Assembly (NCBI GenBank): GCA_013289985.1
Contig: JABCYW010000001.1
Location: 267,772-331,771 of the forward strand
DNA from: Betaproteobacteria bacterium
GTDB lineage: Bacteria > Pseudomonadota > Gammaproteobacteria > Burkholderiales > Burkholderiaceae_C
Length of the DNA stretch: 64,000 nt
Direction: 5' to 3'
Positions within the stretch are counted from its first letter, which is position 1. Every line of letters begins with the position of its first letter. Below, piece by piece: positions 1 through 64,000 of this stretch. The notes under the pieces were generated by a model. It was not told the origin of the DNA and made no database searches. It was given only the letters and a program-made list of their open reading frames with translations. The translations under genes were made by a program, and so were the position numbers.

Positions 1-493
1 ACGCGTTGGCGAGGGTCAGCATGTCGTCCTCGTCCAAGTCGTGATCGAGACGTTGAATGGCTTGCGTCAACAAAGGAGCCGGCATAAGGACAGCCGAAGC
101 AAACAAGTTCGCTTCACGCTCTTGTGTCGGTGTCGTCGTCGAATCTTGGCTTGTGTACTCCGGCCCAGATGGCACACCAACGCGCTTGTACAACTGCATC
201 TGCTTGTCGATGAACAGACCGTCTCCCTGCACGTGGTGAAGCACCAAGTGTCCGCACTCATGCGCTGCGGTGAAGCGCTTGCGGTTGGAATGGTGGTTCT
301 TGTTTATCAGGATGTGTTTGGCGCCGCCCTGGATGGCCAACACGCCTGAAACGTGATCCTCGAATTGTTGTTCGTGGAGCGACGCGCCGAGGGAGGCTAC
401 GACCTTGACGATGTCGACCGGCGCAGTGATCGCACCAGCATTCCAGAGCACTTGCTGCGCTCGTTGCTCGATGTCGCTACGACTAAGAGTCAT
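1..493 (-). CDS. ImmA/IrrE family metallopeptidase, 3' end cut by window
   Basis: A zinc metallopeptidase of the ImmA/IrrE family, which typically cleaves a partner repressor. The visible 164 residues contain the HExxH-type motif HECGH at residues 78-82, followed by a family-typical block EREANLFASAVLMP whose Glu would be the third zinc ligand. The ATG at 491-493 overlaps the end of the upstream XRE gene by 11 bases, so the two are co-translated. ImmA/ImmR pairs control mobile elements such as ICEBs1. Here the pair may regulate the transposon or act as a toxin-antitoxin-like module. The C-terminus lies outside the window. Confidence 0.9.
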   Translation of the reverse strand, partial: MTLSRSDIEQRAQQVLWNAGAITAPVDIVKVVASLGASLHEQQFEDHVSGVLAIQGGAKHILINKNHHSNRKRFTAAHECGHLVLHHVQGDGLFIDKQMQLYKRVGVPSGPEYTSQDSTTTPTQEREANLFASAVLMPAPLLTQAIQRLDHDLDEDDMLTLANA

Positions 494-848
494 AGCTGAC
501 CGAGCCTGCAAAGATGCCTGCAAGAGCTTGTGCCACCAACGGTGTAGCCGACGCCTTTTGCGAACCAAAAGTCAACGGAGCTTCCGCAGCTGTGTCGACG
601 GACACGTCCTTGATCGAAGGAAGGATGTCGCTCACATTCACGTTGAGCTGTTCGCAGATTCGGAACAGAACATGAACGGGAATCTTTTGATTCCCGTTCT
701 CAATGTTTGTGATGGATGTGCGCTCCAGACCGACAAGATCAGCCAACTCACCTTGCGTCAAACGTCCTCGCTTGCCGCCAGCTTGGCCTTCTCTCAGCTG
801 CTTGAGACGCACTCCTAGCGTCTCATACAGGCACTTGTCGTCAATCAT
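483..848 (-). CDS. XRE/Cro-CI family transcriptional regulator
   Basis: A 121-residue DNA-binding protein with one N-terminal helix-turn-helix: LTQGELADLVGLERTS, then TNIENGNQKIPVHVL, is a standard XRE fold. The C-terminal tail is low-complexity and Ala-rich. An upstream in-frame ATG exists at 881, but the ATG at 848 is preferred because a GGGGA ribosome-binding site lies about five bases before it. The gene is followed, with an 11-base overlap, by the ImmA-type peptidase, so it is the probable repressor substrate and autoregulator of the pair. The intergenic region to the right would carry its operator, but I could not identify one. Confidence 0.85.
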   Translation of the reverse strand: MIDDKCLYETLGVRLKQLREGQAGGKRGRLTQGELADLVGLERTSITNIENGNQKIPVHVLFRICEQLNVNVSDILPSIKDVSVDTAAEAPLTFGSQKASATPLVAQALAGIFAGSVSYDS

Positions 849-1252
849 TTTTTCCCCGTTCCGTTGAGCCTTAGCGCTCACGCGCTAATGCTAGTTGTGC
901 TCCCGCAGTAAAAATCAAGGGTAAACCCTTGTTTTTGATTTGAATTGTGCGTTTCATTCACTGGATGTGTTGGCGAAAGTGGCTTTTTCAACCAGCATCA
1001 TGTGGCGCGCCGTCCCGAAAGGCGTTACGATGGCACCGACGGACTCGACAGGAGGTGGAATGACCAGCAAGAAATGAAAAAGGGCAAGCTCGAGAGCTTG
1101 CCCCTGGTGACTCCGGCCAAAGACCGAACTCGATGTGGAAGTTGAGAGTGTCTTAGGCCTGGGTCCAGGCGTCAAGTTCTCCCGAGCGATTCCTCTATTT
1201 CGCATGTGCTTCAAGGCACAGGCGCGGATGAACTCACCAGTGAGAAATTCAC
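849..1252. other. Intergenic region between the repressor pair and the Ubl operon
   Basis: Divergent spacer of about 400 bases. The repressor pair is presumably transcribed leftward from here and the Ubl operon rightward. It holds a short inverted repeat, AAGGGTAAACCCTT, at 918-931 that could be an operator, and a minus-strand terminator at 1076-1103. A 36-codon open frame runs from GTG at 967 to TGA at 1075-1077; its last five codons follow an AGGAGGT ribosome-binding site. Neither this frame nor any other here resembles a known protein. A gene encoding a small RNA on the minus strand is possible. Confidence 0.5.
1076..1103 (-). terminator. Rho-independent terminator reading leftward
   Basis: GGGCAAGCT and AGCTTGCCC form a perfect 9-bp stem around a CGAG loop at 1082-1103. 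On the minus strand the hairpin is followed by TTTTT, the layout of an intrinsic terminator. On the plus strand no T-run follows. The transcript it would end starts between about 1110 and 1250, where no convincing minus-strand gene is seen. Confidence 0.6.
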
Positions 1253-1957
1253 TTGAATACTGAAACCCACGATTTGCACCCGGAAGGTGCTCAGGCCGGT
1301 CGCGCTTTCGCGACCAAGATCTACAACGAACACGCGGACGAACGCGACGTCCGCTTCCACGAACAGGCCATCACCGGCCGTCAGCTGATGCAGGCCCTTG
1401 GCATCCACGACGCCGAGGCCAACGCCATCATCAAGCAGGTCTCTTCAGGCGAAACCGCGGAGATTCGCCTGGATGAAGCGATCGACCTGGCGCTGGCGGA
1501 GAACCGGCGCCTGTGGGTCATGACCAGCGACAGCATGCAGCGCTTCGTCCTGGACGGCGGCCAGATGGAGTGGCCGCGTCCGGTGATCGACGAGAAGGTG
1601 CTGGTCATGCTGTCGCGCGTGCGCGGCGAGGTCGAAGTGATCCAGGAACTGCCCGGCGGCGGCGAGCGGGTCATCTCCAGCGGCGAGCGCGTGAACCTCG
1701 CGGGCGCCGGCGTGGAGCACTTCAAGGTGCGCCACCTGTCCAAGGACGTGACGGTCATCTACAACGAGCACGAGAAGTCCATCCCGCGCGGCGTGTACAC
1801 CACCGAGCAGCTCAAGACGGTCTTCCAGGTCGAGGCGGGCTACGTGCTGGACATCGTGCGCGGCGTGGAGTTCGTCGAGCTCACGCCCGGCGAGCAGATC
1901 CGCGTGCACAACGGCCAGAAGTTCTTCTCCCACGCCCCCTGCGGCCAGTCGTCATGA
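1253..1957 (+). CDS. Multi-ubiquitin-domain protein (three beta-grasp repeats)
   Basis: A 234-residue ubiquitin-like modifier. Three successive segments share beta-grasp character: about residues 20-95 (ending NRRLWVM), 98-165 (QRFVLDGGQMEWPRP onward) and 166-234 (VTVIYNEHEKSIPRG onward), matching the multiubiquitin family found with bacterial E1/E2/JAB genes. The C-terminus is FSHAPCGQSS, not a di-glycine tail, so conjugation chemistry or prior trimming is uncertain. The start is a TTG: no ATG lies between the in-frame stop at 1241 and this point. The stop overlaps the next gene as ATGA. It would act as the substrate protein attached to targets by the downstream enzymes. Confidence 0.85.
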   Translation: MNTETHDLHPEGAQAGRAFATKIYNEHADERDVRFHEQAITGRQLMQALGIHDAEANAIIKQVSSGETAEIRLDEAIDLALAENRRLWVMTSDSMQRFVLDGGQMEWPRPVIDEKVLVMLSRVRGEVEVIQELPGGGERVISSGERVNLAGAGVEHFKVRHLSKDVTVIYNEHEKSIPRGVYTTEQLKTVFQVEAGYVLDIVRGVEFVELTPGEQIRVHNGQKFFSHAPCGQSS

Positions 1958-2289
1958 CCAGCGCGGCCGAACAACTGCACAAGCTGCAGATCCTGTACCC
2001 GGCCGCCCACGCCGGCTCCGATGGCGGCGTGAACTTCGCCTACATCCCGGAGCTGGGCGTGGGCAAGGCGGGCCACAAGCAGGTCGTGCGCGCGCTGCTC
2101 TACCCCAGCAACGATGGCGGCTACTCGAGCCGCCTGTTCCTCGATCGCCAGGTGCCCACCACGGCGAACTACACCTGGACGACGCGGGTGATCGCCGGCG
2201 AGACCTGGTGGGTGGTCTCGTTCAACGGCGTGCCCGGAACGCTGCCCTGGACTGAGATCCTGGCCAACCACGTGAGGGCGCTGCAATGA
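1954..2289 (+). CDS. E2-like (prokaryotic E2 family) protein lacking cysteine
   Basis: A 111-residue protein that starts at an ATG inside the Ubl stop (ATGA) and stops inside the JAB start (TGA overlapping ATGA). By position and by its beta-sheet-rich pattern (VVRALLYPSNDGG, then TTRVIAGETWWVVSFNGVPG, then a helix EILANHVRAL) it fits the small E2-like proteins of such operons. It has no cysteine at all, so a normal E2 thioester is impossible. It is either a non-catalytic adaptor or uses Ser/Thr. It belongs in the cytoplasm with the Ubl and E1. The family assignment rests on weak sequence similarity plus strong context. Confidence 0.7.
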   Translation: MTSAAEQLHKLQILYPAAHAGSDGGVNFAYIPELGVGKAGHKQVVRALLYPSNDGGYSSRLFLDRQVPTTANYTWTTRVIAGETWWVVSFNGVPGTLPWTEILANHVRALQ

Positions 2290-2795
2290 AATTCACTTTC
2301 AAGGCAACGCCTGCGCTGTTCGCCCGCGCGCGTCAGGACCTCGCCCGCAAGCATCCGTTCGCCCACGAGCGCGTCGGCTTCGTCATCGCGGGCTGCGCCC
2401 GCGCGGACGACGGCCTGATCGTGATCACGGCGCGCGACTACATGCCGGTCGAGGACGAGGACTACATCCGCAACCCGAACGTGGGCGCGATGATCGGCTC
2501 GGGCGCAATGCGCAAGGGCCTGCAGCGTGCCTATGCGACGCGCTCGGCGCTGTTCCACATCCACACCCATGGCGGCCGTGGCACGCCCGAGTTCAGCAGC
2601 GTCGACATCAAGGACGCGCAGAACTTCGTGCCGAGCTTCTTCAACGTCGTCCCCGCCATGCCCCACGGCCTGATCGTTCTCAGCAACGATTCGGCCCGGG
2701 GCCGGGTGTGGGTCGCGCCGAAGAAAAAGCCCGTCTACGTCCACCGCTTCGTCGCGGTGGGCTCGCCGCTGGTCCGCTACGGAGAAGTCGCATGA
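2286..2795 (+). CDS. JAB/MPN (JAMM) metallopeptidase, deconjugase
   Basis: A 169-residue JAMM-type peptidase expected to remove the Ubl from targets or to trim its C-terminus. The motif is visible: E28 in HERVGFVIAG, H93-T-H95 in FHIHTHGG, then S104 and D107 in FSSVDIKD. The spacing from H95 to S104 is one residue longer than the common HxHx7SxxD form, as in several bacterial JAB proteins. It overlaps both neighbours by ATGA junctions, so the four proteins are made from one message. The pairing with E1 and Ubl supports deubiquitinase-like action rather than CysO-type sulphur chemistry. Confidence 0.88.
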   Translation: MKFTFKATPALFARARQDLARKHPFAHERVGFVIAGCARADDGLIVITARDYMPVEDEDYIRNPNVGAMIGSGAMRKGLQRAYATRSALFHIHTHGGRGTPEFSSVDIKDAQNFVPSFFNVVPAMPHGLIVLSNDSARGRVWVAPKKKPVYVHRFVAVGSPLVRYGEVA

Positions 2796-3721
2796 GCAGA
2801 CTCGATCGACAAAGCTTTCTGGGCGCCGACAGCGACCGCATCCTGCACGATCTGACGGTGGGCTACGTCGGCCTGGGCGGTGGCGGCTCGCACGTCGCGC
2901 AACAGGCTGCGCACCTGGGCGTCGGCGGCCACGTCCTGGTCGATGGCGACATCGTCGAGGACACCAACCTGAACCGCCTGGTCAACGGCACGGCCAAGGA
3001 CGCCAAAGACAAGCGCCTGAAGGTCGACGTCGCCGCCCGGACGATCAAGGCGGTGAACCCGTCGGCTCGCGTCAAGAAGTGTCCTGTGCCCTGGCAGCAG
3101 GCGCTCGAGGAACTCAAGGGCTGCGACGTCATCATCGGTGGGCTGGATTCGGTGGTGGCCAAGGACGATCTCGATCGCTTCTGCCGGCGCCACCTGATCC
3201 CGTACATCGACATGGGCATGGATGTGCACGACACCGGCGGCCAGTACCTGATCGCCGGCCAGGTCGTGCTCTCGTCGCCGGGCTGCCCCTGTCTGCGCTG
3301 CTTCGGGGTCGTGACCGAAGACGGCTTGGCGCAGGAGGCCAAGCGCTACGGCGCCGCGGGCTCGCGTCCGCAGGTCGTCTGGCCCAACGGCGTCCTGGCC
3401 TCGCTGGCGATCGGGCTGCTGACGCAGTTGGTCACGCCCTGGCACCGCGGCAATGTTTCGTCGGCCTACCTCGAGTACGACGGCAACAAGAACACCGTTC
3501 GCTGCAGTCCGCGCGTGGCCATGCTGGGTGACCGGCCTTGCCCGCACATGTCGGAGCTGGAGACGGGCGACGCCCGCTTCGACATCCGAGAGGATCCGAA
3601 ACGAAAGCCGTCCTCCCCGGTCGCGGCCGACGAGGCGACTGACGGCGCAGCCGCACAGAGCGCAACTCGCCGGCTCCTGCGCAAGCTCGGGATCCGGCTG
3701 CGCCCCGCGTCAGAGACCTAA
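2792..3721 (+). CDS. E1/ThiF-family Ubl-activating enzyme
   Basis: A 309-residue E1-like adenylating enzyme. Residues 27-34 (GLGGGGSH) form the nucleotide-binding glycine loop, followed by VLVDGDIVEDTNLNR at 48-62, the ThiF/MoeB/UBA1 signature with Arg62 for ATP. A zinc site is likely built from C165/C167/C170 (CPCLRC) and C238/C250/H252. It would adenylate the Ubl C-terminus and pass it on. The ATG overlaps the JAB stop. A longer in-frame start at 2708 lies inside the JAB gene and is less likely. The basic tail after about residue 265 is low-complexity. It is the last gene of the operon; a hairpin follows at 3729-3760. Confidence 0.92.
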   Translation: MSRLDRQSFLGADSDRILHDLTVGYVGLGGGGSHVAQQAAHLGVGGHVLVDGDIVEDTNLNRLVNGTAKDAKDKRLKVDVAARTIKAVNPSARVKKCPVPWQQALEELKGCDVIIGGLDSVVAKDDLDRFCRRHLIPYIDMGMDVHDTGGQYLIAGQVVLSSPGCPCLRCFGVVTEDGLAQEAKRYGAAGSRPQVVWPNGVLASLAIGLLTQLVTPWHRGNVSSAYLEYDGNKNTVRCSPRVAMLGDRPCPHMSELETGDARFDIREDPKRKPSSPVAADEATDGAAAQSATRRLLRKLGIRLRPASET

Positions 3722-3728
3722 GCGCGAT

Positions 3729-3760
3729 GCGGCAGTTCGGCCTTGATGGCGAACTGCCGC
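3729..3760 (+). terminator. Strong hairpin after the Ubl operon
   Basis: GCGGCAGTTCG at 3729-3739 pairs perfectly with CGAACTGCCGC at 3750-3760 around a 10-base loop, seven bases after the E1 stop. No T-run follows, so it may stabilise the mRNA 3' end or act as a Rho-assisted terminator between the two cargo operons. Confidence 0.5.
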
Positions 3761-3851
3761 GCCAGCCGCAGAACACCATCGACGCTCCCGCCGCCGCCGG
3801 CCCCTGGTGGCGGCGAGCTCCATCACATCCATAGAACGGTGCACACCCACC

Positions 3852-4988
3852 ATGCTTACCACCTCAACCCGAAAGTTCTTCTCGACCGCGTGGAGCCGGT
3901 TGGCCATCTTCAACCACCCGGCGTGGGCCTTGGCCCTACTGGTCATCGGCTTGATCAGCTTGAAGTTCCAACCCGGTCCCGCGATTCGCACGATCCAGGT
4001 CATGGCGGTGCTCGCCGCGATCGTCTCGTTGATCCAACAATTAGCCGCGTGCCGCTGGCCTGGCCGCCGGGTGGCGATCAAGAGGGTCGCCCGCTTTGCG
4101 CGAAGCACACGCTCAGCACTTGCCTTGACCTGGGATGTCGAGGTCTTGCACGTCAGCGTCCTGCTGCTGTTCTTCGTGTTGCTACTGTTCTTCGTCTGTC
4201 GGCCCGAGTCGATACGGGGAACACCATGGTGGTTGCTCGCGCCTGGCCAGCTCTTCGTGCTAGCGGGCGCGATCGACGCGATCCGGATCACCGTGGCGAT
4301 GGCCAGGTTCGCCTGGGCCCGATGGACGGGCAAGATGTACTACGCTGGCCTGGCCGTCTTCAGTGTCTGGGCAGGGGACGTTTTCGCTCAAAAGACCATC
4401 GCGCGGGCCACCGGGCTGGATCCCAAACACTTCGAGACCACCGAGCGCCTGATTCACTGGGTCGCGACGCCCGTGATTGCGGCCGCGGTGAGCATCGGCG
4501 TCCTGCTCGTGCTCGGCTTCCTGGCCTACGTCGTCGTCATGACGTACTCCATGGCGCAGCAACCTCTGCAAATGGTGCGCATGAGCTTCGGACACTTGAT
4601 CCCTCGGCGCGGGAAGTCCTCGATCGCCTACCGCCTAATCCGCGGCAAGAACAAGATGCGAGGCGAGCCCGATCGAGAGCGCTTCTTTGACGACGCCATC
4701 CCGTGGATGCGCCCGGTGTCGATCTGCGCCTTCTGTAGCGCCGTACTGGCTGTGCTGGGGCAACTCCAAAGCCTGCCGGCTTCCACGGTAGATCCGATCG
4801 TGCGCAACCTAGTGGTAGGCATCGAGTTCAACGAGGGACAGAAGTGCGGCTCCAAGGTGGTCGCTGAGCCCCTCGATCATCTCGAAGAAGGCAAGGTCGC
4901 GGTGGCCATCAAGAACGGCGCCGACTGGCGCCTCGAGCCTGACGTCTGCGAGGCCGACAAGCGATCGCCTCAAGAGGCAGCCAAGTAA
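3852..4988 (+). CDS. Polytopic membrane protein of unknown function
   Basis: A 378-residue protein not recognised as any known family. Hydrophobic segments suggest six or seven membrane spans: about residues 21-40, 50-68, 98-118, 129-152, 163-180, 210-236 and a weaker one near 288-308. A soluble C-terminal part of roughly 70 residues contains two cysteines (EGQKCGSK and PDVCEAD). The ATG at 3852 is chosen over the one at 3807, because the residues before it are polar and fit no signal; no clear Shine-Dalgarno is seen for either. It lies 262 bases before the helicase-nuclease in the same direction. A membrane partner to a nucleic-acid enzyme suggests an abortive-infection effector, but that is inference. 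Confidence 0.8.
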   Translation: MLTTSTRKFFSTAWSRLAIFNHPAWALALLVIGLISLKFQPGPAIRTIQVMAVLAAIVSLIQQLAACRWPGRRVAIKRVARFARSTRSALALTWDVEVLHVSVLLLFFVLLLFFVCRPESIRGTPWWLLAPGQLFVLAGAIDAIRITVAMARFAWARWTGKMYYAGLAVFSVWAGDVFAQKTIARATGLDPKHFETTERLIHWVATPVIAAAVSIGVLLVLGFLAYVVVMTYSMAQQPLQMVRMSFGHLIPRRGKSSIAYRLIRGKNKMRGEPDRERFFDDAIPWMRPVSICAFCSAVLAVLGQLQSLPASTVDPIVRNLVVGIEFNEGQKCGSKVVAEPLDHLEEGKVAVAIKNGADWRLEPDVCEADKRSPQEAAK

Positions 4989-5007
4989 CCGTCAGCCAAG
5001 GCGGCCC

Positions 5008-5021
5008 GAGCTCATGAGCTC
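5008..5021. promoter_or_regulatory. 14-bp perfect palindrome upstream of the helicase gene
   Basis: GAGCTCATGAGCTC is a perfect inverted repeat 230 bases before the helicase start, in the spacer after the membrane-protein gene. It could be an operator or a stem in the mRNA. The rest of the spacer (5022-5250) shows only a short CCTCC/GGAGG pairing and a GGAG ribosome-binding site before the helicase ATG. Confidence 0.3.
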
Positions 5022-5250
5022 CGAGGACGTATGGGCGTGGGATGTCGGGTTGCACCGCGCAATTTCGTTGTAGCTCATAGGCCCGTCGGGATCAGCGGCG
5101 GGTGTTCGCCTGCGGCTTGCAGTCGGAGCCGGACATCCCGCGCGCGTTGGCGTGAGGGGCCGGCACGCGAGAAGCAGCGATCCCAAGCACTAGCACCACC
5201 CTCCAGTCGCCCACTAGGGAGGCGGCATTTGAAAATCTACGGAGACTAAG

Positions 5251-7734
5251 ATGTTCAACTTCAAGAACCTGACCTCGGCAACCAAGTCCGAGGCACCGGC
5301 CACGCTCAAGGGCCTGTTCGACCAGCTCGATCGACGTACAAGCCACAGCACGCTGCGCCTGGTGCAACTCTCGGCCTTCCAGGCTCTCGATGCGCAAAGG
5401 GATGAGCGCGACATCGTCTTGAAGCTCAGCACGGGCTCGGGCAAGACGGTGATCGGTTTGGTGTACGCTGAAATGATGCGCCGCCGCTACCCTGGCGAGC
5501 CCTCGATCTTCCTGTGTCCGACCAACCAGCTGGTCGACCAGGTCGTGGAGAGCGGCAAGGAAATCGGTGTGAAGGTTGCGACGTTCAAGGACGGTACGCC
5601 CCATGACGCGTTTGCCGGGGATGCCGTTCTCGCGTGCACCTATGACCGGGTCTTCAACGCACGGTCGGCCTTCGAGAACCGTGGCATCCGGCCGTCTTGC
5701 TTCGTGCTGGATGACGTCCACGCCGGCGTCGACCGAATTCGCGGTTGCTACACGTTGACCGTCCCCGACGCCGCCAAGACCGCCATCACGGCGATCCTGC
5801 AGCCCTTGTGCGAACAAACCGATCCGGCGGCGTGGAGCGCCATTACCAACAACAAGCAGGACACGCCCTACGAAGTGCCGTACTGGATCTGGGCGAACGT
5901 CTACAAGCAGGCTTTTGCCATCCTCGATGGCATGCAGAGCGAGGATGAGAAAGACCTGTTCTTCCGCTGGGGCAACATCTCGCGCTACATCGAGCTGGCC
6001 CGGGTATGCGTCACTGCAAGCCAAGTGGAGATCGCGTTGCCACTGGCCGCCGTCGAGGAGAACTCGGCGTTCTCGATGGCCAAGCACCGACTCTTCATGT
6101 CGGCCAGCATTAAGGACGGATCGACCCTCATCGGCGACCTGGGCTGCGACGTGAACGCGCTGCTGCGAATCATCGATCCCCCCGAAGACGAAGGCGCTGG
6201 CGAGCGCATGATCCTTCCGACCTCGCTGATCTCCGACAACGCGAAGAAGTCCGAGGTCGCGGAGCTGTGCGCCAGCTTGGCACAGAGCACCAACGTGGTG
6301 GTCTTGACCAGCGCCGGCGCTCAGGGCGTCGAATGGCAGAAGGCTGGGGCGACCTATTGCGAGGGCAAGGAGGTCGACGTGGCGATCGCTGGTCTGAGGA
6401 CGTCGTCACCGAACTATTACGTCTTCTCGCAGCGGTTCGACGGCGTGGATCTTCCGGACGATGCCTGCCGCGTCCTGGTGATCGACGGCATTCCCACGGG
6501 CGACCGGCTCTGCGACAAGGTCGATGCGGCCCGGCAGAAAGATTCTCCGGAGCAAGACGTGCGAACGGTCAACAGGTTCGAGCAGGCGCTCGGGCGCGCC
6601 GTGCGCTCGCATGCGGACTACGCAGCGGTGTTGCTCGTCGGCCAGGACATCGCATCGTTCATCGGCAAGAAGACCGTGCTGAACCTCTTCGAGGGCCGCA
6701 CGCGCGTGCAAGTCGAAATGGGGCGTGAACTGACCAAGATGGCGGTCGGGCAGCCGCTGCCGGCGGTGCTCGCAGCAGCAGTGCGGGCGCTCCTGATCCG
6801 CGACGAAGAATGGAAGGTGGCTCACCGAAACGGCGTCAAGACGGCAACCCGCTACGTCCGCCCAGTCGCCACGCTCACCGTGTTCGAGCAAGTCATGCAG
6901 GCGCAGCGCGCCGCCTGGTTGGCGGCAAAGGGCCGGAACTTCCAGCAGGCGGTCTCGCTGCTCAGCGGTGCGACCAACATCGAAGGCTTGCATCCGATCC
7001 AGAAGGCCGAGCTGCACAACCGAATCGCGGTCTACATGTACCACTTCGATCCGGCTCAAGCTGCTCTGGTCTATCGGTCGGCGTTCGAGGCCAACTCCGC
7101 CTTCCCGCGTCCGGAGCAGACCGTGGACAAGAAGTTCGCGCGCGCGACCGATCAGGCCGTTGCCGTGGCAAGTTACTTTGGCAAGTTCATTTCTGCGAAC
7201 GCGGCGCTCGCGCGCCTCGATCAGATCAAGGCCTTGCTGAGCTTTGGCATGCCCGCCGACAAGGTGGAGCAGGGTCTCAAGGAGCTCGGCGAAGCGCTCG
7301 GCCTGACCTCATCGCGGCCCGAGAAGGAAACGGGTCGAGGGCCGGACGTGTTCTGGCTGGGAACTGAACTGGCGCTCTGCCTGGAGGCCAAGAGCGAGAA
7401 GATCGCACCGATCAGCAAGTCTGATGCGGCGCAACTGATCCTGAGCCTCGAATGGTGTCGTGAGCATGTGCCCAACGAGGAGGTGACCGTGGTTCCGGTC
7501 TTCGTGACCAACACGTCGGCCGTCGATCGGCCGGAAGATATTTCCTTCGGCCCGGCGCTGCTGACCGAGGGGGCCATCCTCGAGATGGTGGATCAGCTGC
7601 GTGGGCTGGTCAACGGACTCGCCTACGAGGGGCCGCTGTTTGGCGATCCGCCGATGGTCGGCCGTGGCTTGCAGAGCCGAAACCTGTCTGGCAAGCAGTT
7701 GCTGCAGCGCGTCAAGGCCTTTCCGAAGTCGTGA
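5251..7734 (+). CDS. SF2 DEAD/DEAH-type helicase with C-terminal PD-(D/E)xK nuclease
   Basis: An 827-residue protein. Helicase motifs are clear: Walker A STGSGKT at 60-66, motif Ia FLCPTNQLVDQ, Walker B DDVH at 154-157, and motif VI QALGRAVR at 445-452. A helical middle region of about 200 residues follows. Near the C-terminus, PD at 698-699 and E712-A-K714 form a PD-(D/E)xK active-site pattern on predicted strands, with a hydrophobic strand EVTVVPVFVT after it. It should translocate on nucleic acid and cut it. A GGAG site precedes the ATG. The partner is the membrane protein upstream. I cannot match the pair to a named defence system; Hachiman also uses an SF2 helicase but with a DUF1837 partner. 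Confidence 0.88.
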   Translation: MFNFKNLTSATKSEAPATLKGLFDQLDRRTSHSTLRLVQLSAFQALDAQRDERDIVLKLSTGSGKTVIGLVYAEMMRRRYPGEPSIFLCPTNQLVDQVVESGKEIGVKVATFKDGTPHDAFAGDAVLACTYDRVFNARSAFENRGIRPSCFVLDDVHAGVDRIRGCYTLTVPDAAKTAITAILQPLCEQTDPAAWSAITNNKQDTPYEVPYWIWANVYKQAFAILDGMQSEDEKDLFFRWGNISRYIELARVCVTASQVEIALPLAAVEENSAFSMAKHRLFMSASIKDGSTLIGDLGCDVNALLRIIDPPEDEGAGERMILPTSLISDNAKKSEVAELCASLAQSTNVVVLTSAGAQGVEWQKAGATYCEGKEVDVAIAGLRTSSPNYYVFSQRFDGVDLPDDACRVLVIDGIPTGDRLCDKVDAARQKDSPEQDVRTVNRFEQALGRAVRSHADYAAVLLVGQDIASFIGKKTVLNLFEGRTRVQVEMGRELTKMAVGQPLPAVLAAAVRALLIRDEEWKVAHRNGVKTATRYVRPVATLTVFEQVMQAQRAAWLAAKGRNFQQAVSLLSGATNIEGLHPIQKAELHNRIAVYMYHFDPAQAALVYRSAFEANSAFPRPEQTVDKKFARATDQAVAVASYFGKFISANAALARLDQIKALLSFGMPADKVEQGLKELGEALGLTSSRPEKETGRGPDVFWLGTELALCLEAKSEKIAPISKSDAAQLILSLEWCREHVPNEEVTVVPVFVTNTSAVDRPEDISFGPALLTEGAILEMVDQLRGLVNGLAYEGPLFGDPPMVGRGLQSRNLSGKQLLQRVKAFPKS

Positions 7735-8167
7735 GCCAGAGGATTCGAGAGTGACGCGGCACATCCGCACTATGTCAGCCGACTTGCCGGGCAGTCGGGC
7801 CTTGGTGACGTGTGCGCCGAGCATGTGGAAGCGAACAAATGCGGGCTGATCTATCGCCCAAGCAGGAGGGATCCCATCGCCACACAGAACCCCAGCGTCC
7901 CGATCACTGTCGCGAACGTCAGCAGCGCACGGCGCGCGCGCGCTACATCCGAAAATTGGGCTTTGAGCCAGCGTTTCATCTGATACGTCCGTGGTTTGAA
8001 ATAACTCAGTGTTTTCCGATCGGCTGGGAGCGGATGGTTGCCCGGGGCTACGACAGCCGACACTGACGCGATTGAACTTCGGTAATCCTCACCGACCCTT
8101 CGATCGCAGGTGGGCAAAAAAGTGCAGACCGCTCCCAACGGGGCGCCTTTTGCGAATCGGCCTAGGG
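7735..8167. other. Intergenic region between helicase gene and transposon accessory genes
   Basis: About 430 bases between convergent transcription units. I see no strong terminator. The only plausible gene is the short minus-strand frame at 7851-7979, listed separately. No repeat matching the right-end repeats of the transposon was found here. Confidence 0.4.
7851..7979 (-). CDS. Possible 42-residue single-span membrane peptide
   Basis: ATG at 7977-7979 opens a 42-codon frame with a basic N-terminal part (MKRWLKAQFSDVARARR) and one long hydrophobic stretch starting ALLTFATVIGTLGF near residue 19. The layout is that of a small membrane peptide with a cytoplasmic basic end. The ribosome-binding site is weak and the frame extends further upstream without a clear purpose, so this may be chance. 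It would lie on the same strand as the tni genes and downstream of them. Confidence 0.25.
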   Translation of the reverse strand: MKRWLKAQFSDVARARRALLTFATVIGTLGFCVAMGSLLLGR

Positions 8168-8380
8168 CTAGTTGGCCGCAGGATCGTCCAACGGAATGCC
8201 GAAGCGCCGGAGGATTTCGACCTGTATCGCGTGATACACGCCCGCGTCGTACCAGCAGTCAGGGCCGCCGTCGGTGTCCAGCGCTCGCACCCAGTTACTG
8301 GCTGCCTCATCAGGCGGAGCACTATAGCGAGCGGTATTTCGCAGTTGCGTGCGCAAGCGCTTCAATTCGGCGTCAGTCAT
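8168..8380 (-). CDS. Small hypothetical protein (70 aa)
   Basis: A 70-residue acidic protein, not recognised. It starts with an ATGA overlap to the upstream AbrB-like gene, which supports real translation. The sequence has a helical N-terminus (MTDAELKRLRTQLRNT) and a compact second half with aromatic residues (CWYDAGVYHAIQVEILRRFG) and no membrane segment. It is the last gene of the minus-strand transposition operon, so it may be an accessory factor of the element or a toxin/antitoxin half with its neighbour. No function can be assigned. Confidence 0.65.
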   Translation of the reverse strand: MTDAELKRLRTQLRNTARYSAPPDEAASNWVRALDTDGGPDCWYDAGVYHAIQVEILRRFGIPLDDPAAN

Positions 8381-8688
8381 ATTGGCATCCTCTTCCTAAG
8401 AGAGACCGCAAAGTCGTCGAAGCGCTGTGAAAGATCAACCTTGGCTATGAAATGACGCGCGGGGCCCGTAGAGCTTAGCGTTCGGACGCCTCGTCGAATC
8501 TGGCTAGACAGCAACCGACCGCCTGATGCGCGCTTGGGCGTATTGGAAAACACGATCTCGCGTCCATTCCAATGACAGTAAACACGCTGTCCGAGCTTGA
8601 AAGTGGCAGGCTTCGGAGGAAGCACGATGCGGCCGCCGCTTCGGATGATGCCGACGTACGCCTGCTTGGCGTTGCGAGACGATTTCAT
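8377..8688 (-). CDS. Small AbrB/SpoVT-like basic protein (103 aa)
   Basis: The ATG at 8688 has a strong GGGGAGGT site just upstream and overlaps the TniQ stop as ATGA. The core VGIIRSGGRIVLPPKPATF followed by KLGQRVYCHW resembles the swapped-hairpin AbrB/SpoVT DNA-binding fold, which often forms the antitoxin of toxin-antitoxin pairs. The C-terminal half is basic (SSQIRRGVRTLSS). It is in one operon with two tniQ genes and the 70-residue protein after it. Fold assignment is tentative; a role in regulating the tni operon or neutralising the downstream protein would fit. Confidence 0.6.
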   Translation of the reverse strand: MKSSRNAKQAYVGIIRSGGRIVLPPKPATFKLGQRVYCHWNGREIVFSNTPKRASGGRLLSSQIRRGVRTLSSTGPARHFIAKVDLSQRFDDFAVSLRKRMPI

Positions 8689-9557
8689 GTGACCTCCCCG
8701 GTTGTATGGGCACGAGCGTCTGTCGCCTTCTCGGGCCGAGGGCGAGAAGACAACGGTGTGGCAGGGCCCGCCAGCCAATTCCCCACCATCCAGAATGGCT
8801 GCGATGATGACGAGAGGTGTCCGCCCACGGATGACGCGATGTCTCTGTGTTTCTTAACGGTAAGAAGCCGCTCGCGTCCTGCTGCGACGTAGCTCGGGTC
8901 TGCTCCTGGCCCTTTGACTGCCTCTGGGCCCTTGATGCCCCAGTGTCTCAGCCAGTAAGGCAGACCGTTAAGAAACTGAGCATCGACGAAGACGGGATCC
9001 GCACGATGGAGAGGCTGGCAACACATCAGACACCAACTGAAGTCCTCAATGCCCTGCTTGCCCTTGCCTGGCTCCATCATGTCTCGTGCGAGTTCAACGT
9101 ACTTGCCGCAGTGAGGGCACCAATCCTCTAGTAGGCACCTGTGCCAAGGACAGAAGACAAGCTGCTCTATTCTGCAGTACAGGTGGAAGCACGGCGTCTG
9201 GTCGTCTCGCAGGCACAAGGAACAAAATCGATATCGCCCCCGGCGTCCTTGGGCGCCTCGCAACCGATACCCGCGCTGATTCTTCCCACCAAAGAACATG
9301 CGACCGCTCTCAAGCGCCTTGACTTCCTGGACGTACGGCGATTCTTTTGCAAACGCGTAGTAGTAGAGGTAGTCAAAGTCGTGGCCGAAGTCGAAGCCGA
9401 GGTAGCTCGCGAACTCCTTGTGGCTGCAGCCCTGCATCGCCGCCGCTCGCATGATCCAGGAATTGGGAGCCTCATGCGGCAGTGCGTGCGGAACGCTTGT
9501 CAGCGCGCGCAGCCTCACCGCGAAGTTCTGCCTAACGAAAGAGATCCCGCTGGTCAT
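8685..9557 (-). CDS. TniQ family protein 1
   Basis: A 290-residue TniQ-family target-selection protein. The N-terminal part (ISFVRQNFAVRLRALTSVP) is followed by a zinc-binding core with the Cys/His pairs CSLC, CPWH, CPHC and CLMC between about residues 112 and 185. TniQ/TnsD proteins bind the target DNA or a guide complex and recruit the TnsC filament. A longer start at 9599 is possible; the ATG at 9557 is chosen because it cuts the overlap with the preceding tniQ to 26 bases. At under 300 residues it is short for a TnsD. No Cas genes are nearby, so target choice is probably protein-guided. Confidence 0.82.
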   Translation of the reverse strand: MTSGISFVRQNFAVRLRALTSVPHALPHEAPNSWIMRAAAMQGCSHKEFASYLGFDFGHDFDYLYYYAFAKESPYVQEVKALESGRMFFGGKNQRGYRLRGAQGRRGRYRFCSLCLRDDQTPCFHLYCRIEQLVFCPWHRCLLEDWCPHCGKYVELARDMMEPGKGKQGIEDFSWCLMCCQPLHRADPVFVDAQFLNGLPYWLRHWGIKGPEAVKGPGADPSYVAAGRERLLTVKKHRDIASSVGGHLSSSSQPFWMVGNWLAGPATPLSSRPRPEKATDARAHTTGEVT

Positions 9558-10473
9558 GGTAGATGGGTTGTCTATTGCGCCACCTCGGCGCCTGGCCAAT
9601 GGCCTCCAGGAGGTGGCCGGCTGCGGCCCGATCGAAGGGTGAGATCCCTCGAAGCTTCTGCTCCGCCAAGCTGTCCGCGCAGCGCTGCAGCTCTGTCCGG
9701 CCCGCCCTGGCTAAATTGACGCTAACTGCCATCCGGCTCAGTGCTGAAGCGAGGATGTCATGCAGGTCGGCGCTACGCAGCCAGGTTGCTACGCCGTTCA
9801 TCACTTGGCCCTTCAAGGTCGCCTTCCCGCCGCCGAACGCCAACAGCACCCGGTAACCGCCGTCCAGCGACATGCCGCGCAGTGGCTCCATCGCAATGAG
9901 GCCGTCTCCTTCGATGACGTCGCGTCGCGAGGCGAGTGCGCCTGCTATCAGGGCCGACCACCTCACAACTGCGGCATCGGCCGGCTTGTTCTCGGTCGCG
10001 AGGTACCGACCGCAACTGCACACATCAAGGGCTGGGCGGTCCGGCGAGATCCCGCGGCCGCACTCTCCGCAGTGATCAAGCAGCACGATCTGGTGGTGGT
10101 GGCACGCCGTGTACGCGGCCAGATCCCATTCCATGCGCGCATAGCCGTGTTCTGCCAGGCAGTCCAGGCAAACCTGTTGGTGCGTGCCCCTCAGCGTCCA
10201 GTCGTCTCGCCAGGCCTGCCCGAACAGACGAACCTCTTGCCAGCGATCCTTACCCGAAACGCTGGGAAGTCGATGCTCGAACCAAGACTGCGGCACGCCA
10301 GTGAGCTGAGCAAAGGCGTTCGAGGCGTCGGATTGAATGTGGCGACGGCTGTGGCCATACGTATATTCGAGCGCCTCTCGCATTGAGCTGCAGTTGAGCG
10401 CCAAGGCGCGGATGAGGAAGCCGACGGCTCCCTCATCCGCTGCCGGCCTGCACTCTACGATGAGCGCGCTCAT
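9532..10473 (-). CDS. TniQ family protein 2
   Basis: A 313-residue TniQ-family protein, first of two in tandem. It has the typical block CLDCLAEHGYARMEWDLAAY, then CHHHQIVLLDHCGECG and a final CSCG, giving the zinc ligands. The ATG directly follows the tnsC stop (TGA then ATG), so translation is coupled. The C-terminal third is helical and ends in a basic segment. Having two different TniQ proteins may allow two target pathways, as TnsD and TnsE or TniQ do in other Tn7-like elements, or a heteromeric target complex. Confidence 0.82.
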   Translation of the reverse strand: MSALIVECRPAADEGAVGFLIRALALNCSSMREALEYTYGHSRRHIQSDASNAFAQLTGVPQSWFEHRLPSVSGKDRWQEVRLFGQAWRDDWTLRGTHQQVCLDCLAEHGYARMEWDLAAYTACHHHQIVLLDHCGECGRGISPDRPALDVCSCGRYLATENKPADAAVVRWSALIAGALASRRDVIEGDGLIAMEPLRGMSLDGGYRVLLAFGGGKATLKGQVMNGVATWLRSADLHDILASALSRMAVSVNLARAGRTELQRCADSLAEQKLRGISPFDRAAAGHLLEAIGQAPRWRNRQPIYHDQRDLFR

Positions 10474-11484
10474 TCAGATCCAGGGGCAGTCCGAGCGTTC
10501 TTCCGAACCAAACGCTCGCTGGAAGGCCAGCTGCAGCGTCGCTTTCTCCGGCGCCACTTTGCCCGAATCGACGGTCACCATCGCGAGCTCGGTCAGGAAC
10601 TGCTTGAGCCTGCGCAGGTTGCCACGCGCCGTCTTGTGCAAGGCCTGAAATCCTTCCCGCGAGGATTGAATGCCTCTGAGGTTCAGTGTGGCGGTCTCAG
10701 GCAACATCGCCCGCGCCAACGACATCCAGTCTTCGTCCATCGCGAAATCTCTGAGAGATTCATTGACGATGCATCGGCTGTCCAGATATGGGTCGATCGC
10801 CTTGAGCTCGGCTAGGCTCGGTCCTCCGACCAGACACACTGCGAGTCGGGCCTCGTCCATGAGCTCGCGGAAATATTCGCTCGCCGCTGAGCTATCGTCC
10901 GCTTTGGCGCCCCGCATCGCGACGACCTGGTGCCCCTCGTCGACGAGTATGAGCCTCGTCTTATGCCGACGCAGTGCGTCAATGGAGAGCGACCGCTTGG
11001 CATCCAAGGTCGTGCTGTTGACCTTCAACAGCGGATAGTTGAGCTGCTTCAGAACCTGTTGAACGACGCCTGTAAGCGAATTTCCGCGGCGCATCCGGAT
11101 GAGGATCATCCCTGTGCTGCGTTCGGCCAGGTTGTGGTGCGGCAAGGTGTCCATGAAGTAGCGACACAACATGGTCTTGCCGACGCCTGCCGTTCCGCGA
11201 ATGACGCCGCCGACGGGCTGCTGCACTTCCTTAGCAAGAAGAAACATTCGATCCAGCGCAGCAATCAGTTCGTCGAAGCGCCGGTGCTTTACGATGAGGG
11301 CGTCCACTGCAGCACCTTGCTTGAGCGCTTTCATCGAATACGTTGCCAGCCAGCGATCGCGCGACTTGCGCCGGTGGTCGTCAAAGTCAGCCTCCTCGGG
11401 GTCGACGGCCAGGAGGCCATGGTCAACTGCGTTCACTGGCAATCTCCTTCGTCGCGAGCTGGTGCCTTCATGGATGAGCGACAT
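10474..11484 (-). CDS. TnsC/TniB-like AAA ATPase
   Basis: A 336-residue AAA regulator of transposition. Walker A is GTAGVGKT at 97-104 and Walker B is LILVDEGHQ with D182-E183. The fold matches TniB/TnsC proteins that polymerise on target DNA, link TniQ to the transposase and impose target immunity. The ATG overlaps a 74-residue frame that begins at the tnsB end. The next gene, tniQ, starts immediately after its stop. The N-terminal 60 residues are basic and may hold the transposase-interacting part. Confidence 0.88.
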   Translation of the reverse strand: MSLIHEGTSSRRRRLPVNAVDHGLLAVDPEEADFDDHRRKSRDRWLATYSMKALKQGAAVDALIVKHRRFDELIAALDRMFLLAKEVQQPVGGVIRGTAGVGKTMLCRYFMDTLPHHNLAERSTGMILIRMRRGNSLTGVVQQVLKQLNYPLLKVNSTTLDAKRSLSIDALRRHKTRLILVDEGHQVVAMRGAKADDSSAASEYFRELMDEARLAVCLVGGPSLAELKAIDPYLDSRCIVNESLRDFAMDEDWMSLARAMLPETATLNLRGIQSSREGFQALHKTARGNLRRLKQFLTELAMVTVDSGKVAPEKATLQLAFQRAFGSEERSDCPWI

Positions 11485-11657
11485 GACGTTTGACCCAAGA
11501 GGATCATCTGGCGTAGGCCCGCGAGCAATGTGTCGAACGGCAATGTGCTCGCCGCGGTGGCGCTGGTGTCGGAGGCGTTTTCGGCCAGAGTGTCCGGGCC
11601 GCCATCGGCATCAAAAGTCACCAGCGTGTTCACTGGACGTTGATCAATTGAACTCAT
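11433..11657 (-). CDS. Possible small protein between tnsB and tnsC (74 aa)
   Basis: ATG at 11655-11657 lies inside the end of tnsB (the last codons read TATGAGTTCAATTGA), giving a coupled start. The 74-residue frame runs through the gap between tnsB and tnsC and overlaps the tnsC start by 52 bases. The peptide is acidic at first (VTFDADGGPDTLAENASD), then has a short hydrophobic helix (FDTLLAGLRQMILLG). It fills an otherwise unexplained 160-base gap in a tight operon, so it may be real or may only keep ribosomes moving to tnsC. No family recognised. Confidence 0.35.
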   Translation of the reverse strand: MSSIDQRPVNTLVTFDADGGPDTLAENASDTSATAASTLPFDTLLAGLRQMILLGQTSCRSSMKAPARDEGDCQ

Positions 11658-13629
11658 AGGTCTCGTACTCCTTCGGAATCGGTAGCAGTTCCTCCTTGCT
11701 AGTGGGCACGACAACTGGGGCCGAGATCGGTGCCGCGGGCTTGGCTGAACCACTGAAGACCTCGTTCGAGGTAAATCCCGACACCGCTCGAAGTTGTGCC
11801 CCTTTCAAGCGCTTGCCTTTGCGCATTGCGTTGCTCCACATATCCGTGAGCTCAAGCTTCGACTGGGTCAGCACCTCTTCGGCGTTCCTAATAGTCAGGA
11901 CGCCTTTTTTTTGAGCACGTATCGCTCGGTGTTGCACGTCTGACAAGCCGGCGGTGTATTCCGGCTGGCAGGAGGGCACATGCATCCAACCCTTCTGCTG
12001 GGGGTCTTGAACCCAAACATGCCCGAGGTCCTCGGGGTTGAACTTGACCTCGGTGGTAAAGCGTAGGCCTATGCGACGCCGCATGTCCTGCAACTCGGGC
12101 GAGTTGTATCGAAGGTAGCTCTTGACGATGCCCTCATTCCCGACCGTGAGCGTTTTGCTGCTTGCCATGATGATGTCGAGCTCGCTCGTGCTTGCTGGGA
12201 GTCGCGGCGCGAGCTGGCCTGCAAGTCCTTCCGAGTACAGGTCGTACGCCCGATCGAGCCGCCTGTCAGTCACTTCAAAAGGGTGCACGTCGACAATCGC
12301 TTTTAGCAGGCCCATGCAGAGGGCGCCGAAAGTGACGCACGCCGTCTTGTCGGGGTTCTCGGGCAGGTAGTTCGTCAGTTGTTTTTCGACACGCCCAGCG
12401 GTCGGGAGGTAGCCGTTGATCTCTCCGATTGACCGTTCCACCATCGGCTTGAGCCAGGGTTGCCTGACAGCGCAGTGCAGCACGTCGGTGGCCAGGTGCA
12501 TCGCAGCCAAGTGGAAGTGCGGTGAATGGAACTCCAGGCCGTTGTCGACGACCATCAGGTCTGGAATTCCATAGGCCAGCCACTTGTTCGTCAGGCCCGC
12601 GTGCTCGGTCAAGAAGTCCTTCGGGCGAATCGCAATCTTGAAGGCGGCCAGGGCATTGGCCAGGCCTGCGCTCCAGAAGCTGATGTGAAATCCAACGATG
12701 TAGCCGCTGTAGCTATCGACAACGACGGTGATGGTGGGCCTGCCCATCGGCAGGCCTGTAACGTCATTCACAACCACCAAGTCCAAGATGGTGTGATCGA
12801 TCTCGTAGCGCGCCAAGACGCGTTGGGCATCAATGCCACCCAAGCTGTAGCGCCACCGATTTCTTGCGTAGGAGGGGCCGTAACGTGCCACGCAGCGGTC
12901 GTACGGCGAGATCTCGGTGATCAGGCGTCGAACCGTGGAAGGGCTGATCTTCGATTCATCGGCTTCAAGTCGGCCGCGCACGACCTGCTGTTCGAGTTCT
13001 CTGTCGATCAGAAGCTTCGTCTGCCTAGCGCTGGGTCGCTTTCTCGTACAGTAGAAGTCTCGGATCTCTCGCCGCGCGATGTCTTCGACCAACTTGTGCA
13101 GACGGCGCGAAGACCTTTTGAAGCAGTTGCCGCTTAGCAGCGAGAGCGGATTGCCCCCGGACGCGTCGAATTTGCGCATCCATGACATGACGGAGGATGC
13201 ACTAGGCGTCTTTTTCATGGCCACCGCGACTTCGGGCGGTACGTCGCCAGGGGGGTGCCCCTTGAGGCGACTAAGTGCCGCGACGATGCGCAGGCGCATG
13301 CCCTTGCCGAGACCGCAACGCTTCATGTACTTCACGTACCCGACGCGCAGCTTCAAGCCGAGCTGCTCGTGCTCGGGGAGGTGCTCGAATGTTTGGACGA
13401 GCCGCGTTCCGATGATGTCGTCTTGAGAGAGAGCGACGGGATGTTCCTGCACGACCTGTAGCCGCCCGGCCTCGAGGTCGCGCTGCAGCTGCGCGGCCGT
13501 CGTCGTCTTGGGCGCACCGCTCTCGAGATCGAAGAACACGAGGCGTCCGTCGTCGGTCATCCGATCAAGCCGCCACGTTCTCAGCTCTTCCCGGATCACC
13601 AAGCCAATGGTTAATGTGAATGTGCTCAT
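11644..13629 (-). CDS. TnsB/TniA-like DDE transposase
   Basis: A 661-residue transposase of the Mu/TnsB/TniA type. The catalytic triad is D278 (in YEIDHTILDL), D362 (in LMVVDNGLEF) and E398 (in PMVERSIGEIN); the 35-residue gap between the second Asp and the Glu is the classic DD(35)E spacing of the retroviral integrase superfamily. N-terminal helical DNA-binding domains and a C-terminal Mu-type beta-barrel with an extended tail for TnsC contact are expected. It makes the 3'-end cuts and joins strands. An upstream TTG at 13638 is an alternative start. It overlaps tnsA by 65 bases. Confidence 0.93.
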   Translation of the reverse strand: MSTFTLTIGLVIREELRTWRLDRMTDDGRLVFFDLESGAPKTTTAAQLQRDLEAGRLQVVQEHPVALSQDDIIGTRLVQTFEHLPEHEQLGLKLRVGYVKYMKRCGLGKGMRLRIVAALSRLKGHPPGDVPPEVAVAMKKTPSASSVMSWMRKFDASGGNPLSLLSGNCFKRSSRRLHKLVEDIARREIRDFYCTRKRPSARQTKLLIDRELEQQVVRGRLEADESKISPSTVRRLITEISPYDRCVARYGPSYARNRWRYSLGGIDAQRVLARYEIDHTILDLVVVNDVTGLPMGRPTITVVVDSYSGYIVGFHISFWSAGLANALAAFKIAIRPKDFLTEHAGLTNKWLAYGIPDLMVVDNGLEFHSPHFHLAAMHLATDVLHCAVRQPWLKPMVERSIGEINGYLPTAGRVEKQLTNYLPENPDKTACVTFGALCMGLLKAIVDVHPFEVTDRRLDRAYDLYSEGLAGQLAPRLPASTSELDIIMASSKTLTVGNEGIVKSYLRYNSPELQDMRRRIGLRFTTEVKFNPEDLGHVWVQDPQQKGWMHVPSCQPEYTAGLSDVQHRAIRAQKKGVLTIRNAEEVLTQSKLELTDMWSNAMRKGKRLKGAQLRAVSGFTSNEVFSGSAKPAAPISAPVVVPTSKEELLPIPKEYETYEFN

Positions 13630-14239
13630 GTTCGCCAATGAGAGAAAGGGGTTGCTGGGGCGACAAGTCGAACGAAGGTCCGACGGTCAAGAGGCGGCGC
13701 CCTACGGCGTAGCCGATGTGGCCAAGAGGGTGGCCGGCCTGTTCGGCGTCGCCGATCGTGGGACGGGGTTGATCTGCGACCCATGCGGCGAGCGCTTCGA
13801 CCGCACCGGGCGGAGACGTTCGCCGAGCCATTGCGCGCATCTCCGACGTGCGCAAGGCGCGTTCGTGGCCGATCAAGGACCCGGGGACAAGGTAGAGCGG
13901 TATGCCGAGAGACCGAATCGCTCGACGCAGCCCGCTGTCCAGCAGCTCGCGGAACTGGCGTTCAAACGGCTGCCCCTTGGCCTCGACGAGGGCCTGACTG
14001 CCGTTGGCCAAGGTGACACGCAGGTCAGGGGTGTAGCTGCGTGGCTTCCCCTCCACCTCGAATTCGACAGTCAGGGGCTGCGATTCGATCCTGACGACGC
14101 CTGGTGTCAGGAGGAGGATTTCGATGCACTGCTTTTCCAGCCTCGATTCGTGCTGGATGGGTTCGCTCTGGAACCAGGGCTCATGAATCGCACCGACGCT
14201 GCGATGCGGAGCCCGAGTAATTACGGTCCGTGCTGGTTT
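13565..14239 (-). CDS. TnsA-like endonuclease
   Basis: A 224-residue nuclease matching the TnsA catalytic domain. The active site is a PD-(D/E)xK pattern: E32/E36 in HESRLEKQC, Q55-P56, P72-D73 in YTPDLRV, and E87-A-K89 in LVEAKGQ. TnsA cuts the 5' strands so the element moves by cut-and-paste. The protein is shorter than Tn7 TnsA after the catalytic domain. An in-frame ATG at 14350 exists, but the residues it adds run through terminator-like hairpins, so 14239 is preferred. It lies first in the tns operon, which opens towards the left. Confidence 0.88.
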   Translation of the reverse strand, partial: KPARTVITRAPHRSVGAIHEPWFQSEPIQHESRLEKQCIEILLLTPGVVRIESQPLTVEFEVEGKPRSYTPDLRVTLANGSQALVEAKGQPFERQFRELLDSGLRRAIRSLGIPLYLVPGSLIGHERALRTSEMRAMARRTSPPGAVEALAAWVADQPRPTIGDAEQAGHPLGHIGYAVGRRLLTVGPSFDLSPQQPLSLIGEHEHIHINHWLGDPGRAENVAA

Positions 14240-14267
14240 CATTTCCCGAAGGGCAAAAGTTGTCCGG

Positions 14268-14296
14268 CCCCGGCTATGACCGGGGATTGACTTTTT
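14268..14296 (+). terminator. Terminator-like hairpin upstream of tnsA
   Basis: CCCCGG at 14268-14273 pairs with CCGGGG at 14280-14285 and TTTTT follows at 14292-14296, giving a plus-strand intrinsic terminator shape. No plus-strand gene upstream explains it. It may shield the element from incoming transcription. Confidence 0.45.
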
Positions 14297-14301
14297 GCGC
14301 A

Positions 14302-14348
14302 GGGAGGCAGAAACTAAAGGCGGTTCAAGGCAGTTTTGTCTGCCTCCC
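14302..14348. repeat. Inverted repeat with 10-bp arms upstream of tnsA
   Basis: GGGAGGCAGA at 14302-14311 and TCTGCCTCCC at 14339-14348 are perfect inverted copies around 27 bases. The repeat lies between the tnsA start and the gp16-type gene, where the tns promoter should be, so it could be an operator for that DNA-binding protein. A further GC-rich stem followed by TTTTCTTT lies at about 14350-14392. Confidence 0.5.
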
Positions 14349-14411
14349 AACGCCGGCTACCCCTGCAAGGGTCGTCGGCGTTTTCTTTGCGCGTTGGGGT
14401 GACGTTGCGCG

Positions 14412-14693
14412 CTACAACATAGGCTGCTCCTTGAACGGTGCAATTGCATCAGAGCTCGGGGACTCGCCGAACACTGCCTTGACACCAAGTGCAATGGCGA
14501 TCCGATGCGCAGTTCCGCGCATGCCGCAGGTATAGCCGCTCAGCACCTGGTACACCGCGTTGGGTGGGAAGCCGTGCTGCCGCGCCCAGTCCGCGATTGA
14601 TTCGCCGCGTTGAACGAAACCAGCTCGCACGCGTGCGAGTTCAACTTGCTGACTCCGGTCGCCCGAGCTGGTGTTCATGTTGATGAAGTTCAT
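14412..14693 (-). CDS. BcepMu gp16-type DNA-binding protein
   Basis: A 93-residue protein with a helix-turn-helix core: ESIADWARQHGFPPNAVYQV, then LSGYTCGMRGTAHRIAIALG. This matches the phage BcepMu gp16 family of small regulators. It is the outermost gene, between tnsA and the right-end repeats, a position suited to controlling the tns operon. An internal ATG six codons in is an alternative start. Neither start has a strong ribosome-binding site. Confidence 0.7.
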   Translation of the reverse strand: MNFINMNTSSGDRSQQVELARVRAGFVQRGESIADWARQHGFPPNAVYQVLSGYTCGMRGTAHRIAIALGVKAVFGESPSSDAIAPFKEQPML

Positions 14694-14783
14694 TGATGGA
14701 GCAAATGCCGCTGGCGACTATAAGTGCGCGACAAGTACTGATGCAACGGTGGTGGGCCCCTTTTTTTGCTGCAAAATAAATTA

Positions 14784-14832
14784 TTAAAGAATGCAGATTA
14801 CAGATCGCCTTCGCCCTAATTAAAGAATGCAG
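14784..14832. repeat. Two tandem TnsB-site-like repeats at the right end
   Basis: TTAAAGAATGCAG occurs at 14784-14796 and 14820-14832, 36 bases apart. The repeat extends to the right of each copy with a weaker match (CAGATCGCCTTCGCCC against GAACTGCTTTCGCTC). Tandem, regularly spaced 20-30-base repeats at the tnsA-proximal end are the expected form of TnsB-binding sites. The AT-rich 14750-14840 stretch contrasts with the GC-rich surroundings. Confidence 0.6.
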
Positions 14833-14926
14833 TTTAAGAACTGCTTTCGCTCGTGTTGATGGCTATTGAGCGGGCGTGGGCGACATTCGGGACATGCCGT
14901 TCCCTGAATAAGCTGCGGACAGGTCT

Positions 14927-15138
14927 GCTCTTTACGAACTGAGCGACGCAGTTCGCATGAGACGACAGGACATCGGTTTGTCGCTCGAGAGTCCGGCCGC
15001 GCTGACGGGCATGTCTGCGAACCAGATCGCCAACGTCGAAACCCGAGGCATCGAGGGTCGGAGTCTCAACCGACGGTTGAACTGCTCGAAGCGCTCAGAT
15101 TGGGATTGGCAGTCACCTCCGCCCATCCGCGGCCGTAG
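14927..15138 (+). pseudogene. Broken XRE-type HTH gene at the transposon junction
   Basis: Frame one reads ALYELSDAVRMRRQDIGLS and continues through a helix-turn-helix (TGMSANQIANVE). About position 15067 the match moves to another frame, which reads QPTVELLEALRLGLAVT, a typical end of a HipB-like XRE domain, and stops at 15136-15138. No start codon precedes the first part. The remnant begins just to the right of the presumed transposon end, so insertion may have removed its 5' part. Confidence 0.5.
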
Positions 15139-15632
15139 CCTCGGCAGAAGGTACCGAGCGAGAACCCGCTCGTCGTGGCCGCACGCACCGCAAGCCAGAG
15201 CTGTGCATGCGTGACACCGCCCGAGGCTATAGCCGGTGCGTTTCTAACTGGCCGCGTGCCTGCTGAGTACGTTGCCCACATCCACGCGCTCCTGACCGGG
15301 GCGCGGAACAGGTGCATGTCGACTCGAACTTCGCGCGGGAGGGGCTTTGAGCCAACAGGCGGAAGATGGCTAGGCTGCTCAAAAGCAGGCGAGCCATCTG
15401 GGCCGAGGACTACTGACCGCCTCGGGCCGACCGGGACCGCCGGAGTCAGTTCAGACTTGAGGCGACCAATATCGTCAAAGTACAGAGTTGAGTGAGCATT
15501 CGGTTCAGGACTGCCGGAGCACGCTGCCGGCAAGTCCTTGATCTGTCACCTTTTCGAGTTCAGCAGCTCAACGGTTTTCGACAAGGACGTCGGCGCAGGA
15601 GCCTTCTGGCGATCCGCGCCGACACCTCGCGG
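15139..15632. other. Intergenic region right of the transposon
   Basis: About 490 bases between the HTH remnant and dmeF. Frames are open on both strands, as expected at this GC content, but none shows a recognisable domain or a ribosome-binding site. No inverted repeats or terminator of note were seen. Confidence 0.4.
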
Positions 15633-16913
15633 CTACGCGTTCGGCCGGATGGGCCTGACCTCGACGGTCACGTGCGACAGCGCGCCGAAGCGGTTGAGCT
15701 TGGCCCTGTAGAAGCTCTCGTCATGCATGGCGGGAGTCGATACCGACACGATCGCCCCGAGGTGGCCCGGGCCCAGCCGCCAGAGATGCAGGTCAGTCAG
15801 GCGATCGCCGTCAACTTCCAAGGCTTCGCGGATCCTCTTGGCCAAGCTTCTGTCTGCGTTCATGTCCAAGAGAATCGCGCCAGTGTCGCGGATGAGCCCG
15901 AACGACCAATTGGCGATCACTACGGCGCCGACGACACCGACAAGCGGGTCGATCCAGAGCCAGCCGAACTGCCGCGCGAGGATCAGGCCCGCGATGACGA
16001 GTACCGACACCGCTGCATCGGCAATGACGTGCACGAGCGCCGCTCGGAAGTTGTTGTCTCGGTGCGTCTTGGCTTCAGGGGCGCCCTGGTCATGGTCGTG
16101 CTCCTGGAAGGTCAGCTCATGGGCCTCCTCAAGGCCGCCGCGGGAGAGCGTCAAATGCGCAGCGAACTCGTGCGGTTCGGGGATCTCGTCGACCGACTCG
16201 AGGTAGTCCCCGCGATCGATGAATCGAAAGACCTGCCGGCTCCCGTCCGGACGCAGGGTCTCCACGGACGCTCCCATCCAGGCGGAGGCAGGCTCGTCCG
16301 TACCTGGGCCGCTGCGCAGCCGAAACCGCGGCGGGACACCGTCCTCGTACACCTCGAGGGCGAGCGGCCCCCACAGCGTGTCGACCCTGCGAATCTCGTC
16401 CTCGCCGTCGGCTCCGCCATGTGAATGTCCATGTCCGTGGCGATGTCCATGATCGCCGCCACTGAGGAGCCACGCGCTCGCCACGTTCACGCCGAGGCCC
16501 AGGATGGCAATTGGAATCGCCTGACCGAAGTCGATGGGCACCGGACTGAGCAGGCGGGACACCGCCTCGTAGCCGATGAGCAACGCGATCATGGCCAGGA
16601 TGATCGCGCTGGTGAAGCCGGCGAGGTCACCGAGCTTTCCGGTGCCGAAGGAAAAGCGCGGATCGGTCGCGTGGCGTCGCGCGTAGGTGTACGCGAGCGC
16701 CGCGATCAGCAACGCGCCGGCATGGGTGGACATGTGCAGACCGTCGGCGACGAGCGCCACCGAGCCGAACATCGTCCCGCCGACGATCTCGGCGATCATC
16801 ATCAGCCCGCACAACCAGATGACAGCCCACGTCCTTCGCTCGCTGCGTTCGTGTCCGGGGGCCAGGAAGACGTGGCCGTGGGTCAAAGCGTCGGGACTCA
16901 TTTCGAGACTCAC
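15633..16913 (-). CDS. dmeF: DmeF-type cation diffusion facilitator (Co/Ni efflux)
   Basis: A 426-residue inner-membrane CDF exporter. The N-terminal half has four spans with the metal-site motif VADGLHMSTHAG (the HxxxD-like site in span 2). A His-rich loop, HGHRHGHGHSHGG, follows near residues 155-167. A soluble insert (about 170-270) carries more His/Asp, and the last two spans include HVIADAAVSVLV, the second HxxxD site. The long His-rich insert is typical of DmeF, which exports Co2+ and Ni2+. Its ATG overlaps the stop of the dmeR-like regulator, so the metal sensor and pump are co-expressed. Confidence 0.9.
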   Translation of the reverse strand: MSLEMSPDALTHGHVFLAPGHERSERRTWAVIWLCGLMMIAEIVGGTMFGSVALVADGLHMSTHAGALLIAALAYTYARRHATDPRFSFGTGKLGDLAGFTSAIILAMIALLIGYEAVSRLLSPVPIDFGQAIPIAILGLGVNVASAWLLSGGDHGHRHGHGHSHGGADGEDEIRRVDTLWGPLALEVYEDGVPPRFRLRSGPGTDEPASAWMGASVETLRPDGSRQVFRFIDRGDYLESVDEIPEPHEFAAHLTLSRGGLEEAHELTFQEHDHDQGAPEAKTHRDNNFRAALVHVIADAAVSVLVIAGLILARQFGWLWIDPLVGVVGAVVIANWSFGLIRDTGAILLDMNADRSLAKRIREALEVDGDRLTDLHLWRLGPGHLGAIVSVSTPAMHDESFYRAKLNRFGALSHVTVEVRPIRPNA

Positions 16914-17188
16914 TTGAAGTAGCTGTGGACGACCTCTACGAGCTCGTCGGTCGCATCGGGGCCGGCGCGGCCTGGTTTCTTCTCAGGGTCGACCAGGTGC
17001 GTGCGGATGTGGTCCTCGACGACCTTTGCCAGCAACCCGTTCATTGCCCCGCGAGCGGACGCGATCTGGCGCATGACCTCGGCGCAGGCAGCCTCGGCCT
17101 CCAGCGCGCGCTCGATTGCGTCGAGTTGGCCGCGAATTCGGCGTACCCGGCCGAGAAGCTTGGCTTTGTCGTGAATTGTGTGGCTCAT
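16910..17188 (-). CDS. dmeR: CsoR/RcnR family metal-sensing repressor
   Basis: A 92-residue all-helical repressor. The metal ligands of the RcnR type are present: H3, C35, H60 and H64 (SHTIHDK, CAEVMRQ, EDHIRTHL). This set is used for Co/Ni rather than Cu(I), which uses Cys-His-Cys. It is the first gene of the operon, with dmeF starting in its stop (ATGA). On metal binding it should release the operator just upstream. The symbol dmeR follows from this pairing with dmeF. Confidence 0.9.
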   Translation of the reverse strand: MSHTIHDKAKLLGRVRRIRGQLDAIERALEAEAACAEVMRQIASARGAMNGLLAKVVEDHIRTHLVDPEKKPGRAGPDATDELVEVVHSYFK

Positions 17189-17192
17189 GGCG

Positions 17193-17220
17193 AAAATATA
17201 GTGTAGGGGGCTATCTTATC
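17193..17220 (-). promoter_or_regulatory. Probable operator of the dmeRF operon
   Basis: Just upstream of the regulator start an ATAG (17198-17201) and CTAT (17211-17214) pair flank a five-G tract (17206-17210) in AT-rich surroundings. RcnR-type operators have a G/C tract flanked by short inverted AT-rich arms, so this fits self-regulation by the DmeR-like protein. Confidence 0.5.
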
Positions 17221-17669
17221 CTTGGCGAAAGACCCGTCGGCGTCCCGGCTTTCGATGGCGCCCGAAAGGCGTCGCGCAGATTTGCGCACCTTTGTCGCAA
17301 ACTGCACATTGCAAGCGTCCTGTTCACCATTGACGATCAGACGGCCGCGATGGGACAATTGCAATTATTGAAACTTCGGAGCCACGTGCGTGGACAGTGC
17401 CAGTAGTCGCAGTGATGCAAAGCGTGCCGTGATGGCCGCTGTCTGCCTGGCCGCCTGACGCCCGCTCCCAGGGCTGCCGGCCGCCAGTGCCGATCGCAGC
17501 CTTGTCGTTGAATCGCTAGCCGCGTTTCGCCGACCTCTCACCCAGCCCGCTCGCTTCATTGATTGCTCGCCGTGCGTCGGCGCGGGCCGTGCGCCTGCGC
17601 ACGACGCTGGTGGCGCGTTTTGGCGCGGTTCGCGCATGGCGGTTCCTTGGCATCCAAGGAGCATCGGCC
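17221..17669. other. Intergenic region upstream of the mgtC leader
   Basis: About 450 bases between the divergent dmeR and the first short frame before mgtC. The stretch at 17330-17375 is AT-richer (ACAATTGCAATTATTGAAAC) and may hold the promoter of a long mgtC leader transcript. I see no match to the M-box magnesium riboswitch. No convincing gene was found. Confidence 0.4.
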
Positions 17670-17870
17670 ATGCACAGCATTCTCCTGACCCTGCGCTCCC
17701 CCGATCGGGGCGGCAACCGCGTGCCTGGGCACGCCGCTCGACCGACTGACGTGCGCCCGGCCGATGACGAATCGATCGCATCGATCGACATGCGCACGGA
17801 CTGGCCGACGCATCGCATCCGCTGGTGCCTGAGCCTGACAAAGCCGATCGAAAGTCGCGGCACCCGTTGA
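17670..17870 (+). CDS. Possible small protein in the mgtC leader (66 aa)
   Basis: ATG at 17670 follows an AAGGAG site with 8-base spacing. The 66-residue frame begins MHSILLTLRSPDRGGNRVPG and is basic, without a membrane span. It stops 46 bases before the proline-rich leader peptide. Salmonella mgtC also has two short upstream frames, so this may be a second regulatory frame rather than a working protein. No family recognised. Confidence 0.4.
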   Translation: MHSILLTLRSPDRGGNRVPGHAARPTDVRPADDESIASIDMRTDWPTHRIRWCLSLTKPIESRGTR

Positions 17871-17916
17871 GGTTGTCGCATCGCCCACTGAAGTCCTGAC
17901 CGAGAAGGAGACGTCC

Positions 17917-18003
17917 ATGGATCCCGACCCTTGTTGGCGCCAAGGGGCACCCCACCCGATCTTTTCGTTGTCGATCCCATCGAGCCCGGCTGCCTCGCCC
18001 TGA
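17917..18003 (+). CDS. Proline-rich leader peptide of mgtC (28 aa)
   Basis: ATG at 17917 follows AAGGAG with 6-base spacing. The 28-residue peptide starts MDPDPCWRQGAPHPIF and has seven prolines (residues 3, 5, 12, 14, 21, 24, 28). Salmonella mgtA has a leader peptide, MgtL, beginning MEPDP, whose acidic/proline start destabilises ribosomes in low Mg2+ and so controls transcription of the Mg2+ gene. The same type of start 54 bases before an MgtC-family gene strongly suggests an equivalent sensor. It is probably cis-acting and not a functional product. Confidence 0.7.
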   Translation: MDPDPCWRQGAPHPIFSLSIPSSPAASP

Positions 18004-18057
18004 GGGCCGTCACACAAGCTGCCTATATTCCTCCTCCCGATCAGCGTTGAGCACACG

Positions 18058-18786
18058 ATGGAAGCACTCCAAAATTTCAGCCCGGCAGCGATGCTCAACT
18101 CTCTGGTGAGCCTGATCACGGCGTTCGCGCTGGGCGGGATGATCGGCCTCGAACGCCAGATGCGCCAGCGCACGGCGGGCCTGCGCACGAACACCCTCGT
18201 TGCGGTTGGCGCCGCGATCTTCGTGTCCCTGGGTAGCCGGTTGTTCGAGATCCACGGCGGCAACCAGGGCGCGGTGCATGTCGTGGCCTACGTCGTATCG
18301 GGCATCGGCTTCCTGGGCGCGGGCGCGATCATGAAGGAAGGGGCCAACGTGACAGGGCTGAATACCGCCGCAACGCTGTGGGGTTCCGGCGCCGTGGGTG
18401 CCTGCGCGGGAGCGGGGTTGATCGGCGAGGCGCTGCTCGCCGCGCTGTTCGTGCTCGCCAGCAACACGCTGCTGCGGCCGGTGGTCAACCGCATCAATCG
18501 ACGCCCGGTCAACGAGGAGACGAGCGAGGCGACCTACACCGTCTACGTCATCTGCCGGCGCGAAGCGCAGGCCGGCGTGCGTTCGGCGGCACTCGAACTT
18601 CTCGAGGCCGCGATGTATCCGGTGCGCGACGTGCATCAGCATTCCTTCGGCCAGGCCGATGCCGAGATCGAAGCCACCTTGTACGCGACCGCGGTGGTCG
18701 GAGAGGAACTCGACCGCGTCACGGGCCAGATTGAAGGCCTGCCCGGCGTGGGGCAGGCGTTCTGGAATTCGAGCGCGGAGGAGTGA
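18058..18786 (+). CDS. mgtC: MgtC/SapB family membrane protein
   Basis: A 242-residue MgtC-family protein. The N-terminal 140 residues contain the hallmark blocks GGMIGLERQMRQRTAGLRTN, then FLGAGAIMKEG and GLNTAATLW, with about five membrane spans. A soluble C-terminal domain (from about residue 160) is ACT-like. MgtC proteins help growth in low Mg2+ and affect ATP synthase activity or membrane potential. The MDPDP leader peptide just upstream supports Mg2+-dependent control. The true start could be at the internal Met13, but the ATG at 18058 keeps the amphipathic N-terminus usual in the family. Confidence 0.9.
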   Translation: MEALQNFSPAAMLNSLVSLITAFALGGMIGLERQMRQRTAGLRTNTLVAVGAAIFVSLGSRLFEIHGGNQGAVHVVAYVVSGIGFLGAGAIMKEGANVTGLNTAATLWGSGAVGACAGAGLIGEALLAALFVLASNTLLRPVVNRINRRPVNEETSEATYTVYVICRREAQAGVRSAALELLEAAMYPVRDVHQHSFGQADAEIEATLYATAVVGEELDRVTGQIEGLPGVGQAFWNSSAEE

Positions 18787-19007
18787 GGCGCCATGCATGC
18801 CGATCCACCTCTCGAACAACCGGCGAGACTCGACCATGAACCGCACCATGCGATTTCCCACCGCGCCCCTCAGGTACGATTGGACAGGCGAGTTGCATCG
18901 CGTTGGCATTGCAGTACCTTTCTTTCCGAACAAGAATGCCCCGCGACGCGCATACTTCCGCGACGCCTGTGTCGCATCTGACTCCGGCTCGCGTTTTTGG
19001 TCGATCC

Positions 19008-19352
19008 ATGGCAACGCCGTTCTCCCTCATCCGCAGGTTGACTCTGTCAATCCTGATGCCGCTCATCCTGCTGCTCTCGCAGCAGGGTGCGCTGTTGCAT
19101 GAGCTGAGCCATTGGCATCCCGTTTCCGTCTCCGCCTCGTCGGGGGCGGAGGTCCAGGCGCTGGATGTCGACCACGACCTCTGCCTGACCTGCCTGAGCT
19201 TCGCGCAGATCGGGGGATTGGCGAAGTTCGATGCAGTGGCCGCACCCAAGTTGGATGGCCTGCGGTATCACTTCGCGTCCGAGCCCGTCCGCAGCGTCGC
19301 GGAATCGTCGCTTCCTGTCGCCCGCAGCCGCGGGCCGCCCCAGTCCGTCTGA
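19008..19352 (+). CDS. Small secreted protein with CxxC motif (DUF2946-like), copy 1
   Basis: A 114-residue protein. Residues 7-24 are a hydrophobic signal or anchor, then QQGALLHELSHWHP, and a Cys pair in HDLCLTCLSFAQIGG near residues 57-70. A second protein 180 bases downstream shares QQGALLHELRH and CDICLAFEHIAG, so the two are paralogues. DUF2946-type proteins with such Cys/His motifs are often found beside metal TonB receptors; a periplasmic metal-handling role is inferred. The ATG at 19008 lies directly before the signal segment. The gene heads a row ending in the TonB receptor. Confidence 0.7.
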   Translation: MATPFSLIRRLTLSILMPLILLLSQQGALLHELSHWHPVSVSASSGAEVQALDVDHDLCLTCLSFAQIGGLAKFDAVAAPKLDGLRYHFASEPVRSVAESSLPVARSRGPPQSV

Positions 19353-19430
19353 TCGTCGAAAAGTTGACCCGCATGGCCGCGTGACGGCCGAGGCGCGGTC
19401 GCCGTGCATTCGAGTTCAGAAGGATTCCCC

Positions 19431-19526
19431 ATGCTTCCCATTTCTCGTGGGCGCTTGGCGCTCGCGGGCGCTTTCGCGCCAGCCTGCGCGTCTTCGCCTT
19501 TCGTGGCGCCTGCCGGCACGCATTGA
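19431..19526 (+). CDS. Possible short frame preceding copy 2 (31 aa)
   Basis: ATG at 19431 has an AGAAGGA site and the frame runs 31 codons (MLPISRGRLALAGAFAPACA start), stopping three bases before the next ATG, so it may couple translation to it. The ten bases GAGTTCAGAA lie 19 bases before this ATG and again 19 bases before the TonB-receptor ATG, suggesting a copied translation-start region. It may be a broken duplicate or a leader peptide. Confidence 0.35.
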   Translation: MLPISRGRLALAGAFAPACASSPFVAPAGTH

Positions 19527-19528
19527 CG

Positions 19529-19843
19529 ATGCGAAGAATCTGGGCCTCGTTGCTGCTCGCGCTCTGCCTGGTGTCCAGCCAGCAGGGCGCGCTGCTGCAT
19601 GAGCTCAGGCACTACGCGCACCGCAGCGACACGCTGCAAAGCGCAGAGGCCGACACGCACGGGTCCGGCATGGGGTGCGACATCTGTCTGGCGTTCGAGC
19701 ACATCGCCGGCGCGGTCGCCACCGCCATGGTGGTGCCGGCGCTCCTGTCGACCGAAGAACACTGGGGCTTGATGGAGCGCGTCGCGTTTCGCGCTGCCGA
19801 TGCCCCGCAAGCGCGTGCCCGCGACCCGCCTGCTCATTTCTGA
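19529..19843 (+). CDS. Small secreted protein with CxxC motif (DUF2946-like), copy 2
   Basis: A 104-residue paralogue of the protein at 19008-19352. It has a signal-like segment (RRIWASLLLALCLVSS), the shared QQGALLHELRHYAH and a Cys pair in MGCDICLAFEHIAG. A His/Asp content before the Cys pair suggests metal binding in the periplasm. It lies 75 bases before the TonB-dependent receptor, with which it is presumably co-transcribed. The ATG at 19529 is used; a TTG two codons earlier is possible. Confidence 0.7.
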   Translation: MRRIWASLLLALCLVSSQQGALLHELRHYAHRSDTLQSAEADTHGSGMGCDICLAFEHIAGAVATAMVVPALLSTEEHWGLMERVAFRAADAPQARARDPPAHF

Positions 19844-19918
19844 ACGATCCCTTGTCCATCGGCCTTGCGGCATTCGCTGCAGGTCCTTCCCCGTATTGCG
19901 AGTTCAGAAAGCATTCAT

Positions 19919-22135
19919 ATGTTCAAGCCCGTTCTCAGCGGCATGACGCTGGCTATCACCGCCCTTGCCGCGTTCCAACCCACCCAAGCCTTCGCGCAAT
20001 CCACCTCGGCCAGCCCCGCGTCGGGCGCGGCTTCCGCGCCAACTGCCGTCGCACAGGCAGCCGACACGTCCGCTGCCACTACGAACACGGCGCAGCCGCA
20101 GGTCGTGGAGATCACCTCGCGCATCAAACGGCTCAACGACGCGCGCACCGGCATCCAGACCCAGACGGGCGCCTCCATCTACACGCTCGACTCGGCCGCG
20201 ATCAACGCGATGCCGGGCGGCGACAACGTGCAGCTGAACCAGGTTCTGCTTCAGGCACCGGAAGTGGCGCAGGATTCGTTCGGCCAGTTCCACGTACGCG
20301 GCGAACACAACGGCCTGCAGTACCGGATCAACGGGCTGATCCTGCCCGAGGGCATCAGCGTGTTCGGCCAATCGCTCGACCCGAGAGTGGTCGAGTCGGT
20401 CACGCTGGTCACCGGCGCGCTGCCGGCGGAGTACGGCCTGCGCACGGCCGGCATCATCGACATCAAGACCAAGACCGATGCCGTCGAGCCAGGCGGCTCG
20501 GTCGCCATCTACGGTGGCAGCCACGGCACGGTGCAGCCCAGCATCAGCTACGCCGGCGGCTCGGAAGACATCCACTACTTCCTGACTGCCGATTCGCTCA
20601 GCAGCGGACTGGGCATCGAGTCGCCGGACGGCAGCTCGACGCCCTTGCACGATCACACGCATCAGCACCACGTGTTCGGCTACGTCGAGGATGTGCTGGA
20701 CCCGAGCAACCGCGTCGCCGTCGGTGCGGGCACCTCGGTGGGGTCGTTCCAGATCCCGAACCAGCGTGGCCTGCAGCCGACGTTGGGGCTGACCGTCAAC
20801 GGGCAGACCGCCTACGCAAGCGACAATCTCAACGAGAACCAGCGCGAGATCACGCACTTCGGCTTTCTGAGCTACCAGCACTCTGTCGGCCCGCTCGACT
20901 GGCAAACGTCCGTGACAGGCCGCTATTCGAGCCTGAAGTTCACGCCCGATCCGATCGGTGACCTGCTGTACAACGGTATCGCGGAGGACGCATACAAGCG
21001 CAACACGGCCATCGCACTACAGTCGGACGCAGCATACAAGCTCAACGCCAGCCATACGATCCGCGGCGGTATGTTCGTGCAGCGCGACGTGTCGTTGAGC
21101 CGTGCAACCTCGCAAGTTCTTCCGGTCGATGCGAACGGCAACGCCGGTACCGTGCCCGAATCAGTCGTCGACAATGGCAGCAAAGTCGAGCTGTTGGAAA
21201 GTGTGTACCTTCAGGACGAGTGGCTGCTGCTGCCGGGCCTGACGCTGAACTATGGCGCGCGCTTCGACAACGTGAATGCATTCACGAGCGGTCACCAGTT
21301 GAGCCCGCGAGTCAATGTGGTCTGGAATGCCACGCCATCGACGATCGTCCATGGCGGCTACTCACGCTACTTCTCGCCCCCGCCGTTCGAACTGGTCGGC
21401 AACGAAGACGTCGCGAAATTCGCGAACACCACCGGTGCGCCCACGGTCACGCAGGCGGATACCCCGAAGCCCGAACGAGCCAACTACTTCGACTTCGGCG
21501 TCGACCAGACCCTCATGCCGGGATTGACCGCCGGCGTCGACACCTACTTCAAGCGGTCCAAGGAACTCGTCGACGAGGGCCAGTTCGGGGCGCCGATCAT
21601 CCTCACGCCGTTCAACTACGCCCAAGGAAAGCAATACGGTGCGGAGCTGAAGCTGAACTATGTTCACAAGAATTTCTCCGTTTATGCCAATGCCGCGTTC
21701 CAGAGCGCTCGCGGCCAACACATCGATTCGGCGCAGTTCAACTTCAGCCCGGACGACCTGGCCTACATCGCCAGTCACTACATCCACCTCGACCACGAGC
21801 AGCGCGTCACGGCCTCTGTCGGCGCGTCGTACCTGTTGCAGGGCACTCGATTGAGCGGCGACGCGATCCTGGGCTCCGGCCTTCGTGCCAGCGAGACGCT
21901 GCCCGATGGCACGACCATCCCCAACGGGACGCACCTGCCGACCTATACACAGGTCAACCTGGCCGCGAGCCACAAGTTCCAGCTGGGCAGCGCCGGGGAT
22001 GTGACCTTGCGAATGGATATCGTGAATGCGTTCGACCGCAGCTACGAGATCCGCAACGGCACGGGCGTGGGCGTCGGAGCACCGCAGTTCGGGCCGCGTC
22101 GCGGGTTCTTCTTCGGCATTTCGAAGTCGCTCTGA
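19919..22135 (+). CDS. TonB-dependent outer-membrane receptor
   Basis: A 738-residue receptor. A signal peptide ends near AQAFAQ-type Ala-rich sequence (residues 1-28). A plug domain follows (about 55-180) with typical VVESVTLVTGALPAEYGLRT, then the 22-strand barrel ending in the aromatic RRGFFFGISKSL. The extracellular loop segment HDHTHQHHVFGY near residues 245-256 is His-rich, which together with the two Cys-motif proteins upstream suggests transport of a metal or metal complex rather than a siderophore; this is inference. Convergent with the histidine kinase gene, with only 17 bases between stops. Confidence 0.9.
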   Translation: MFKPVLSGMTLAITALAAFQPTQAFAQSTSASPASGAASAPTAVAQAADTSAATTNTAQPQVVEITSRIKRLNDARTGIQTQTGASIYTLDSAAINAMPGGDNVQLNQVLLQAPEVAQDSFGQFHVRGEHNGLQYRINGLILPEGISVFGQSLDPRVVESVTLVTGALPAEYGLRTAGIIDIKTKTDAVEPGGSVAIYGGSHGTVQPSISYAGGSEDIHYFLTADSLSSGLGIESPDGSSTPLHDHTHQHHVFGYVEDVLDPSNRVAVGAGTSVGSFQIPNQRGLQPTLGLTVNGQTAYASDNLNENQREITHFGFLSYQHSVGPLDWQTSVTGRYSSLKFTPDPIGDLLYNGIAEDAYKRNTAIALQSDAAYKLNASHTIRGGMFVQRDVSLSRATSQVLPVDANGNAGTVPESVVDNGSKVELLESVYLQDEWLLLPGLTLNYGARFDNVNAFTSGHQLSPRVNVVWNATPSTIVHGGYSRYFSPPPFELVGNEDVAKFANTTGAPTVTQADTPKPERANYFDFGVDQTLMPGLTAGVDTYFKRSKELVDEGQFGAPIILTPFNYAQGKQYGAELKLNYVHKNFSVYANAAFQSARGQHIDSAQFNFSPDDLAYIASHYIHLDHEQRVTASVGASYLLQGTRLSGDAILGSGLRASETLPDGTTIPNGTHLPTYTQVNLAASHKFQLGSAGDVTLRMDIVNAFDRSYEIRNGTGVGVGAPQFGPRRGFFFGISKSL

Positions 22136-22152
22136 TGAATCGGACGGGCTTG

Positions 22153-23634
22153 CTAGCCCAGGGGAAGGCGCACCGTGGCCACCAGCCCGCCCTGCGGATG
22201 GTTGTCCAGCCGCACGTCGCCGCCGTGCTCGCGCAGGATGCCGCGGGCGATGCCCAGGCCCAGGCCGCTGCCGTCGCGGCTGGACTCGCGCCCGTGCGCG
22301 AGGCGCACGTAGGGCTCGAAGATCTCCTCGCGCGAGCTCTCGGGCAGTCCCGGCCCGTGGTCGCGCAGGGTCAGCGTCACGCCGGCGCCGTCGGCCTCGG
22401 CGGCGATCTCCAGGTGCTGGCCGCCGTAGCGCAGCCCGTTGTCGACGAGGTTGCCGAGCGCGCGCTTGAGCGCGAGCGGCTTGCCGCGCACGGTGATCGG
22501 CGGCACGGCGATGGTGACGCGGGCGCCGGCCGACAGCGCCGGCGTCGTCAGTCGCTCGACGAGGCGATCCAGGCGGACGTCGGCCACGTTCTCGTGCACG
22601 GCGCTGTCCTTGACGCTCTGCAACGCGCCCTTGACCATCACGTCCAGCTCGTCGAGATCCTCGTGGAAGTCGGCGCGCAGCGCGTCGTCGTCCAGCAGCT
22701 CGGTGCGCAGCTTGAGCCGCGTGATCGGGGTCTTCAGGTCGTGCGAGATGCTGGCGAACAGGCGCTCGCGATCCTCCACGAAACGCTGGATGCGGGCCTG
22801 CATGTCGTTGAACGCGCGGGCGGTGCGGCGCAGCTCGACGGTGCCCGTCTCGTCGGGCACATGGTTGGGATGCATCGCGCTGCCGAAGGCCGCCGCCGCG
22901 TCGGTGATGCGCTGCAGCGGGCGCGTGACGGTGCGCGCGACCACCACCACCAGCAGCAGCACGGTCAGCAGCGTCGCGCCCTGCAGCAGCAGCCGGTCTC
23001 GCGTGAGCGGGTTGGCCGCATCGAGGAAGTACGGGTCGGGCAGCGTGGCCGCCAGCAGCAGGCAGCCGCCGCTGTCCAGGTCGACCTGGATCACGAGGAT
23101 GGGCGCGCGCCGCGGGCGCAGCAGCATCGGCGCGACGACCCAGTTCTCGGGCAGCTCGCGCAGGGAACGGCCATCGCCGGTGACCGACAGCCCCTCCGGC
23201 CACGCCAGCGTCACGTCCGCCGGCAAGCCCTGGGGCAGCTCGCTCTGCAGCGTGCCGCGCACCTGGCCGACGACCGTGCGCGCGAGCAGCGAATCCTCCA
23301 CCGGCTGCACCGGCACGTGCTGGCGGTTGATCGCCACGAAGAAGCGCGTGCCGCCCATCTGGCGCAGCTGGTCGATCAACAGCGGGCGGTACTGGCCGGG
23401 CAGGTCGCGCAGGAAGCGGACCGCGGCGGCCGCGCTGACGGCCGTCTGGCGCGCGGCCTCGGCCGCGTCCTTGCGCGCGGTGTCGCGCAGCTGCCAGGTC
23501 CAGATGGCGCTTCCCAGCAGCTGGCTCAGCAGCACGCCGACCACCATCACGCCCATGATGCGGCCGCGCAGCGTCGCTGGCAGCAGGCGGTCGAGCCAGC
23601 CCGCCGCGCGGCGCCGCGCGTCGCCGTCACTCAT
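22153..23634 (-). CDS. Sensor histidine kinase
   Basis: A 493-residue inner-membrane kinase. One span lies near residues 25-45, a periplasmic sensor domain of about 170 residues follows, the second span is near 218-238 (LLTVLLLVVVVARTV), then HAMP, a HisKA domain with the phospho-accepting H298 in FASISHDLKTPITRL, and a HATPase domain (NLVDNGLRYGG; DHGPGLP; GSGLGLGIA). The start overlaps the response-regulator stop by eight bases. Its partner genes encode a sugar-type binding protein and an OmpR-type regulator, so it probably responds to ligand through that protein. Confidence 0.93.
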   Translation of the reverse strand: MSDGDARRRAAGWLDRLLPATLRGRIMGVMVVGVLLSQLLGSAIWTWQLRDTARKDAAEAARQTAVSAAAAVRFLRDLPGQYRPLLIDQLRQMGGTRFFVAINRQHVPVQPVEDSLLARTVVGQVRGTLQSELPQGLPADVTLAWPEGLSVTGDGRSLRELPENWVVAPMLLRPRRAPILVIQVDLDSGGCLLLAATLPDPYFLDAANPLTRDRLLLQGATLLTVLLLVVVVARTVTRPLQRITDAAAAFGSAMHPNHVPDETGTVELRRTARAFNDMQARIQRFVEDRERLFASISHDLKTPITRLKLRTELLDDDALRADFHEDLDELDVMVKGALQSVKDSAVHENVADVRLDRLVERLTTPALSAGARVTIAVPPITVRGKPLALKRALGNLVDNGLRYGGQHLEIAAEADGAGVTLTLRDHGPGLPESSREEIFEPYVRLAHGRESSRDGSGLGLGIARGILREHGGDVRLDNHPQGGLVATVRLPLG

Positions 23635-24352
23635 GGGCGGCGACCACCTCGACCGAGAACACGTAGCCGCTGTTGCGCACGGTCTTGATCAGCACGGGCT
23701 GCTTGCCGTCGTCGGCCAGGCGCTGGCGCAGGCGGCTCACCTGCACGTCCAGCGAGCGGTCGGTGGGACCCAGGTCGCGCCCGCGCGTCTGCTCCATCAG
23801 CCGGGCGCGATCGAGCACCTCGCCCGCATGCTCGGCGAAGATGCGCAACAGGTCGAAGTCCATGCCGGTCAGCACCACGAGCTTGCCGTCGGCGTCCTTG
23901 AGCGTGCGCTCCAGCCGGTCCAGGCAGAAGCCGGCGAAGCGCAGGTAGCGGCGCGCATTCGTGTCGCCCGGGTTCGACCGCCGGTGGATGGCCTTGATGC
24001 GCGCGAGCAGCTCGCGCGGGTTGTAGGGCTTGCCGATGTAGTCGTCCGCGCCGAGCTCCAGGCCCACGATGCGCTCGGTGTCGTCCGAGCTCGCGGTGAG
24101 CATGATGATGGGCACCTCGGAGCGCTCGCGCACCATGCGGCACAGCGCGAAGCCGTCGGTGTCGGGCAGCATCACGTCCAGGATCACCAGGCTCAGGTCG
24201 TCGCGATGGCGCTCGAACTCGGTGCGAAAGCTCTCGCCGTCGTGCGCCAGTTGCACGACGTACTGGTGCTTCTCGAGGTACTGCTTGAGGAGCTGGCGCG
24301 TCTTCTGGTCGTCGTCGACGGCGAGGATCGTCTTCTTGCGCGCGGCGGTCAT
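23627..24352 (-). CDS. OmpR-family response regulator
   Basis: A 241-residue regulator. The receiver has the acidic pair in ILAVDDDQ, phospho-acceptor D59 in LVILDVMLPD, T in MLTASSDD and K in IGKPYNP. A winged-helix domain follows (from about residue 140), ending in VLIKTVRNSGYVFSVEV. The ATG overlaps the stop of the binding-protein gene (ATGA). The likely target is the divergent sugar ABC operon at 25873, from the shared intergenic region. Confidence 0.93.
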   Translation of the reverse strand: MTAARKKTILAVDDDQKTRQLLKQYLEKHQYVVQLAHDGESFRTEFERHRDDLSLVILDVMLPDTDGFALCRMVRERSEVPIIMLTASSDDTERIVGLELGADDYIGKPYNPRELLARIKAIHRRSNPGDTNARRYLRFAGFCLDRLERTLKDADGKLVVLTGMDFDLLRIFAEHAGEVLDRARLMEQTRGRDLGPTDRSLDVQVSRLRQRLADDGKQPVLIKTVRNSGYVFSVEVVAAHE

Positions 24353-25665
24353 CGGGCGGCCCCGCGGACGATGGCCACCAGCTGCGCCTGCGCCTGCTGC
24401 GGCGTCATGGCGCGCTCCTTGATGAAGCGGTGCAGCACCTCGCCCATCGCCTCGCGCACGGACTCGACGGCCGCCATGCGGTGCGCGATGCTGGGCAGCA
24501 GGGCGCTGCCGGGGCGGGCCAGCGTCTGCCACGAATCGCGCGCGCAGGCATCGAGCTGCGCGGGATCGATGTCCATGCGAACCGGCACGGACCCCTTGGC
24601 CTGGTTGTAGGCCATCTGCGTGGCCGGCTGCGCCAGGATCTCGGCCATGCGTTCCTGCTCGGGCCGGTGCGTGTCGTGGCCCACCAGCATCGCGAGCGTG
24701 TCGATGCTGTACAGGTGCATGCCGGCGGTCTGCGGGATGGGCACGCAGTCGAAGTCGAGGCCGGCCTGCTCGCCCCAGGCCTCGAGCTCGCCGCGGGCCC
24801 AGTCGCCCATGATCAGCATTCCGGCGGCGCCCGACTGCAGGCGGCGGGCCGAGGCCATCCATGGCTGCTCGGAGGTGGCTTCGTCGTCGAGGTCGCGCAA
24901 CCAGCGCAGGCGCTTCAGGGCCACGGCCACGCGCGCGTCCTGCCACGCCGGCCAGCCTTGCGTGGAGGCCAGTTGCGCGTAGAGCGCCGGACCGCCTTCG
25001 GACAGCAGCACCGTCTCGAACACGGTGGCGATCTGCCAGGGCTCGTCGCTCCACGCGAGCGGCGTCACCTGGTGGGCGCGCATCACCTTCGCGGCGGCCT
25101 CGATGTCGTGCCACGTATGCGGCGGCGCCAGGCGCAGCTGCTCCCACACGTGGTGGTTGTACAGCAGCGTGTTGATGCGATGCACGCCCAGCGGCGCGGC
25201 CATGATCCGGCCGCCGCGGCTCACCGTCTGCAGCACCACGGGGAACATCGCCTGGCGCCAGTGTCCGCGCTGCGCGACGTCGTCGAGCGGCCGCACCAGG
25301 CCCAGGTCGGCCCAGTCGGTGAGCGTCCGGCCGATCACCTGCGCGACGTCGGGCGCCTCGCCGGCCAGCACGCGGCCCGTGAGCACCTTGATGGCGGCCC
25401 CGCCGCCGCCGCCCGGGATCGCGTCGTCGTGCCAGTCGACGCCCTGGCTCGCGAGCTGCTGCACCAGGCGATCGGCGGCCTGGCGTTCGCTGTCGGACGT
25501 CCACCAGTGAAGGACGTTCAGGGGCTGCGCATGCGCGCGCGGATTCAGGCAGGACAGGGACACGGCGGCCAGTATCGATGCCGCCAGGGCGCGCGCGGGC
25601 CGGCGCCCGGCTGTCGAAAGCCTGCGCTTTGCAATGTTTTGTAAGCCCGGTTCCGTGGTTCGCAT
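24349..25665 (-). CDS. Sugar-type periplasmic binding protein in the two-component operon
   Basis: A 438-residue ABC-type family 1 solute-binding protein. The ATG at 25665 gives a signal peptide ending near residue 46 (PRAHAQ), with a hydrophobic stretch ALAASILAAVSLSCL. The mature part begins LNVLHWWTSDSERQA, typical of sugar-binding proteins. It lacks its own permease, and its stop overlaps the response regulator start. This arrangement suggests that it works as a periplasmic sensor for the histidine kinase. It could also feed the divergent permeases. Confidence 0.87.
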   Translation of the reverse strand: MRTTEPGLQNIAKRRLSTAGRRPARALAASILAAVSLSCLNPRAHAQPLNVLHWWTSDSERQAADRLVQQLASQGVDWHDDAIPGGGGGAAIKVLTGRVLAGEAPDVAQVIGRTLTDWADLGLVRPLDDVAQRGHWRQAMFPVVLQTVSRGGRIMAAPLGVHRINTLLYNHHVWEQLRLAPPHTWHDIEAAAKVMRAHQVTPLAWSDEPWQIATVFETVLLSEGGPALYAQLASTQGWPAWQDARVAVALKRLRWLRDLDDEATSEQPWMASARRLQSGAAGMLIMGDWARGELEAWGEQAGLDFDCVPIPQTAGMHLYSIDTLAMLVGHDTHRPEQERMAEILAQPATQMAYNQAKGSVPVRMDIDPAQLDACARDSWQTLARPGSALLPSIAHRMAAVESVREAMGEVLHRFIKERAMTPQQAQAQLVAIVRGAAR

Positions 25666-25872
25666 GAGGCCCTGCGGGGCGGGTGAGCGGCAACGTAATG
25701 ATGCGTAAGGCGATCCGCGTGGCAATGCTGGAAACCACCTTGCGGATCAAGCACTTGCGCCTTCATCCGCGCGAAGGGGCGCGTGCTCGCGTTGCGCGGG
25801 GCTCGATGCTAACTTGCGCGACGCCGCGGCGGGCCCGTCGCCCGCGCACCTTCCGCCTCCAAGGATCCGCCG
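25666..25872. promoter_or_regulatory. Divergent control region of the sugar regulon
   Basis: This 207-base spacer separates the divergent sensory operon and the sugar ABC operon, so both promoters and the response-regulator sites must lie here. GCGGATCAAGCACTTGCGC and GTAATGATGCGTAAGGCG are the most structured segments, but no perfect repeat was seen. Confidence 0.45.
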
Positions 25873-27126
25873 ATGAACGCACTGCTTCGCCCGACCGCCT
25901 TCGCCGCCCTCGCCCTCCTCAGCGTGGCGCGCGCCCACGCCGGCACGCTGACGCTGGAGAGCTGGCGCACCGACGACAAGACGCTGTGGGATACGGTACT
26001 GCTGCCCGCGTTCACCAAGGCCCATCCGGGCATCACCGTGAAGTTCACGCCGACCGCGCCGCCCGAATACAACTCGGTGGTCAGCGCGCGCCTGGCCTCC
26101 GGCAGCGCCGGCGACCTCATCACGTGCCGCCCGTTCGACGTCTCGCTGGATCTCTACAAGAAGGGCCACCTCGAGAAGCTCGACGGCAACCCGGCGCTCG
26201 CCAACTTCCCCGATTCGGCCAAGGTGGCCTGGCAGACCGACGACGGCAAGGACACCTACTGCGTGCCCATGGCCTCCGTGATCCACGGCTTCTTCTACAA
26301 CAGGAAGATCTTCGGCGAGCTGGGCCTGAAGCCGCCGGCCACCGAGGCGGACTTCCACGCCGCGCTCGACAAGATCAAGGCCTCTGGAAAGTACACGCCG
26401 ATGTCGCTGGGCACCGCCGACCAGTGGGACACCAGCCAGGTGGTCTTCACCGGCATCGGCCCCAACTACTGGAAGGGCGAGGACGGCCGCAAGGCGCTGA
26501 TCGCCGGCAAGGCGAAGTTCACCGACCCGCAATTCGTGGCGGTGTGGCAGGCCATGGCCAAGTGGCCGCCGTATCTGGCCAGGGGCTACCAGGCGCAGAC
26601 CTACGGCGACACGCAGACGCTGTTCGCGTCCGGCAAGGCCGCGATCGTGCCCGCCGGCTCGTGGGACATCGCGTTCTATCAAAAGGAGGCCGGCCTCGAC
26701 TTCGGTGCGTTCGCGCCGCCGGTACAGAAGGCCGGCGACCCCTGCTACATCTCCGACCACGCCGACATCGGCATGGGCATCAACACCGCCAGCAAGAACA
26801 AGGCGGACGCCAAGGTCTTCCTCGACTGGATCGCGTCGAAGGAGTTCGCCGACCTGTACACGAACAAGGCGACCGGCTTCTTCTCGCTGTCGAAGTTCCC
26901 CATCGACGTGCAGAACCCCGTGGCCCGGCAAATGGTGGGCTGGCGCCTGCAGTGCAAGTCGACGATCCGGCTGAACGCGCAGATCATGAGCCGCGGCGAG
27001 CCCAGCATGGAGAACGAACTCTGGAACGTGAACTCGCAGGTGCTCAACGGCAAGATGACGCCGCAGCAGGCGGCCGAACGGATCCAGTCCGGCTTCGCGA
27101 AGTGGTACCACCCCGCCGCCAAGTGA
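25873..27126 (+). CDS. Sugar ABC transporter substrate-binding protein
   Basis: A 417-residue periplasmic binding protein. A short signal peptide (ending RAHA-G near residue 23) precedes LTLESWRTDDKTLWDTVLLP, the usual beginning of the family 1 sugar-binding fold. The middle carries GVPM-like CVPMASVIHGFFYNRKIFGE, a hinge region typical of the class. It heads a four-gene operon with two MalFG-type permeases and an ATPase, so it takes up an oligo- or monosaccharide derivative. The substrate cannot be told from sequence. Confidence 0.92.
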   Translation: MNALLRPTAFAALALLSVARAHAGTLTLESWRTDDKTLWDTVLLPAFTKAHPGITVKFTPTAPPEYNSVVSARLASGSAGDLITCRPFDVSLDLYKKGHLEKLDGNPALANFPDSAKVAWQTDDGKDTYCVPMASVIHGFFYNRKIFGELGLKPPATEADFHAALDKIKASGKYTPMSLGTADQWDTSQVVFTGIGPNYWKGEDGRKALIAGKAKFTDPQFVAVWQAMAKWPPYLARGYQAQTYGDTQTLFASGKAAIVPAGSWDIAFYQKEAGLDFGAFAPPVQKAGDPCYISDHADIGMGINTASKNKADAKVFLDWIASKEFADLYTNKATGFFSLSKFPIDVQNPVARQMVGWRLQCKSTIRLNAQIMSRGEPSMENELWNVNSQVLNGKMTPQQAAERIQSGFAKWYHPAAK

Positions 27127-27136
27127 TGCACCCGGC

Positions 27137-28051
27137 ATGAAGCAGAAAGCCGGCTGGCCGGCCCTCGTCTTCCTGGCGCCGGCGCTGGTCATCTACACGG
27201 CGTTCAGCGCGTGGCCGCTGCTGGCGACGCTGCGGCTGGGCCTGTACGGCACGGACGACGTCGGCCATGTCAGCTTCGTCGGCCTCGACAACTTCCGCAA
27301 GCTGCTGTTCGACGAGCACTGGTTCGGCGCGTTCCGCAACGCGATGGTCGACAACGTCGAGTTCTTCGCGATCCACACGCTCGTGCAGAACCCGGTGGCG
27401 CTGCTGCTGGCGGCGCTGCTGTCGCTGCGCGGCGTGCGCGGCGCGGCGGCCTATCGCACCGTGCTGTTCCTGCCCACGCTGCTGTCGGTGGTGATCATCG
27501 GCTTCACCTGGCAGCTGATCCTGTCGCCGCTGTGGGGCGTCAGCGAGAAGCTGATGACGCTGGTGGGGCTGGGCGAGCACTTCGGGCCGTGGCTGGGCCA
27601 GGAAGAGACGGCGCTGCGCACGATCGCGCTGATCTCGGTGTGGCAGTTCGTGGGCATCCCCATGATGCTGATCTACGCGGCGCTGATCGCGATCCCCGAG
27701 GAGGTGGTCGAGGCCGCCGCGGTGGAGGGCGCCGGCGCGTGGCGCATCTTCTGGAGCATCCGCCTGCCGCTGATCCTGCCGACGTTGGGGCTCGTGAACA
27801 TCCTCACCTTCGTCGGCAACTTCAACGCGTTCGACCTCATCTACGCGGTCAAGGGAGCGCTGGCCGGGCCCAACTTCTCCACCGACCTGCTGGGCACGCT
27901 GTTCTACCGCACCTTCTTCGGCTACCAGTCCGAGACGGGCAGCGCCACGATGGGCGCCGCGCTGGCCACGCTGATGTTCCTGGTGATCCTGTCGGGCGTC
28001 GGCCTGTACTTCCTCGTGATCCAGCGGCGCCTGCAGCGCATCGCCTCATGA
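27137..28051 (+). CDS. Sugar ABC transporter permease (MalF-type)
   Basis: A 304-residue permease with six predicted spans. The EAA loop that contacts the ATPase is EEVVEAAAVEGAGAWRIFWS near residues 194-213, followed by IRLPLILPT. The gene starts 10 bases after the binding-protein stop and overlaps the second permease by ATGA. Together the two form the inner-membrane channel. Confidence 0.92.
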   Translation: MKQKAGWPALVFLAPALVIYTAFSAWPLLATLRLGLYGTDDVGHVSFVGLDNFRKLLFDEHWFGAFRNAMVDNVEFFAIHTLVQNPVALLLAALLSLRGVRGAAAYRTVLFLPTLLSVVIIGFTWQLILSPLWGVSEKLMTLVGLGEHFGPWLGQEETALRTIALISVWQFVGIPMMLIYAALIAIPEEVVEAAAVEGAGAWRIFWSIRLPLILPTLGLVNILTFVGNFNAFDLIYAVKGALAGPNFSTDLLGTLFYRTFFGYQSETGSATMGAALATLMFLVILSGVGLYFLVIQRRLQRIAS

Positions 28052-28896
28052 GCCGCCACCCGATCCGCGCCAGCGCGCTCGGCCGCTCGGCGCTCGTGCA
28101 CCTGACCCTCGGGGGCTACTGCCTGCTGGTGCTGTGCCCGATCCTGCTGGTGCTGCTGAACTCGTTCAAGAGCCGCGCCGGCATCTTCGACGATCCGCTG
28201 GGCCTGCCGACGACCGCGACGCTGAGCCTCGCGGGCTACGGCAAGGTGCTGGGCGACGCGGCCGTCGGCCACATGTTCGTCAACAGCGCGATCGTCACCG
28301 GCGTGTCGCTGGCCGCGATCCTGCTGCTGGGGGCGATGGCGGCCTGGGCGCTGACCGAGTACGGCTTCTTCGGCAACCGCCTGCTCGCGCTGTTCCTCGC
28401 GTTCGGCATCATGGTGCCGATCCGCCTGGGCTCGGTCGCGATCCTGCAGGAGATGGTGGCGCTGGACCTCGTCAACACGCTCACCGCGCTGGTGCTGGTC
28501 TACATCGCGCAGGGCCTGCCGCTCGCCGTGATGATCCTGTCGGAGTTCGTGGGCCAGGTGCCGCAGGAGCTGAAGGACGCCGCGCGCTGCGACGGCGTCG
28601 GCGAGTACCGCATCTTCTTCCAGGTGGTGCTGCCGCTGATCCGGCCGGCCGTGGCCACCGTCGCGGTCTTCACGATGGTGCCGATCTGGAACGATCTCTG
28701 GTTCCCGCTGATCCTCGCGCCGTCCGAGCAGACGCAGACGATCACGCTGGGCGTGCAGCAGTTCGTCGGCCAGTTCGCCACCGACTGGAACGCCGTGCTG
28801 GCCGCCCTCTCGCTGGCCGTGCTGCCCATCCTCGTGCTGTACGCGGTCTTCTCGCGCCAGCTCATCCGCGGCATCACCGCAGGTGCCGTCAAGTAG
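28048..28896 (+). CDS. Sugar ABC transporter permease (MalG-type)
   Basis: A 282-residue partner permease with six predicted spans. The EAA motif reads QELKDAARCDGVGEYRIFFQ around residues 172-191, followed by VVLPLIRPAVATVAVF. The ATG overlaps the first permease stop. Its C-terminus (RQLIRGITAGAVK) matches the common RGLTAGAVKG ending of this family. Confidence 0.92.
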   Translation: MSRHPIRASALGRSALVHLTLGGYCLLVLCPILLVLLNSFKSRAGIFDDPLGLPTTATLSLAGYGKVLGDAAVGHMFVNSAIVTGVSLAAILLLGAMAAWALTEYGFFGNRLLALFLAFGIMVPIRLGSVAILQEMVALDLVNTLTALVLVYIAQGLPLAVMILSEFVGQVPQELKDAARCDGVGEYRIFFQVVLPLIRPAVATVAVFTMVPIWNDLWFPLILAPSEQTQTITLGVQQFVGQFATDWNAVLAALSLAVLPILVLYAVFSRQLIRGITAGAVK

Positions 28897-28902
28897 CGAT
28901 CC

Positions 28903-33659
<4,757 letters not shown>

Positions 33660-33675
33660 GATGTCTCGTCAGGGG

Positions 33676-34710
33676 TTAGTGCATGCCGGCCGGAGCGCGG
33701 CCGCCGGAGCGGGTGGAGGTCAGGTAGGTGTAGTACGGTATGAGGATGTCGCTGGCCTCGGGGCCGGTGGCACGCACCCACTCGAGCGAGAACTTCTCGC
33801 CGTAGCGGCGCAGGTCCTGGCGGATCTCGAAATCGGGGGACTCGACGTGCATGCCATGCGCGGCCAGCTCGCGCAGCGCGGCGCTGGAGGCCGCCTCGCT
33901 GGCGGCCCAGCCGCGATCCTCGGCGCCGTGCGCCGCGAGCATCACCGCCTTGCGCTCGGCCTGCGACAGCGCCTCGAAGCGCGCCTTGTTGACGATGACG
34001 ATGTTCTTGGGAAACCACGCCCGGATGTCATAGAAGTATTTCAGATGCTCCCAGGCACGGCTCTCGGTGCCGGTCACGCCCGAGGTGATCATGCAGTCGA
34101 TGCGGCCCTCGGCCAGCGCCTGGGCCACGCCGGTCATGGGTACGTCCACCGGATGGGCGCCGATCAGCTCGGCGATGCGGGCGGTCGTCGCGTTGTAGGT
34201 GCGCATGTTCATGCCCCGCAGATCCAGCGTGCTCGCGATCGGCCTGGTGGTGTAGAGCCCTTGCGACGGCCATGGCACGGCGTACAGCACGACCAGCCCG
34301 CGCGCGGCCAGCGCCTTCTCGATGCCTGGCCGCTGGAAACGCCACAGCGTGCGGGCGTCGGCGTAGTTGTCGATGATGAAGGGCACGGAGTCGGCGCCGG
34401 CGATCGGGATGTCCTTGACCAGCGCCGTCATGATCACCTCGCCGGCCGGAATGCGGTCGGACTCCACGCCGGCGGGAATGTCGGCGAGCTTGACCAGCGA
34501 GTTGTTCGGATGGAGCTCGATCAGCACGTCGCCTTGCGTGGCCACCCGCACGTCGTCGGCGAACTGCCGCAGGTTGGCGCCGTGGAACGTGTCGGCCGCG
34601 TAGCCGGTGGCGAGCCGCCAGGTGACCGGCGCCGCCGCGGCGCCGGACGCGGCGAGCACCAGGGCCGACGCGAACGCTGCGGCGCGCAGGAGGCGGGTCA
34701 CCGTGCCCAT
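33676..34710 (-). CDS. TRAP transporter substrate-binding protein (DctP family)
   Basis: A 344-residue periplasmic protein. A signal peptide ends near residue 27 (SGAAAAPVTW). The DctP core is visible in WRLATGYAADTFHGANLRQF and in the conserved segment DLRGMNMRTYNATTARIAEL with the substrate-binding Arg. No TRAP membrane subunits (DctQ/DctM) lie in the window; only a Liv-type ABC permease set is adjacent. It may use distant TRAP subunits or be an orphan. It lies four bases after the hydro-lyase gene and 16 before oplAH. Confidence 0.88.
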   Translation of the reverse strand: MGTVTRLLRAAAFASALVLAASGAAAAPVTWRLATGYAADTFHGANLRQFADDVRVATQGDVLIELHPNNSLVKLADIPAGVESDRIPAGEVIMTALVKDIPIAGADSVPFIIDNYADARTLWRFQRPGIEKALAARGLVVLYAVPWPSQGLYTTRPIASTLDLRGMNMRTYNATTARIAELIGAHPVDVPMTGVAQALAEGRIDCMITSGVTGTESRAWEHLKYFYDIRAWFPKNIVIVNKARFEALSQAERKAVMLAAHGAEDRGWAASEAASSAALRELAAHGMHVESPDFEIRQDLRRYGEKFSLEWVRATGPEASDILIPYYTYLTSTRSGGRAPAGMH

Positions 34711-34714
34711 GGCC

Positions 34715-35482
34715 TCAGCCCTTCAGGTCGGTGACGAACATCTTGCCGGGCGCGTGCGTGATGCACAGCGGCAGGCGGCTGCGCTGCGACACCCATTGCG
34801 GCGTGACGCCGCAGGCCCAGAACACCGGCACCTCGTCGTCGCGGATCTCGACCGCGTCGCCGTAGTCCGGCTTCATCAGGTCGGCGATGCCGATCGCGCG
34901 CGGATTGCCGACGTGCACCGGCGTGCCGTGCGCCTGCGGGAAGCGGCCCGAGATCTCCACCGCGCGGGCGACGTCGCGGCTCTTGATCGGGCGCATCGAC
35001 ACCACCATCTCGCCGCTGAAGCGGCCGGCCGGCGCGCAGGCGACGTTGGTCCTGTACATCGCCACGTTGCGCCGTTGCACGACATGGCGCAGCGGGATGC
35101 CCGCCTCGGCCACCGCCGCCTCGAACGAGAAGCTGCAGCCGATGAGGAAGGTGACGAAGTCCGGCTGCCACAGCGCGGCGACGTCGGCGCGCTCCTCGAC
35201 CAGCTCGCCGTGGCGGTAGACGCGGTAGCCGGGCACGTCGGTGGCGATATCGGAGCCCGGCGCGCACTGCACCTCGCGCGAGCCTTGGGCCAGGACCTCG
35301 ATCAGCGGGCACGGCTTCGGGTTGCGCTGGCAGAACAGCAGGAAGTCGAACGCGTCGGCCTGCGGCACGATCATCAGGTTGGCCTGGATGTGGCCGCCGG
35401 CGTGGCCGGCGGTGGGCAGCGTGAAGGCGCCCGAGCGACAGGCGTGGCGCAGCGCGCCCGGGTCGTCATGGGTGACGTGCAT
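34715..35482 (-). CDS. DUF1445 putative hydro-lyase / D-glutamate cyclase-like protein
   Basis: A 255-residue protein of the YcsI/DUF1445 family. Typical blocks are [20 protein letters not shown], then [16 protein letters not shown] and [15 protein letters not shown], with the conserved [11 protein letters not shown] near the C-terminal third. The related domain of mammalian DGLUCY turns D-glutamate into 5-oxo-D-proline. Beside a 5-oxoprolinase this makes glutamate/oxoproline metabolism the likely role. It shares the minus-strand operon with the transport genes. Confidence 0.85.
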
Positions 35483-35527
35483 GGCGTTTCTCTCGGTTGG
35501 AAGTGGGAGGAATCTCCGGCGCGGGCG

Positions 35528-36232
35528 CTAGTGCCCCAGGTACGCCTTCTTCACGGCCTCGTCGTGCAGCAGGGCCTGCGCCGGGCCCTCCATCACGACG
35601 CGGCCCGTCTGGATCACGTAGCCGTGGTCGGCGATGGCCAGCGCCTTCGTCAGGTTCTGTTCCACGAGCAGGATGGCCACGCCGGTCTCGTTGACGCGCT
35701 GGATCACGTCCAGCACCTTGGTGACGAACTTCGGCGCGATGCCCCACGACGGCTCGTCGAGCATCAGCAGCTTGGGACGCGCCATCAGGCCGCGCGCGAT
35801 GGCCAGCATCTGCTGCTCGCCGCCGCTCATCGTGCCGGCCAGCTGCGTCGAGCGTTCGCGCAGGATGGGGAACAGCTCGAACATGCGCTCGATGTCGGCG
35901 GCGATGTCCACGGCGACGCTGCGCGTGTAGGCGCCCAGCTCGAGATTGCGGCGCACCGTCAGCTTGGGGAACAGGCGACGGCCTTCGGGCACCAGCGAGA
36001 GCCCGAGCGGCACGCGTTCGTGGGCCGGCAGCGCGTGGATCGGGCGGCCCTCGAAGGTGACGCTGCCGCCGTCGAGCGCGTTGAGGCCGGCGGCGGCGCG
36101 CAGCGTGGTCGACTTGCCGTTGCCGTTGCCGCCGACGAGGGCGACGATCTGCCCGGCGGCCACCTTCAGGCTCACGTCGGTGAGGGCGGGCACGCCGTCG
36201 TAGCTGACGCGCAGGTTGGAAAGCGCGAGCAT
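35528..36232 (-). CDS. livF: Branched-chain-amino-acid-type ABC ATPase (LivF)
   Basis: A 234-residue ATPase of the LivF class. Walker A is GGNGNGKST at 34-42, the signature MSGGEQQMLAIARGL, Walker B LLMLDEPSWGIAP, with the switch His replaced by Gln-type VEQN as is usual in LivF. Its ATG shares one base with the LivG stop (TGATG). The longer frame upstream is the LivG gene read out of frame. The set probably imports 5-oxoproline or a related amide, judged from the neighbours. Confidence 0.92.
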   Translation of the reverse strand: MLALSNLRVSYDGVPALTDVSLKVAAGQIVALVGGNGNGKSTTLRAAAGLNALDGGSVTFEGRPIHALPAHERVPLGLSLVPEGRRLFPKLTVRRNLELGAYTRSVAVDIAADIERMFELFPILRERSTQLAGTMSGGEQQMLAIARGLMARPKLLMLDEPSWGIAPKFVTKVLDVIQRVNETGVAILLVEQNLTKALAIADHGYVIQTGRVVMEGPAQALLHDEAVKKAYLGH

Positions 36233-36948
36233 CAGTCGTCTCCCAGGTAGGCCGAGATCACGACCGGGTCGGCCTGCACCGCGGCGGGCGTGCCCTCGGC
36301 GATCTTGCGGCCGCGTTCGAGCACGACGATCTTGTCGGCGATCGGCATGATGCCCTCGAGCACGTGCTCGACGATCAGCGAGGCGATGCCCTTGCTTCGG
36401 ATCTGCAGCACGACGTCCACCATCTCGCGCACCTCGCTCGGGTTGAGGCCGGCCATCACCTCGTCCATCAGCAGCAGCTCGGGCTCGGTGGCCAGCGCGC
36501 GCGCCACCGCCAGGCGGCGCTGCTCGCTGATCGTCATGGTGCGGGCGGGCTTGTCGGCGAAGCGCTCGAGGCGCACGAACGCGAGCCAGGCGCGGGCCCG
36601 CTCGCGGGCCCGCGTCACGCTGCGCTCGCGCAGAAGCGCGCCCGTGAGCACGTTCTCCAGCGCCGTCATGCCGTGGAACGTGCGTGCGATCTGGAACGTG
36701 CGGCCGATGCCGGCGCGCGCACACTTCTCGGGCGTGAGGCCGGAGATCAGCCGGCCGTTCAGGCGGATCGTGCCGTCGCTGGGCGCCGACGAGCCGGCGA
36801 CGCAGTTGAACAGCGTGGTCTTGCCGGCGCCGTTGGGCCCGATCAGTCCGACGATCTGGCCCCTGGCGACGTCGAAGGAGACGTCCTCGTTGGCGGTGAG
36901 CCCGCCGAAGCGCTTGCAGACGGCGCGCAGTTCGAGAAGAGCGCTCAC
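36232..36948 (-). CDS. livG: Branched-chain-amino-acid-type ABC ATPase (LivG)
   Basis: A 238-residue LivG-class ATPase. Walker A is GPNGAGKTT at 37-45, the Q-loop region continues LFNCVAGSSAPSDG, the signature-equivalent is TMTISEQRRLAVARAL and Walker B is LLLMDEVMAGLNP. The signature here is SEQRR rather than the common LSGGQRR, a modest departure. The start overlaps the LivM stop as ATGA. Confidence 0.92.
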   Translation of the reverse strand: MSALLELRAVCKRFGGLTANEDVSFDVARGQIVGLIGPNGAGKTTLFNCVAGSSAPSDGTIRLNGRLISGLTPEKCARAGIGRTFQIARTFHGMTALENVLTGALLRERSVTRARERARAWLAFVRLERFADKPARTMTISEQRRLAVARALATEPELLLMDEVMAGLNPSEVREMVDVVLQIRSKGIASLIVEHVLEGIMPIADKIVVLERGRKIAEGTPAAVQADPVVISAYLGDD

Positions 36949-37994
36949 AGCGATGCCTCCGTCGATTCGTGCGCCGGCGCGGCCAGCGCGGAAGCGTCCC
37001 GCGCGGCGGCACGGAGCTGCTCCGCGCTGTCACCGTCGCGGCGCGCCTGGCGCCGCGCGGCGCGCTCCCTGAACCAGCCGACGATGCCGCTCGGGTAGAA
37101 CACCGCCACGACGACGATCAGCCCGGCGTAGATCACCGTGTCGGTGCCGCGCCCGCTGCCGCCGAAGGTGGAGCGCGACAGCTCCTCGATCACGGTCAGC
37201 ACGACGGAGCCGATCACCGGGCCGAACAGCGTGCCGACGCCGCCGAGGATCGAGACCAGCGCCATCTTGATGGACAACGCCGTCGACAGCACCGAGCCCG
37301 GATCGATGTAGAGCTCCTTCTGCGCGTAGAGGCTGCCGCCGATCGCGGTGAAGAACGCGCTGAGCGACAACGCCACCTGCTTGTAGCGGGCGATGTCGAT
37401 GCCGACGCTGCGCGCGGCGTCCGGCTCGTCCTTGATCGCGCGGAAGTAGAAGCCGAGGAAGCTGCGCTCCACCGCCCAGGTCGCGAGCAGCGTCAGCGCC
37501 AGCAGGGCCAGCGCGAGCCAGTAGTACGACACCTTGTCGGAGAACACCATCGCCGCCAGGCCCTGCCTGTCCATCGGGATCGACAGCCCCACCGCGGTGC
37601 CGGCGTAGTCCCAGTTCGTGAACACGATCTGCACGATCTCGGCGACGGCGATCGTCGCCATCGTGAAGTAGTGGCCCTTCAGCCGGAAGCACGACCAGCC
37701 GAACACGGCGCTGAGGATCGCGGCGACGAGGCCGCCGGCGAGCATGCCCAGCCACGGGTTCCAGCCGAAGTTGATCAGCAGCAGCGTCGAGGTGTACGCG
37801 CCGATGCCGTAGAACGCCGCGTGGCCCAGCGAGGCCTGGCCGGCGTAGCCGCCGACGAGGTTCCAGGCGGCGCCCATCTGCGCGGCCATCAGCGCCAGCA
37901 CCGCGAGGTTGATCCAGTAGGCGTCCTTGACGGCGAAGGGCAGCACGAGCGCGACGGCGGCCGCCGCGCCGAGCAGGAGCGTCGTGCGCTTCAT
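36945..37994 (-). CDS. livM: Branched-chain-amino-acid-type ABC permease (LivM)
   Basis: A 349-residue permease with about nine spans. The family blocks NLVGGYAGQASLGHAAFYGI, then FRAIKDEPDAARSVGID and LVSILGGVGTLFGPVIGSVV are present. A 50-residue basic C-terminal tail (RERAARRQARRDGDSAEQL) is cytoplasmic. ATGA overlaps join it to livH before and livG after. It forms the membrane channel with LivH. Confidence 0.92.
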   Translation of the reverse strand: MKRTTLLLGAAAAVALVLPFAVKDAYWINLAVLALMAAQMGAAWNLVGGYAGQASLGHAAFYGIGAYTSTLLLINFGWNPWLGMLAGGLVAAILSAVFGWSCFRLKGHYFTMATIAVAEIVQIVFTNWDYAGTAVGLSIPMDRQGLAAMVFSDKVSYYWLALALLALTLLATWAVERSFLGFYFRAIKDEPDAARSVGIDIARYKQVALSLSAFFTAIGGSLYAQKELYIDPGSVLSTALSIKMALVSILGGVGTLFGPVIGSVVLTVIEELSRSTFGGSGRGTDTVIYAGLIVVVAVFYPSGIVGWFRERAARRQARRDGDSAEQLRAAARDASALAAPAHESTEASL

Positions 37995-38860
37995 TGCGTC
38001 CTCCCCATCAGGCCTTGCGGGCGGAACATCAGCACCGCGAGGAACAGTCCGAGCACGATGGCCATCTTGTATTGCGGCCCGATCAGCAGGCCGCCCATCA
38101 CTTCGATCACGCCCACCAGGATGCCGGCCCAGAACGCACCCGCGACGCTGCCGAAGCCGCCGAGGTTGACGACGACGAAGGCGATCAGGATGAAGTTGGC
38201 GCCGACCTCCGGAAAGATCGGGAAGAACGTCGACAGCAGCGCGCCCGCCGCGCCCGCACAGGCCGCGCCGATGCCCCAGGCCAGGCCGAACATCCTGTGG
38301 GAGTCGATGCCCATCAGGCGCGCGGCTTCCTTGTCGGACGCGGTGGCCTCGAGCGCCGAGCCGAGCCTGGTGCGATGCAGGAACCACCACACGACCGAGG
38401 TGACGACGATCGCGCCGGCGCCTGCCACGACCTGCGGCCGCCCGAGCTGGAAGTTGGCCAGGTGCACGCTGCCGCTGACCAGCGAATTCTCGATCGTGCG
38501 GTAGTCGGGCTTCCAGAAGAACTGGGCGAGCCCGCGAAACAGCAGCATGAGGCCGAAGGTCGTGAAGATCTGGCTCAGCGGCGGCGCGTCGATGATGCGC
38601 CTGATGACCAGCTTGTAGAGCAGCATCCCGAACGCGAACAGCATCAGCACCGTGAGCGGCAGCGTGATCAGCGGGTCGAGCGCGAACAGCGCGAAGAGCC
38701 AGAAGCTCGAGTACATCCCGAGCATCAGGAACTCGCCGTGGGCGAAGTTCACGATGTCCATGACGCCGAAGATCATCGTCAGTCCGATCGCGACGAGGGC
38801 GTAGATCAGGCCGATCAGCACCCCCGAGGCCAGCGTCTGGAACAGCAGGTCAGCGGTCAT
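37991..38860 (-). CDS. livH: Branched-chain-amino-acid-type ABC permease (LivH)
   Basis: A 289-residue permease. The usual start LASGVLIGLIYALVAIGLTM is followed by MDIVNFAHGEFLMLG and a later ATASDKEAARLMGIDSHRMF coupling-helix region. Eight spans are expected. It overlaps livM by ATGA and lies 41 bases after the binding-protein stop. Confidence 0.92.
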   Translation of the reverse strand: MTADLLFQTLASGVLIGLIYALVAIGLTMIFGVMDIVNFAHGEFLMLGMYSSFWLFALFALDPLITLPLTVLMLFAFGMLLYKLVIRRIIDAPPLSQIFTTFGLMLLFRGLAQFFWKPDYRTIENSLVSGSVHLANFQLGRPQVVAGAGAIVVTSVVWWFLHRTRLGSALEATASDKEAARLMGIDSHRMFGLAWGIGAACAGAAGALLSTFFPIFPEVGANFILIAFVVVNLGGFGSVAGAFWAGILVGVIEVMGGLLIGPQYKMAIVLGLFLAVLMFRPQGLMGRTQ

Positions 38861-38901
38861 TGCGCGCTCACGTGTCGTGGATTCGGTGAGGGTCGCCGCG
38901 C

Positions 38902-40164
38902 TTACTTGCGCGCGTCCCACTTCGGCATCGGCCACACCACTTCCCTGGAGGCGAGGTCGAACGGCCACACGGTGGCGTACTTGCCGTCGCGGATCTGCAC
39001 GAGGATGCCGGCGCCCAGCGTATTCTGGCCGGTCTCGTCGAACTTCACGCCCTTCCACGGCATGATCAGCGCCGAGGACGGGATGTTGGTCGCGGCCAGC
39101 GCCTTGCGGATCGCCTCGGGGTCGGTCGAGCCGGCGCGGTTGATGGCGTCGGCCAGCACCATCAGGCCGGTGAAGCTGCGCGCGGAGTTGCCGGTGAAGT
39201 CGATCTTGTAGCGCGCCTTGAACAGCTCGTCGACCTTCTTGATGATGGGCTTCTTGTCGCCGATGTCGAGCGCCCAGACCTCGCGCGAGACGACGTAGTC
39301 GGCGTCCTTGCCGAGCGTCCTGACGAACTCGGTGTCGGCGAAGCCGGCGTCGTTGGCGATCAGCATGTCGGGCAGGTAGCCGAGCTCCTTGTACGTCTTC
39401 ATCGACAGGATCGCCTCGGAGTACGACGACTGCAGCAGCACCGTCGGATTGGCGGCCTTGAGCGTCTGCACCTCCGACGTCAGCTGTGTCGTCTTGGCCG
39501 GATAGCTCACCTGCTTGACCACGTTGTAGCCCGCCGCGGCGGCGTACTTCAGCTGCAGCTTGGCGGCCTCGTTGCCGAACAGCGTGTTCTCGGCCAGCGT
39601 GGCGACCGAGGCGATCTTGATGTGCCTGGCCTGCTCGACGTCCTTCATGAACTCGACGGCGTTCTTCACGAACAGCTCGTCGTGCGGCGTCGTGCGGAAG
39701 AAGTACTTGAAGTTGCGCTGCGTCAGCGTCGCCGACGACGACTCGGCGTTCAGGAACGGGATCTTGTCGCGCTCGGCCACCTGGCTGGCGGTCTGCGTCA
39801 CGTTGGAGTTGTACGAGCCCATCAGCGCGACGACGTGTTCCTGGCTGATGAGGCGCTCGGCCTCGGTCGCGCCCACCTGCGGGTTGCCCTGGTGGTCGGC
39901 GAACACCAGCTTGATCTTCGCGCCCTTCAGGCCGGGCAGGCCGCCGCCGGCCGAGAACGGCAGCTCGGGGACGCCCTTCAGGCCGTTGTTGACCACGTCG
40001 GCGGCGAACTCCAGCGCGTCGCGCATCTCCGCGCCGCTGGAGGCGAGCGGGCCGGTCAGCGGGTAGATGACGCCGATCTTGATCTCCTGCTGCGCCTGCG
40101 CGACTAGCGTGACGGCCGTGAGGGCGGCGGCGGCAACAAGCCGGTGTTTCCAGGTGAGGTTCAT
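38902..40164 (-). CDS. Liv-type ABC transporter substrate-binding protein
   Basis: A 420-residue periplasmic binding protein of the leucine-binding-like class. A signal peptide ends at about residue 24 (TLVAQAQQE), and the mature part begins IKIGVIYPLTGPLASSGAEM, the usual LivK opening. It is the first gene of the eight-gene row leading to 5-oxoprolinase, so 5-oxoproline or a similar cyclic amide is a plausible ligand. Its promoter should lie in 40165-40294, after the LysR gene stop. Confidence 0.9.
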   Translation of the reverse strand: MNLTWKHRLVAAAALTAVTLVAQAQQEIKIGVIYPLTGPLASSGAEMRDALEFAADVVNNGLKGVPELPFSAGGGLPGLKGAKIKLVFADHQGNPQVGATEAERLISQEHVVALMGSYNSNVTQTASQVAERDKIPFLNAESSSATLTQRNFKYFFRTTPHDELFVKNAVEFMKDVEQARHIKIASVATLAENTLFGNEAAKLQLKYAAAAGYNVVKQVSYPAKTTQLTSEVQTLKAANPTVLLQSSYSEAILSMKTYKELGYLPDMLIANDAGFADTEFVRTLGKDADYVVSREVWALDIGDKKPIIKKVDELFKARYKIDFTGNSARSFTGLMVLADAINRAGSTDPEAIRKALAATNIPSSALIMPWKGVKFDETGQNTLGAGILVQIRDGKYATVWPFDLASREVVWPMPKWDARK

Positions 40165-40294
40165 GAGTCTCTCGCGGTAGTGGACGGGATGGGGAGTCGC
40201 CTCGAGCGTCGCGATGCGTCAGGCGCCGCATCGGGAATGGATGGATTCTGGAAAGCCCGGCGCCGCGCGGCAAGCGCAAATTATTTCTTTGAGC

Positions 40295-41233
40295 TCATCG
40301 ATTTCTCTTGTGAGCCAGCGCGGTGCCGGCGCGCACCTTCTTCGGGTTTCCACCAAAGGCGTCGATGAATTTCAGGGCGTCCTGGATCACCGACAACAGC
40401 GCGGACGAGCCCGGGTCGTAGCGATAGCTCGCCTGCACGGGCAATGGCGACAGCGCCGTCTCGCAGGGCAGGATCGCGATCTCGTGCTTTCGCACCAGGC
40501 TCTGCGCCGCGATGATCGGCAGCGTGGCGATGCCGAAGCCGCTCTCGATCAGGTGCACCATCGCGGGGATCGACGAGACCGTATGCAGCCGCGGCGGCTC
40601 CAGGCCCTCGCCGCGCAACTGCTCCAGCAGCGCCAGGTGCGGCTGCGAACCGCGCTGGAACGTCATCATTTCGCTCGAGACGATCTCCGCCAGCGTGTAC
40701 GGCGCACGACGCTTGAGGTGCTTCGCGCCGACGAACACCATCTCCATCGTGGGCAGCGGCCGCGTGCGGATGTCGGGCGCCGAGATCGACTGCGCGGCAA
40801 AGACGAGATCCAGCGTGCCGCGCTTGACCGCCTCGACGAGCACCGGCGTGATTTCCACCGTCAACTCCAGCTGCAGGTTGGGGTGCACGCTGCGCAGGTG
40901 CTGCAGCATCGGGATCAGCCACGTGTGAAGCACCGACTCGATCGCCCCGACGCGCAGCAGATGCACGCCGGCGTCCTCGGTGCCGAGCTCGTCGCGCAGC
41001 TGCCGATGGATCGTCATCAGGCGCTCGGCGTAGTTCAGGAATCGCATGCCGGCGTTGGTCAGCGCGAACTGTTGGCGATCGCGCCGGTCGATCAGCAGGA
41101 TTCCCAGCTCCTCCTCGAGCGCGGAGACGCGGCTCGAGATGGCCGACTGCGTCATGAACAGCTTCTCCGCGGCGCGGGTCATGCTCTTGAGGGTCGCGAC
41201 CCAATAGAAGGCTTCGACGAAACGCTGGTTCAT
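40295..41233 (-). CDS. LysR-family transcriptional regulator
   Basis: A 312-residue LysR regulator. The N-terminal winged HTH reads SMTRAAEKLFMTQSAISSRV, then SALEEELGILLIDR. A two-lobe effector-binding domain follows from about residue 90. It lies upstream of, and in the same direction as, the transport and 5-oxoprolinase operon, with a 130-base gap that should contain its binding site. It is the likely activator of that operon, with a cyclic amino acid as the inducer. Confidence 0.92.
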   Translation of the reverse strand: MNQRFVEAFYWVATLKSMTRAAEKLFMTQSAISSRVSALEEELGILLIDRRDRQQFALTNAGMRFLNYAERLMTIHRQLRDELGTEDAGVHLLRVGAIESVLHTWLIPMLQHLRSVHPNLQLELTVEITPVLVEAVKRGTLDLVFAAQSISAPDIRTRPLPTMEMVFVGAKHLKRRAPYTLAEIVSSEMMTFQRGSQPHLALLEQLRGEGLEPPRLHTVSSIPAMVHLIESGFGIATLPIIAAQSLVRKHEIAILPCETALSPLPVQASYRYDPGSSALLSVIQDALKFIDAFGGNPKKVRAGTALAHKRNR

Positions 41234-41323
41234 TCGGCTTCCCGCAGGCAGTCGCGCCGGAGGATGCGGCGCCTCGCCGCGAGTCTACGAGCGTCTGGCC
41301 GGATGCGGGCGCCGCAACACCGC

Positions 41324-41689
41324 TCAGCCTTGCGCGAGCTGCTTCATCCGTGACTTCAGCGCCTTGCGCCCGTCGCTGTCGACGTTGCGCCACGCCAGCA
41401 GCGCGATCGCGAGGAACTGCTGTTCGCCGGGCGTCATGCCCGCGGCCTCGCGTTCCTCGTCGAGCCAGCCGGCGGGCTTGCCGCAGTGGCGTTCGACCTG
41501 GCGCGCCAGCTTGTCGCCGATCGGGCGCGAGGACTTGATCTGGCTCCACATGCTGGGCGAGATCTCGAGATGGGCGGCAAAGGCCTGCTCGAGGCCCTTG
41601 GGGGCGACGCCGGTGGCGACGGCGGTTTCGGCGTAGGCCTGGAACAGCGACAGGACGTTGCGGCGGCGGGAAACGGTGGGATCGATCAC
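41324..41689 (-). CDS. Small HTH-like regulator
   Basis: A 121-residue protein. The middle reads like a divergent Cro/XRE domain: LEQAFAAHLEISPSMWSQIK then SSRPIGDKLARQVERHCG, followed by KPAGWLDEE and a helical tail. The ATG lies 53 bases after a GTAAAGACTATTTAC palindrome, and a second copy lies before the pyroglutamyl-peptidase gene, so it probably autoregulates and controls that gene. No close named family is recognised; related Burkholderiales proteins are annotated as hypothetical DNA-binding. Confidence 0.7.
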   Translation of the reverse strand: MIDPTVSRRRNVLSLFQAYAETAVATGVAPKGLEQAFAAHLEISPSMWSQIKSSRPIGDKLARQVERHCGKPAGWLDEEREAAGMTPGEQQFLAIALLAWRNVDSDGRKALKSRMKQLAQG

Positions 41690-41741
41690 GTGGCGGGAAG
41701 GGCCGGCAGGGACGCCGATTGTCGCCGCCGCGGCTCGCGCC

Positions 41742-41756
41742 GTAAAGACTATTTAC
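41742..41756. promoter_or_regulatory. Operator-like palindrome upstream of the HTH gene
   Basis: GTAAAGACTATTTAC has GTAAA/TTTAC arms around a 5-base centre. An identical 15-base copy lies at 42471-42485. This copy is between the pcp stop and the HTH start, 53 bases before the latter. Confidence 0.65.
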
Positions 41757-41763
41757 GCGTGCG

Positions 41764-42399
41764 TCAGTGCTCGCGTCCCGCCGTCTCGCGCACGTCGTGG
41801 CGCGTGAGCGCCGCCGTGCGCAGCACCTGGCGGATGCCGGCGATCTGGTCGGCCAGGGGCATGGCCGGCGTGTCGGGCACATGGACGAAGCCGCCGCGCG
41901 CGTGCGCCAGGCCGGGTCGCGTGGCGAGCCGGTGCATCAGCGCGTAGAAGACGTGGTTGCAGACGAAGGTGCCCGCGGTGTTGGAGACGCCGGCGGCGAT
42001 GCCCGCGCCGCGCACGTCGCGCGCGATCGCCTTGATCGGCAGCGTCGAGAAGTAGGCGGCGGGCGCGCCGGGCTCGACGGCCATGTCGACCGGCCGGCGG
42101 CCCGAGTTGTCGGGGATGCGCGCGTCGTCCACGTTGATGGCCACGCGCTCGATGGAGATCTCCGTGCGGCCGCCGGCCAGGCCCAGGCACACCACCAGCG
42201 CGGGGCGATGCGCCGCGAGCGCCTCGTCGAGACGGAGCAGCGCGTCGCCGAACACGCAGGGTAGCAACTCGGCGCCCACGCGGTGGCCCTCGCAGGCCCA
42301 GCCGTCGAGCGCGCGCGCGATCTCCCACGACGGGTTGACGGAATCGCCGCCGAAGGGCTCGAAGCCGGTCAGCAGGATGCGGGGTTCGGTGGCGTTCAT
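41764..42399 (-). CDS. pcp: Pyroglutamyl-peptidase I
   Basis: A 211-residue cysteine peptidase that removes N-terminal 5-oxoproline from peptides. The catalytic triad is visible: E80 in GGRTEISIERV, C147 in SNTAGTFVCNHVFY and H173 in GFVHVPDTP. The start MNATEPRILLTGFEPFGGD is typical of Pcp. The product, 5-oxoproline, is the substrate of the 5-oxoprolinase encoded 8 kb away on the same strand, which ties the gene to that cluster. The GTAAAGACTATTTAC palindrome 72 bases upstream suggests control by the small HTH protein. Confidence 0.93.
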   Translation of the reverse strand: MNATEPRILLTGFEPFGGDSVNPSWEIARALDGWACEGHRVGAELLPCVFGDALLRLDEALAAHRPALVVCLGLAGGRTEISIERVAINVDDARIPDNSGRRPVDMAVEPGAPAAYFSTLPIKAIARDVRGAGIAAGVSNTAGTFVCNHVFYALMHRLATRPGLAHARGGFVHVPDTPAMPLADQIAGIRQVLRTAALTRHDVRETAGREH

Positions 42400-42470
42400 G
42401 GGTTCGGTGGCTGGGCGACGATGGATTGTGCGCTTCGTGGGTGATGCGCAACAGCGCGCTTGCGCAAGCA

Positions 42471-42485
42471 GTAAAGACTATTTAC
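42471..42485. promoter_or_regulatory. Operator-like palindrome upstream of pcp
   Basis: Second identical copy of GTAAAGACTATTTAC, 72 bases before the pcp start and 27 bases before the ATG of a possible plus-strand small gene. It could therefore control both directions. Confidence 0.65.
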
Positions 42486-42511
42486 ACTGCGCCCTGTCGC
42501 TTGGAAGAGCG

Positions 42512-42724
42512 ATGAATCCTTGCACGGCGCTCCGCGCGCCGTCGAAACGAACCAGGACAGCCCTCGTGACCAGCCGGATCGCTTATCGCAACGCCCAAGC
42601 CCTCGCCGGCCTGCGCGCGTTCGCGGCCACCGTCCCGCTGTGTTCGAGCCGCATGACGTCGGGGCCATCGCCCGAGCATCGCGAGTCCGGGGATCGTCCC
42701 GATCCGGGAGGCCGCCGCGTCTGA
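42512..42724 (+). CDS. Possible small plus-strand gene (70 aa)
   Basis: ATG at 42512 has GGAAGAG just upstream and the 70-codon frame (MNPCTALRAPSKRTRTALVT start) is followed, 30 bases after its stop, by a good intrinsic terminator at 42755-42793. The peptide is basic and low in structure, with no known domain. The terminator shows that something is transcribed here; the coding status is unsure. The palindrome at 42471 lies at its promoter position. Confidence 0.35.
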   Translation: MNPCTALRAPSKRTRTALVTSRIAYRNAQALAGLRAFAATVPLCSSRMTSGPSPEHRESGDRPDPGGRRV

Positions 42725-42754
42725 CGACGCGCCTGGCCGCACTCTGAATTCAGG

Positions 42755-42793
42755 GGCCCGGATTCCGCAAAGGATCCGGGCCTTCTTGTTTTT
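42755..42793 (+). terminator. Rho-independent terminator (plus strand)
   Basis: GGCCCGGATTCC (42755-42766) pairs with GGATCCGGGCC (42772-42782) with one bulged T and a GCAAA loop, followed by TTCTTGTTTTT. It ends the short plus-strand transcript starting near 42490. The bases from 42794 to 43053 hold no recognisable gene. Confidence 0.75.
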
Positions 42794-43053
42794 CTTCCAC
42801 TTCGGGTGTGTCCCTGCACTCCGTCGTCGCAAAGCCTCCCGGCGTACGCGGCGCGGGATGTGCGCGGCCGCGACACCCGGCCTCGTGCAGCGAGACGCCG
42901 CCTCCGACGGGAGGGCTCGCGTCGGGGCACAGCCGAAGTGGAAGGCCTTGAAGTCACCAGAATCGAAGTCGCGCAGGCGCTCACGCCGTGCGATGCAAAC
43001 CGGCCGCAACGATTGGGCGGCTCCGGAACCCGTCACCGGAAACTTCGACAATG

Positions 43054-43081
43054 AAAAGGCCCCGCGACGCATCGCGGGGCC
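43054..43081 (-). terminator. Rho-independent terminator of the envelope operon
   Basis: GGCCCCGCGA (43058-43067) and TCGCGGGGCC (43072-43081) form a perfect 10-bp stem with a four-base loop. On the minus strand TTTT follows directly. It lies 30 bases after the AgmX/TonB-like gene and closes the 17-gene array. Confidence 0.85.
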
Positions 43082-43110
43082 TCTCGTGGCGCTCAGGAAG
43101 CGCGCCCGAA

Positions 43111-44214
43111 TCAGGACGGCAGGAAATCGATCGGGTAGCGCGTGACCAGCGTCTCGACGTCTTCCGCCGGGAAGCTCATGCCCCGGAAGCGCGCCAGCAG
43201 CTTCTGCTCGAGCTCCGGGTTCTTCAGCTCGCTGGAGACCTGCGTGCACGACGTGACGCTGCCGTTGGGCGCGATGGTGAACTCGACGACGAACTTGCCC
43301 TGGAGCGACGCGTCCTCGCGCAGCGCCCGGTTGTAGATCGCGTAGAGCGCGCCCTTGTTGCGTTCCAGCACGAGGCGCACTTCCTCGATCGAGCGCGAGG
43401 CCTTGCCGCTGCCGCTCTTGGCCAGCGTGCCGCCCGTCTTGCCCACGCCCGCGCCGGTGCCGTGGCCGCCGGTGCCCGTGATGGCGCCGCCGAGGCCCGG
43501 ACCACCGCCACCGCCGCCGCCGGCCACGCCGAGGACGGCCGTGGTCGCGCGTCCGGCCAGGCCGCCGCCGCCGCTGTCGCGGCTGAAGCCGGCGGTGTTG
43601 ATGCCGCCGCTGCCGCCCGCGGCGTTGGACGTGATCATGTTGCGATCGGGCAGGCCCTGCTCCTTGCCGGCGCCCACGCCCACGCCGACACCGGTGCCGA
43701 CGCCCGCGCCCTTCTTGATGTCCTGGTTCAGCTGCACGGCCAGCGGGGCGCCGTGCAGTTCGGGCGGCTGGTCCTTCAGCGCGGCCAGCAGGCCGATGCC
43801 GGCGGCCTTGTTGCGCGCGGCCTCGCGGTCTTCACCCGGCGGCTTGCCCGGGATCGGCTGGCGCGCCTCCACCACCGGCTGCTCGCGCGGCACGGGCTTG
43901 GTGGGCAGCGGCGCCGGCTCGCTCTTGTCCTTCAGGTCGGGCTTGGGCGGCTCCGCCTTCTCCGCCTTGACGGGCGGCGGCGGCGGGGGCGGCGGCGCGG
44001 GCTTGTCCAGCAGCAGCTTGGCGGCGATGGGCGGCAGCACGGGCGTCGCCGCGCGCTCGGGCTCGGGCAGCGTGATGAAGCGCAGCGCGATGCCGAACAC
44101 GATGACGAAGCCCATCAACGCGAGGAACAGCTTGCGGAAGCGTTCCTCGTCGTCGTGCGCCAGTGCCCAGGGCAGGGTGGAGGTGCGGAATGAGATCGCG
44201 GTCATGCGAGTCAT
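43111..44214 (-). CDS. AgmX/PglI C-terminal domain, TonB-like protein
   Basis: A 367-residue protein built like TonB: a cytoplasmic N-terminus, one span near residues 29-47 (LFLALMGFVIVFGIALRF), a proline-rich stretch (PAPPPPPPPPVKAEK, from about 73), a Gly-rich linker, and a C-terminal domain SIEEVRLVLERNKGALYAIY with NPELEQKLLARFRGM, as in AgmX/PglI proteins. The start overlaps the ExbD stop as ATGA; a second ATG three codons later has the better AGAAGGG spacing. With ExbB/ExbD before it, it should carry energy to the outer membrane. Confidence 0.88.
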   Translation of the reverse strand: MTRMTAISFRTSTLPWALAHDDEERFRKLFLALMGFVIVFGIALRFITLPEPERAATPVLPPIAAKLLLDKPAPPPPPPPPVKAEKAEPPKPDLKDKSEPAPLPTKPVPREQPVVEARQPIPGKPPGEDREAARNKAAGIGLLAALKDQPPELHGAPLAVQLNQDIKKGAGVGTGVGVGVGAGKEQGLPDRNMITSNAAGGSGGINTAGFSRDSGGGGLAGRATTAVLGVAGGGGGGGPGLGGAITGTGGHGTGAGVGKTGGTLAKSGSGKASRSIEEVRLVLERNKGALYAIYNRALREDASLQGKFVVEFTIAPNGSVTSCTQVSSELKNPELEQKLLARFRGMSFPAEDVETLVTRYPIDFLPS

Positions 44215-44693
44215 CCCTTCTGGTTCACGGCGAACGACACGTCGGTGAAGTCCGCCCGTGCCGCGGTGTACATCACCTTGCGCAGCACCTGGTAGGGGAT
44301 GTCCTTGTCGCCCATGATGGTGACCGCGTGCGCCTTGGCGGCGTTCTCGGCCAGCGCGACGGGACGCGCGGCGATCTGGTCGAGCTCGGCCTTCAGGCCC
44401 GGGATGATGTCGTCGGCGGCCGTGGCGAGCGGCGCGACGTCGGCCACCTTGCGGCCCTCGACGGTGATCTCGCTGCCGTTGACGACGATCACCAGCGTTT
44501 CCTTGGGATCCTTCTTGGCCGTCGATTCCGGCAGGTGCACGGACGCCGCGGGCAGCGTCTCCACGCCCGAGTTCGACAGCAGGAAGAAGATCAGGATGGT
44601 GAAGACGTCGATCAGCGACACGAGGTTCATGTCGAGCGCGTTGCCGTGGCGGGCGCTGCGCGCGGCGCGCTTCTGGATGGGGGTGAGCTTCAT
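44211..44693 (-). CDS. ExbD/TolR-family protein, copy 2
   Basis: A 160-residue protein with a short cytoplasmic part, one span with the proton-path Asp (LVSLIDVFTILIFFLL, D29) and a periplasmic domain of about 110 residues. It pairs with the ExbB-like protein and the other ExbD in a proton-driven motor. It lies 12 bases after the first exbD. Confidence 0.88.
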   Translation of the reverse strand: MKLTPIQKRAARSARHGNALDMNLVSLIDVFTILIFFLLSNSGVETLPAASVHLPESTAKKDPKETLVIVVNGSEITVEGRKVADVAPLATAADDIIPGLKAELDQIAARPVALAENAAKAHAVTIMGDKDIPYQVLRKVMYTAARADFTDVSFAVNQKG

Positions 44694-44705
44694 GACGCGC
44701 CCCTT

Positions 44706-45197
44706 TCAGTGCCGCACCGGCGCATCGCCGATGGAGATCGCCGGGAACAGGTCGACGTCGACCACCTCGGTGCCGCCGTTGGCCGTCTTGCCCGTGCGCA
44801 TCGCGTCCATCACGTGGATCACGGTGTCATAGGAGATGTTGGGCTCGGGCAGCACGGAGGCGGCGGTCGCGGTGGGAAACTTGTGCTTGACGTCGAACAT
44901 GCGCGCGTTGAGCGTGACGAGGTCGGGCCCGTCGCTGTTGTTCGGGATCGCCCAGAACAGGCCGCCGATCTTGTCGCCGACCTCGATCGCGTCGTGGCGC
45001 ACGACCACCTCCAGCTTGAGGTCGTCCGCCTTGAGGTTCTCGTAGTTGGCCGACTTCGCGGGCAGCGTGAGGTCGACCACGGACATCCGCGAGAACACGG
45101 CCGTCGACAGCAGGAACGGCACCAGCACGACGATCAGGTTGATGAACGCGCTCACCTCGAGCGCCTCCGAACCCTTCTTCAGGCGTCTAGTTCGCAT
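44706..45197 (-). CDS. ExbD/TolR-family protein, copy 1 (lacks the usual Asp)
   Basis: A 163-residue ExbD-like protein: basic start, one span (AFINLIVVLVPFLLSTAVF, residues 17-35) and a periplasmic domain. In place of the usual Asp of the span, which the second copy keeps in SLIDVF, this one has Asn in FINLIV. It may therefore be structural rather than proton-carrying. It is joined to exbB by a 42-base gap. Confidence 0.82.
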   Translation of the reverse strand: MRTRRLKKGSEALEVSAFINLIVVLVPFLLSTAVFSRMSVVDLTLPAKSANYENLKADDLKLEVVVRHDAIEVGDKIGGLFWAIPNNSDGPDLVTLNARMFDVKHKFPTATAASVLPEPNISYDTVIHVMDAMRTGKTANGGTEVVDVDLFPAISIGDAPVRH

Positions 45198-45239
45198 GGC
45201 GGCACCCCCGGTGTTGCGGGTGGGTGGATCGGCACATGA

Positions 45240-45890
45240 TCAAGCCGCCTTGTGTTCCGGAGCGAGACGCTGGACGAGGTTCAGGAAGCTGATCTTGGCG
45301 GCCTCGAGGCCGTCGACGATGTCGGCGGTGCGGGCCTGCAGGAACGAGTGGATCAGCAGGAACGGGATCGCCACCATCAGCGCGAACGCGGTGTTGTTCA
45401 TGGCGATGGAGATGGACGCCGACAGCAGCGCCGCCTTCTCCGCCGGGTTGACCTGCGACACCGCGGTGAACGCATGGATCAGGCCCGTGATGGTGCCCAG
45501 CAGGCCCACCAGCGTGATCACGTTGGCGAACACGGCGATGTAGTGGGTGCGCTTCTCGAGGCGCGGCACGATCTCCATCATGCCCTCCTCCATCGCGGCG
45601 TCGATGTCGTCGCGACGGCGCGAGGACTGCAGGCGCGACAGGCCGTTGTGCACGATCTTGCCGATGGCCGAGTCGGACGACGCGGTCAGGCCCAGCACTT
45701 CCTTCCACTGGCCGCCTTGCAGCAGCGGCAGCACTTTCGACCAGTCCTTGCGATTGGCCACGCGGGCCTTCTGCAGGAACACGAAGCGCTCGATGGCGAT
45801 GGCCAGGCCGGTGGCCATGATCGCCAGGCTCGGGAAGATGAACAGGCCACAGTCCTGGAAGAACTTGATGATCGAGTCGATGGAATTCAT
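45240..45890 (-). CDS. ExbB/TolQ/MotA-family proton channel
   Basis: A 216-residue inner-membrane protein with three spans: near residues 14-33 (CGLFIFPSLAIMATGLAI), 112-135 (YIAVFANVITLVGLLGTITG) and 158-182 (MNNTAFALMVAIPFLL). The LLGTITGLIHAF block is the family signature. It forms the motor with the two ExbD proteins and drives the AgmX/TonB-like protein. Confidence 0.92.
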   Translation of the reverse strand: MNSIDSIIKFFQDCGLFIFPSLAIMATGLAIAIERFVFLQKARVANRKDWSKVLPLLQGGQWKEVLGLTASSDSAIGKIVHNGLSRLQSSRRRDDIDAAMEEGMMEIVPRLEKRTHYIAVFANVITLVGLLGTITGLIHAFTAVSQVNPAEKAALLSASISIAMNNTAFALMVAIPFLLIHSFLQARTADIVDGLEAAKISFLNLVQRLAPEHKAA

Positions 45891-45944
45891 CTGGAAATCT
45901 CCGGGGAACAGATTCGGTAACGTGAAACGGAAGGGAATGCGGAT

Positions 45945-46250
45945 TCAGTGCGCAGGCGTCGCGGCGGGAGGCGCCGCGGCGGCGGCGTGCTCCAGCTCGA
46001 GCTTGTCGTAGCGCACCTGGCGCCGGAAGACGTCGCGATCGACCGGCGCCAGCGCCTCGTCGACGACGCTCGCCGGCGGCCGGCCGGCCAGTTCGCCCGG
46101 CAACGGCTTCTTCCAGGGAACGATGTAGAGCACCTTCGGCAATTCTCGGTTGCCGATGATCTTCGTGGGATCGATTTCGGCGCGATCCTGGCCAAAGGCA
46201 GGGGCGACAAGGCAACCGATCGTAAGCAGCGCGGCGAGGCGAGGGATCAT
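45945..46250 (-). CDS. Small secreted protein of the envelope operon (101 aa)
   Basis: A 101-residue protein with a signal peptide (MIPRLAALLTIGCLVAPAFG) and a mature part that includes TKIIGNRELPKVLYIVPWKK. AAGGAGA precedes the ATG, which overlaps the stop of the TPR lipoprotein. No known domain. This small protein recurs only by context here; a periplasmic partner of the TPR proteins is inferred. Confidence 0.75.
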   Translation of the reverse strand: MIPRLAALLTIGCLVAPAFGQDRAEIDPTKIIGNRELPKVLYIVPWKKPLPGELAGRPPASVVDEALAPVDRDVFRRQVRYDKLELEHAAAAAPPAATPAH

Positions 46251-47011
46251 GACTTCTCCTTCGGCGCGGCCGCCGGGGCAGCCGCGGATGCCGCGGGCGC
46301 GGCGCCTGTCCCAGGGGCGATTGCGGCTGGCGCCGCGCTCGCGCCCGTGGGCTTGCGATTCTTCACGTCGGCCACCCACTTCGTGACGACGGGGTCGCCC
46401 GCCGGCGTCAGCGCGAGGTAGCGCGTGTACAGGTCCAGCGCGCGGGCGCTGTCGCCGAGGTACAGGTCGTCGAGCACGCCGAGGTTCAGCACCGCGGTGG
46501 CGTAGTTCGGATCGACGGCCAGCGCGTGGTCGTAGGCGTCGCGCGCCTTCGTGAACTCGCCGCTCTGTCGATAGGCCAGGCCCAGCTGGTTCCAGGCGAT
46601 GGCCAGTCCGGGCGCGAGCGTCGTGGCCTTCTCCAGCTCGCTGACGGCCTCGGGCAGCCGGCCTGCCTGGCGCGCCAGCAGGCCGAGATTGGCGTGCGGA
46701 CCGGCGAGGTCGGGATCGGATTGGGTGAGCGCGCGGAAGCCGCGCTCGGCGTCGGCGGCATGTCCGGCGCGCAACAGCGCCAGCGCGTCGTCGTAGGCGC
46801 GTTGCGTGGCCGGCGCGATGGGGCCGGTGGACGCGGGCCTGGGCCCGGCGTCGGCGCTGGCCGCGGCCTGAGGTGCCGAGGCCGCGACCGCACTCGCGGG
46901 CGCACCCGGAAGCGCGTCGCGCAGGCGCATGCCCACGGAGCCGCAGCCGGCGAGCAGCGCCGCGCAGGCCAGCGTCGCCAGCGCGAGCGGGAGACGTTCA
47001 GCGGATCGCAT
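46247..47011 (-). CDS. TPR-repeat lipoprotein
   Basis: A 254-residue protein. A lipobox LLAGC gives Cys22 as the lipid site. TPR repeats run from about residue 65 to 205 (PDLAGPHANLGLLARQAGRL; ATTLAPGLAIAWNQLGLAYR; HALAVDPNYATAVLNLGVL). An Ala-rich tail follows. It overlaps the large TPR gene before it by 14 bases. Confidence 0.88.
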   Translation of the reverse strand: MRSAERLPLALATLACAALLAGCGSVGMRLRDALPGAPASAVAASAPQAAASADAGPRPASTGPIAPATQRAYDDALALLRAGHAADAERGFRALTQSDPDLAGPHANLGLLARQAGRLPEAVSELEKATTLAPGLAIAWNQLGLAYRQSGEFTKARDAYDHALAVDPNYATAVLNLGVLDDLYLGDSARALDLYTRYLALTPAGDPVVTKWVADVKNRKPTGASAAPAAIAPGTGAAPAASAAAPAAAPKEKS

Positions 47012-49907
47012 CGATCGTCCCCTCGCTGCGTTCGGACTTGTTGTAGCGCGCCGGCTGCAGCGTCTTCAACGCCTCGAAGCTCTTCTTCACCCACTCGTCG
47101 TAGAGGCCGTCGGTGGTGCGGTGCGCGTTGATGCCGTGCAGCGCGATGGCCTTCTCCACGTACGGATCGGCCTGCTCCTCCAGCAGCTCGTTGTACTGCT
47201 CGAGCTCCAGCTTGGACAGCTTCTTCGGACGCTGCGAGCCGACCAGCGCCTTGGCGAAGTCCTGGTACACCGTCGCGACGTGGAACGTGGCGGCCGTGGT
47301 GACCTCGGCCACGCCGTAGTCGCTGGCCAGCGCGTAGGCCTTCAGCGCGTCTTCCATCTTGGCTTTCTTCAACTTCAGCTGCTTGGCCAGCGGCTCCACC
47401 AGCGGCACCTTCTGGTAGGCCTCGAACACCGGTTCTGCCGCAGCTAGGGCGGCCATCGCGCCCAGCGTGCGGGTGCGCTCGGTGCGCGCGGCGCCGCCGG
47501 CCTGGTCGGCCAGGAAGATGGCGTGCATCTGCGCGGTCTCGACGGCCGTGTTGCCGTCGATGTGCGCCAGTTGCGCGAGGCGGTAGCGCGCCTCCACGGC
47601 CGGCTCCAGCGGGCTCGGGTACTGCTTGAGGTAGCGGTCGTAGGCCTTGGCGGCCAGCGCGCGGTTGGCGGCGGCGTCGGCGGGCCGCGGCTTGCCGGCC
47701 TTGACGCTGTCCGGATCGCTCGCGGCCGCGCGCTCGTACAGCGTGGCGGCCTGCCATTGCGCCGCGCGGGCACGCGTCGCGCCCTCGGGCGTGGTGGCGG
47801 GCGCGGCGGCGATGCGCTCGTACTGCGCGGCGGCCGGGGCCCACTGCTGCTGCTCGCTGTAGGCCAGCGCCAGGTTGGCGGTGACGTCGCCCTGAAGCGC
47901 GTGGCCCGGGAAGCGCTGGCGGAAGTCCTCCAGCGTGCGGGCGGCGCCGGCCCAGTCCTTCAGCGCGATCAGCGAGGTGGCGGTGTCGTACTCGGCGTTC
48001 GCGCGGATCGCCGATCCGGGCGCGGCCGCCGCGACGCGCGCGAAGCTCGCGGCCGCGGCCTGGTTGTCGCCGGCGGTGCGCGCCTGCTCGCCCTGCTTGT
48101 AGATGGACGCGGCCAGGCGCTCGGTGAGCTCGCCGCGCGCCGGGTCGTTGGCCGGCGCGAGCGCCAGCACCTCGCCGTAGGCCTTCTCGGCGCGGTCGAA
48201 CTTGCCGGCCTCGAACGACGTGTGCGCGACCAGCGTCCAGGCCACGCGGCGCTGCGCCGGCGTGGCGGGCGGATCCAGCGCCAGCACCTGCTCGGCGACG
48301 CTCGCGGCGCGCTCGTTGTCGTGCAGCTTGAACAGCGTGTCGGCGGCGTTGGTGAGCACCGCGGGCGTGCGCGAGTCGGCCGGGAACGCGGCGGCGAAGC
48401 GCAGGCTGCTGTCGACGCCGGTGCGCTGCAGCGGCACCAGCGCGTCGCCGGCGACGCCCTTCTGCTCGGCCGCGTGCGCGAGCAGCGCCGAATAGCCGGC
48501 GTCGGCACCGTGCGGATGCGTCGGGTACTCGTAGGCGGTCTTCTCGTATTCGACCGCCGACGCGCCGAACTGGCCGCTCTCGTAGAGCACCTCGGCCAGC
48601 AGGAAGTTGTTCTCCGCGGCCTCGGGGTCGGACGCGAACTCGGCCAGCCACGCGCGGTACCACTTCGCGGCCTCCACGTAGTCGTCTTTCGACTTGGTCT
48701 TCTGCGCGCTGGCGTGGTAACGCTGCGCCAGTTCGGCCAGCGCGGTCTTGACCAGCGGCTGCGCGTGCTCCCAGCCCTCGGGATTGGCCTTGCGGAACTC
48801 GCCGGCCAGGCCGTACTGCGCCACGTAGTCCTTCTTCGCCGAGAGCGCCAGCTGGTCGAAGCCGGCCTCCTGGTCGATGGCGATCACCTGGGCCTGCATG
48901 GCCGGCGCCTGCGCATCGAGCGGGTTCAGGCGCGCGAAGCCGGCGTAGGTGTCGGCGGCGTCCTTCGGGCGCTCCTGCTTCAGGTACAGCTGGCCCAGCT
49001 GCTGGTACACGCGGAACTCGTACGAGCGGCGCGCGTCGCTGGTGATGTAGGCGGGGATCGAGTCGGCGCCCTTCAGGTTGGCCAGCGAGATGCCGATCAC
49101 GCGCAGGGTGTCGTCGACGAGCTCCTTGTCGGCGCGGGTGAGCGCGTCGGACTTGTCGAGGTCGTCGTCCTTGATGCCCACGATCTTGCCATCGAGCACG
49201 CCGAAGAACGAGGCGAGCGCCTCTTCCAGGTTGCCCTGCTTGAACTTGGACCAGCCCTGCATGTACAGCGCGCGCTCGACGTACGGGTTGTCCTTCTGGC
49301 CGTTGAGCACGAGCGTGTAGGCCTGTTCGGCCTTCGGGTACTGGCGCAGCGTGAACAGCAGCTCGCCGCGGCGGAACTCGGCCTCGTCGAGATAGCGCGT
49401 CTTCGGGTACTGCGCCACCAGCTGGTCCAGCGTCTTCAGGCCTTCCTCGAGCTGGCCGCCCTGCTCCTGTGCCCGCGCGAGCTGGTACAGGATGCGGTCG
49501 TTGTCGGGGTCGTTCGGATACGTCTTGAGGTAGTCGCGGTACTGCGCGACGGCCGCGGTGTAGTCGGGCGTGCCGCTGGCCGTGGGCGTGGTGGCGTTCT
49601 GGTTGTCCGCGCTGGCCATCGACAGGTCGCCCAGGCGGCGCAGCGCTTCGGCGCGCTGCCTGGCATCGGGCGTGACGGCCAGGAAGTTGCGGTAGGCCGC
49701 GATCGCCTTGTCCTCGTTGGCGGGAATGCCCGGGTCGGAGGCGATCACCACCTCGCGGGTGAGCAGGGTCTTCAGCGTGGGCGCGTCGTCGGGCGTGGCG
49801 CCCGGCTTGTGCGTGCCGGCCAGCATCGAGCAGGCGCCCAGCGAGCTGGTGAGCAGCAGCAGGGCCAGCGTGCGCGGCCGCGGCGCGAGCTTAGGGCTTG
49901 GCCGCAT
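46998..49907 (-). CDS. Large TPR-repeat lipoprotein
   Basis: A 969-residue protein. The signal ends in LLTSSLGACSM, with a lipobox Cys26. The rest is helical TPR-type repeat from about residue 70 to the end: AEALRRLGDLSMASADNQN, ILYQLARAQEQGGQLEEGL, and so on. It probably forms a periplasmic scaffold between the inner-membrane motor and the outer-membrane parts. It overlaps the gene before it by 17 bases. Confidence 0.87.
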   Translation of the reverse strand: MRPSPKLAPRPRTLALLLLTSSLGACSMLAGTHKPGATPDDAPTLKTLLTREVVIASDPGIPANEDKAIAAYRNFLAVTPDARQRAEALRRLGDLSMASADNQNATTPTASGTPDYTAAVAQYRDYLKTYPNDPDNDRILYQLARAQEQGGQLEEGLKTLDQLVAQYPKTRYLDEAEFRRGELLFTLRQYPKAEQAYTLVLNGQKDNPYVERALYMQGWSKFKQGNLEEALASFFGVLDGKIVGIKDDDLDKSDALTRADKELVDDTLRVIGISLANLKGADSIPAYITSDARRSYEFRVYQQLGQLYLKQERPKDAADTYAGFARLNPLDAQAPAMQAQVIAIDQEAGFDQLALSAKKDYVAQYGLAGEFRKANPEGWEHAQPLVKTALAELAQRYHASAQKTKSKDDYVEAAKWYRAWLAEFASDPEAAENNFLLAEVLYESGQFGASAVEYEKTAYEYPTHPHGADAGYSALLAHAAEQKGVAGDALVPLQRTGVDSSLRFAAAFPADSRTPAVLTNAADTLFKLHDNERAASVAEQVLALDPPATPAQRRVAWTLVAHTSFEAGKFDRAEKAYGEVLALAPANDPARGELTERLAASIYKQGEQARTAGDNQAAAASFARVAAAAPGSAIRANAEYDTATSLIALKDWAGAARTLEDFRQRFPGHALQGDVTANLALAYSEQQQWAPAAAQYERIAAAPATTPEGATRARAAQWQAATLYERAAASDPDSVKAGKPRPADAAANRALAAKAYDRYLKQYPSPLEPAVEARYRLAQLAHIDGNTAVETAQMHAIFLADQAGGAARTERTRTLGAMAALAAAEPVFEAYQKVPLVEPLAKQLKLKKAKMEDALKAYALASDYGVAEVTTAATFHVATVYQDFAKALVGSQRPKKLSKLELEQYNELLEEQADPYVEKAIALHGINAHRTTDGLYDEWVKKSFEALKTLQPARYNKSERSEGTIDAIR

Positions 49908-51825
49908 GGTCGCCCTCCTTCGGTTCGGTGGCGCGGTCGTACAGCTGCGCGACGGCGTAGCGGGCCTGCGCGGTGTACTGCGCCAGGCGTTCCTTCTGCG
50001 ACTTCAGCTCCGTGATCGCGATCTCCTGCAGCGCGCCCTGCTGCTCCTTGCCCAGCGCGGCCACGCGCGGCATCAGCACGTCGACGCGGGCCTGGAGCTC
50101 GGCGATGCGGCGCGCGAATTCCTCGAAGTGCGCGGGCTCGTCACGCTGGGCCCGGGCCAGCTGCTCGTCGTGCGCGCGGGCATCCACCAGCGCGTCCTCG
50201 GTCTGCTTCTGGCCCTTCTTCGCATCCCACACGCGGGCGGGGAATTCGTGCGCGAGCTGCCACGCGAGCGCGCCGGCCACGCGGCGCAGGCGGTCGTGGG
50301 CCTCGACCAGGCCGGGATCGGCGTCGGGCGGCAGGCTGGCCAGCGTGCCGGTGACGCGCGCCAGGCGTTGCTGCAGCTCGCGCTCGTTGGCGTCGGCGAA
50401 GGCGACGCCGTCGGCGGCCTCCTCGGCCTGCTTCACCGCCGCGGCGTTCTCGTCGCTGCGCTGCTGCAGGTGGGCGATGTCCTGGCCGCTGGCCTGCTGC
50501 TGCTCGCGGATCTTCGGGACGCGTTCGGCGAAGGCCTGGCGGCGCGTGGCCAGCATGTCGCCGAACACGCCCAGGTTCTCGTGCCATTCGGCCAGGTTGT
50601 GGCCGAGGAACTGCAGGTCGCGGTAGTTCTTGAACGCTTCCTGGAACTCGTTGCCGGCGATGACCGGCGTGAGCAGGCGGGCGTGCGGCATCAGCGGCAC
50701 GTCGCGGAAGGTCTGGAACCAGCCCATCTCCTCGCCCGGGTTGCGCGACATCAGGCCCTCGATGAGCTTGCCGTCGCGGATCGCGGCGATGGTCGCGTCG
50801 ACGTTGGCGTCCTCGGTCTCGAAGTTGGCGATCGCGCTCTCGTAGCGCTGCAGCGCCTGGGCGTCGGCGTGCAGCTCGGCGTAGGCGTAGGGCACGGCCA
50901 GCTGGGCCTCGAGCACCGCGGAGTCGGTGGAGTCGCGTCCGGCCAGCTCCACCCAGGGCACCAGCGCCAGCTTGGGGCTGCCGAGCGCGTCGGCGGCCCA
51001 GCCGAAGCCCAGCAGCGCCGCGTTGGCCTCGATGCCCTGCAGGCGCACGCGCTGCAGGTAGGCGCGCGCGTCCTGCGGCTTGCCGGCCTTCAGCGCGGCG
51101 AAGCCGAGCGCGACGTTGGCCTTGTCGCGCAGCGCGCGGCCTTCCTCGTCGGGCATGGTCTGGCGGCCGAGGTCGTCGAGCATCGTGGTGCCGTGCGCGG
51201 CGTCGCCGCCGCGGATCAGCGCCACGCCCAGGTTGTAGCGCGCGTACAGGTCGTCGCCGCGCGGGCCCGCGATGGGCGTGAGGATCTTGCCGGCGCCGGC
51301 GTTGTCGCCCAGCGCCATCAGCACGTTGGCCTGCAGCAGCCGGCGGTCGTCCTCCAGCGGCGCGGGCAGGCGGTGCTCGATGCGCGCGAGCGCCTTGTTC
51401 GCCTCGGGCATCAGGCCGCGCTGGTAGCGCACCTTGGCCAGGAAGTACCACGCGCGGTCGCGCACCGACGGCGCGGCGCCGCGCGCGAGCAGCGCCTCGA
51501 ACACCTCGCCCGCCTGCTGGTGCAGGCCGTAGGACAGCAGCAGGCCGCCACGAAGGATCTCCGCCTCGTCGGCGTGGTGCTGCATGCGGTTGAAGACCTG
51601 CGAGGCCTCCAGCTTGGTGATGGCCGGGAAGTAGCGCCCCTGGTAGAACTCGAACAGCACGTCGCCGTAGTGCGGATCCAGCACCGGGTGCAGCGGCGGA
51701 TCGGCGGGCACCTTGTCCGGGTCGTCGGCTGCGCGCGCGCCCGACATCGCCAGCGCGCCGGCCACGAGGGCGGCGACCACGGCCAGGTGGAAGGAGAAGC
51801 GCGAACGCTGGCGCATCGTCGTCAC
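49891..51825 (-). CDS. TPR/coiled-coil periplasmic protein
   Basis: A 644-residue protein with a signal peptide (FHLAVVAALVAGALAMSGARA). The first 300 residues are TPR-like (HADEAEILRGGLLLSYGLHQ; LYARYNLGVALIRGGDAAHG). The region of about 400-600 is rich in charged heptads and likely a coiled coil (IREQQQASGQDIAHLQQRSD; ITELKSQKERLAQYTAQARY). It overlaps its neighbours on both sides. A structural part of the same machine is likely. Confidence 0.85.
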   Translation of the reverse strand: MTTMRQRSRFSFHLAVVAALVAGALAMSGARAADDPDKVPADPPLHPVLDPHYGDVLFEFYQGRYFPAITKLEASQVFNRMQHHADEAEILRGGLLLSYGLHQQAGEVFEALLARGAAPSVRDRAWYFLAKVRYQRGLMPEANKALARIEHRLPAPLEDDRRLLQANVLMALGDNAGAGKILTPIAGPRGDDLYARYNLGVALIRGGDAAHGTTMLDDLGRQTMPDEEGRALRDKANVALGFAALKAGKPQDARAYLQRVRLQGIEANAALLGFGWAADALGSPKLALVPWVELAGRDSTDSAVLEAQLAVPYAYAELHADAQALQRYESAIANFETEDANVDATIAAIRDGKLIEGLMSRNPGEEMGWFQTFRDVPLMPHARLLTPVIAGNEFQEAFKNYRDLQFLGHNLAEWHENLGVFGDMLATRRQAFAERVPKIREQQQASGQDIAHLQQRSDENAAAVKQAEEAADGVAFADANERELQQRLARVTGTLASLPPDADPGLVEAHDRLRRVAGALAWQLAHEFPARVWDAKKGQKQTEDALVDARAHDEQLARAQRDEPAHFEEFARRIAELQARVDVLMPRVAALGKEQQGALQEIAITELKSQKERLAQYTAQARYAVAQLYDRATEPKEGDHAAKP

Positions 51826-52442
51826 TGCCAGACTTTGACGTCGAATTCCGGCTGCAGCTTCTGCTGCACGTCCTTGATCTGCAGCTCGATGTACTTGGGC
51901 TCGGTGGTCTTGTCGAACTTGATCGTGGTGGCGCGCTTGTAGTCGCGGTCGTGCGGGCCCTTGCCGGTGAAGAACGCGACGATCTCGTGGCTGCCCGCGC
52001 GCAGGTCGCCCAGGTAGACGCGCTGGACGCCGCCGCGATGCAGCGCCTGCACCTCCAGCGGCGTGTAGAGGTAGGTGGACACCACCTTGTCGTCGAGCCT
52101 GATCTGCACGGAGTCGAGGTCGAACAGCAGGCCCACGTCCATGGACACGAACACGGCCACCTGCGTGTTGGCCGGGAACAGCAGCTCCTCTTCCAGCACC
52201 AGCAGGTCGCGGTTCAGGCTGATGACGTCGGCCTTGGTGGCCTGCACGCGGTCGTCGAGGCTGCCCTGCGGCACGCTCGCGGCGGCGGGCGCGGCCGCGC
52301 TGGCCGCGGCATCGGGTGCCGAGACGGCGGCCGGCAGCGGCGCGGAGGCCGGGGCGGCGGGTGCGTCGGCCGCGAAGGCGGGCGACAGCGCCGTGGCGCA
52401 GAGTCCGAGGGCGATCAACGCCGCGCGAGTCAGTTTCAGCAT
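51822..52442 (-). CDS. Secreted protein of unknown function (206 aa)
   Basis: A 206-residue protein with a signal peptide (RAALIALGLCATALSPAFA), an Ala/Pro-rich linker to about residue 60, and a beta-rich domain (LLVLEEELLFPANTQVAVFV to the end). The domain has the look of an immunoglobulin-like or carbohydrate-binding fold. No named family recognised. The ATG at 52442 is used; GTG at 52454 is the alternative. The stop overlaps the next gene. Confidence 0.75.
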   Translation of the reverse strand: MLKLTRAALIALGLCATALSPAFAADAPAAPASAPLPAAVSAPDAAASAAAPAAASVPQGSLDDRVQATKADVISLNRDLLVLEEELLFPANTQVAVFVSMDVGLLFDLDSVQIRLDDKVVSTYLYTPLEVQALHRGGVQRVYLGDLRAGSHEIVAFFTGKGPHDRDYKRATTIKFDKTTEPKYIELQIKDVQQKLQPEFDVKVWQ

Positions 52443-52461
52443 GCGGGCTCTCACTTGTCTT

Positions 52462-53571
52462 TCAGAACGTGGCCGACAGGACGGTGTTCATCACGCTCGC
52501 CTTGTAGGAATAAGGCTTGCCGGTGCGCGCGTCGGTGTAGTCGGCGTAATGGAAATCGATGAACTGGTAGGTAGCGCTCAGCTTGACGTCGTACTTGCCC
52601 GGCACGCTGCGCAGCGTGTACGACACGCTGGCGCCGGGGCCGAAGTCGTGCATGGTGCTGAGCTCGCGGTTGCGCGTGACGTAGAGCGTCTGCTGCGGCG
52701 CGTTGTCGCTGTAGAACAGGGCGTGGTTCTGGCGGTAGTAGCGCACGAAGCTCTCGAGCAGCCAGCCCGGCGCGAGGTTGCGGTTGTAGCCCAGCTCCAG
52801 CGTGTGGCCGCGGATGCCCCAGGTGTCCCAGTAGTAGCGGTAGTCGGCGCGGAACGCGCGGCGGTTGTCGGCGCCCTCGGGCGTGATGTCGCCGGTGGTG
52901 GACAGCTTGAGCGCCTTGCTCTCGCGGGTGCGCGGGTCGTTCTCGTGCACGTAGGTGCCGAACACGCGCGCCAGGCGGTACGGACTGCCCAGGTAGCCGT
53001 CGTCGTTGATCGATTCGAGGTTGGCGCTGGCCGTCCAGCGCGGCGTGAGGATCTGCGTGACGCCCAGCCGGTATTGCCAGTGGCGCGCGGTGTCGATCCA
53101 GCCGGGCGTGCCGTGCTGGCCCACCTTGTCGTGCGCGCGGCTGTAGCCCATGGTGACGGTGGTCATGCCGCCGAACACGTCCTGCGTGAGGTCGACGCTG
53201 AGGGTGCTGGCCTGGTAGTCGGGCTCCACGCTGCGCGAGCCCGAGACGTGGATCAGCGAATCGCGCACCACGTAGTCGAGGCCGATCTCGCCCTGGTCGC
53301 GCGTCTCCTTGTACTTGCTGGCCGTGGTGACGACGTCGATGGACGCGTTGCTCACCGCGTCCACGTAGTAGCTGCCCGACAGCGCGACGCGATCGAGCAT
53401 GCTCTTGCGCACCAGCACGGCCGGGCCTTGCGCGATGACGCCGCCGCCGTCGTACAGGTGGTACATCGTCTCGGCGCGGTCTTCCGGCAGGTCCACCGCG
53501 TGCACGCTGCCCGAGACGATGGCACCGCCGACGAGGCCGGCGACGGTCGCGGCGTTCTTAATTGCAGCCAC
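52462..53571 (-). CDS. DUF3570 outer-membrane beta-barrel protein
   Basis: A 369-residue DUF3570 protein. A signal peptide ends near VHAVDLPEDRAET (about residue 25). The mature part is made of alternating amphipathic strands (LSGSYYVDAVSNASIDVVTT; FRADYRYYWDTWGIRGHTLE) and ends ASVMNTVLSATF with the aromatic terminus of outer-membrane barrels. It overlaps the DUF4266 gene by 14 bases; the two domains generally occur together. Confidence 0.9.
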   Translation of the reverse strand: MAAIKNAATVAGLVGGAIVSGSVHAVDLPEDRAETMYHLYDGGGVIAQGPAVLVRKSMLDRVALSGSYYVDAVSNASIDVVTTASKYKETRDQGEIGLDYVVRDSLIHVSGSRSVEPDYQASTLSVDLTQDVFGGMTTVTMGYSRAHDKVGQHGTPGWIDTARHWQYRLGVTQILTPRWTASANLESINDDGYLGSPYRLARVFGTYVHENDPRTRESKALKLSTTGDITPEGADNRRAFRADYRYYWDTWGIRGHTLELGYNRNLAPGWLLESFVRYYRQNHALFYSDNAPQQTLYVTRNRELSTMHDFGPGASVSYTLRSVPGKYDVKLSATYQFIDFHYADYTDARTGKPYSYKASVMNTVLSATF

Positions 53572-53806
53572 AGCCGCCCCCCTGCACGCCGGTGGCGCCG
53601 CGCGAGCCTTCGCGCACCGTGTAGACGTGATCCTGCTGGCGGCCCGGCAGCTCGTTGAGCGAGGCCTTCATCACCGGGTCGGCCAGGCGCTCGCGCTCGT
53701 AGGGCTTCACCCAGGGCTCGATCGGCTTGTAGGCACAGCCGGCGAGCACGAAGGCGGCGCCGGCGAGGACCAGGACGGAGACAGGACGGAAGGCGCGCAT
53801 CGTCAT
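53558..53806 (-). CDS. DUF4266 small lipoprotein with C-terminal CGCN
   Basis: An 82-residue lipoprotein. LVLAGAAFVLAGCAY gives the lipobox, then the family core KPIEPWVKPYERERLADPVM. The end, GATGVQGGGCGCN, is a Gly-Cys tail found in DUF4266 proteins. Its purpose is unknown; Cys pairs beside a TlpA gene suggest redox control or metal binding. It overlaps tlpA by ATGA. Confidence 0.9.
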   Translation of the reverse strand: MTMRAFRPVSVLVLAGAAFVLAGCAYKPIEPWVKPYERERLADPVMKASLNELPGRQQDHVYTVREGSRGATGVQGGGCGCN

Positions 53807-54312
53807 TCCTTCAGCAACCCGCGGATCTGCTGTTCGTAGTCGTCCTCCGTGCCCGCGCGGTAGCCGCGGTGCAGGAAGCGCATCTTGCCGTCGCGGTCGA
53901 TCACGATGGTGGACGGCATCGTGTTCAGGTCGTACAGCTTGCTCACCTTCTTGTCGGTGTCGAGCAGCACCGGGAAGCTCACGTTCAACCTGGCGGCGGT
54001 GGCCAGCGCGGTGTGCGGGTCGTCGTCGACGTTGACGCCCAGCAGCACGAAGCCCGACTTGCGGTACTTCTGGTACAGCGTGTCGAGGCGCGGCATTTCC
54101 TCGCGGCACGGGCCGCACCAGGTGGCCCAGAAGTTGACCAGAACGACCTGGCCGCGCAGTTCGTCGAGGCGCACGTTGCGGCCGTCGGAGCCGCGCAGCG
54201 TGAAGTCGGGTGCGGCGGCGTTGGCCACCGGCACGGTGGCGCCGGCGGTGCCCATGGCCGATGTTGCGAGCGCGGCAAAGGCGGCGGCGACGAGGGAGCG
54301 GATCATGCGCAT
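53803..54312 (-). CDS. TlpA-family thiol-disulphide oxidoreductase
   Basis: A 169-residue periplasmic thioredoxin-like protein. A signal peptide ends near residue 25. The active site is WCGPC with C66/C69 in VNFWATWCGPCREEM, and the cis-Pro loop is in NTMPSTIVID. It probably keeps cysteines of the neighbouring cytochromes or DUF4266 reduced. A 100-base gap separates it from the barrel gene before it. Confidence 0.92.
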   Translation of the reverse strand: MRMIRSLVAAAFAALATSAMGTAGATVPVANAAAPDFTLRGSDGRNVRLDELRGQVVLVNFWATWCGPCREEMPRLDTLYQKYRKSGFVLLGVNVDDDPHTALATAARLNVSFPVLLDTDKKVSKLYDLNTMPSTIVIDRDGKMRFLHRGYRAGTEDDYEQQIRGLLKE

Positions 54313-54412
54313 TTGGGTTTCACCTGGCTGGAATCGAACGGTGGAGACGGGGGTGTCGTCAGGGATATCGACGACGCGGCCGTGCGATCAAGCCGGGACG
54401 GAGTCGGTTTTG

Positions 54413-55114
54413 TCAGAAGAAGAACGAGAATCCCAGCGACAGCTCGGGGTTCTGCGTGGCGGATCGCTTGCCGAGCAAGTCGAGCGTGAAGATGTGGTCG
54501 CGGACGTCGGCCCGCAGCGCCACCCAGTCGGCCAGGAACAGCTTGGCGCCCATGCCGAAGTTCCAGGTCTGCATGCGCTGCGAGTCGAAGGAGGTGCTGC
54601 CGATGCCCGCGATCGCGTACATCGTGGAGGCCTTCGCCCAGTTCTTGCCGACGAAGATCTCTCCGGGCAGGAAGTTCCAGCCCAGCGACAGGTCGTAGTA
54701 CTTCAGCTTTTCCTGTTCGGCGGTGAAGATGCCGCCCGGCAGGATCTGGCGGAAGGCCTTGTCGGTGACCTTGGTGCGGCCGTAGGTGGCCTCGACGAAG
54801 AAGTCTTCCGTGACGTCGTAGCCCAGCCGGGCGCCCCAGTTGAAGCTGGTGCCGAAGTTCTGCGACGAGTAGCTGCCGCCGAACAGGCCGATCTCGAAGT
54901 CGTTGGACGGGTACTTGGGCTTGTGCACGTCGCGGCGCTCGACCTGCGGCACGATCACCTGGTCGGGCGTGTCGACCGCGGGCGCGTCGGCGGCGCGGGC
55001 GTTGCCGTGGGCCAGCAGCGCCAGCACGCAGGCGGTGGCCAGCGTGGCCGCCGTCGCGCGGGCGGCAATGGAGTACTTGCGCGATGCAGTCGTGGAGCGG
55101 CTCTTGGCGGTCAT
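54413..55114 (-). CDS. Outer-membrane beta-barrel protein
   Basis: A 233-residue protein with a signal peptide (ending NARAAD near 42) and an eight-strand type barrel: FEIGLFGGSYSSQNFGTSFN, then GARLGYDVTEDFFVEATYGR, ending PELSLGFSFFF with the aromatic terminus. It resembles the outer-membrane beta-barrel domain proteins found with AgmX-type systems (OMP_myx_plus). It pairs with the SH3-barrel protein 10 bases upstream. Confidence 0.87.
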   Translation of the reverse strand: MTAKSRSTTASRKYSIAARATAATLATACVLALLAHGNARAADAPAVDTPDQVIVPQVERRDVHKPKYPSNDFEIGLFGGSYSSQNFGTSFNWGARLGYDVTEDFFVEATYGRTKVTDKAFRQILPGGIFTAEQEKLKYYDLSLGWNFLPGEIFVGKNWAKASTMYAIAGIGSTSFDSQRMQTWNFGMGAKLFLADWVALRADVRDHIFTLDLLGKRSATQNPELSLGFSFFF

Positions 55115-55124
55115 GGGCGGCGCA

Positions 55125-56084
55125 TCAGAAGAAGAAGGAGAGTCCGGCGGTGGCCGCGCGGTACTCGAGCGAACGCTGTTGGGACACGAACGCGGTGTAG
55201 ATCGCGTAGTCGGCCCGGATCATGAAGCGGTCGGTGAGGTGGTAGCGCGCGCCGACGATGGCATCGGCCAGGCGCGCGTTGGTGGTCTGGAAATTGACCA
55301 GGCTCTGGTTCGGGATGTTCTTGAACTGGCCGATGCCAATGCCGGCGAACGGCGAGAAGCGCTGGTCGGACCACGGCTCGGCCTGCAGGTTCACGTGCCA
55401 CAGCGTGGTGCCCGAGAACACGCCCTGCACCTGGCCCAGCGTCGACTCGAAGCTGAGCGTGTCCGAGATCCGGTACGACAGCCAGAACTTGATCAACGGT
55501 TCCTGGTGGAAGCGGCCGTAGCCGGCGCCCAGCTCCCAGCGGCGCGCCAGGTAGTCGTTGAACGCGATGTCGCCGAACGGCGCCGCCAGGCCGTTTTCGG
55601 CCAGCGTGGTCTGCAGCTGCGCGCGCGTGACCCAGCCTTCCTTGCCGGTGGCCGTGCGTACCTTGTACCAGTCGGTGTGGCGCAGCTCGATGGACACCCA
55701 TTCGCCGCGGCCGGCCACGTAGAAGATCGGGTAGCCGCGGCCGGGGAAGGTGTGCAGCTCGATGAACGGGTCGGTGACCTGGACGCGTTCCACCTTCTCG
55801 CCGCCGGGCACGCTGTCGGGCGTGGGCACGGTGGGCGCAGAGACGGTGGCCAGCGGCGCGGGGATCTCGACGGTCTTCGTGGTGCCGGGCACCGGCACGG
55901 TGGCGACGGGAGGCTTGTCCGCAGGGGCGGAGGCCGACGCGGCCGCGTCGATCGGAACGGCCGCCGGCGCATCGGCCGCGCGTGCGGCGCCGCACGCCAG
56001 CGCGCACGCGAGCACGCACGCCAGCCAGCCCGCGGCGAACCGGGGTGCGTTGGGCGACGAGAGGACGGCGCGCACGCCGTTCAT
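55125..56084 (-). CDS. SH3-like domain plus outer-membrane beta-barrel protein
   Basis: A 319-residue protein. After the signal peptide and a Pro/Ala linker, an SH3-like domain covers about residues 95-160 (VQVTDPFIELHTFPGRGYPI; WYKVRTATGKEGWVTRAQL). A barrel follows (ELGAGYGRFHQEPLIKFWLS onward) ending TAGLSFFF. SH3 domains often bind peptidoglycan, so it would anchor the barrel to the wall. The ATG at 56084 overlaps the cytochrome-lipoprotein stop. Confidence 0.87.
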   Translation of the reverse strand: MNGVRAVLSSPNAPRFAAGWLACVLACALACGAARAADAPAAVPIDAAASASAPADKPPVATVPVPGTTKTVEIPAPLATVSAPTVPTPDSVPGGEKVERVQVTDPFIELHTFPGRGYPIFYVAGRGEWVSIELRHTDWYKVRTATGKEGWVTRAQLQTTLAENGLAAPFGDIAFNDYLARRWELGAGYGRFHQEPLIKFWLSYRISDTLSFESTLGQVQGVFSGTTLWHVNLQAEPWSDQRFSPFAGIGIGQFKNIPNQSLVNFQTTNARLADAIVGARYHLTDRFMIRADYAIYTAFVSQQRSLEYRAATAGLSFFF

Positions 56085-56734
56085 TGGGTGTTGCACGTAC
56101 CCGTCGCCGGATCCGCGGGAGTGAACATGCTGTAGCTGGCCGCGCTGAACTCGTTCTGCCCGTTGGGCACCGGATGGCTGATCCAGTAGGCGATCAGCTT
56201 GGCGTTCGGGTCGTCCTGGCTCGTGAAGATGCGGCCGCCGCCGTGCAGCACGTTGAGCACCAGGGGCTTGTCGAACAGGCGGCTCTGGATCGGGCTGCCG
56301 AACACCGTCGTGCCCTGCGCCGAGTAGAAGTTCTTGTACATGTCGGTTGCGCGGATGGCGGTCGCCGTGGCGGAGTCGGTGGCCGCGGCCGTCAGGTCGG
56401 CATCGCTCACCGGTTGGGCCGCGACGATCACCCGCAAGGCGCCGCCGGTGCCTGTGTTGCTGTCATGGCAACCCGAGCCCGAACACGTGTTCGTCGAGGA
56501 GACGCCATTCTGGACGATGGGCAACTGCTTGAGAAAGATCGGGAAGATGCATTTCTCGAAATAGGGGAACGCCAGCGAGGCGCCGCCGGTGATCACCGGG
56601 TTCGTCACGTTGCCGGGGTTGCTCAGTGGGCCGCCGCCGCCGCCGCAGGCAGACAACAGCGCGGCCCCGAGGACCGCGCTGACCAGCGCGCGAAGCCGCG
56701 CGCCGGGATGTGAAAACGTCTTCGAGATCAGCAT
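56081..56734 (-). CDS. Lipoprotein with atypical haem-like CX4CH motif
   Basis: A 217-residue lipoprotein. The lipobox is LLSACGGGGG (Cys about 30). The segment FPYFEKCIFPIFLKQLP precedes NTCSGSGCHDSN, a CX4CH motif similar to c-type haem sites but with four residues between the cysteines. The rest includes the helical KNFYSAQGTTVFGSPIQSRL, as in cytochrome-c-like domains. It lies two bases after the tri-haem gene. Confidence 0.8.
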   Translation of the reverse strand: MLISKTFSHPGARLRALVSAVLGAALLSACGGGGGPLSNPGNVTNPVITGGASLAFPYFEKCIFPIFLKQLPIVQNGVSSTNTCSGSGCHDSNTGTGGALRVIVAAQPVSDADLTAAATDSATATAIRATDMYKNFYSAQGTTVFGSPIQSRLFDKPLVLNVLHGGGRIFTSQDDPNAKLIAYWISHPVPNGQNEFSAASYSMFTPADPATGTCNTQ

Positions 56735-56736
56735 CT

Positions 56737-59700
56737 TTATGGAGTCAGGCAACCCGAATGGATCCAGCTCGCGATGGTCGCATAGTTCGCGCCGTTCGCG
56801 GGGAGTACCGCAGTGGTCTGGCTGGTTGCCGAATCCGGGTGCGGGATCGTCGACGGACGCGTCAGCAGGTAGCTGGTGGGCGGGTGGCAGACGTCGTTGA
56901 CCATGGTCATCGTCACGCCCCAGTCGCCGTCGGGGTCGCCGGTGAGCACGAAGCGGTTGTTGGTGAACGAGGTCGCGCCTGTCGGGGTGTTGGTGGATCC
57001 GAGGGCCTGGTGGCAGCCGGCGCAGGTGCTTTCCAGGATCGGGTAGACGGAGGCGATGAACGAGTTCTCGTCCAGCGTCGGCACCATGATGGCGGTGCCG
57101 CTGGTCGGGTCGAACGGGTCGTTGTAGTACTTGCCGCCGGTGTCGATCCACTCGGCCAGCAGGCGCTTCTCGCCGGCGTTGAGCATCTTGGAGTGATCCG
57201 GCGCGGTGGACGGCGGGTTCGGGTGCGAGGCCTGGGCGGCGGCGTCCGACATCAGCGTCTGGCCCGACAGGATCTCCATGAGCCGGCTCTTGCGCGCCAG
57301 GCCCACGGCCTCGCCTTCGCTGGCGGCCGTGTTCACGAGTGCCGCCTGGCGCACCAGCATCGGCACGCCGTCGTCGAAGGTGATCTCCGGACGGCCCGAG
57401 GCGTCGAGCTGCGGGTCGCCGATCATCAGCCGGTCGTAGGACACCACGCGGCCGTCGCCGGCGATGGTGGCGCTCAGGTCGGTGTGGTCGGACACGTTGT
57501 GGCAGGTGGTGCAGGTGTTGGCGCCGCGATCGCGCGTCCACAGGGGCTGGATGTGCGTCGGATAGTTGATGACGCCGTTGACCGGCACCGGCGTGACGAG
57601 GTCGTCGGCCGGGTTCGGGTTGCCGGTGAAGCGCAGCGCGACGGCCGGGCGGGCGGTGACGCCGGCCTGGGTGGTGTCGGCCCAGATGTCGGTGGACACC
57701 ATGTCGGGCTTGAGGGTGGCGGCGGTCGGGTCGAGACGCACGCGGGTCTCGGCCATCGTCTCGCCGGACTGGTGGGCGCTGGCCATCGCGGCGATGATCG
57801 CCGACGGCACCGTGTTGGCGATCGCGCCGGTGTTGATCGGCGCGCCGCGGCGCGGGCTGTGGCAGCCGTCGCAGGTGCGCTTCTCGCCGGGGCGTACCTG
57901 GATCCAGTTCGTGTGGGTCTGCAGCGCGCGGCCTTGCGAATCGACCACGGCCAGCGCGATCGGGGTGTCGGCCGGCACGTTCAGCTTGAACGAGCCGTCG
58001 GGTTCGATGGGCGCGTAGCCGAGCACCTGCTGGGCCTCGAAGTCGGTCTCGCCCAGCGAGCTGCGCATCTTCATCATGTTGGTGGGCGGCGCCACGGCGC
58101 GCACCGCGCGGATGAAGCGGGCCGGCGCGCAGTTGTACGCGGCGTCGGCCGGGTTCTTCATGCGGGCGATGTCGGCCACGGTGGCGCGGGTGTCGTTGAC
58201 GTCGACCGGCGTGGTCTGCGGGATCAGCGTGGTGCAGGTGCCGGTGGCGTCGGCGGCCGTCAGCATCGCGGCGCCCATGCGGCCCAGGCCGTCGGTGTCG
58301 TAGACGCTCTTCACGTTGAGCGTGCCCAGGTGCTGCGAGGCGAGCGTCGAGTCGAGCGCGGCGGGGGAGCTGGTGGCCGGCTCGGTGCGGGCCTGGATGG
58401 CCACCGGGTCGACGTACATGAAGCCGGCCGGCGGCGTGGCCACGGGCAGCATCGACTGGTTGGCCGCGTTGAACATGTAGACGGCGTAGGGCGGCGGCAC
58501 GTTGTCCTGCACCGGGTCGAGCGCGCTCTCGGCGATCGGGCGGTTGGTGTCGGCCAGCAGCGCGAGCTCGGCGGCGGAGAGCGTGGAGCAGGGCACGACG
58601 ACGCCGTTCTTGGTCACCTCGCACGGGCGGTACGAGACCAGCACGCGGTCGGTGCCGTCCCACAGCGGATAGGGGGCGGTGAAGCGGCCGTACGTCGAGA
58701 TGCCGCGGTCGATGTTGACCGTCTTGTCGGTGGCCTGGGCCTGGCCGCCGATGGCGGCAACCGACTTCGTGGCCGGCGTGTTCTGCTCGGAGTAGTGGGC
58801 CGCATCGATCAGCATGATCGCGCCGCCTTCGTTGGTGCGCTGCAGCGGCATCAGGTCGGACGTGAGGAAGCCCGCGTACTTGCCGGCGGGATCCATGTCG
58901 CGCGGGTGCAGGAAGCTGTTGCCGTCGCTGTGCGAGCCGTACAGCACGAACATGTCGGTGCCGTCCGGGTTGACCGTGAACACCTTGAAGTGGTTGCGGC
59001 CGCCGACGTGGTCCCAGCGCGAGAACATGATCTGGCCGTTCGGTCGGATCACCGGGTTGCGGTCGTGCGACTGGTTGAACGAGATCTGCGTGATGTTGCT
59101 GCCGTCGAGCGCCATCGTGTGCAGGTTGAACACGCGCTCGCGCTCGTACTCGTCCAGCGCGTAGTAGCTGTGGCCCAGCGCCTGGTTGGGCATCGACTCG
59201 GTCTGGCGGTTCGACGAGAACACGATGCCCTGGCCCGCGGGCAGGTACACGGGGTGGATGTCGTCGTCGTTCGTGGACGAGGTGACGCGGCGGAACGTGC
59301 CGCCCGTCAGGCCGCCCGTGGTCATGTCGTATTCCCAGACGTTCCAGTGGCCGGTGCAGGCCGGCGCGCCGCCGACGGTCACCGCGTTGGAGGCGGGACA
59401 GCGCATCGAGAACAGGATCTTCTTGCCGTCCCACGAGACCTCGGGCGTCTCCGCATCGCCCTTGCCCAGCGTGAACTGCGCGGTGATGTTGTGCTCGGGG
59501 GCGCTGGGCGAGGCCTTCTCGCGGATCATCAGGTCGCCGCCCGGCGCCGTGGGCGCGCCGTTGGTGGGATTGAGCCCGATGGTGTTGACGCGCTTGGCGT
59601 ACGCGATGGCCACGTCGCCCTGCACGGTGACGGTGCTCGAGGCGGACTTCGAGCCGCCTCCGCAGGCCGCGAGCGACAGGACGCCGGCGGCGGCCAGGGC

Positions 59701-59751
59701 GCTTGTGCCGGCGAGAAGGGTGCGCGTCGGGAACATGATCGGCAGCTTCAT
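56737..59751 (-). CDS. Tri-haem lipoprotein with PD40-type beta-propeller
   Basis: A 1004-residue protein. A lipobox SLAACGGG anchors it (Cys about 30). The N-terminal half has PD40/TolB-like repeats (TPEVSWDGKKILFSMRCPAS; GQGIVFSSNRQTES; NPVIRPNGQIMFSRWD), as in proteins annotated with hydrazine-synthase alpha-like domains. Three c-haem motifs follow: CDGCH at 627-631, CTTCH at 747-751 and CAGCH at 910-914. It is a probable outer-surface or periplasmic multihaem electron carrier. Hydrazine chemistry is not implied: the other hydrazine synthase subunits are absent. Confidence 0.9.
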   Translation of the reverse strand: MKLPIMFPTRTLLAGTSALAAAGVLSLAACGGGSKSASSTVTVQGDVAIAYAKRVNTIGLNPTNGAPTAPGGDLMIREKASPSAPEHNITAQFTLGKGDAETPEVSWDGKKILFSMRCPASNAVTVGGAPACTGHWNVWEYDMTTGGLTGGTFRRVTSSTNDDDIHPVYLPAGQGIVFSSNRQTESMPNQALGHSYYALDEYERERVFNLHTMALDGSNITQISFNQSHDRNPVIRPNGQIMFSRWDHVGGRNHFKVFTVNPDGTDMFVLYGSHSDGNSFLHPRDMDPAGKYAGFLTSDLMPLQRTNEGGAIMLIDAAHYSEQNTPATKSVAAIGGQAQATDKTVNIDRGISTYGRFTAPYPLWDGTDRVLVSYRPCEVTKNGVVVPCSTLSAAELALLADTNRPIAESALDPVQDNVPPPYAVYMFNAANQSMLPVATPPAGFMYVDPVAIQARTEPATSSPAALDSTLASQHLGTLNVKSVYDTDGLGRMGAAMLTAADATGTCTTLIPQTTPVDVNDTRATVADIARMKNPADAAYNCAPARFIRAVRAVAPPTNMMKMRSSLGETDFEAQQVLGYAPIEPDGSFKLNVPADTPIALAVVDSQGRALQTHTNWIQVRPGEKRTCDGCHSPRRGAPINTGAIANTVPSAIIAAMASAHQSGETMAETRVRLDPTAATLKPDMVSTDIWADTTQAGVTARPAVALRFTGNPNPADDLVTPVPVNGVINYPTHIQPLWTRDRGANTCTTCHNVSDHTDLSATIAGDGRVVSYDRLMIGDPQLDASGRPEITFDDGVPMLVRQAALVNTAASEGEAVGLARKSRLMEILSGQTLMSDAAAQASHPNPPSTAPDHSKMLNAGEKRLLAEWIDTGGKYYNDPFDPTSGTAIMVPTLDENSFIASVYPILESTCAGCHQALGSTNTPTGATSFTNNRFVLTGDPDGDWGVTMTMVNDVCHPPTSYLLTRPSTIPHPDSATSQTTAVLPANGANYATIASWIHSGCLTP

Positions 59752-59787
59752 GATGGGGGTTTCTTTCCTGGGTTCTTCTGATCCGTC

Positions 59788-60765
59788 TCAGCCGAGAAGG
59801 CCGGCGGAGTAGTGCAGTGCGCCCTGCGCATCCACGATCACCGCGTCGACGCCCGGATGGGCCTCCACGAAGCGCAAGCCTTCCTCGACGCCCAGCACGA
59901 ACACCGTCTTGGAGAAGGCTTCGGTGGTCAGGCCGTCGTCGGCGATGATGGTGACGCTGCGCACGCCGGCCGGAGAGCGGCCGGTGCGCGGGTCGAGCAG
60001 GTGATGGCAGCGGACGCCGTCACGCTCGAAGAATCGTTCGTAGTCGCCCGAGGTGGAGATCGAGACGTCTTCCAGCGGCAGCACCGCCACGACGGCGCCC
60101 GCGCGGCGCGGGTCGCGGACGGCCACCGTCCACGGACGGCTTCCGCGCGCGCCCATCACGTGGCTGTCGCCGCCGGCGGCCACCATCGCGTTGGCGATGC
60201 CCAGCCGGCGCAGGATGGCCACGGCGTTGTCCACCGCGTGGCCCTTGGCGAAGCCGCCGAGGTCGATGCGAACGCCCGGGCGCGCGAAGCGCACGCTGTG
60301 GGTGGCGGCGTCGAGCTGCAGGTGGCGCCAGTCGATCAGCGGCAGCGCGTCGGCCAGCGCCGACGGGTCGGGGGCGATGCCGGCGCGGTAGTCGTAGAGG
60401 TTGCCGGCGCTGGCGAAGGTGATGTCGAACGCGCCGCCGGACAGCCTGGAAAACGCCACGGCGCGCGACAGCAGGCCGAACATGCCGGGGCTGACCCGCA
60501 CCGGGCCCTGGGCGGCACCCGCGTTGACCAGCGACAGCTCCGAGTCGGCCTTGTGCGGGCTCATCGTGGCGTCGATGCGGTGCATCTCGGCCATCACCGC
60601 GGCGATGGCCGCCTCGGCGCCGACCCGGTCGCCGGCCTGCAGCTCCACGCTCACCTCGGTGCCCATGATCGCTTCCTCGGCGCGATACCAGCCGCCAGCC
60701 GATCCCTGGGCGGGAGTCGGCGACGGCGAAACGCTGGCGGCGGCGGGCGGGTGGACGATGGTCAT
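59788..60765 (-). CDS. apbE: FAD:protein FMN transferase (ApbE)
   Basis: A 325-residue ApbE. Core blocks are IMGTEVSVELQAGDRVGAEA, then GAFDITFASAGNLYDY, IDLGGFAKGHAVDNAV and STSGDYERFFERDG with the family HHLLDPRTG. It attaches FMN to Ser/Thr of exported proteins. It heads the 17-gene envelope row. The ATG at 60765 gives a start near the domain; an upstream ATG at 60873 adds 36 basic residues that look non-natural. Confidence 0.9.
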   Translation of the reverse strand: MTIVHPPAAASVSPSPTPAQGSAGGWYRAEEAIMGTEVSVELQAGDRVGAEAAIAAVMAEMHRIDATMSPHKADSELSLVNAGAAQGPVRVSPGMFGLLSRAVAFSRLSGGAFDITFASAGNLYDYRAGIAPDPSALADALPLIDWRHLQLDAATHSVRFARPGVRIDLGGFAKGHAVDNAVAILRRLGIANAMVAAGGDSHVMGARGSRPWTVAVRDPRRAGAVVAVLPLEDVSISTSGDYERFFERDGVRCHHLLDPRTGRSPAGVRSVTIIADDGLTTEAFSKTVFVLGVEEGLRFVEAHPGVDAVIVDAQGALHYSAGLLG

Positions 60766-61071
60766 GTGGTGCGTGACCCCGGGCCGGGATGGCGCGAGGG
60801 GCCCTGAGGACGGGCGGGAAATCGTTGTTCTGGAGGCGCGTGCGGATTGCACACTCCGTCGCTTCGCCAGCATCTTCGCAGTGAAGACCTTTGAACAAGC
60901 GTGAAAAAGTTCCGGTTTCCCGGGCGCACTGTTTCCCCCAACAGGTAATCAGTAAGCAGATGTTCTGTTAGGGGTCGCCGGGCCACAGATGTGTACAAAC
61001 GCAACGCAAAGACGCCGCCTTCGTGAGGTACTGCACGAAATCCGGACGGCCCCGAAACCGGTGGAAGCAAC
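60766..61071. other. Intergenic region upstream of the envelope operon
   Basis: About 300 bases with the promoter of the 17-gene row (AT-richer around 60890-60990). It also follows the ccm terminator at 61072-61093. No gene is evident. Confidence 0.45.
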
Positions 61072-61093
61072 AAAAGCGGCGCCCGCGGACGCC
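61072..61093 (-). terminator. Probable terminator of the ccm operon
   Basis: GGCGCC (61078-61083) and GACGCC (61088-61093) make a GC stem (one G-U pair) with a CGCG loop, followed on the minus strand by GCTTTTG. It lies 24 bases after the ccmI stop. Confidence 0.5.
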
Positions 61094-61116
61094 GTCGTCG
61101 GGGAGTCACGGGTTGC

Positions 61117-61836
61117 TCAGCGGCCCGCAGAGGCCGGCGCCGACGCCGCCTGCGCGGCCATCGCCCGCATGTCGTCCAGCTGCGTGCGCAGGAACTGGGC
61201 GATCGGATCGTCCGGCTGGGCCACCTTCAGTGCCTGGTTCCAGGTGGTGAGCGCGCCGCGGATGTCGCGCTGCGTCATCAGCCAGCTGCCCTTGAGCGCC
61301 AGCGCGCGCACGTTGTTCGGGGCTATCGCCAGCGCGCGCTCCACGAGCTGGATCGGCTCGCCGTCGAGCCGTCCGGTGCCCGTGGCGGCCAGCATGTCGG
61401 CCAGGTTGGCCAGCAGCTCGGCGTCGTTGGGGCGCAGCGCGACGGCCTTGCGGAAGTCGTCGACCGCGGCCTGGCCATGGTTGAGCATCGCGTTGGCGCG
61501 CGCCGCCTGCAGCCAGCCGTTGGCGTCGGTGGGATGGCGTTCGGCGCGATCCTGCATCTCGGCCACCTGGGCCTCGGCGGACGGGCCCGGACCGGGCGGC
61601 GCGTCGGGCGTCACCGGCAGCAGCCGCGGCGAGCCCACCCAGGCGTAGCCGCCGCCGGCAACGACGGCCACCAGCAGCGCCAGGGCGATGACGAGGCCGC
61701 GCGTGGGCCGGGCGACGGCCGCGGCCGCGCCGGCCGCGTCGGTGACGTGGGCGACGGCGGGGCCGCGCCAGGCCAGGATCGCCAGCGTGGCCGCGGCGAG
61801 CGCGAGGGACAGGATCACGAACAGCGTCATGCTCAT
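61117..61836 (-). CDS. ccmI: Cytochrome c biogenesis protein CcmI (TPR)
   Basis: A 239-residue protein with two N-terminal spans (FVILSLALAAATLAILAW; LVIALALLVAVVAGGGYAWV) and TPR repeats from about residue 95 (RHPTDANGWLQAARANAML). CcmI holds apocytochrome c for haem attachment. The ATG overlaps the ccmH stop. It serves the multihaem proteins encoded next door. Confidence 0.88.
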   Translation of the reverse strand: MSMTLFVILSLALAAATLAILAWRGPAVAHVTDAAGAAAAVARPTRGLVIALALLVAVVAGGGYAWVGSPRLLPVTPDAPPGPGPSAEAQVAEMQDRAERHPTDANGWLQAARANAMLNHGQAAVDDFRKAVALRPNDAELLANLADMLAATGTGRLDGEPIQLVERALAIAPNNVRALALKGSWLMTQRDIRGALTTWNQALKVAQPDDPIAQFLRTQLDDMRAMAAQAASAPASAGR

Positions 61837-62384
61837 ACAAGATTCACGGGGCGGTCGACCGCGATGGACTCGTCGTCCAGCAGCGGCTCGGGTTCGAACT
61901 GGTCGTCGGACAGGCGGGCGCGGCGACGGATCACCACGGCCAGCGCGGCCAGCGCGATGAGCAGCAGCGCGGCCGGCGCGAGCCACAGCACGGCCGTGCT
62001 GGCCTTCAGCGGCGGCCGGTAGAGGATGAAGTCGCCGTAGCGATCGGTCATGTAGCGGCGGATCTGCTCGGGCGTCTGGCCGCGCTGCAGCATCTCGCGC
62101 ACTTCCTGGCGCAGGTCGACGGCCAGGTCGGCGTGCGAGTCGGCGATGGTCTGGTTCTGGCACACCAGGCAGCGCAGCTCGCCGGTGATCGCCAGCATGC
62201 GGGCCTCCAGCGCCGGGTCGGCGGCGGTCAGGCGCGCGGCAGGCGCCTCGAACTTCACGGTGGCTTCGGACGCGGCCGCGGCCGCGGCGGACGGCGCCGA
62301 GGCCGGCGCGTCGGCGGCGAGCGCGGGTAGCGCCGCGCCCAGCGCGAGCAGCAGCGTGGCGAGCAGGCGGCGCGGGTCAGCCAT
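61833..62384 (-). CDS. ccmH: Cytochrome c maturation thioredoxin-like protein CcmH
   Basis: A 183-residue protein. A signal peptide is followed by an Ala-rich linker and the signature ELRCLVCQNQTIADSHADLA with C72/C75. A C-terminal span (AVLWLAPAALLLIALAALAV) anchors it. It reduces apocytochrome cysteines. It overlaps ccmG by eight bases. Confidence 0.93.
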   Translation of the reverse strand: MADPRRLLATLLLALGAALPALAADAPASAPSAAAAAASEATVKFEAPAARLTAADPALEARMLAITGELRCLVCQNQTIADSHADLAVDLRQEVREMLQRGQTPEQIRRYMTDRYGDFILYRPPLKASTAVLWLAPAALLLIALAALAVVIRRRARLSDDQFEPEPLLDDESIAVDRPVNLV

Positions 62385-62913
62385 TGAGCTTCCTCAGCAG
62401 CGGCAGCACCTTGCCGTTGAGCACCTCGGGCGTCAGCGCGCCGATCTGCTTGAAACGGATCACGCCCTGCTTGTCGATGACGAAGGTCTCGGGCACGCCG
62501 TAGACGCCGAAGTCGATGCCCACCCGGCCGTTGGCGTCGAACAGCGATGCGTCGTACGGGTTGCCGCGCTCGGCCAGCCACGCCTGGGCGGGCTCGCGCT
62601 GGTCCTTGTAGTCGAGGCCGTAGATCGGCAGCGCCTTCAGCTTGGCGAACTCGACGAGGTACGGATGCTCGTCGCGGCAGCTCTCGCACCACGAGGCCCA
62701 GACGTTGAGCATCCACACCTTGCCCAGCATGTCGGCGCGGCGGATGGTCTGCTCCGGCTGGTCGAGGCGCGTGAGCGCGAACTCGGGCGCCGGCTTGTCG
62801 ATCAGCGGCGAGGGCACCTCGTGCGGGTCGTGGTTGTTGTACAGGCCCTTCGCGAAGAAGCCCACCATCACGAGGAAGATCGCCAGCGGGATCAGGAACT
62901 TCAACACCTTCAT
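62377..62913 (-). CDS. ccmG: Thiol-disulphide interchange protein CcmG/DsbE
   Basis: A 178-residue membrane-anchored thioredoxin. The N-terminal anchor is FLIPLAIFLVMVGFFAKG, and the active site is VWASWCESCRDEHPY with C76/C79. The family GVYGVPETFVID cis-Pro loop is present. It passes reductant to CcmH. The start overlaps the ccmF stop. Confidence 0.93.
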   Translation of the reverse strand: MKVLKFLIPLAIFLVMVGFFAKGLYNNHDPHEVPSPLIDKPAPEFALTRLDQPEQTIRRADMLGKVWMLNVWASWCESCRDEHPYLVEFAKLKALPIYGLDYKDQREPAQAWLAERGNPYDASLFDANGRVGIDFGVYGVPETFVIDKQGVIRFKQIGALTPEVLNGKVLPLLRKLNG

Positions 62914-64000
62914 GCCGACTCTCCGCTGGCGCCCAGCGGGCCCACCACCGGCACCGGCCGGCTGGGCGGCAGCAGCGGATCCTCGGCGCGCGCCTGGCGC
63001 GCCTTCTGGCGATAGCGCCGGTCGCTGACCGCGACGATGCCGCCCAGCGCCATCAGCAGGCAGCCGCCCCAGATCCAGTCGACGAAGGGCTTCACGTGCA
63101 CGCGCAGCGTCCAGGTGTTGGGCTGCACCGATTCACCCAGCGACACATACAGGTCGCGCGTGAGGCCCGGCTGGATCGCCGCTTCGGTGGTGGGCGTGCG
63201 CTGCACGCGGTAGATGCGCTTCTGCGGGTGCAGCACCGTCACCTCGCTGCCGTTGCGCGTGACCGGCAGGTCGCCCTCGATGGCCTCGTAGTTGGGGCCG
63301 TGTACCGGGTGCAGGTCGGCGAAGCGGAACTCGTAGCCGCCCACCGTGGCGCTGGAGCCGATGGCCATCGTCAGGTCTTCCTCCACCTCGTAGGTGCGCA
63401 CCATGCTCACGCCGAACGCGAACACGGCCACGCCCACATGCGCCAGCCACATGCCCGTGAGCGAGCGTGGCCACTGGCGCATGCGGGCGAACAGGCCCAG
63501 CTGGGTGCCGCCGTCGGACTTCAGGCGCTCGACGATGTCCACCACGATGGACGCGGTGATCCAGTACGCCATCAGGAAGCCCAGCATCGCGCCGAGCGAC
63601 AGCTTGCCGGCCAGCCAGGCCGTGATCAGCGCGCCCAGCACCGAGGCCAGCGCGGCCCAGCGCAGGCGATGGAACAGCGACGGCAGCGAGGCCTCCTTCC
63701 AGCGCGCAAGCGGGCCCAGCGCCATCAGCAGCACGACGGGCACCATCAGCGGCAGGAACACCGTCTCGAAGTACGGCGCGCCCACCGAGATCTTGCCCTT
63801 GTCCAGCGCGTCGAGCAGCAGCGGGTACAGCGTGCCCAGCAGCACCGAGGCGCAGACCACGACGAACAGCATGTTGTTGCCCAGCAGCATGGACTCGCGC
63901 GACACCAGCGCGAAGCGCGCGCCCAGGCCCACCTTCGGCGCGCGCCAGGCGTACAGCGCCAGCGCGCCGCCGACGACGATGCCCAGGAACACGAGGATGA
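62910..64000 (-). CDS. ccmF: Haem lyase CcmF, C-terminal part (cut by window end)
   Basis: At least 362 residues of CcmF without the N-terminus. Multiple spans, MLLGNNMLFVVVCASVLLGT, LYPLLLDALDKGKISVGAPY (the periplasmic block) and the C-terminal span WIWGGCLLMALGGIVAV are typical. With CcmH and CcmI it attaches haem to apocytochrome c. The missing start lies beyond 64000. Confidence 0.92.
   Translation of the reverse strand, partial: ILVFLGIVVGGALALYAWRAPKVGLGARFALVSRESMLLGNNMLFVVVCASVLLGTLYPLLLDALDKGKISVGAPYFETVFLPLMVPVVLLMALGPLARWKEASLPSLFHRLRWAALASVLGALITAWLAGKLSLGAMLGFLMAYWITASIVVDIVERLKSDGGTQLGLFARMRQWPRSLTGMWLAHVGVAVFAFGVSMVRTYEVEEDLTMAIGSSATVGGYEFRFADLHPVHGPNYEAIEGDLPVTRNGSEVTVLHPQKRIYRVQRTPTTEAAIQPGLTRDLYVSLGESVQPNTWTLRVHVKPFVDWIWGGCLLMALGGIVAVSDRRYRQKARQARAEDPLLPPSRPVPVVGPLGASGESA

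What the first reader, a model, noticed from the sequence alone, without database searches (positions are those of the whole stretch)
1253..3721. Ubl conjugation operon with a cysteine-free E2-like protein and a Ubl without a di-glycine tail
Seen: four ATGA-overlapped genes, Ubl (three beta-grasp repeats), E2-like, JAB (JAMM E28/H93/H95/D107) and E1 (GLGGGGSH, zinc Cys set). The 111-residue E2-like protein contains no Cys, and the Ubl ends APCGQSS. Established: bacterial Ubl/E2/JAB/E1 operons were described by Iyer, Burroughs and Aravind; the Bil and CBASS Cap2/Cap3 branches act against phage, and a further multi-Ubl branch has been called Bub. Inference: transfer here cannot use an E2 thioester, so it would use a Ser/Thr ester, direct E1 transfer, or prior JAB trimming of the Ubl.
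Basis: partly seen in the sequence, partly recalled or inferred. Interest (0 to 1): 0.85.

Follow-up and report, generated by a model that had tools for sequence, protein, structure and literature searches.

The report
Cysteine-free bacterial ubiquitin-like conjugation operon
Four overlapping bacterial genes encode a ubiquitin-like protein, its likely trimming enzyme, its activating enzyme and an E2-shaped partner in which the cysteines that normally carry ubiquitin are missing; this looks like a new split-gene variant of a recently characterised bacterial pathway called Bub, not a new kind of system.

Summary
In detail: Ubl 1253-1957, E2-like 1954-2289 (111 aa, no Cys), JAB 2286-2795 and E1 2792-3721, with ATGA overlaps. 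The Cys-less E2 is not peculiar to this locus: Iyer et al. 2006 already described inactive, Cys-less E2/RWD-like proteins in polyUbl operons. Among the PDB chains compared by VIA-align, the predicted E2-like and JAB folds match Citrobacter BubB and BubC best; the E1 profile's best PDB match is BubCD. The E1 also lacks a crossover-loop Cys: an invariant Tyr (Y186; 15 of 15 aligned E1s) stands there, equivalent to Citrobacter Y370, mutated in PDB 9eav. The Ubl ends in a conserved Gly plus three residues (Gly at -4 in 13 of 13), as if trimmed by the JAB like BubA(155-229). A divergent CapH/CapP-like pair flanks the operon. New here: a separate E1 clade with four split genes in Bil-like order but Bub-like, Cys-free enzymes, and an E2-like family unknown to Pfam, whose link to BubB rests on fold and position, not sequence. 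Likely role: JAB trimming, adenylation and Cys-free transfer, perhaps after DNA damage. Conjugation, substrates and phage defence are untested here; the Bub mechanism papers could not be read.

The parts
1253..1957 (+). Ubl (BubA-like), 234 aa, three beta-grasp repeats, TTG start
   Evidence: Pfam Multi_ubiq 7.8e-22, three stretches; PDB: alone best to BilA structure 8u38 6.6e-16, as a family profile best to 9d59 3.8e-38
1943..1945 (+). codon of Gly231, predicted last residue of the mature Ubl after JAB trimming (QSS removed)
   Evidence: Gly at -4 in 13 of 13 Ubls; Gly229 of C. freundii BubAB (L051) is the end of the PDB construct BubA 155-229; cleavage itself is inference
1954..2289 (+). E2-like protein (BubB-like fold), 111 aa, no Cys
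   Evidence: AlphaFold pLDDT 83.9; VIA-align best 9eae_C BubB Z 10.3, rmsd 2.9, 106 aligned; no Pfam match at E <= 1 in 13 of 13
2218..2220 (+). codon of Ser89, the only Ser/Thr/Cys invariant in 13 E2-like proteins
   Evidence: role inferred
2286..2795 (+). JAB/JAMM peptidase (BubC-like), 169 aa
   Evidence: E28, H93, H95, S104, D107 invariant in 11 of 11; VIA-align five BubCD entries Z 14.2-15.4, next best Z 10.3, from a model of mean pLDDT 62.7
2792..3721 (+). E1 adenylating enzyme (BubD-like), 309 aa, CxxC + CxH probable zinc site, no crossover-loop Cys
   Evidence: Pfam ThiF 6.9e-28; PDB profile best Citrobacter BubCD 1.5e-19; alignments
3347..3349 (+). codon of Tyr186, crossover-loop Tyr equivalent to Citrobacter BubCD Y370
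   Evidence: Tyr in 15 of 15 aligned E1s; 9eav carries Y370F; one control, the host's MoeB/ThiF-like protein L062, has Ala there with a Cys one residue earlier
483..881 (-). divergent HTH repressor-like gene (CapH-like)
   Evidence: PADLOC capH 3.4e-6, though Control_protein 7.8e-9 and HTH_VI 5.6e-8 score higher
1..568 (-). ImmA/IrrE (M78) metallopeptidase gene (CapP-like), continues about 80 bases upstream of the window
   Evidence: PADLOC capP 5.6e-31, Pfam Peptidase_M78 3.6e-21 on the full 215 aa from L061
867..936 (.). two imperfect inverted repeats (867-892, 911-936) in the divergent promoter region, candidate operators
   Evidence: function inferred; a scan for perfect 8-bp arms in relatives showed no shared element

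Best explanation
This is a split-gene variant of the Bub (polyUbl, 'row 6e') type of bacterial ubiquitin-like conjugation. The JAB removes the last three residues of the triple-beta-grasp Ubl and exposes Gly231. The E1 adenylates that Gly. The activated Ubl is then passed on without any Cys thioester, at a crossover loop centred on invariant Tyr186, with the BubB-like E2 docked on the E1. The E2-like protein most likely positions the activated Ubl non-covalently (about 0.45); an ester on Ser89 and/or Tyr186 is the main alternative (about 0.3). The JAB may also remove the Ubl from targets. A CapH/CapP-like pair probably holds the operon silent until DNA damage. Shown by computation: gene content, predicted folds, conserved residues, absence of a conserved E2 Cys and of a crossover-loop Cys. 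Inferred: every reaction step, the docking, the regulation and any anti-phage or stress role.
For: E1 and JAB match Bub structures best; the E2-like fold matches BubB with Z 10.3, against 8.1 for the next chain. The clade's E1 profile scores eight Bub-type proteins at 52-112 bits but only 3.7 for the Bil-like E1 of L054 ('Bil-like' is my label). JAMM residues are invariant. The Gly position equals the BubA(155-229) end. The E1 crossover Tyr is shared with Bub E1s and 9eav confirms Y370F there. No Cys of the E2-like family is invariant. CapH/CapP-like pair; PMC13373217 (passages) reports 219 of 544 Bub operons beside CapW or CapH+CapP. The four-gene order is kept in 11 loci, the window included.
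Against: Sequence does not link the E2-like family to Prok-E2_E/BubB: no Pfam hit in 13 of 13, hhalign probability 1.5%, best hmmsearch score 10.6 bits, to L048. Foldseek gave no match at E <= 0.001; BubB ranked second at E 0.62 behind an unrelated cyclase. The window Ubl alone matches the BilA structure best (8u38 6.6e-16; 9d59 only 2.8e-9), so the Ubl does not separate Bub from Bil. The E1 profile scores tRNA threonylcarbamoyladenosine dehydratase nearly as high as BubCD (5.3e-18 against 1.5e-19). Genes are split where Citrobacter fuses them, and the next two genes do not match DUF6527. The JAB model has mean pLDDT 62.7, and residues 96-114, which hold part of the active site, are below 50. 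The Bub mechanism papers could not be read.
Confidence: 0.72

Rival explanations
1. Refinement A of the best explanation: an oxygen-ester relay, in which the Ubl moves from adenylate to E1 Tyr186 and/or E2-like Ser89 as an ester, and then to the target.
For: Tyr186 is invariant at the crossover loop where the host's MoeB/ThiF-like protein has a Cys one residue away; Ser89 is the only invariant Ser/Thr/Cys of the E2-like family; 5 of 6 BubB homologues carry W-S-R-H in the corresponding region and the sixth F-S-W-H.
Against: The register between Ser89 and the BubB Ser is not fixed: MAFFT pairs BubB W-S-R-H with W75 and the following residues instead. Invariance may be structural. No chemistry was tested.
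Confidence: 0.3
2. Refinement B of the best explanation: the E2-like protein is a UEV/RWD-like Ubl-binding scaffold, and the E1 adenylate is the direct donor.
For: The best non-Bub fold matches are Tsg101 UEV domains (Z 7.3-8.1), inactive E2 variants (recalled). Iyer et al. proposed that the Cys-less domains probably bind the Ub moieties.
Against: BubB is in a solved complex with E1 and Ubl by its title, and strict conservation of Y57, R60, W75, W85, S89 and H106 suggests more than a bare scaffold.
Confidence: 0.45
3. Not protein conjugation but adenylation chemistry, such as sulfur transfer or RNA/small-molecule activation as in ThiF, MoeB or TcdA.
For: TcdA and, further off, MoeB match the E1 profile (5.3e-18 and 4.6e-14 against 1.5e-19 for BubCD).
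Against: A JAB, a triple Ubl and an E2-like gene travel with the E1 in 11 loci; the ThiF cut-off is far from met (65.2 of 275.25 bits).
Confidence: 0.08
4. Ordinary Cys thioester relay through an E1 Cys outside the crossover loop (C111 or C131) or a non-conserved Cys.
For: C111 is invariant in 11 of 11 and C131 is Cys in 9 of 11 E1s.
Against: C111 opens the strand before D119, is Ala in the Citrobacter BubD sequences, and lies 75 residues from Tyr186 in sequence; its place in the fold was not modelled. The window E2-like protein has no Cys to accept a thioester.
Confidence: 0.05

Closest known systems
Bub operons (Citrobacter BubAB-BubCD; PDB 9ea4, 9ea5, 9ea8, 9eae, 9eav)
   Same: polyUbl, Cys-less E2 fold, JAB, E1 with crossover Tyr, single Gly before the trimmed part, association with DNA-damage regulators
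   Different: four separate genes here against BubA-B and BubC-D fusions; E2-like not detectable as Prok-E2_E; E1 in a separate clade with a CxxC/CxH site that Citrobacter BubD lacks; no DUF6527 in the next two genes
Iyer et al. 2006 operon type 6e (polyUbl with inactive E2/RWD-like domain)
   Same: polyUbl, standalone Cys-less E2-like gene beside it, JAB and E1
   Different: JAB and E1 are separate genes here; no metal-binding partner found in the next two genes
Bil (BilABCD)
   Same: four separate genes in the order Ubl, E2, JAB, E1; the window Ubl alone matches the BilA structure 8u38 best
   Different: no E2 catalytic Cys (BilB Cys138, CEHH motif) and no second adenylation or Cys domain in the E1 (features from PMC11354881, passages)
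CapH/CapP regulators
   Same: divergent HTH and ImmA/IrrE pair beside an immune-type operon, with PADLOC matches
   Different: damage response not tested; CapH match weak

Membership tests
Bub / polyUbl 6e | multi-ubiquitin Ubl | tested here: met
   Multi_ubiq 77.7 bits against cut-off 24.5
Bub / polyUbl 6e | E2/RWD-like fold without catalytic Cys | tested here: met
   fold Z 10.3 to BubB; no invariant Cys in 13
Bub / polyUbl 6e | E2 belongs to Prok-E2_E by sequence, as C. freundii BubB does (5.1e-33) | tested here: not met
   0 of 13 match Pfam at E <= 1; hhalign probability 1.5%
Bub / polyUbl 6e | JAB/JAMM peptidase | tested here: met
   motif 11 of 11; Z 14.2-15.4 to five BubCD entries
Bub / polyUbl 6e | JAB fused to the N-terminus of the E1 (in most cases, Iyer et al.) | tested here: not met
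   separate genes in the window and the 10 other loci aligned; the Spirosoma relative appears fused but is broken
Bub / polyUbl 6e | metal-binding partner (DUF6527 in Citrobacter) | tested here: not met
   the next two genes do not match it. It is annotated in 5 of the 6 comparator regions fetched (L051, L052, L053, L055, L056, not L054) and not in L017, so it is not universal
Bub / polyUbl 6e | E1 crossover-loop Tyr in place of Cys (my criterion, from the 9eav mutation) | tested here: met
   Tyr in 15 of 15 aligned E1s
Bil | E2 catalytic Cys | tested here: not met
   window protein has 0 Cys
Bil | E1 with inactive and active adenylation domains and a Cys domain | tested here: not met
   309 aa with a single ThiF match
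CapH+CapP regulators | HTH plus ImmA/IrrE pair beside an immune-type operon | tested here: met
   capP 5.6e-31, capH 3.4e-6
CapH+CapP regulators | ssDNA-activated cleavage of CapH | not testable with these tools
   needs a reporter and protein assay
ThiF sulfur-carrier E1 | meets the curated NCBIfam cut-off | tested here: not met
   TIGR02356 65.2 bits against 275.25

The most novel reading that the evidence does not exclude
A distinct clade of ubiquitin-like conjugation systems that works entirely without Cys: the trimmed Ubl passes from adenylate to E1 Tyr186 and/or E2-like Ser89 as an oxygen ester, using an E2-like family that sequence libraries do not recognise.
Probability: 0.25. Interest if true: 0.65.

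Novelty: new variant of a known kind. Interest (0 to 1): 0.42.

Why it matters
If the pathway conjugates without any Cys, ubiquitin-like transfer does not require the thioester relay that is taught as its core. This clade is compact, with four separate small proteins, and so is convenient for reconstitution; it combines the gene layout of Bil with the Cys-free enzymes of Bub, which bears on how the two relate. The invariant Tyr186, Ser89 and Gly231 give direct mutational tests.

Tried and rejected
Sequence libraries for the E2-like protein: nothing in Pfam, NCBIfam, PADLOC or PHROGs for the window protein, nothing in Pfam at E <= 1 for 13 homologues, nothing convincing in the PDB by sequence (best E 0.24) or profile (best E 0.71). 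The JAB profile found no PDB sequence at E <= 1; 2 of 11 members matched Prok-JAB, best 0.0033, and 3 matched DUF7519, best 0.009; the fold comparison then gave BubC. One scan of viral contigs gave no relative of the Ubl.

Rejected: a Bil system (no E2 Cys, short E1); a sulfur-carrier pathway as the main reading; the idea that the tail GQSS comes from the gene overlap. A shared operator was sought in the region upstream of the Ubl of the window and 14 other loci by a scan for perfect 8-bp arms; none common to the window and its relatives was seen. A fixed equivalence between S89 and the Ser of BubB W-S-R-H was left open because the alignment register is ambiguous.

Literature searches for Bub or for this variant. 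Papers: passages only of PMC1779556, PMC11354881, PMC13373217 and PMC12687455. The Bub papers of Gong et al. 2025 and Ye et al. 2026 are cited there but not held; I saw only their references, so I cannot say whether this split-gene clade or its Tyr is discussed in them. The two papers that mention Bub differ on function: PMC12687455 says such systems appear to act mainly against phages, PMC13373217 says Bub has not been demonstrated to protect.

Rows dropped: of 10 plasmid records I fetched 8; H2 and H4 look like near-copies of H3 in the listing. L011 (unannotated record) is in the E2 alignment only; L016 (Spirosoma) is in the E2 and Ubl alignments but not in those of JAB and E1. Of 143 records I fetched 6. 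Of the host's three other ThiF-family matches only L062 served as a control; the script found no suitable frame in L063, and L065 was weak and not used. The tree has no outgroup, is drawn at the midpoint and warns of long branches (Roseovarius and neighbours). The motif scan for ImmA/IrrE missed two annotated cases (L012, L015), so it is a lower bound.

Full report
What is there. The window holds four ATGA-overlapped plus-strand genes: a triple beta-grasp Ubl (1253-1957), a 111-aa E2-like protein with no Cys (1954-2289), a JAB peptidase (2286-2795) and a 309-aa E1 (2792-3721). Pfam finds Multi_ubiq (7.8e-22, three stretches) and ThiF (6.9e-28), and nothing for the E2-like or JAB protein.

Is the missing Cys more than chance? 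In a single 111-aa protein it is not: about one in three such proteins would lack Cys at an assumed 1% frequency. I therefore collected homologues: four from species genomes and eight fetched of ten plasmid records. Across 13 E2-like proteins no Cys column is invariant; the commonest has Cys in 7 of 13 and is Tyr50 in the window protein. Invariant residues are G25, L49, P51, Y57, R60, L61, W75, W85, S89, L103 and H106. The lack of a conserved catalytic Cys is thus a family trait. It was also described in 2006: Iyer, Burroughs and Aravind (PMC1779556; passages) list operon type 6e with a polyUbl, a Cys-less E2/RWD-like domain that is occasionally a standalone gene, and an E1 that in most cases carries a fused JAB.

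What the proteins are. AlphaFold gave the E2-like protein an H-EEEE-EE-H fold with mean pLDDT 83.9 and pTM 0.78 from five sequences. Among the 999 chains compared, VIA-align ranks Citrobacter BubB first (9eae_C, Z 10.3, rmsd 2.9, 106 aligned), then Tsg101 UEV domains (8.1), which are inactive E2 variants (recalled), Atg3 (7.5) and other E2s (7.1 and below). Foldseek alone was weak: BubB came second with probability 0.94 but E 0.62, behind an unrelated cyclase, and no match reached 0.001. Sequence does not show the link: Pfam 0 of 13, hhalign probability 1.5% against a six-sequence BubB alignment, whereas C. freundii BubB matches Prok-E2_E at 5.1e-33. The JAB model is poorer (mean pLDDT 62.7), but its five best matches are all BubCD entries (Z 14.2-15.4), clear of the next at 10.3. 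The E1 profile matches BubCD best (1.5e-19) with TcdA close behind (5.3e-18). The Ubl is ambiguous: alone it matches the BilA structure 8u38 best (6.6e-16); as a family profile it matches 9d59 best (3.8e-38), then 9d5b, 8u38 and 9cd2. The printed stretch of 9d59 is the same as that of Citrobacter BubA(155-229), so I take 9d59 as BubA. The clade's E1 profile gives the eight Bub-type proteins 52-112 bits and the E1 of a Bil-like four-gene locus (L054, my label) 3.7 bits.

The E1 lacks the usual Cys too. In the crossover loop, where E1-like enzymes carry their Cys (recalled), all 15 aligned E1s (7 of this clade, 8 of Bub type) have Tyr, Y186 here; in the clade alignment it is Tyr in 11 of 11. As a single control, the host genome's MoeB/ThiF-like protein L062 has Ala in that column with a Cys one residue earlier. 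The Citrobacter equivalent is Y370, and the 9eav chain reads F there, as its title BubCD(D104A/Y370F)-BubB-BubA(155-229) says. The depositors therefore thought this Tyr worth mutating; why, I could not read. The invariant Cys of the E1 are C111, C167, C170 and C250; the last three with H252 look like a zinc site.

The Ubl tail. Gly stands at position -4 in 13 of 13 Ubls of the clade, followed by x-S-S or x-S-A. In C. freundii BubAB (L051) a single Gly at residue 229 precedes the E2 domain, and the PDB construct BubA 155-229 ends at that number. The simple reading is that the JAB removes QSS to leave Gly231. That cleavage is inferred.

How this locus differs from Bub. In an unrooted tree of 20 E1s the 12 sequences of this clade (including Spirosoma) separate from the 8 Bub-type E1s with 100/100 support; the program warns of long branches on the Bub side. 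The four genes are separate, in the Bil order, whereas Citrobacter fuses BubA-BubB and BubC-BubD. The next two genes do not match DUF6527. The clade is rare in what was sampled: besides the window's own genome, one weak match (8.2e-4) among the 149 relatives searched and none in the rest of 398 phylum genomes; Multi_ubiq proteins of any kind occur in 10 of 299. I therefore call it a Bub-like variant and do not file it as a Citrobacter-type Bub.

Regulation and setting. Divergent from the operon lie an HTH gene (PADLOC capH 3.4e-6, with two other HTH models scoring higher) and an ImmA/IrrE gene (capP 5.6e-31). An annotated HTH and ImmA/IrrE pair stands beside 4 of the other 12 loci (L009, L010, L012, L015); L016 has a DUF955 gene with an unnamed neighbour; L013 and L014 have other genes there; none was seen by a motif scan in L003-L006 and L011 (a lower bound). 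The comparators L053 and L054 also have the pair. PMC13373217 (passages) reports that 219 of 544 Bub operons lie beside CapW or CapH+CapP, that such regulators respond to DNA damage, and that Bub has not been demonstrated to protect against phage. The locus sits in a stretch of lower G+C (about 0.58-0.67 in 2-kb bins) from roughly 14 kb upstream to 22 kb into the window, against about 0.66-0.73 beyond; the bin with most of the operon is the highest of it (0.674). A PDC-S28 candidate defence helicase lies at 5251-7734 (1.6e-218).

Mechanism. I favour JAB trimming, adenylation by the E1, and Cys-free transfer organised around E1 Tyr186 with the E2-like protein docked as BubB is. Whether the E2-like protein only positions the Ubl (about 0.45) or an ester on Ser89 or Tyr186 carries it (about 0.3) is open. 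No step of the chemistry was tested here.

Novelty and interest. The surprising element, a Cys-less E2, is class-wide and in print. The additions are a separate split-gene clade, an E2-like family unknown to Pfam, the conserved Gly-x-Ser-Ser tail and the E1 Tyr that ties it to Bub.

Noticed in passing
window 5251-7734 +: Helicase matching PADLOC candidate defence family PDC-S28 (1.6e-218), the second gene downstream of the E1.
   Followed up: no
L061:3322-4086 + (4.7 to 3.9 kb upstream of the window): A second ImmA/IrrE protein with a strong capP match (1.5e-55), followed by a gene matching PDC-S31 (2.5e-14) and, below cut-off, DUF2971.
   Followed up: no
window 1082-1103: Inverted repeat with perfect 10-bp arms whose minus-strand reading is followed by a T run, like a terminator, between the HTH gene and the Ubl.
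   Followed up: no
L016 and L018 (Spirosoma linguale plasmid pSLIN02): The JAB gene of the same clade lies in two separated pieces, one beside a Tn3 transposase; the second piece runs on into the E1, as if JAB and E1 were fused there.
   Followed up: partly
   Followed up: no
L017:3486-3902 and L049 (E2-like at 3372 of its reverse complement): A further E2-like subtype beside fused JAB-E1 genes, with a shared S-R-R-Q-R-N-x-x-C-W motif and no Pfam match for the L017 protein.
   Followed up: no
L004:4159-4182, L006:4168-4191, L013:4168-4191: Palindrome GGACTTGATTTGCAAATCAAGTCC or a one-base variant upstream of the Ubl gene.
   Followed up: no
window 8688-9599 -: TniQ-family transposition protein inside the low-G+C stretch.
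   Followed up: no
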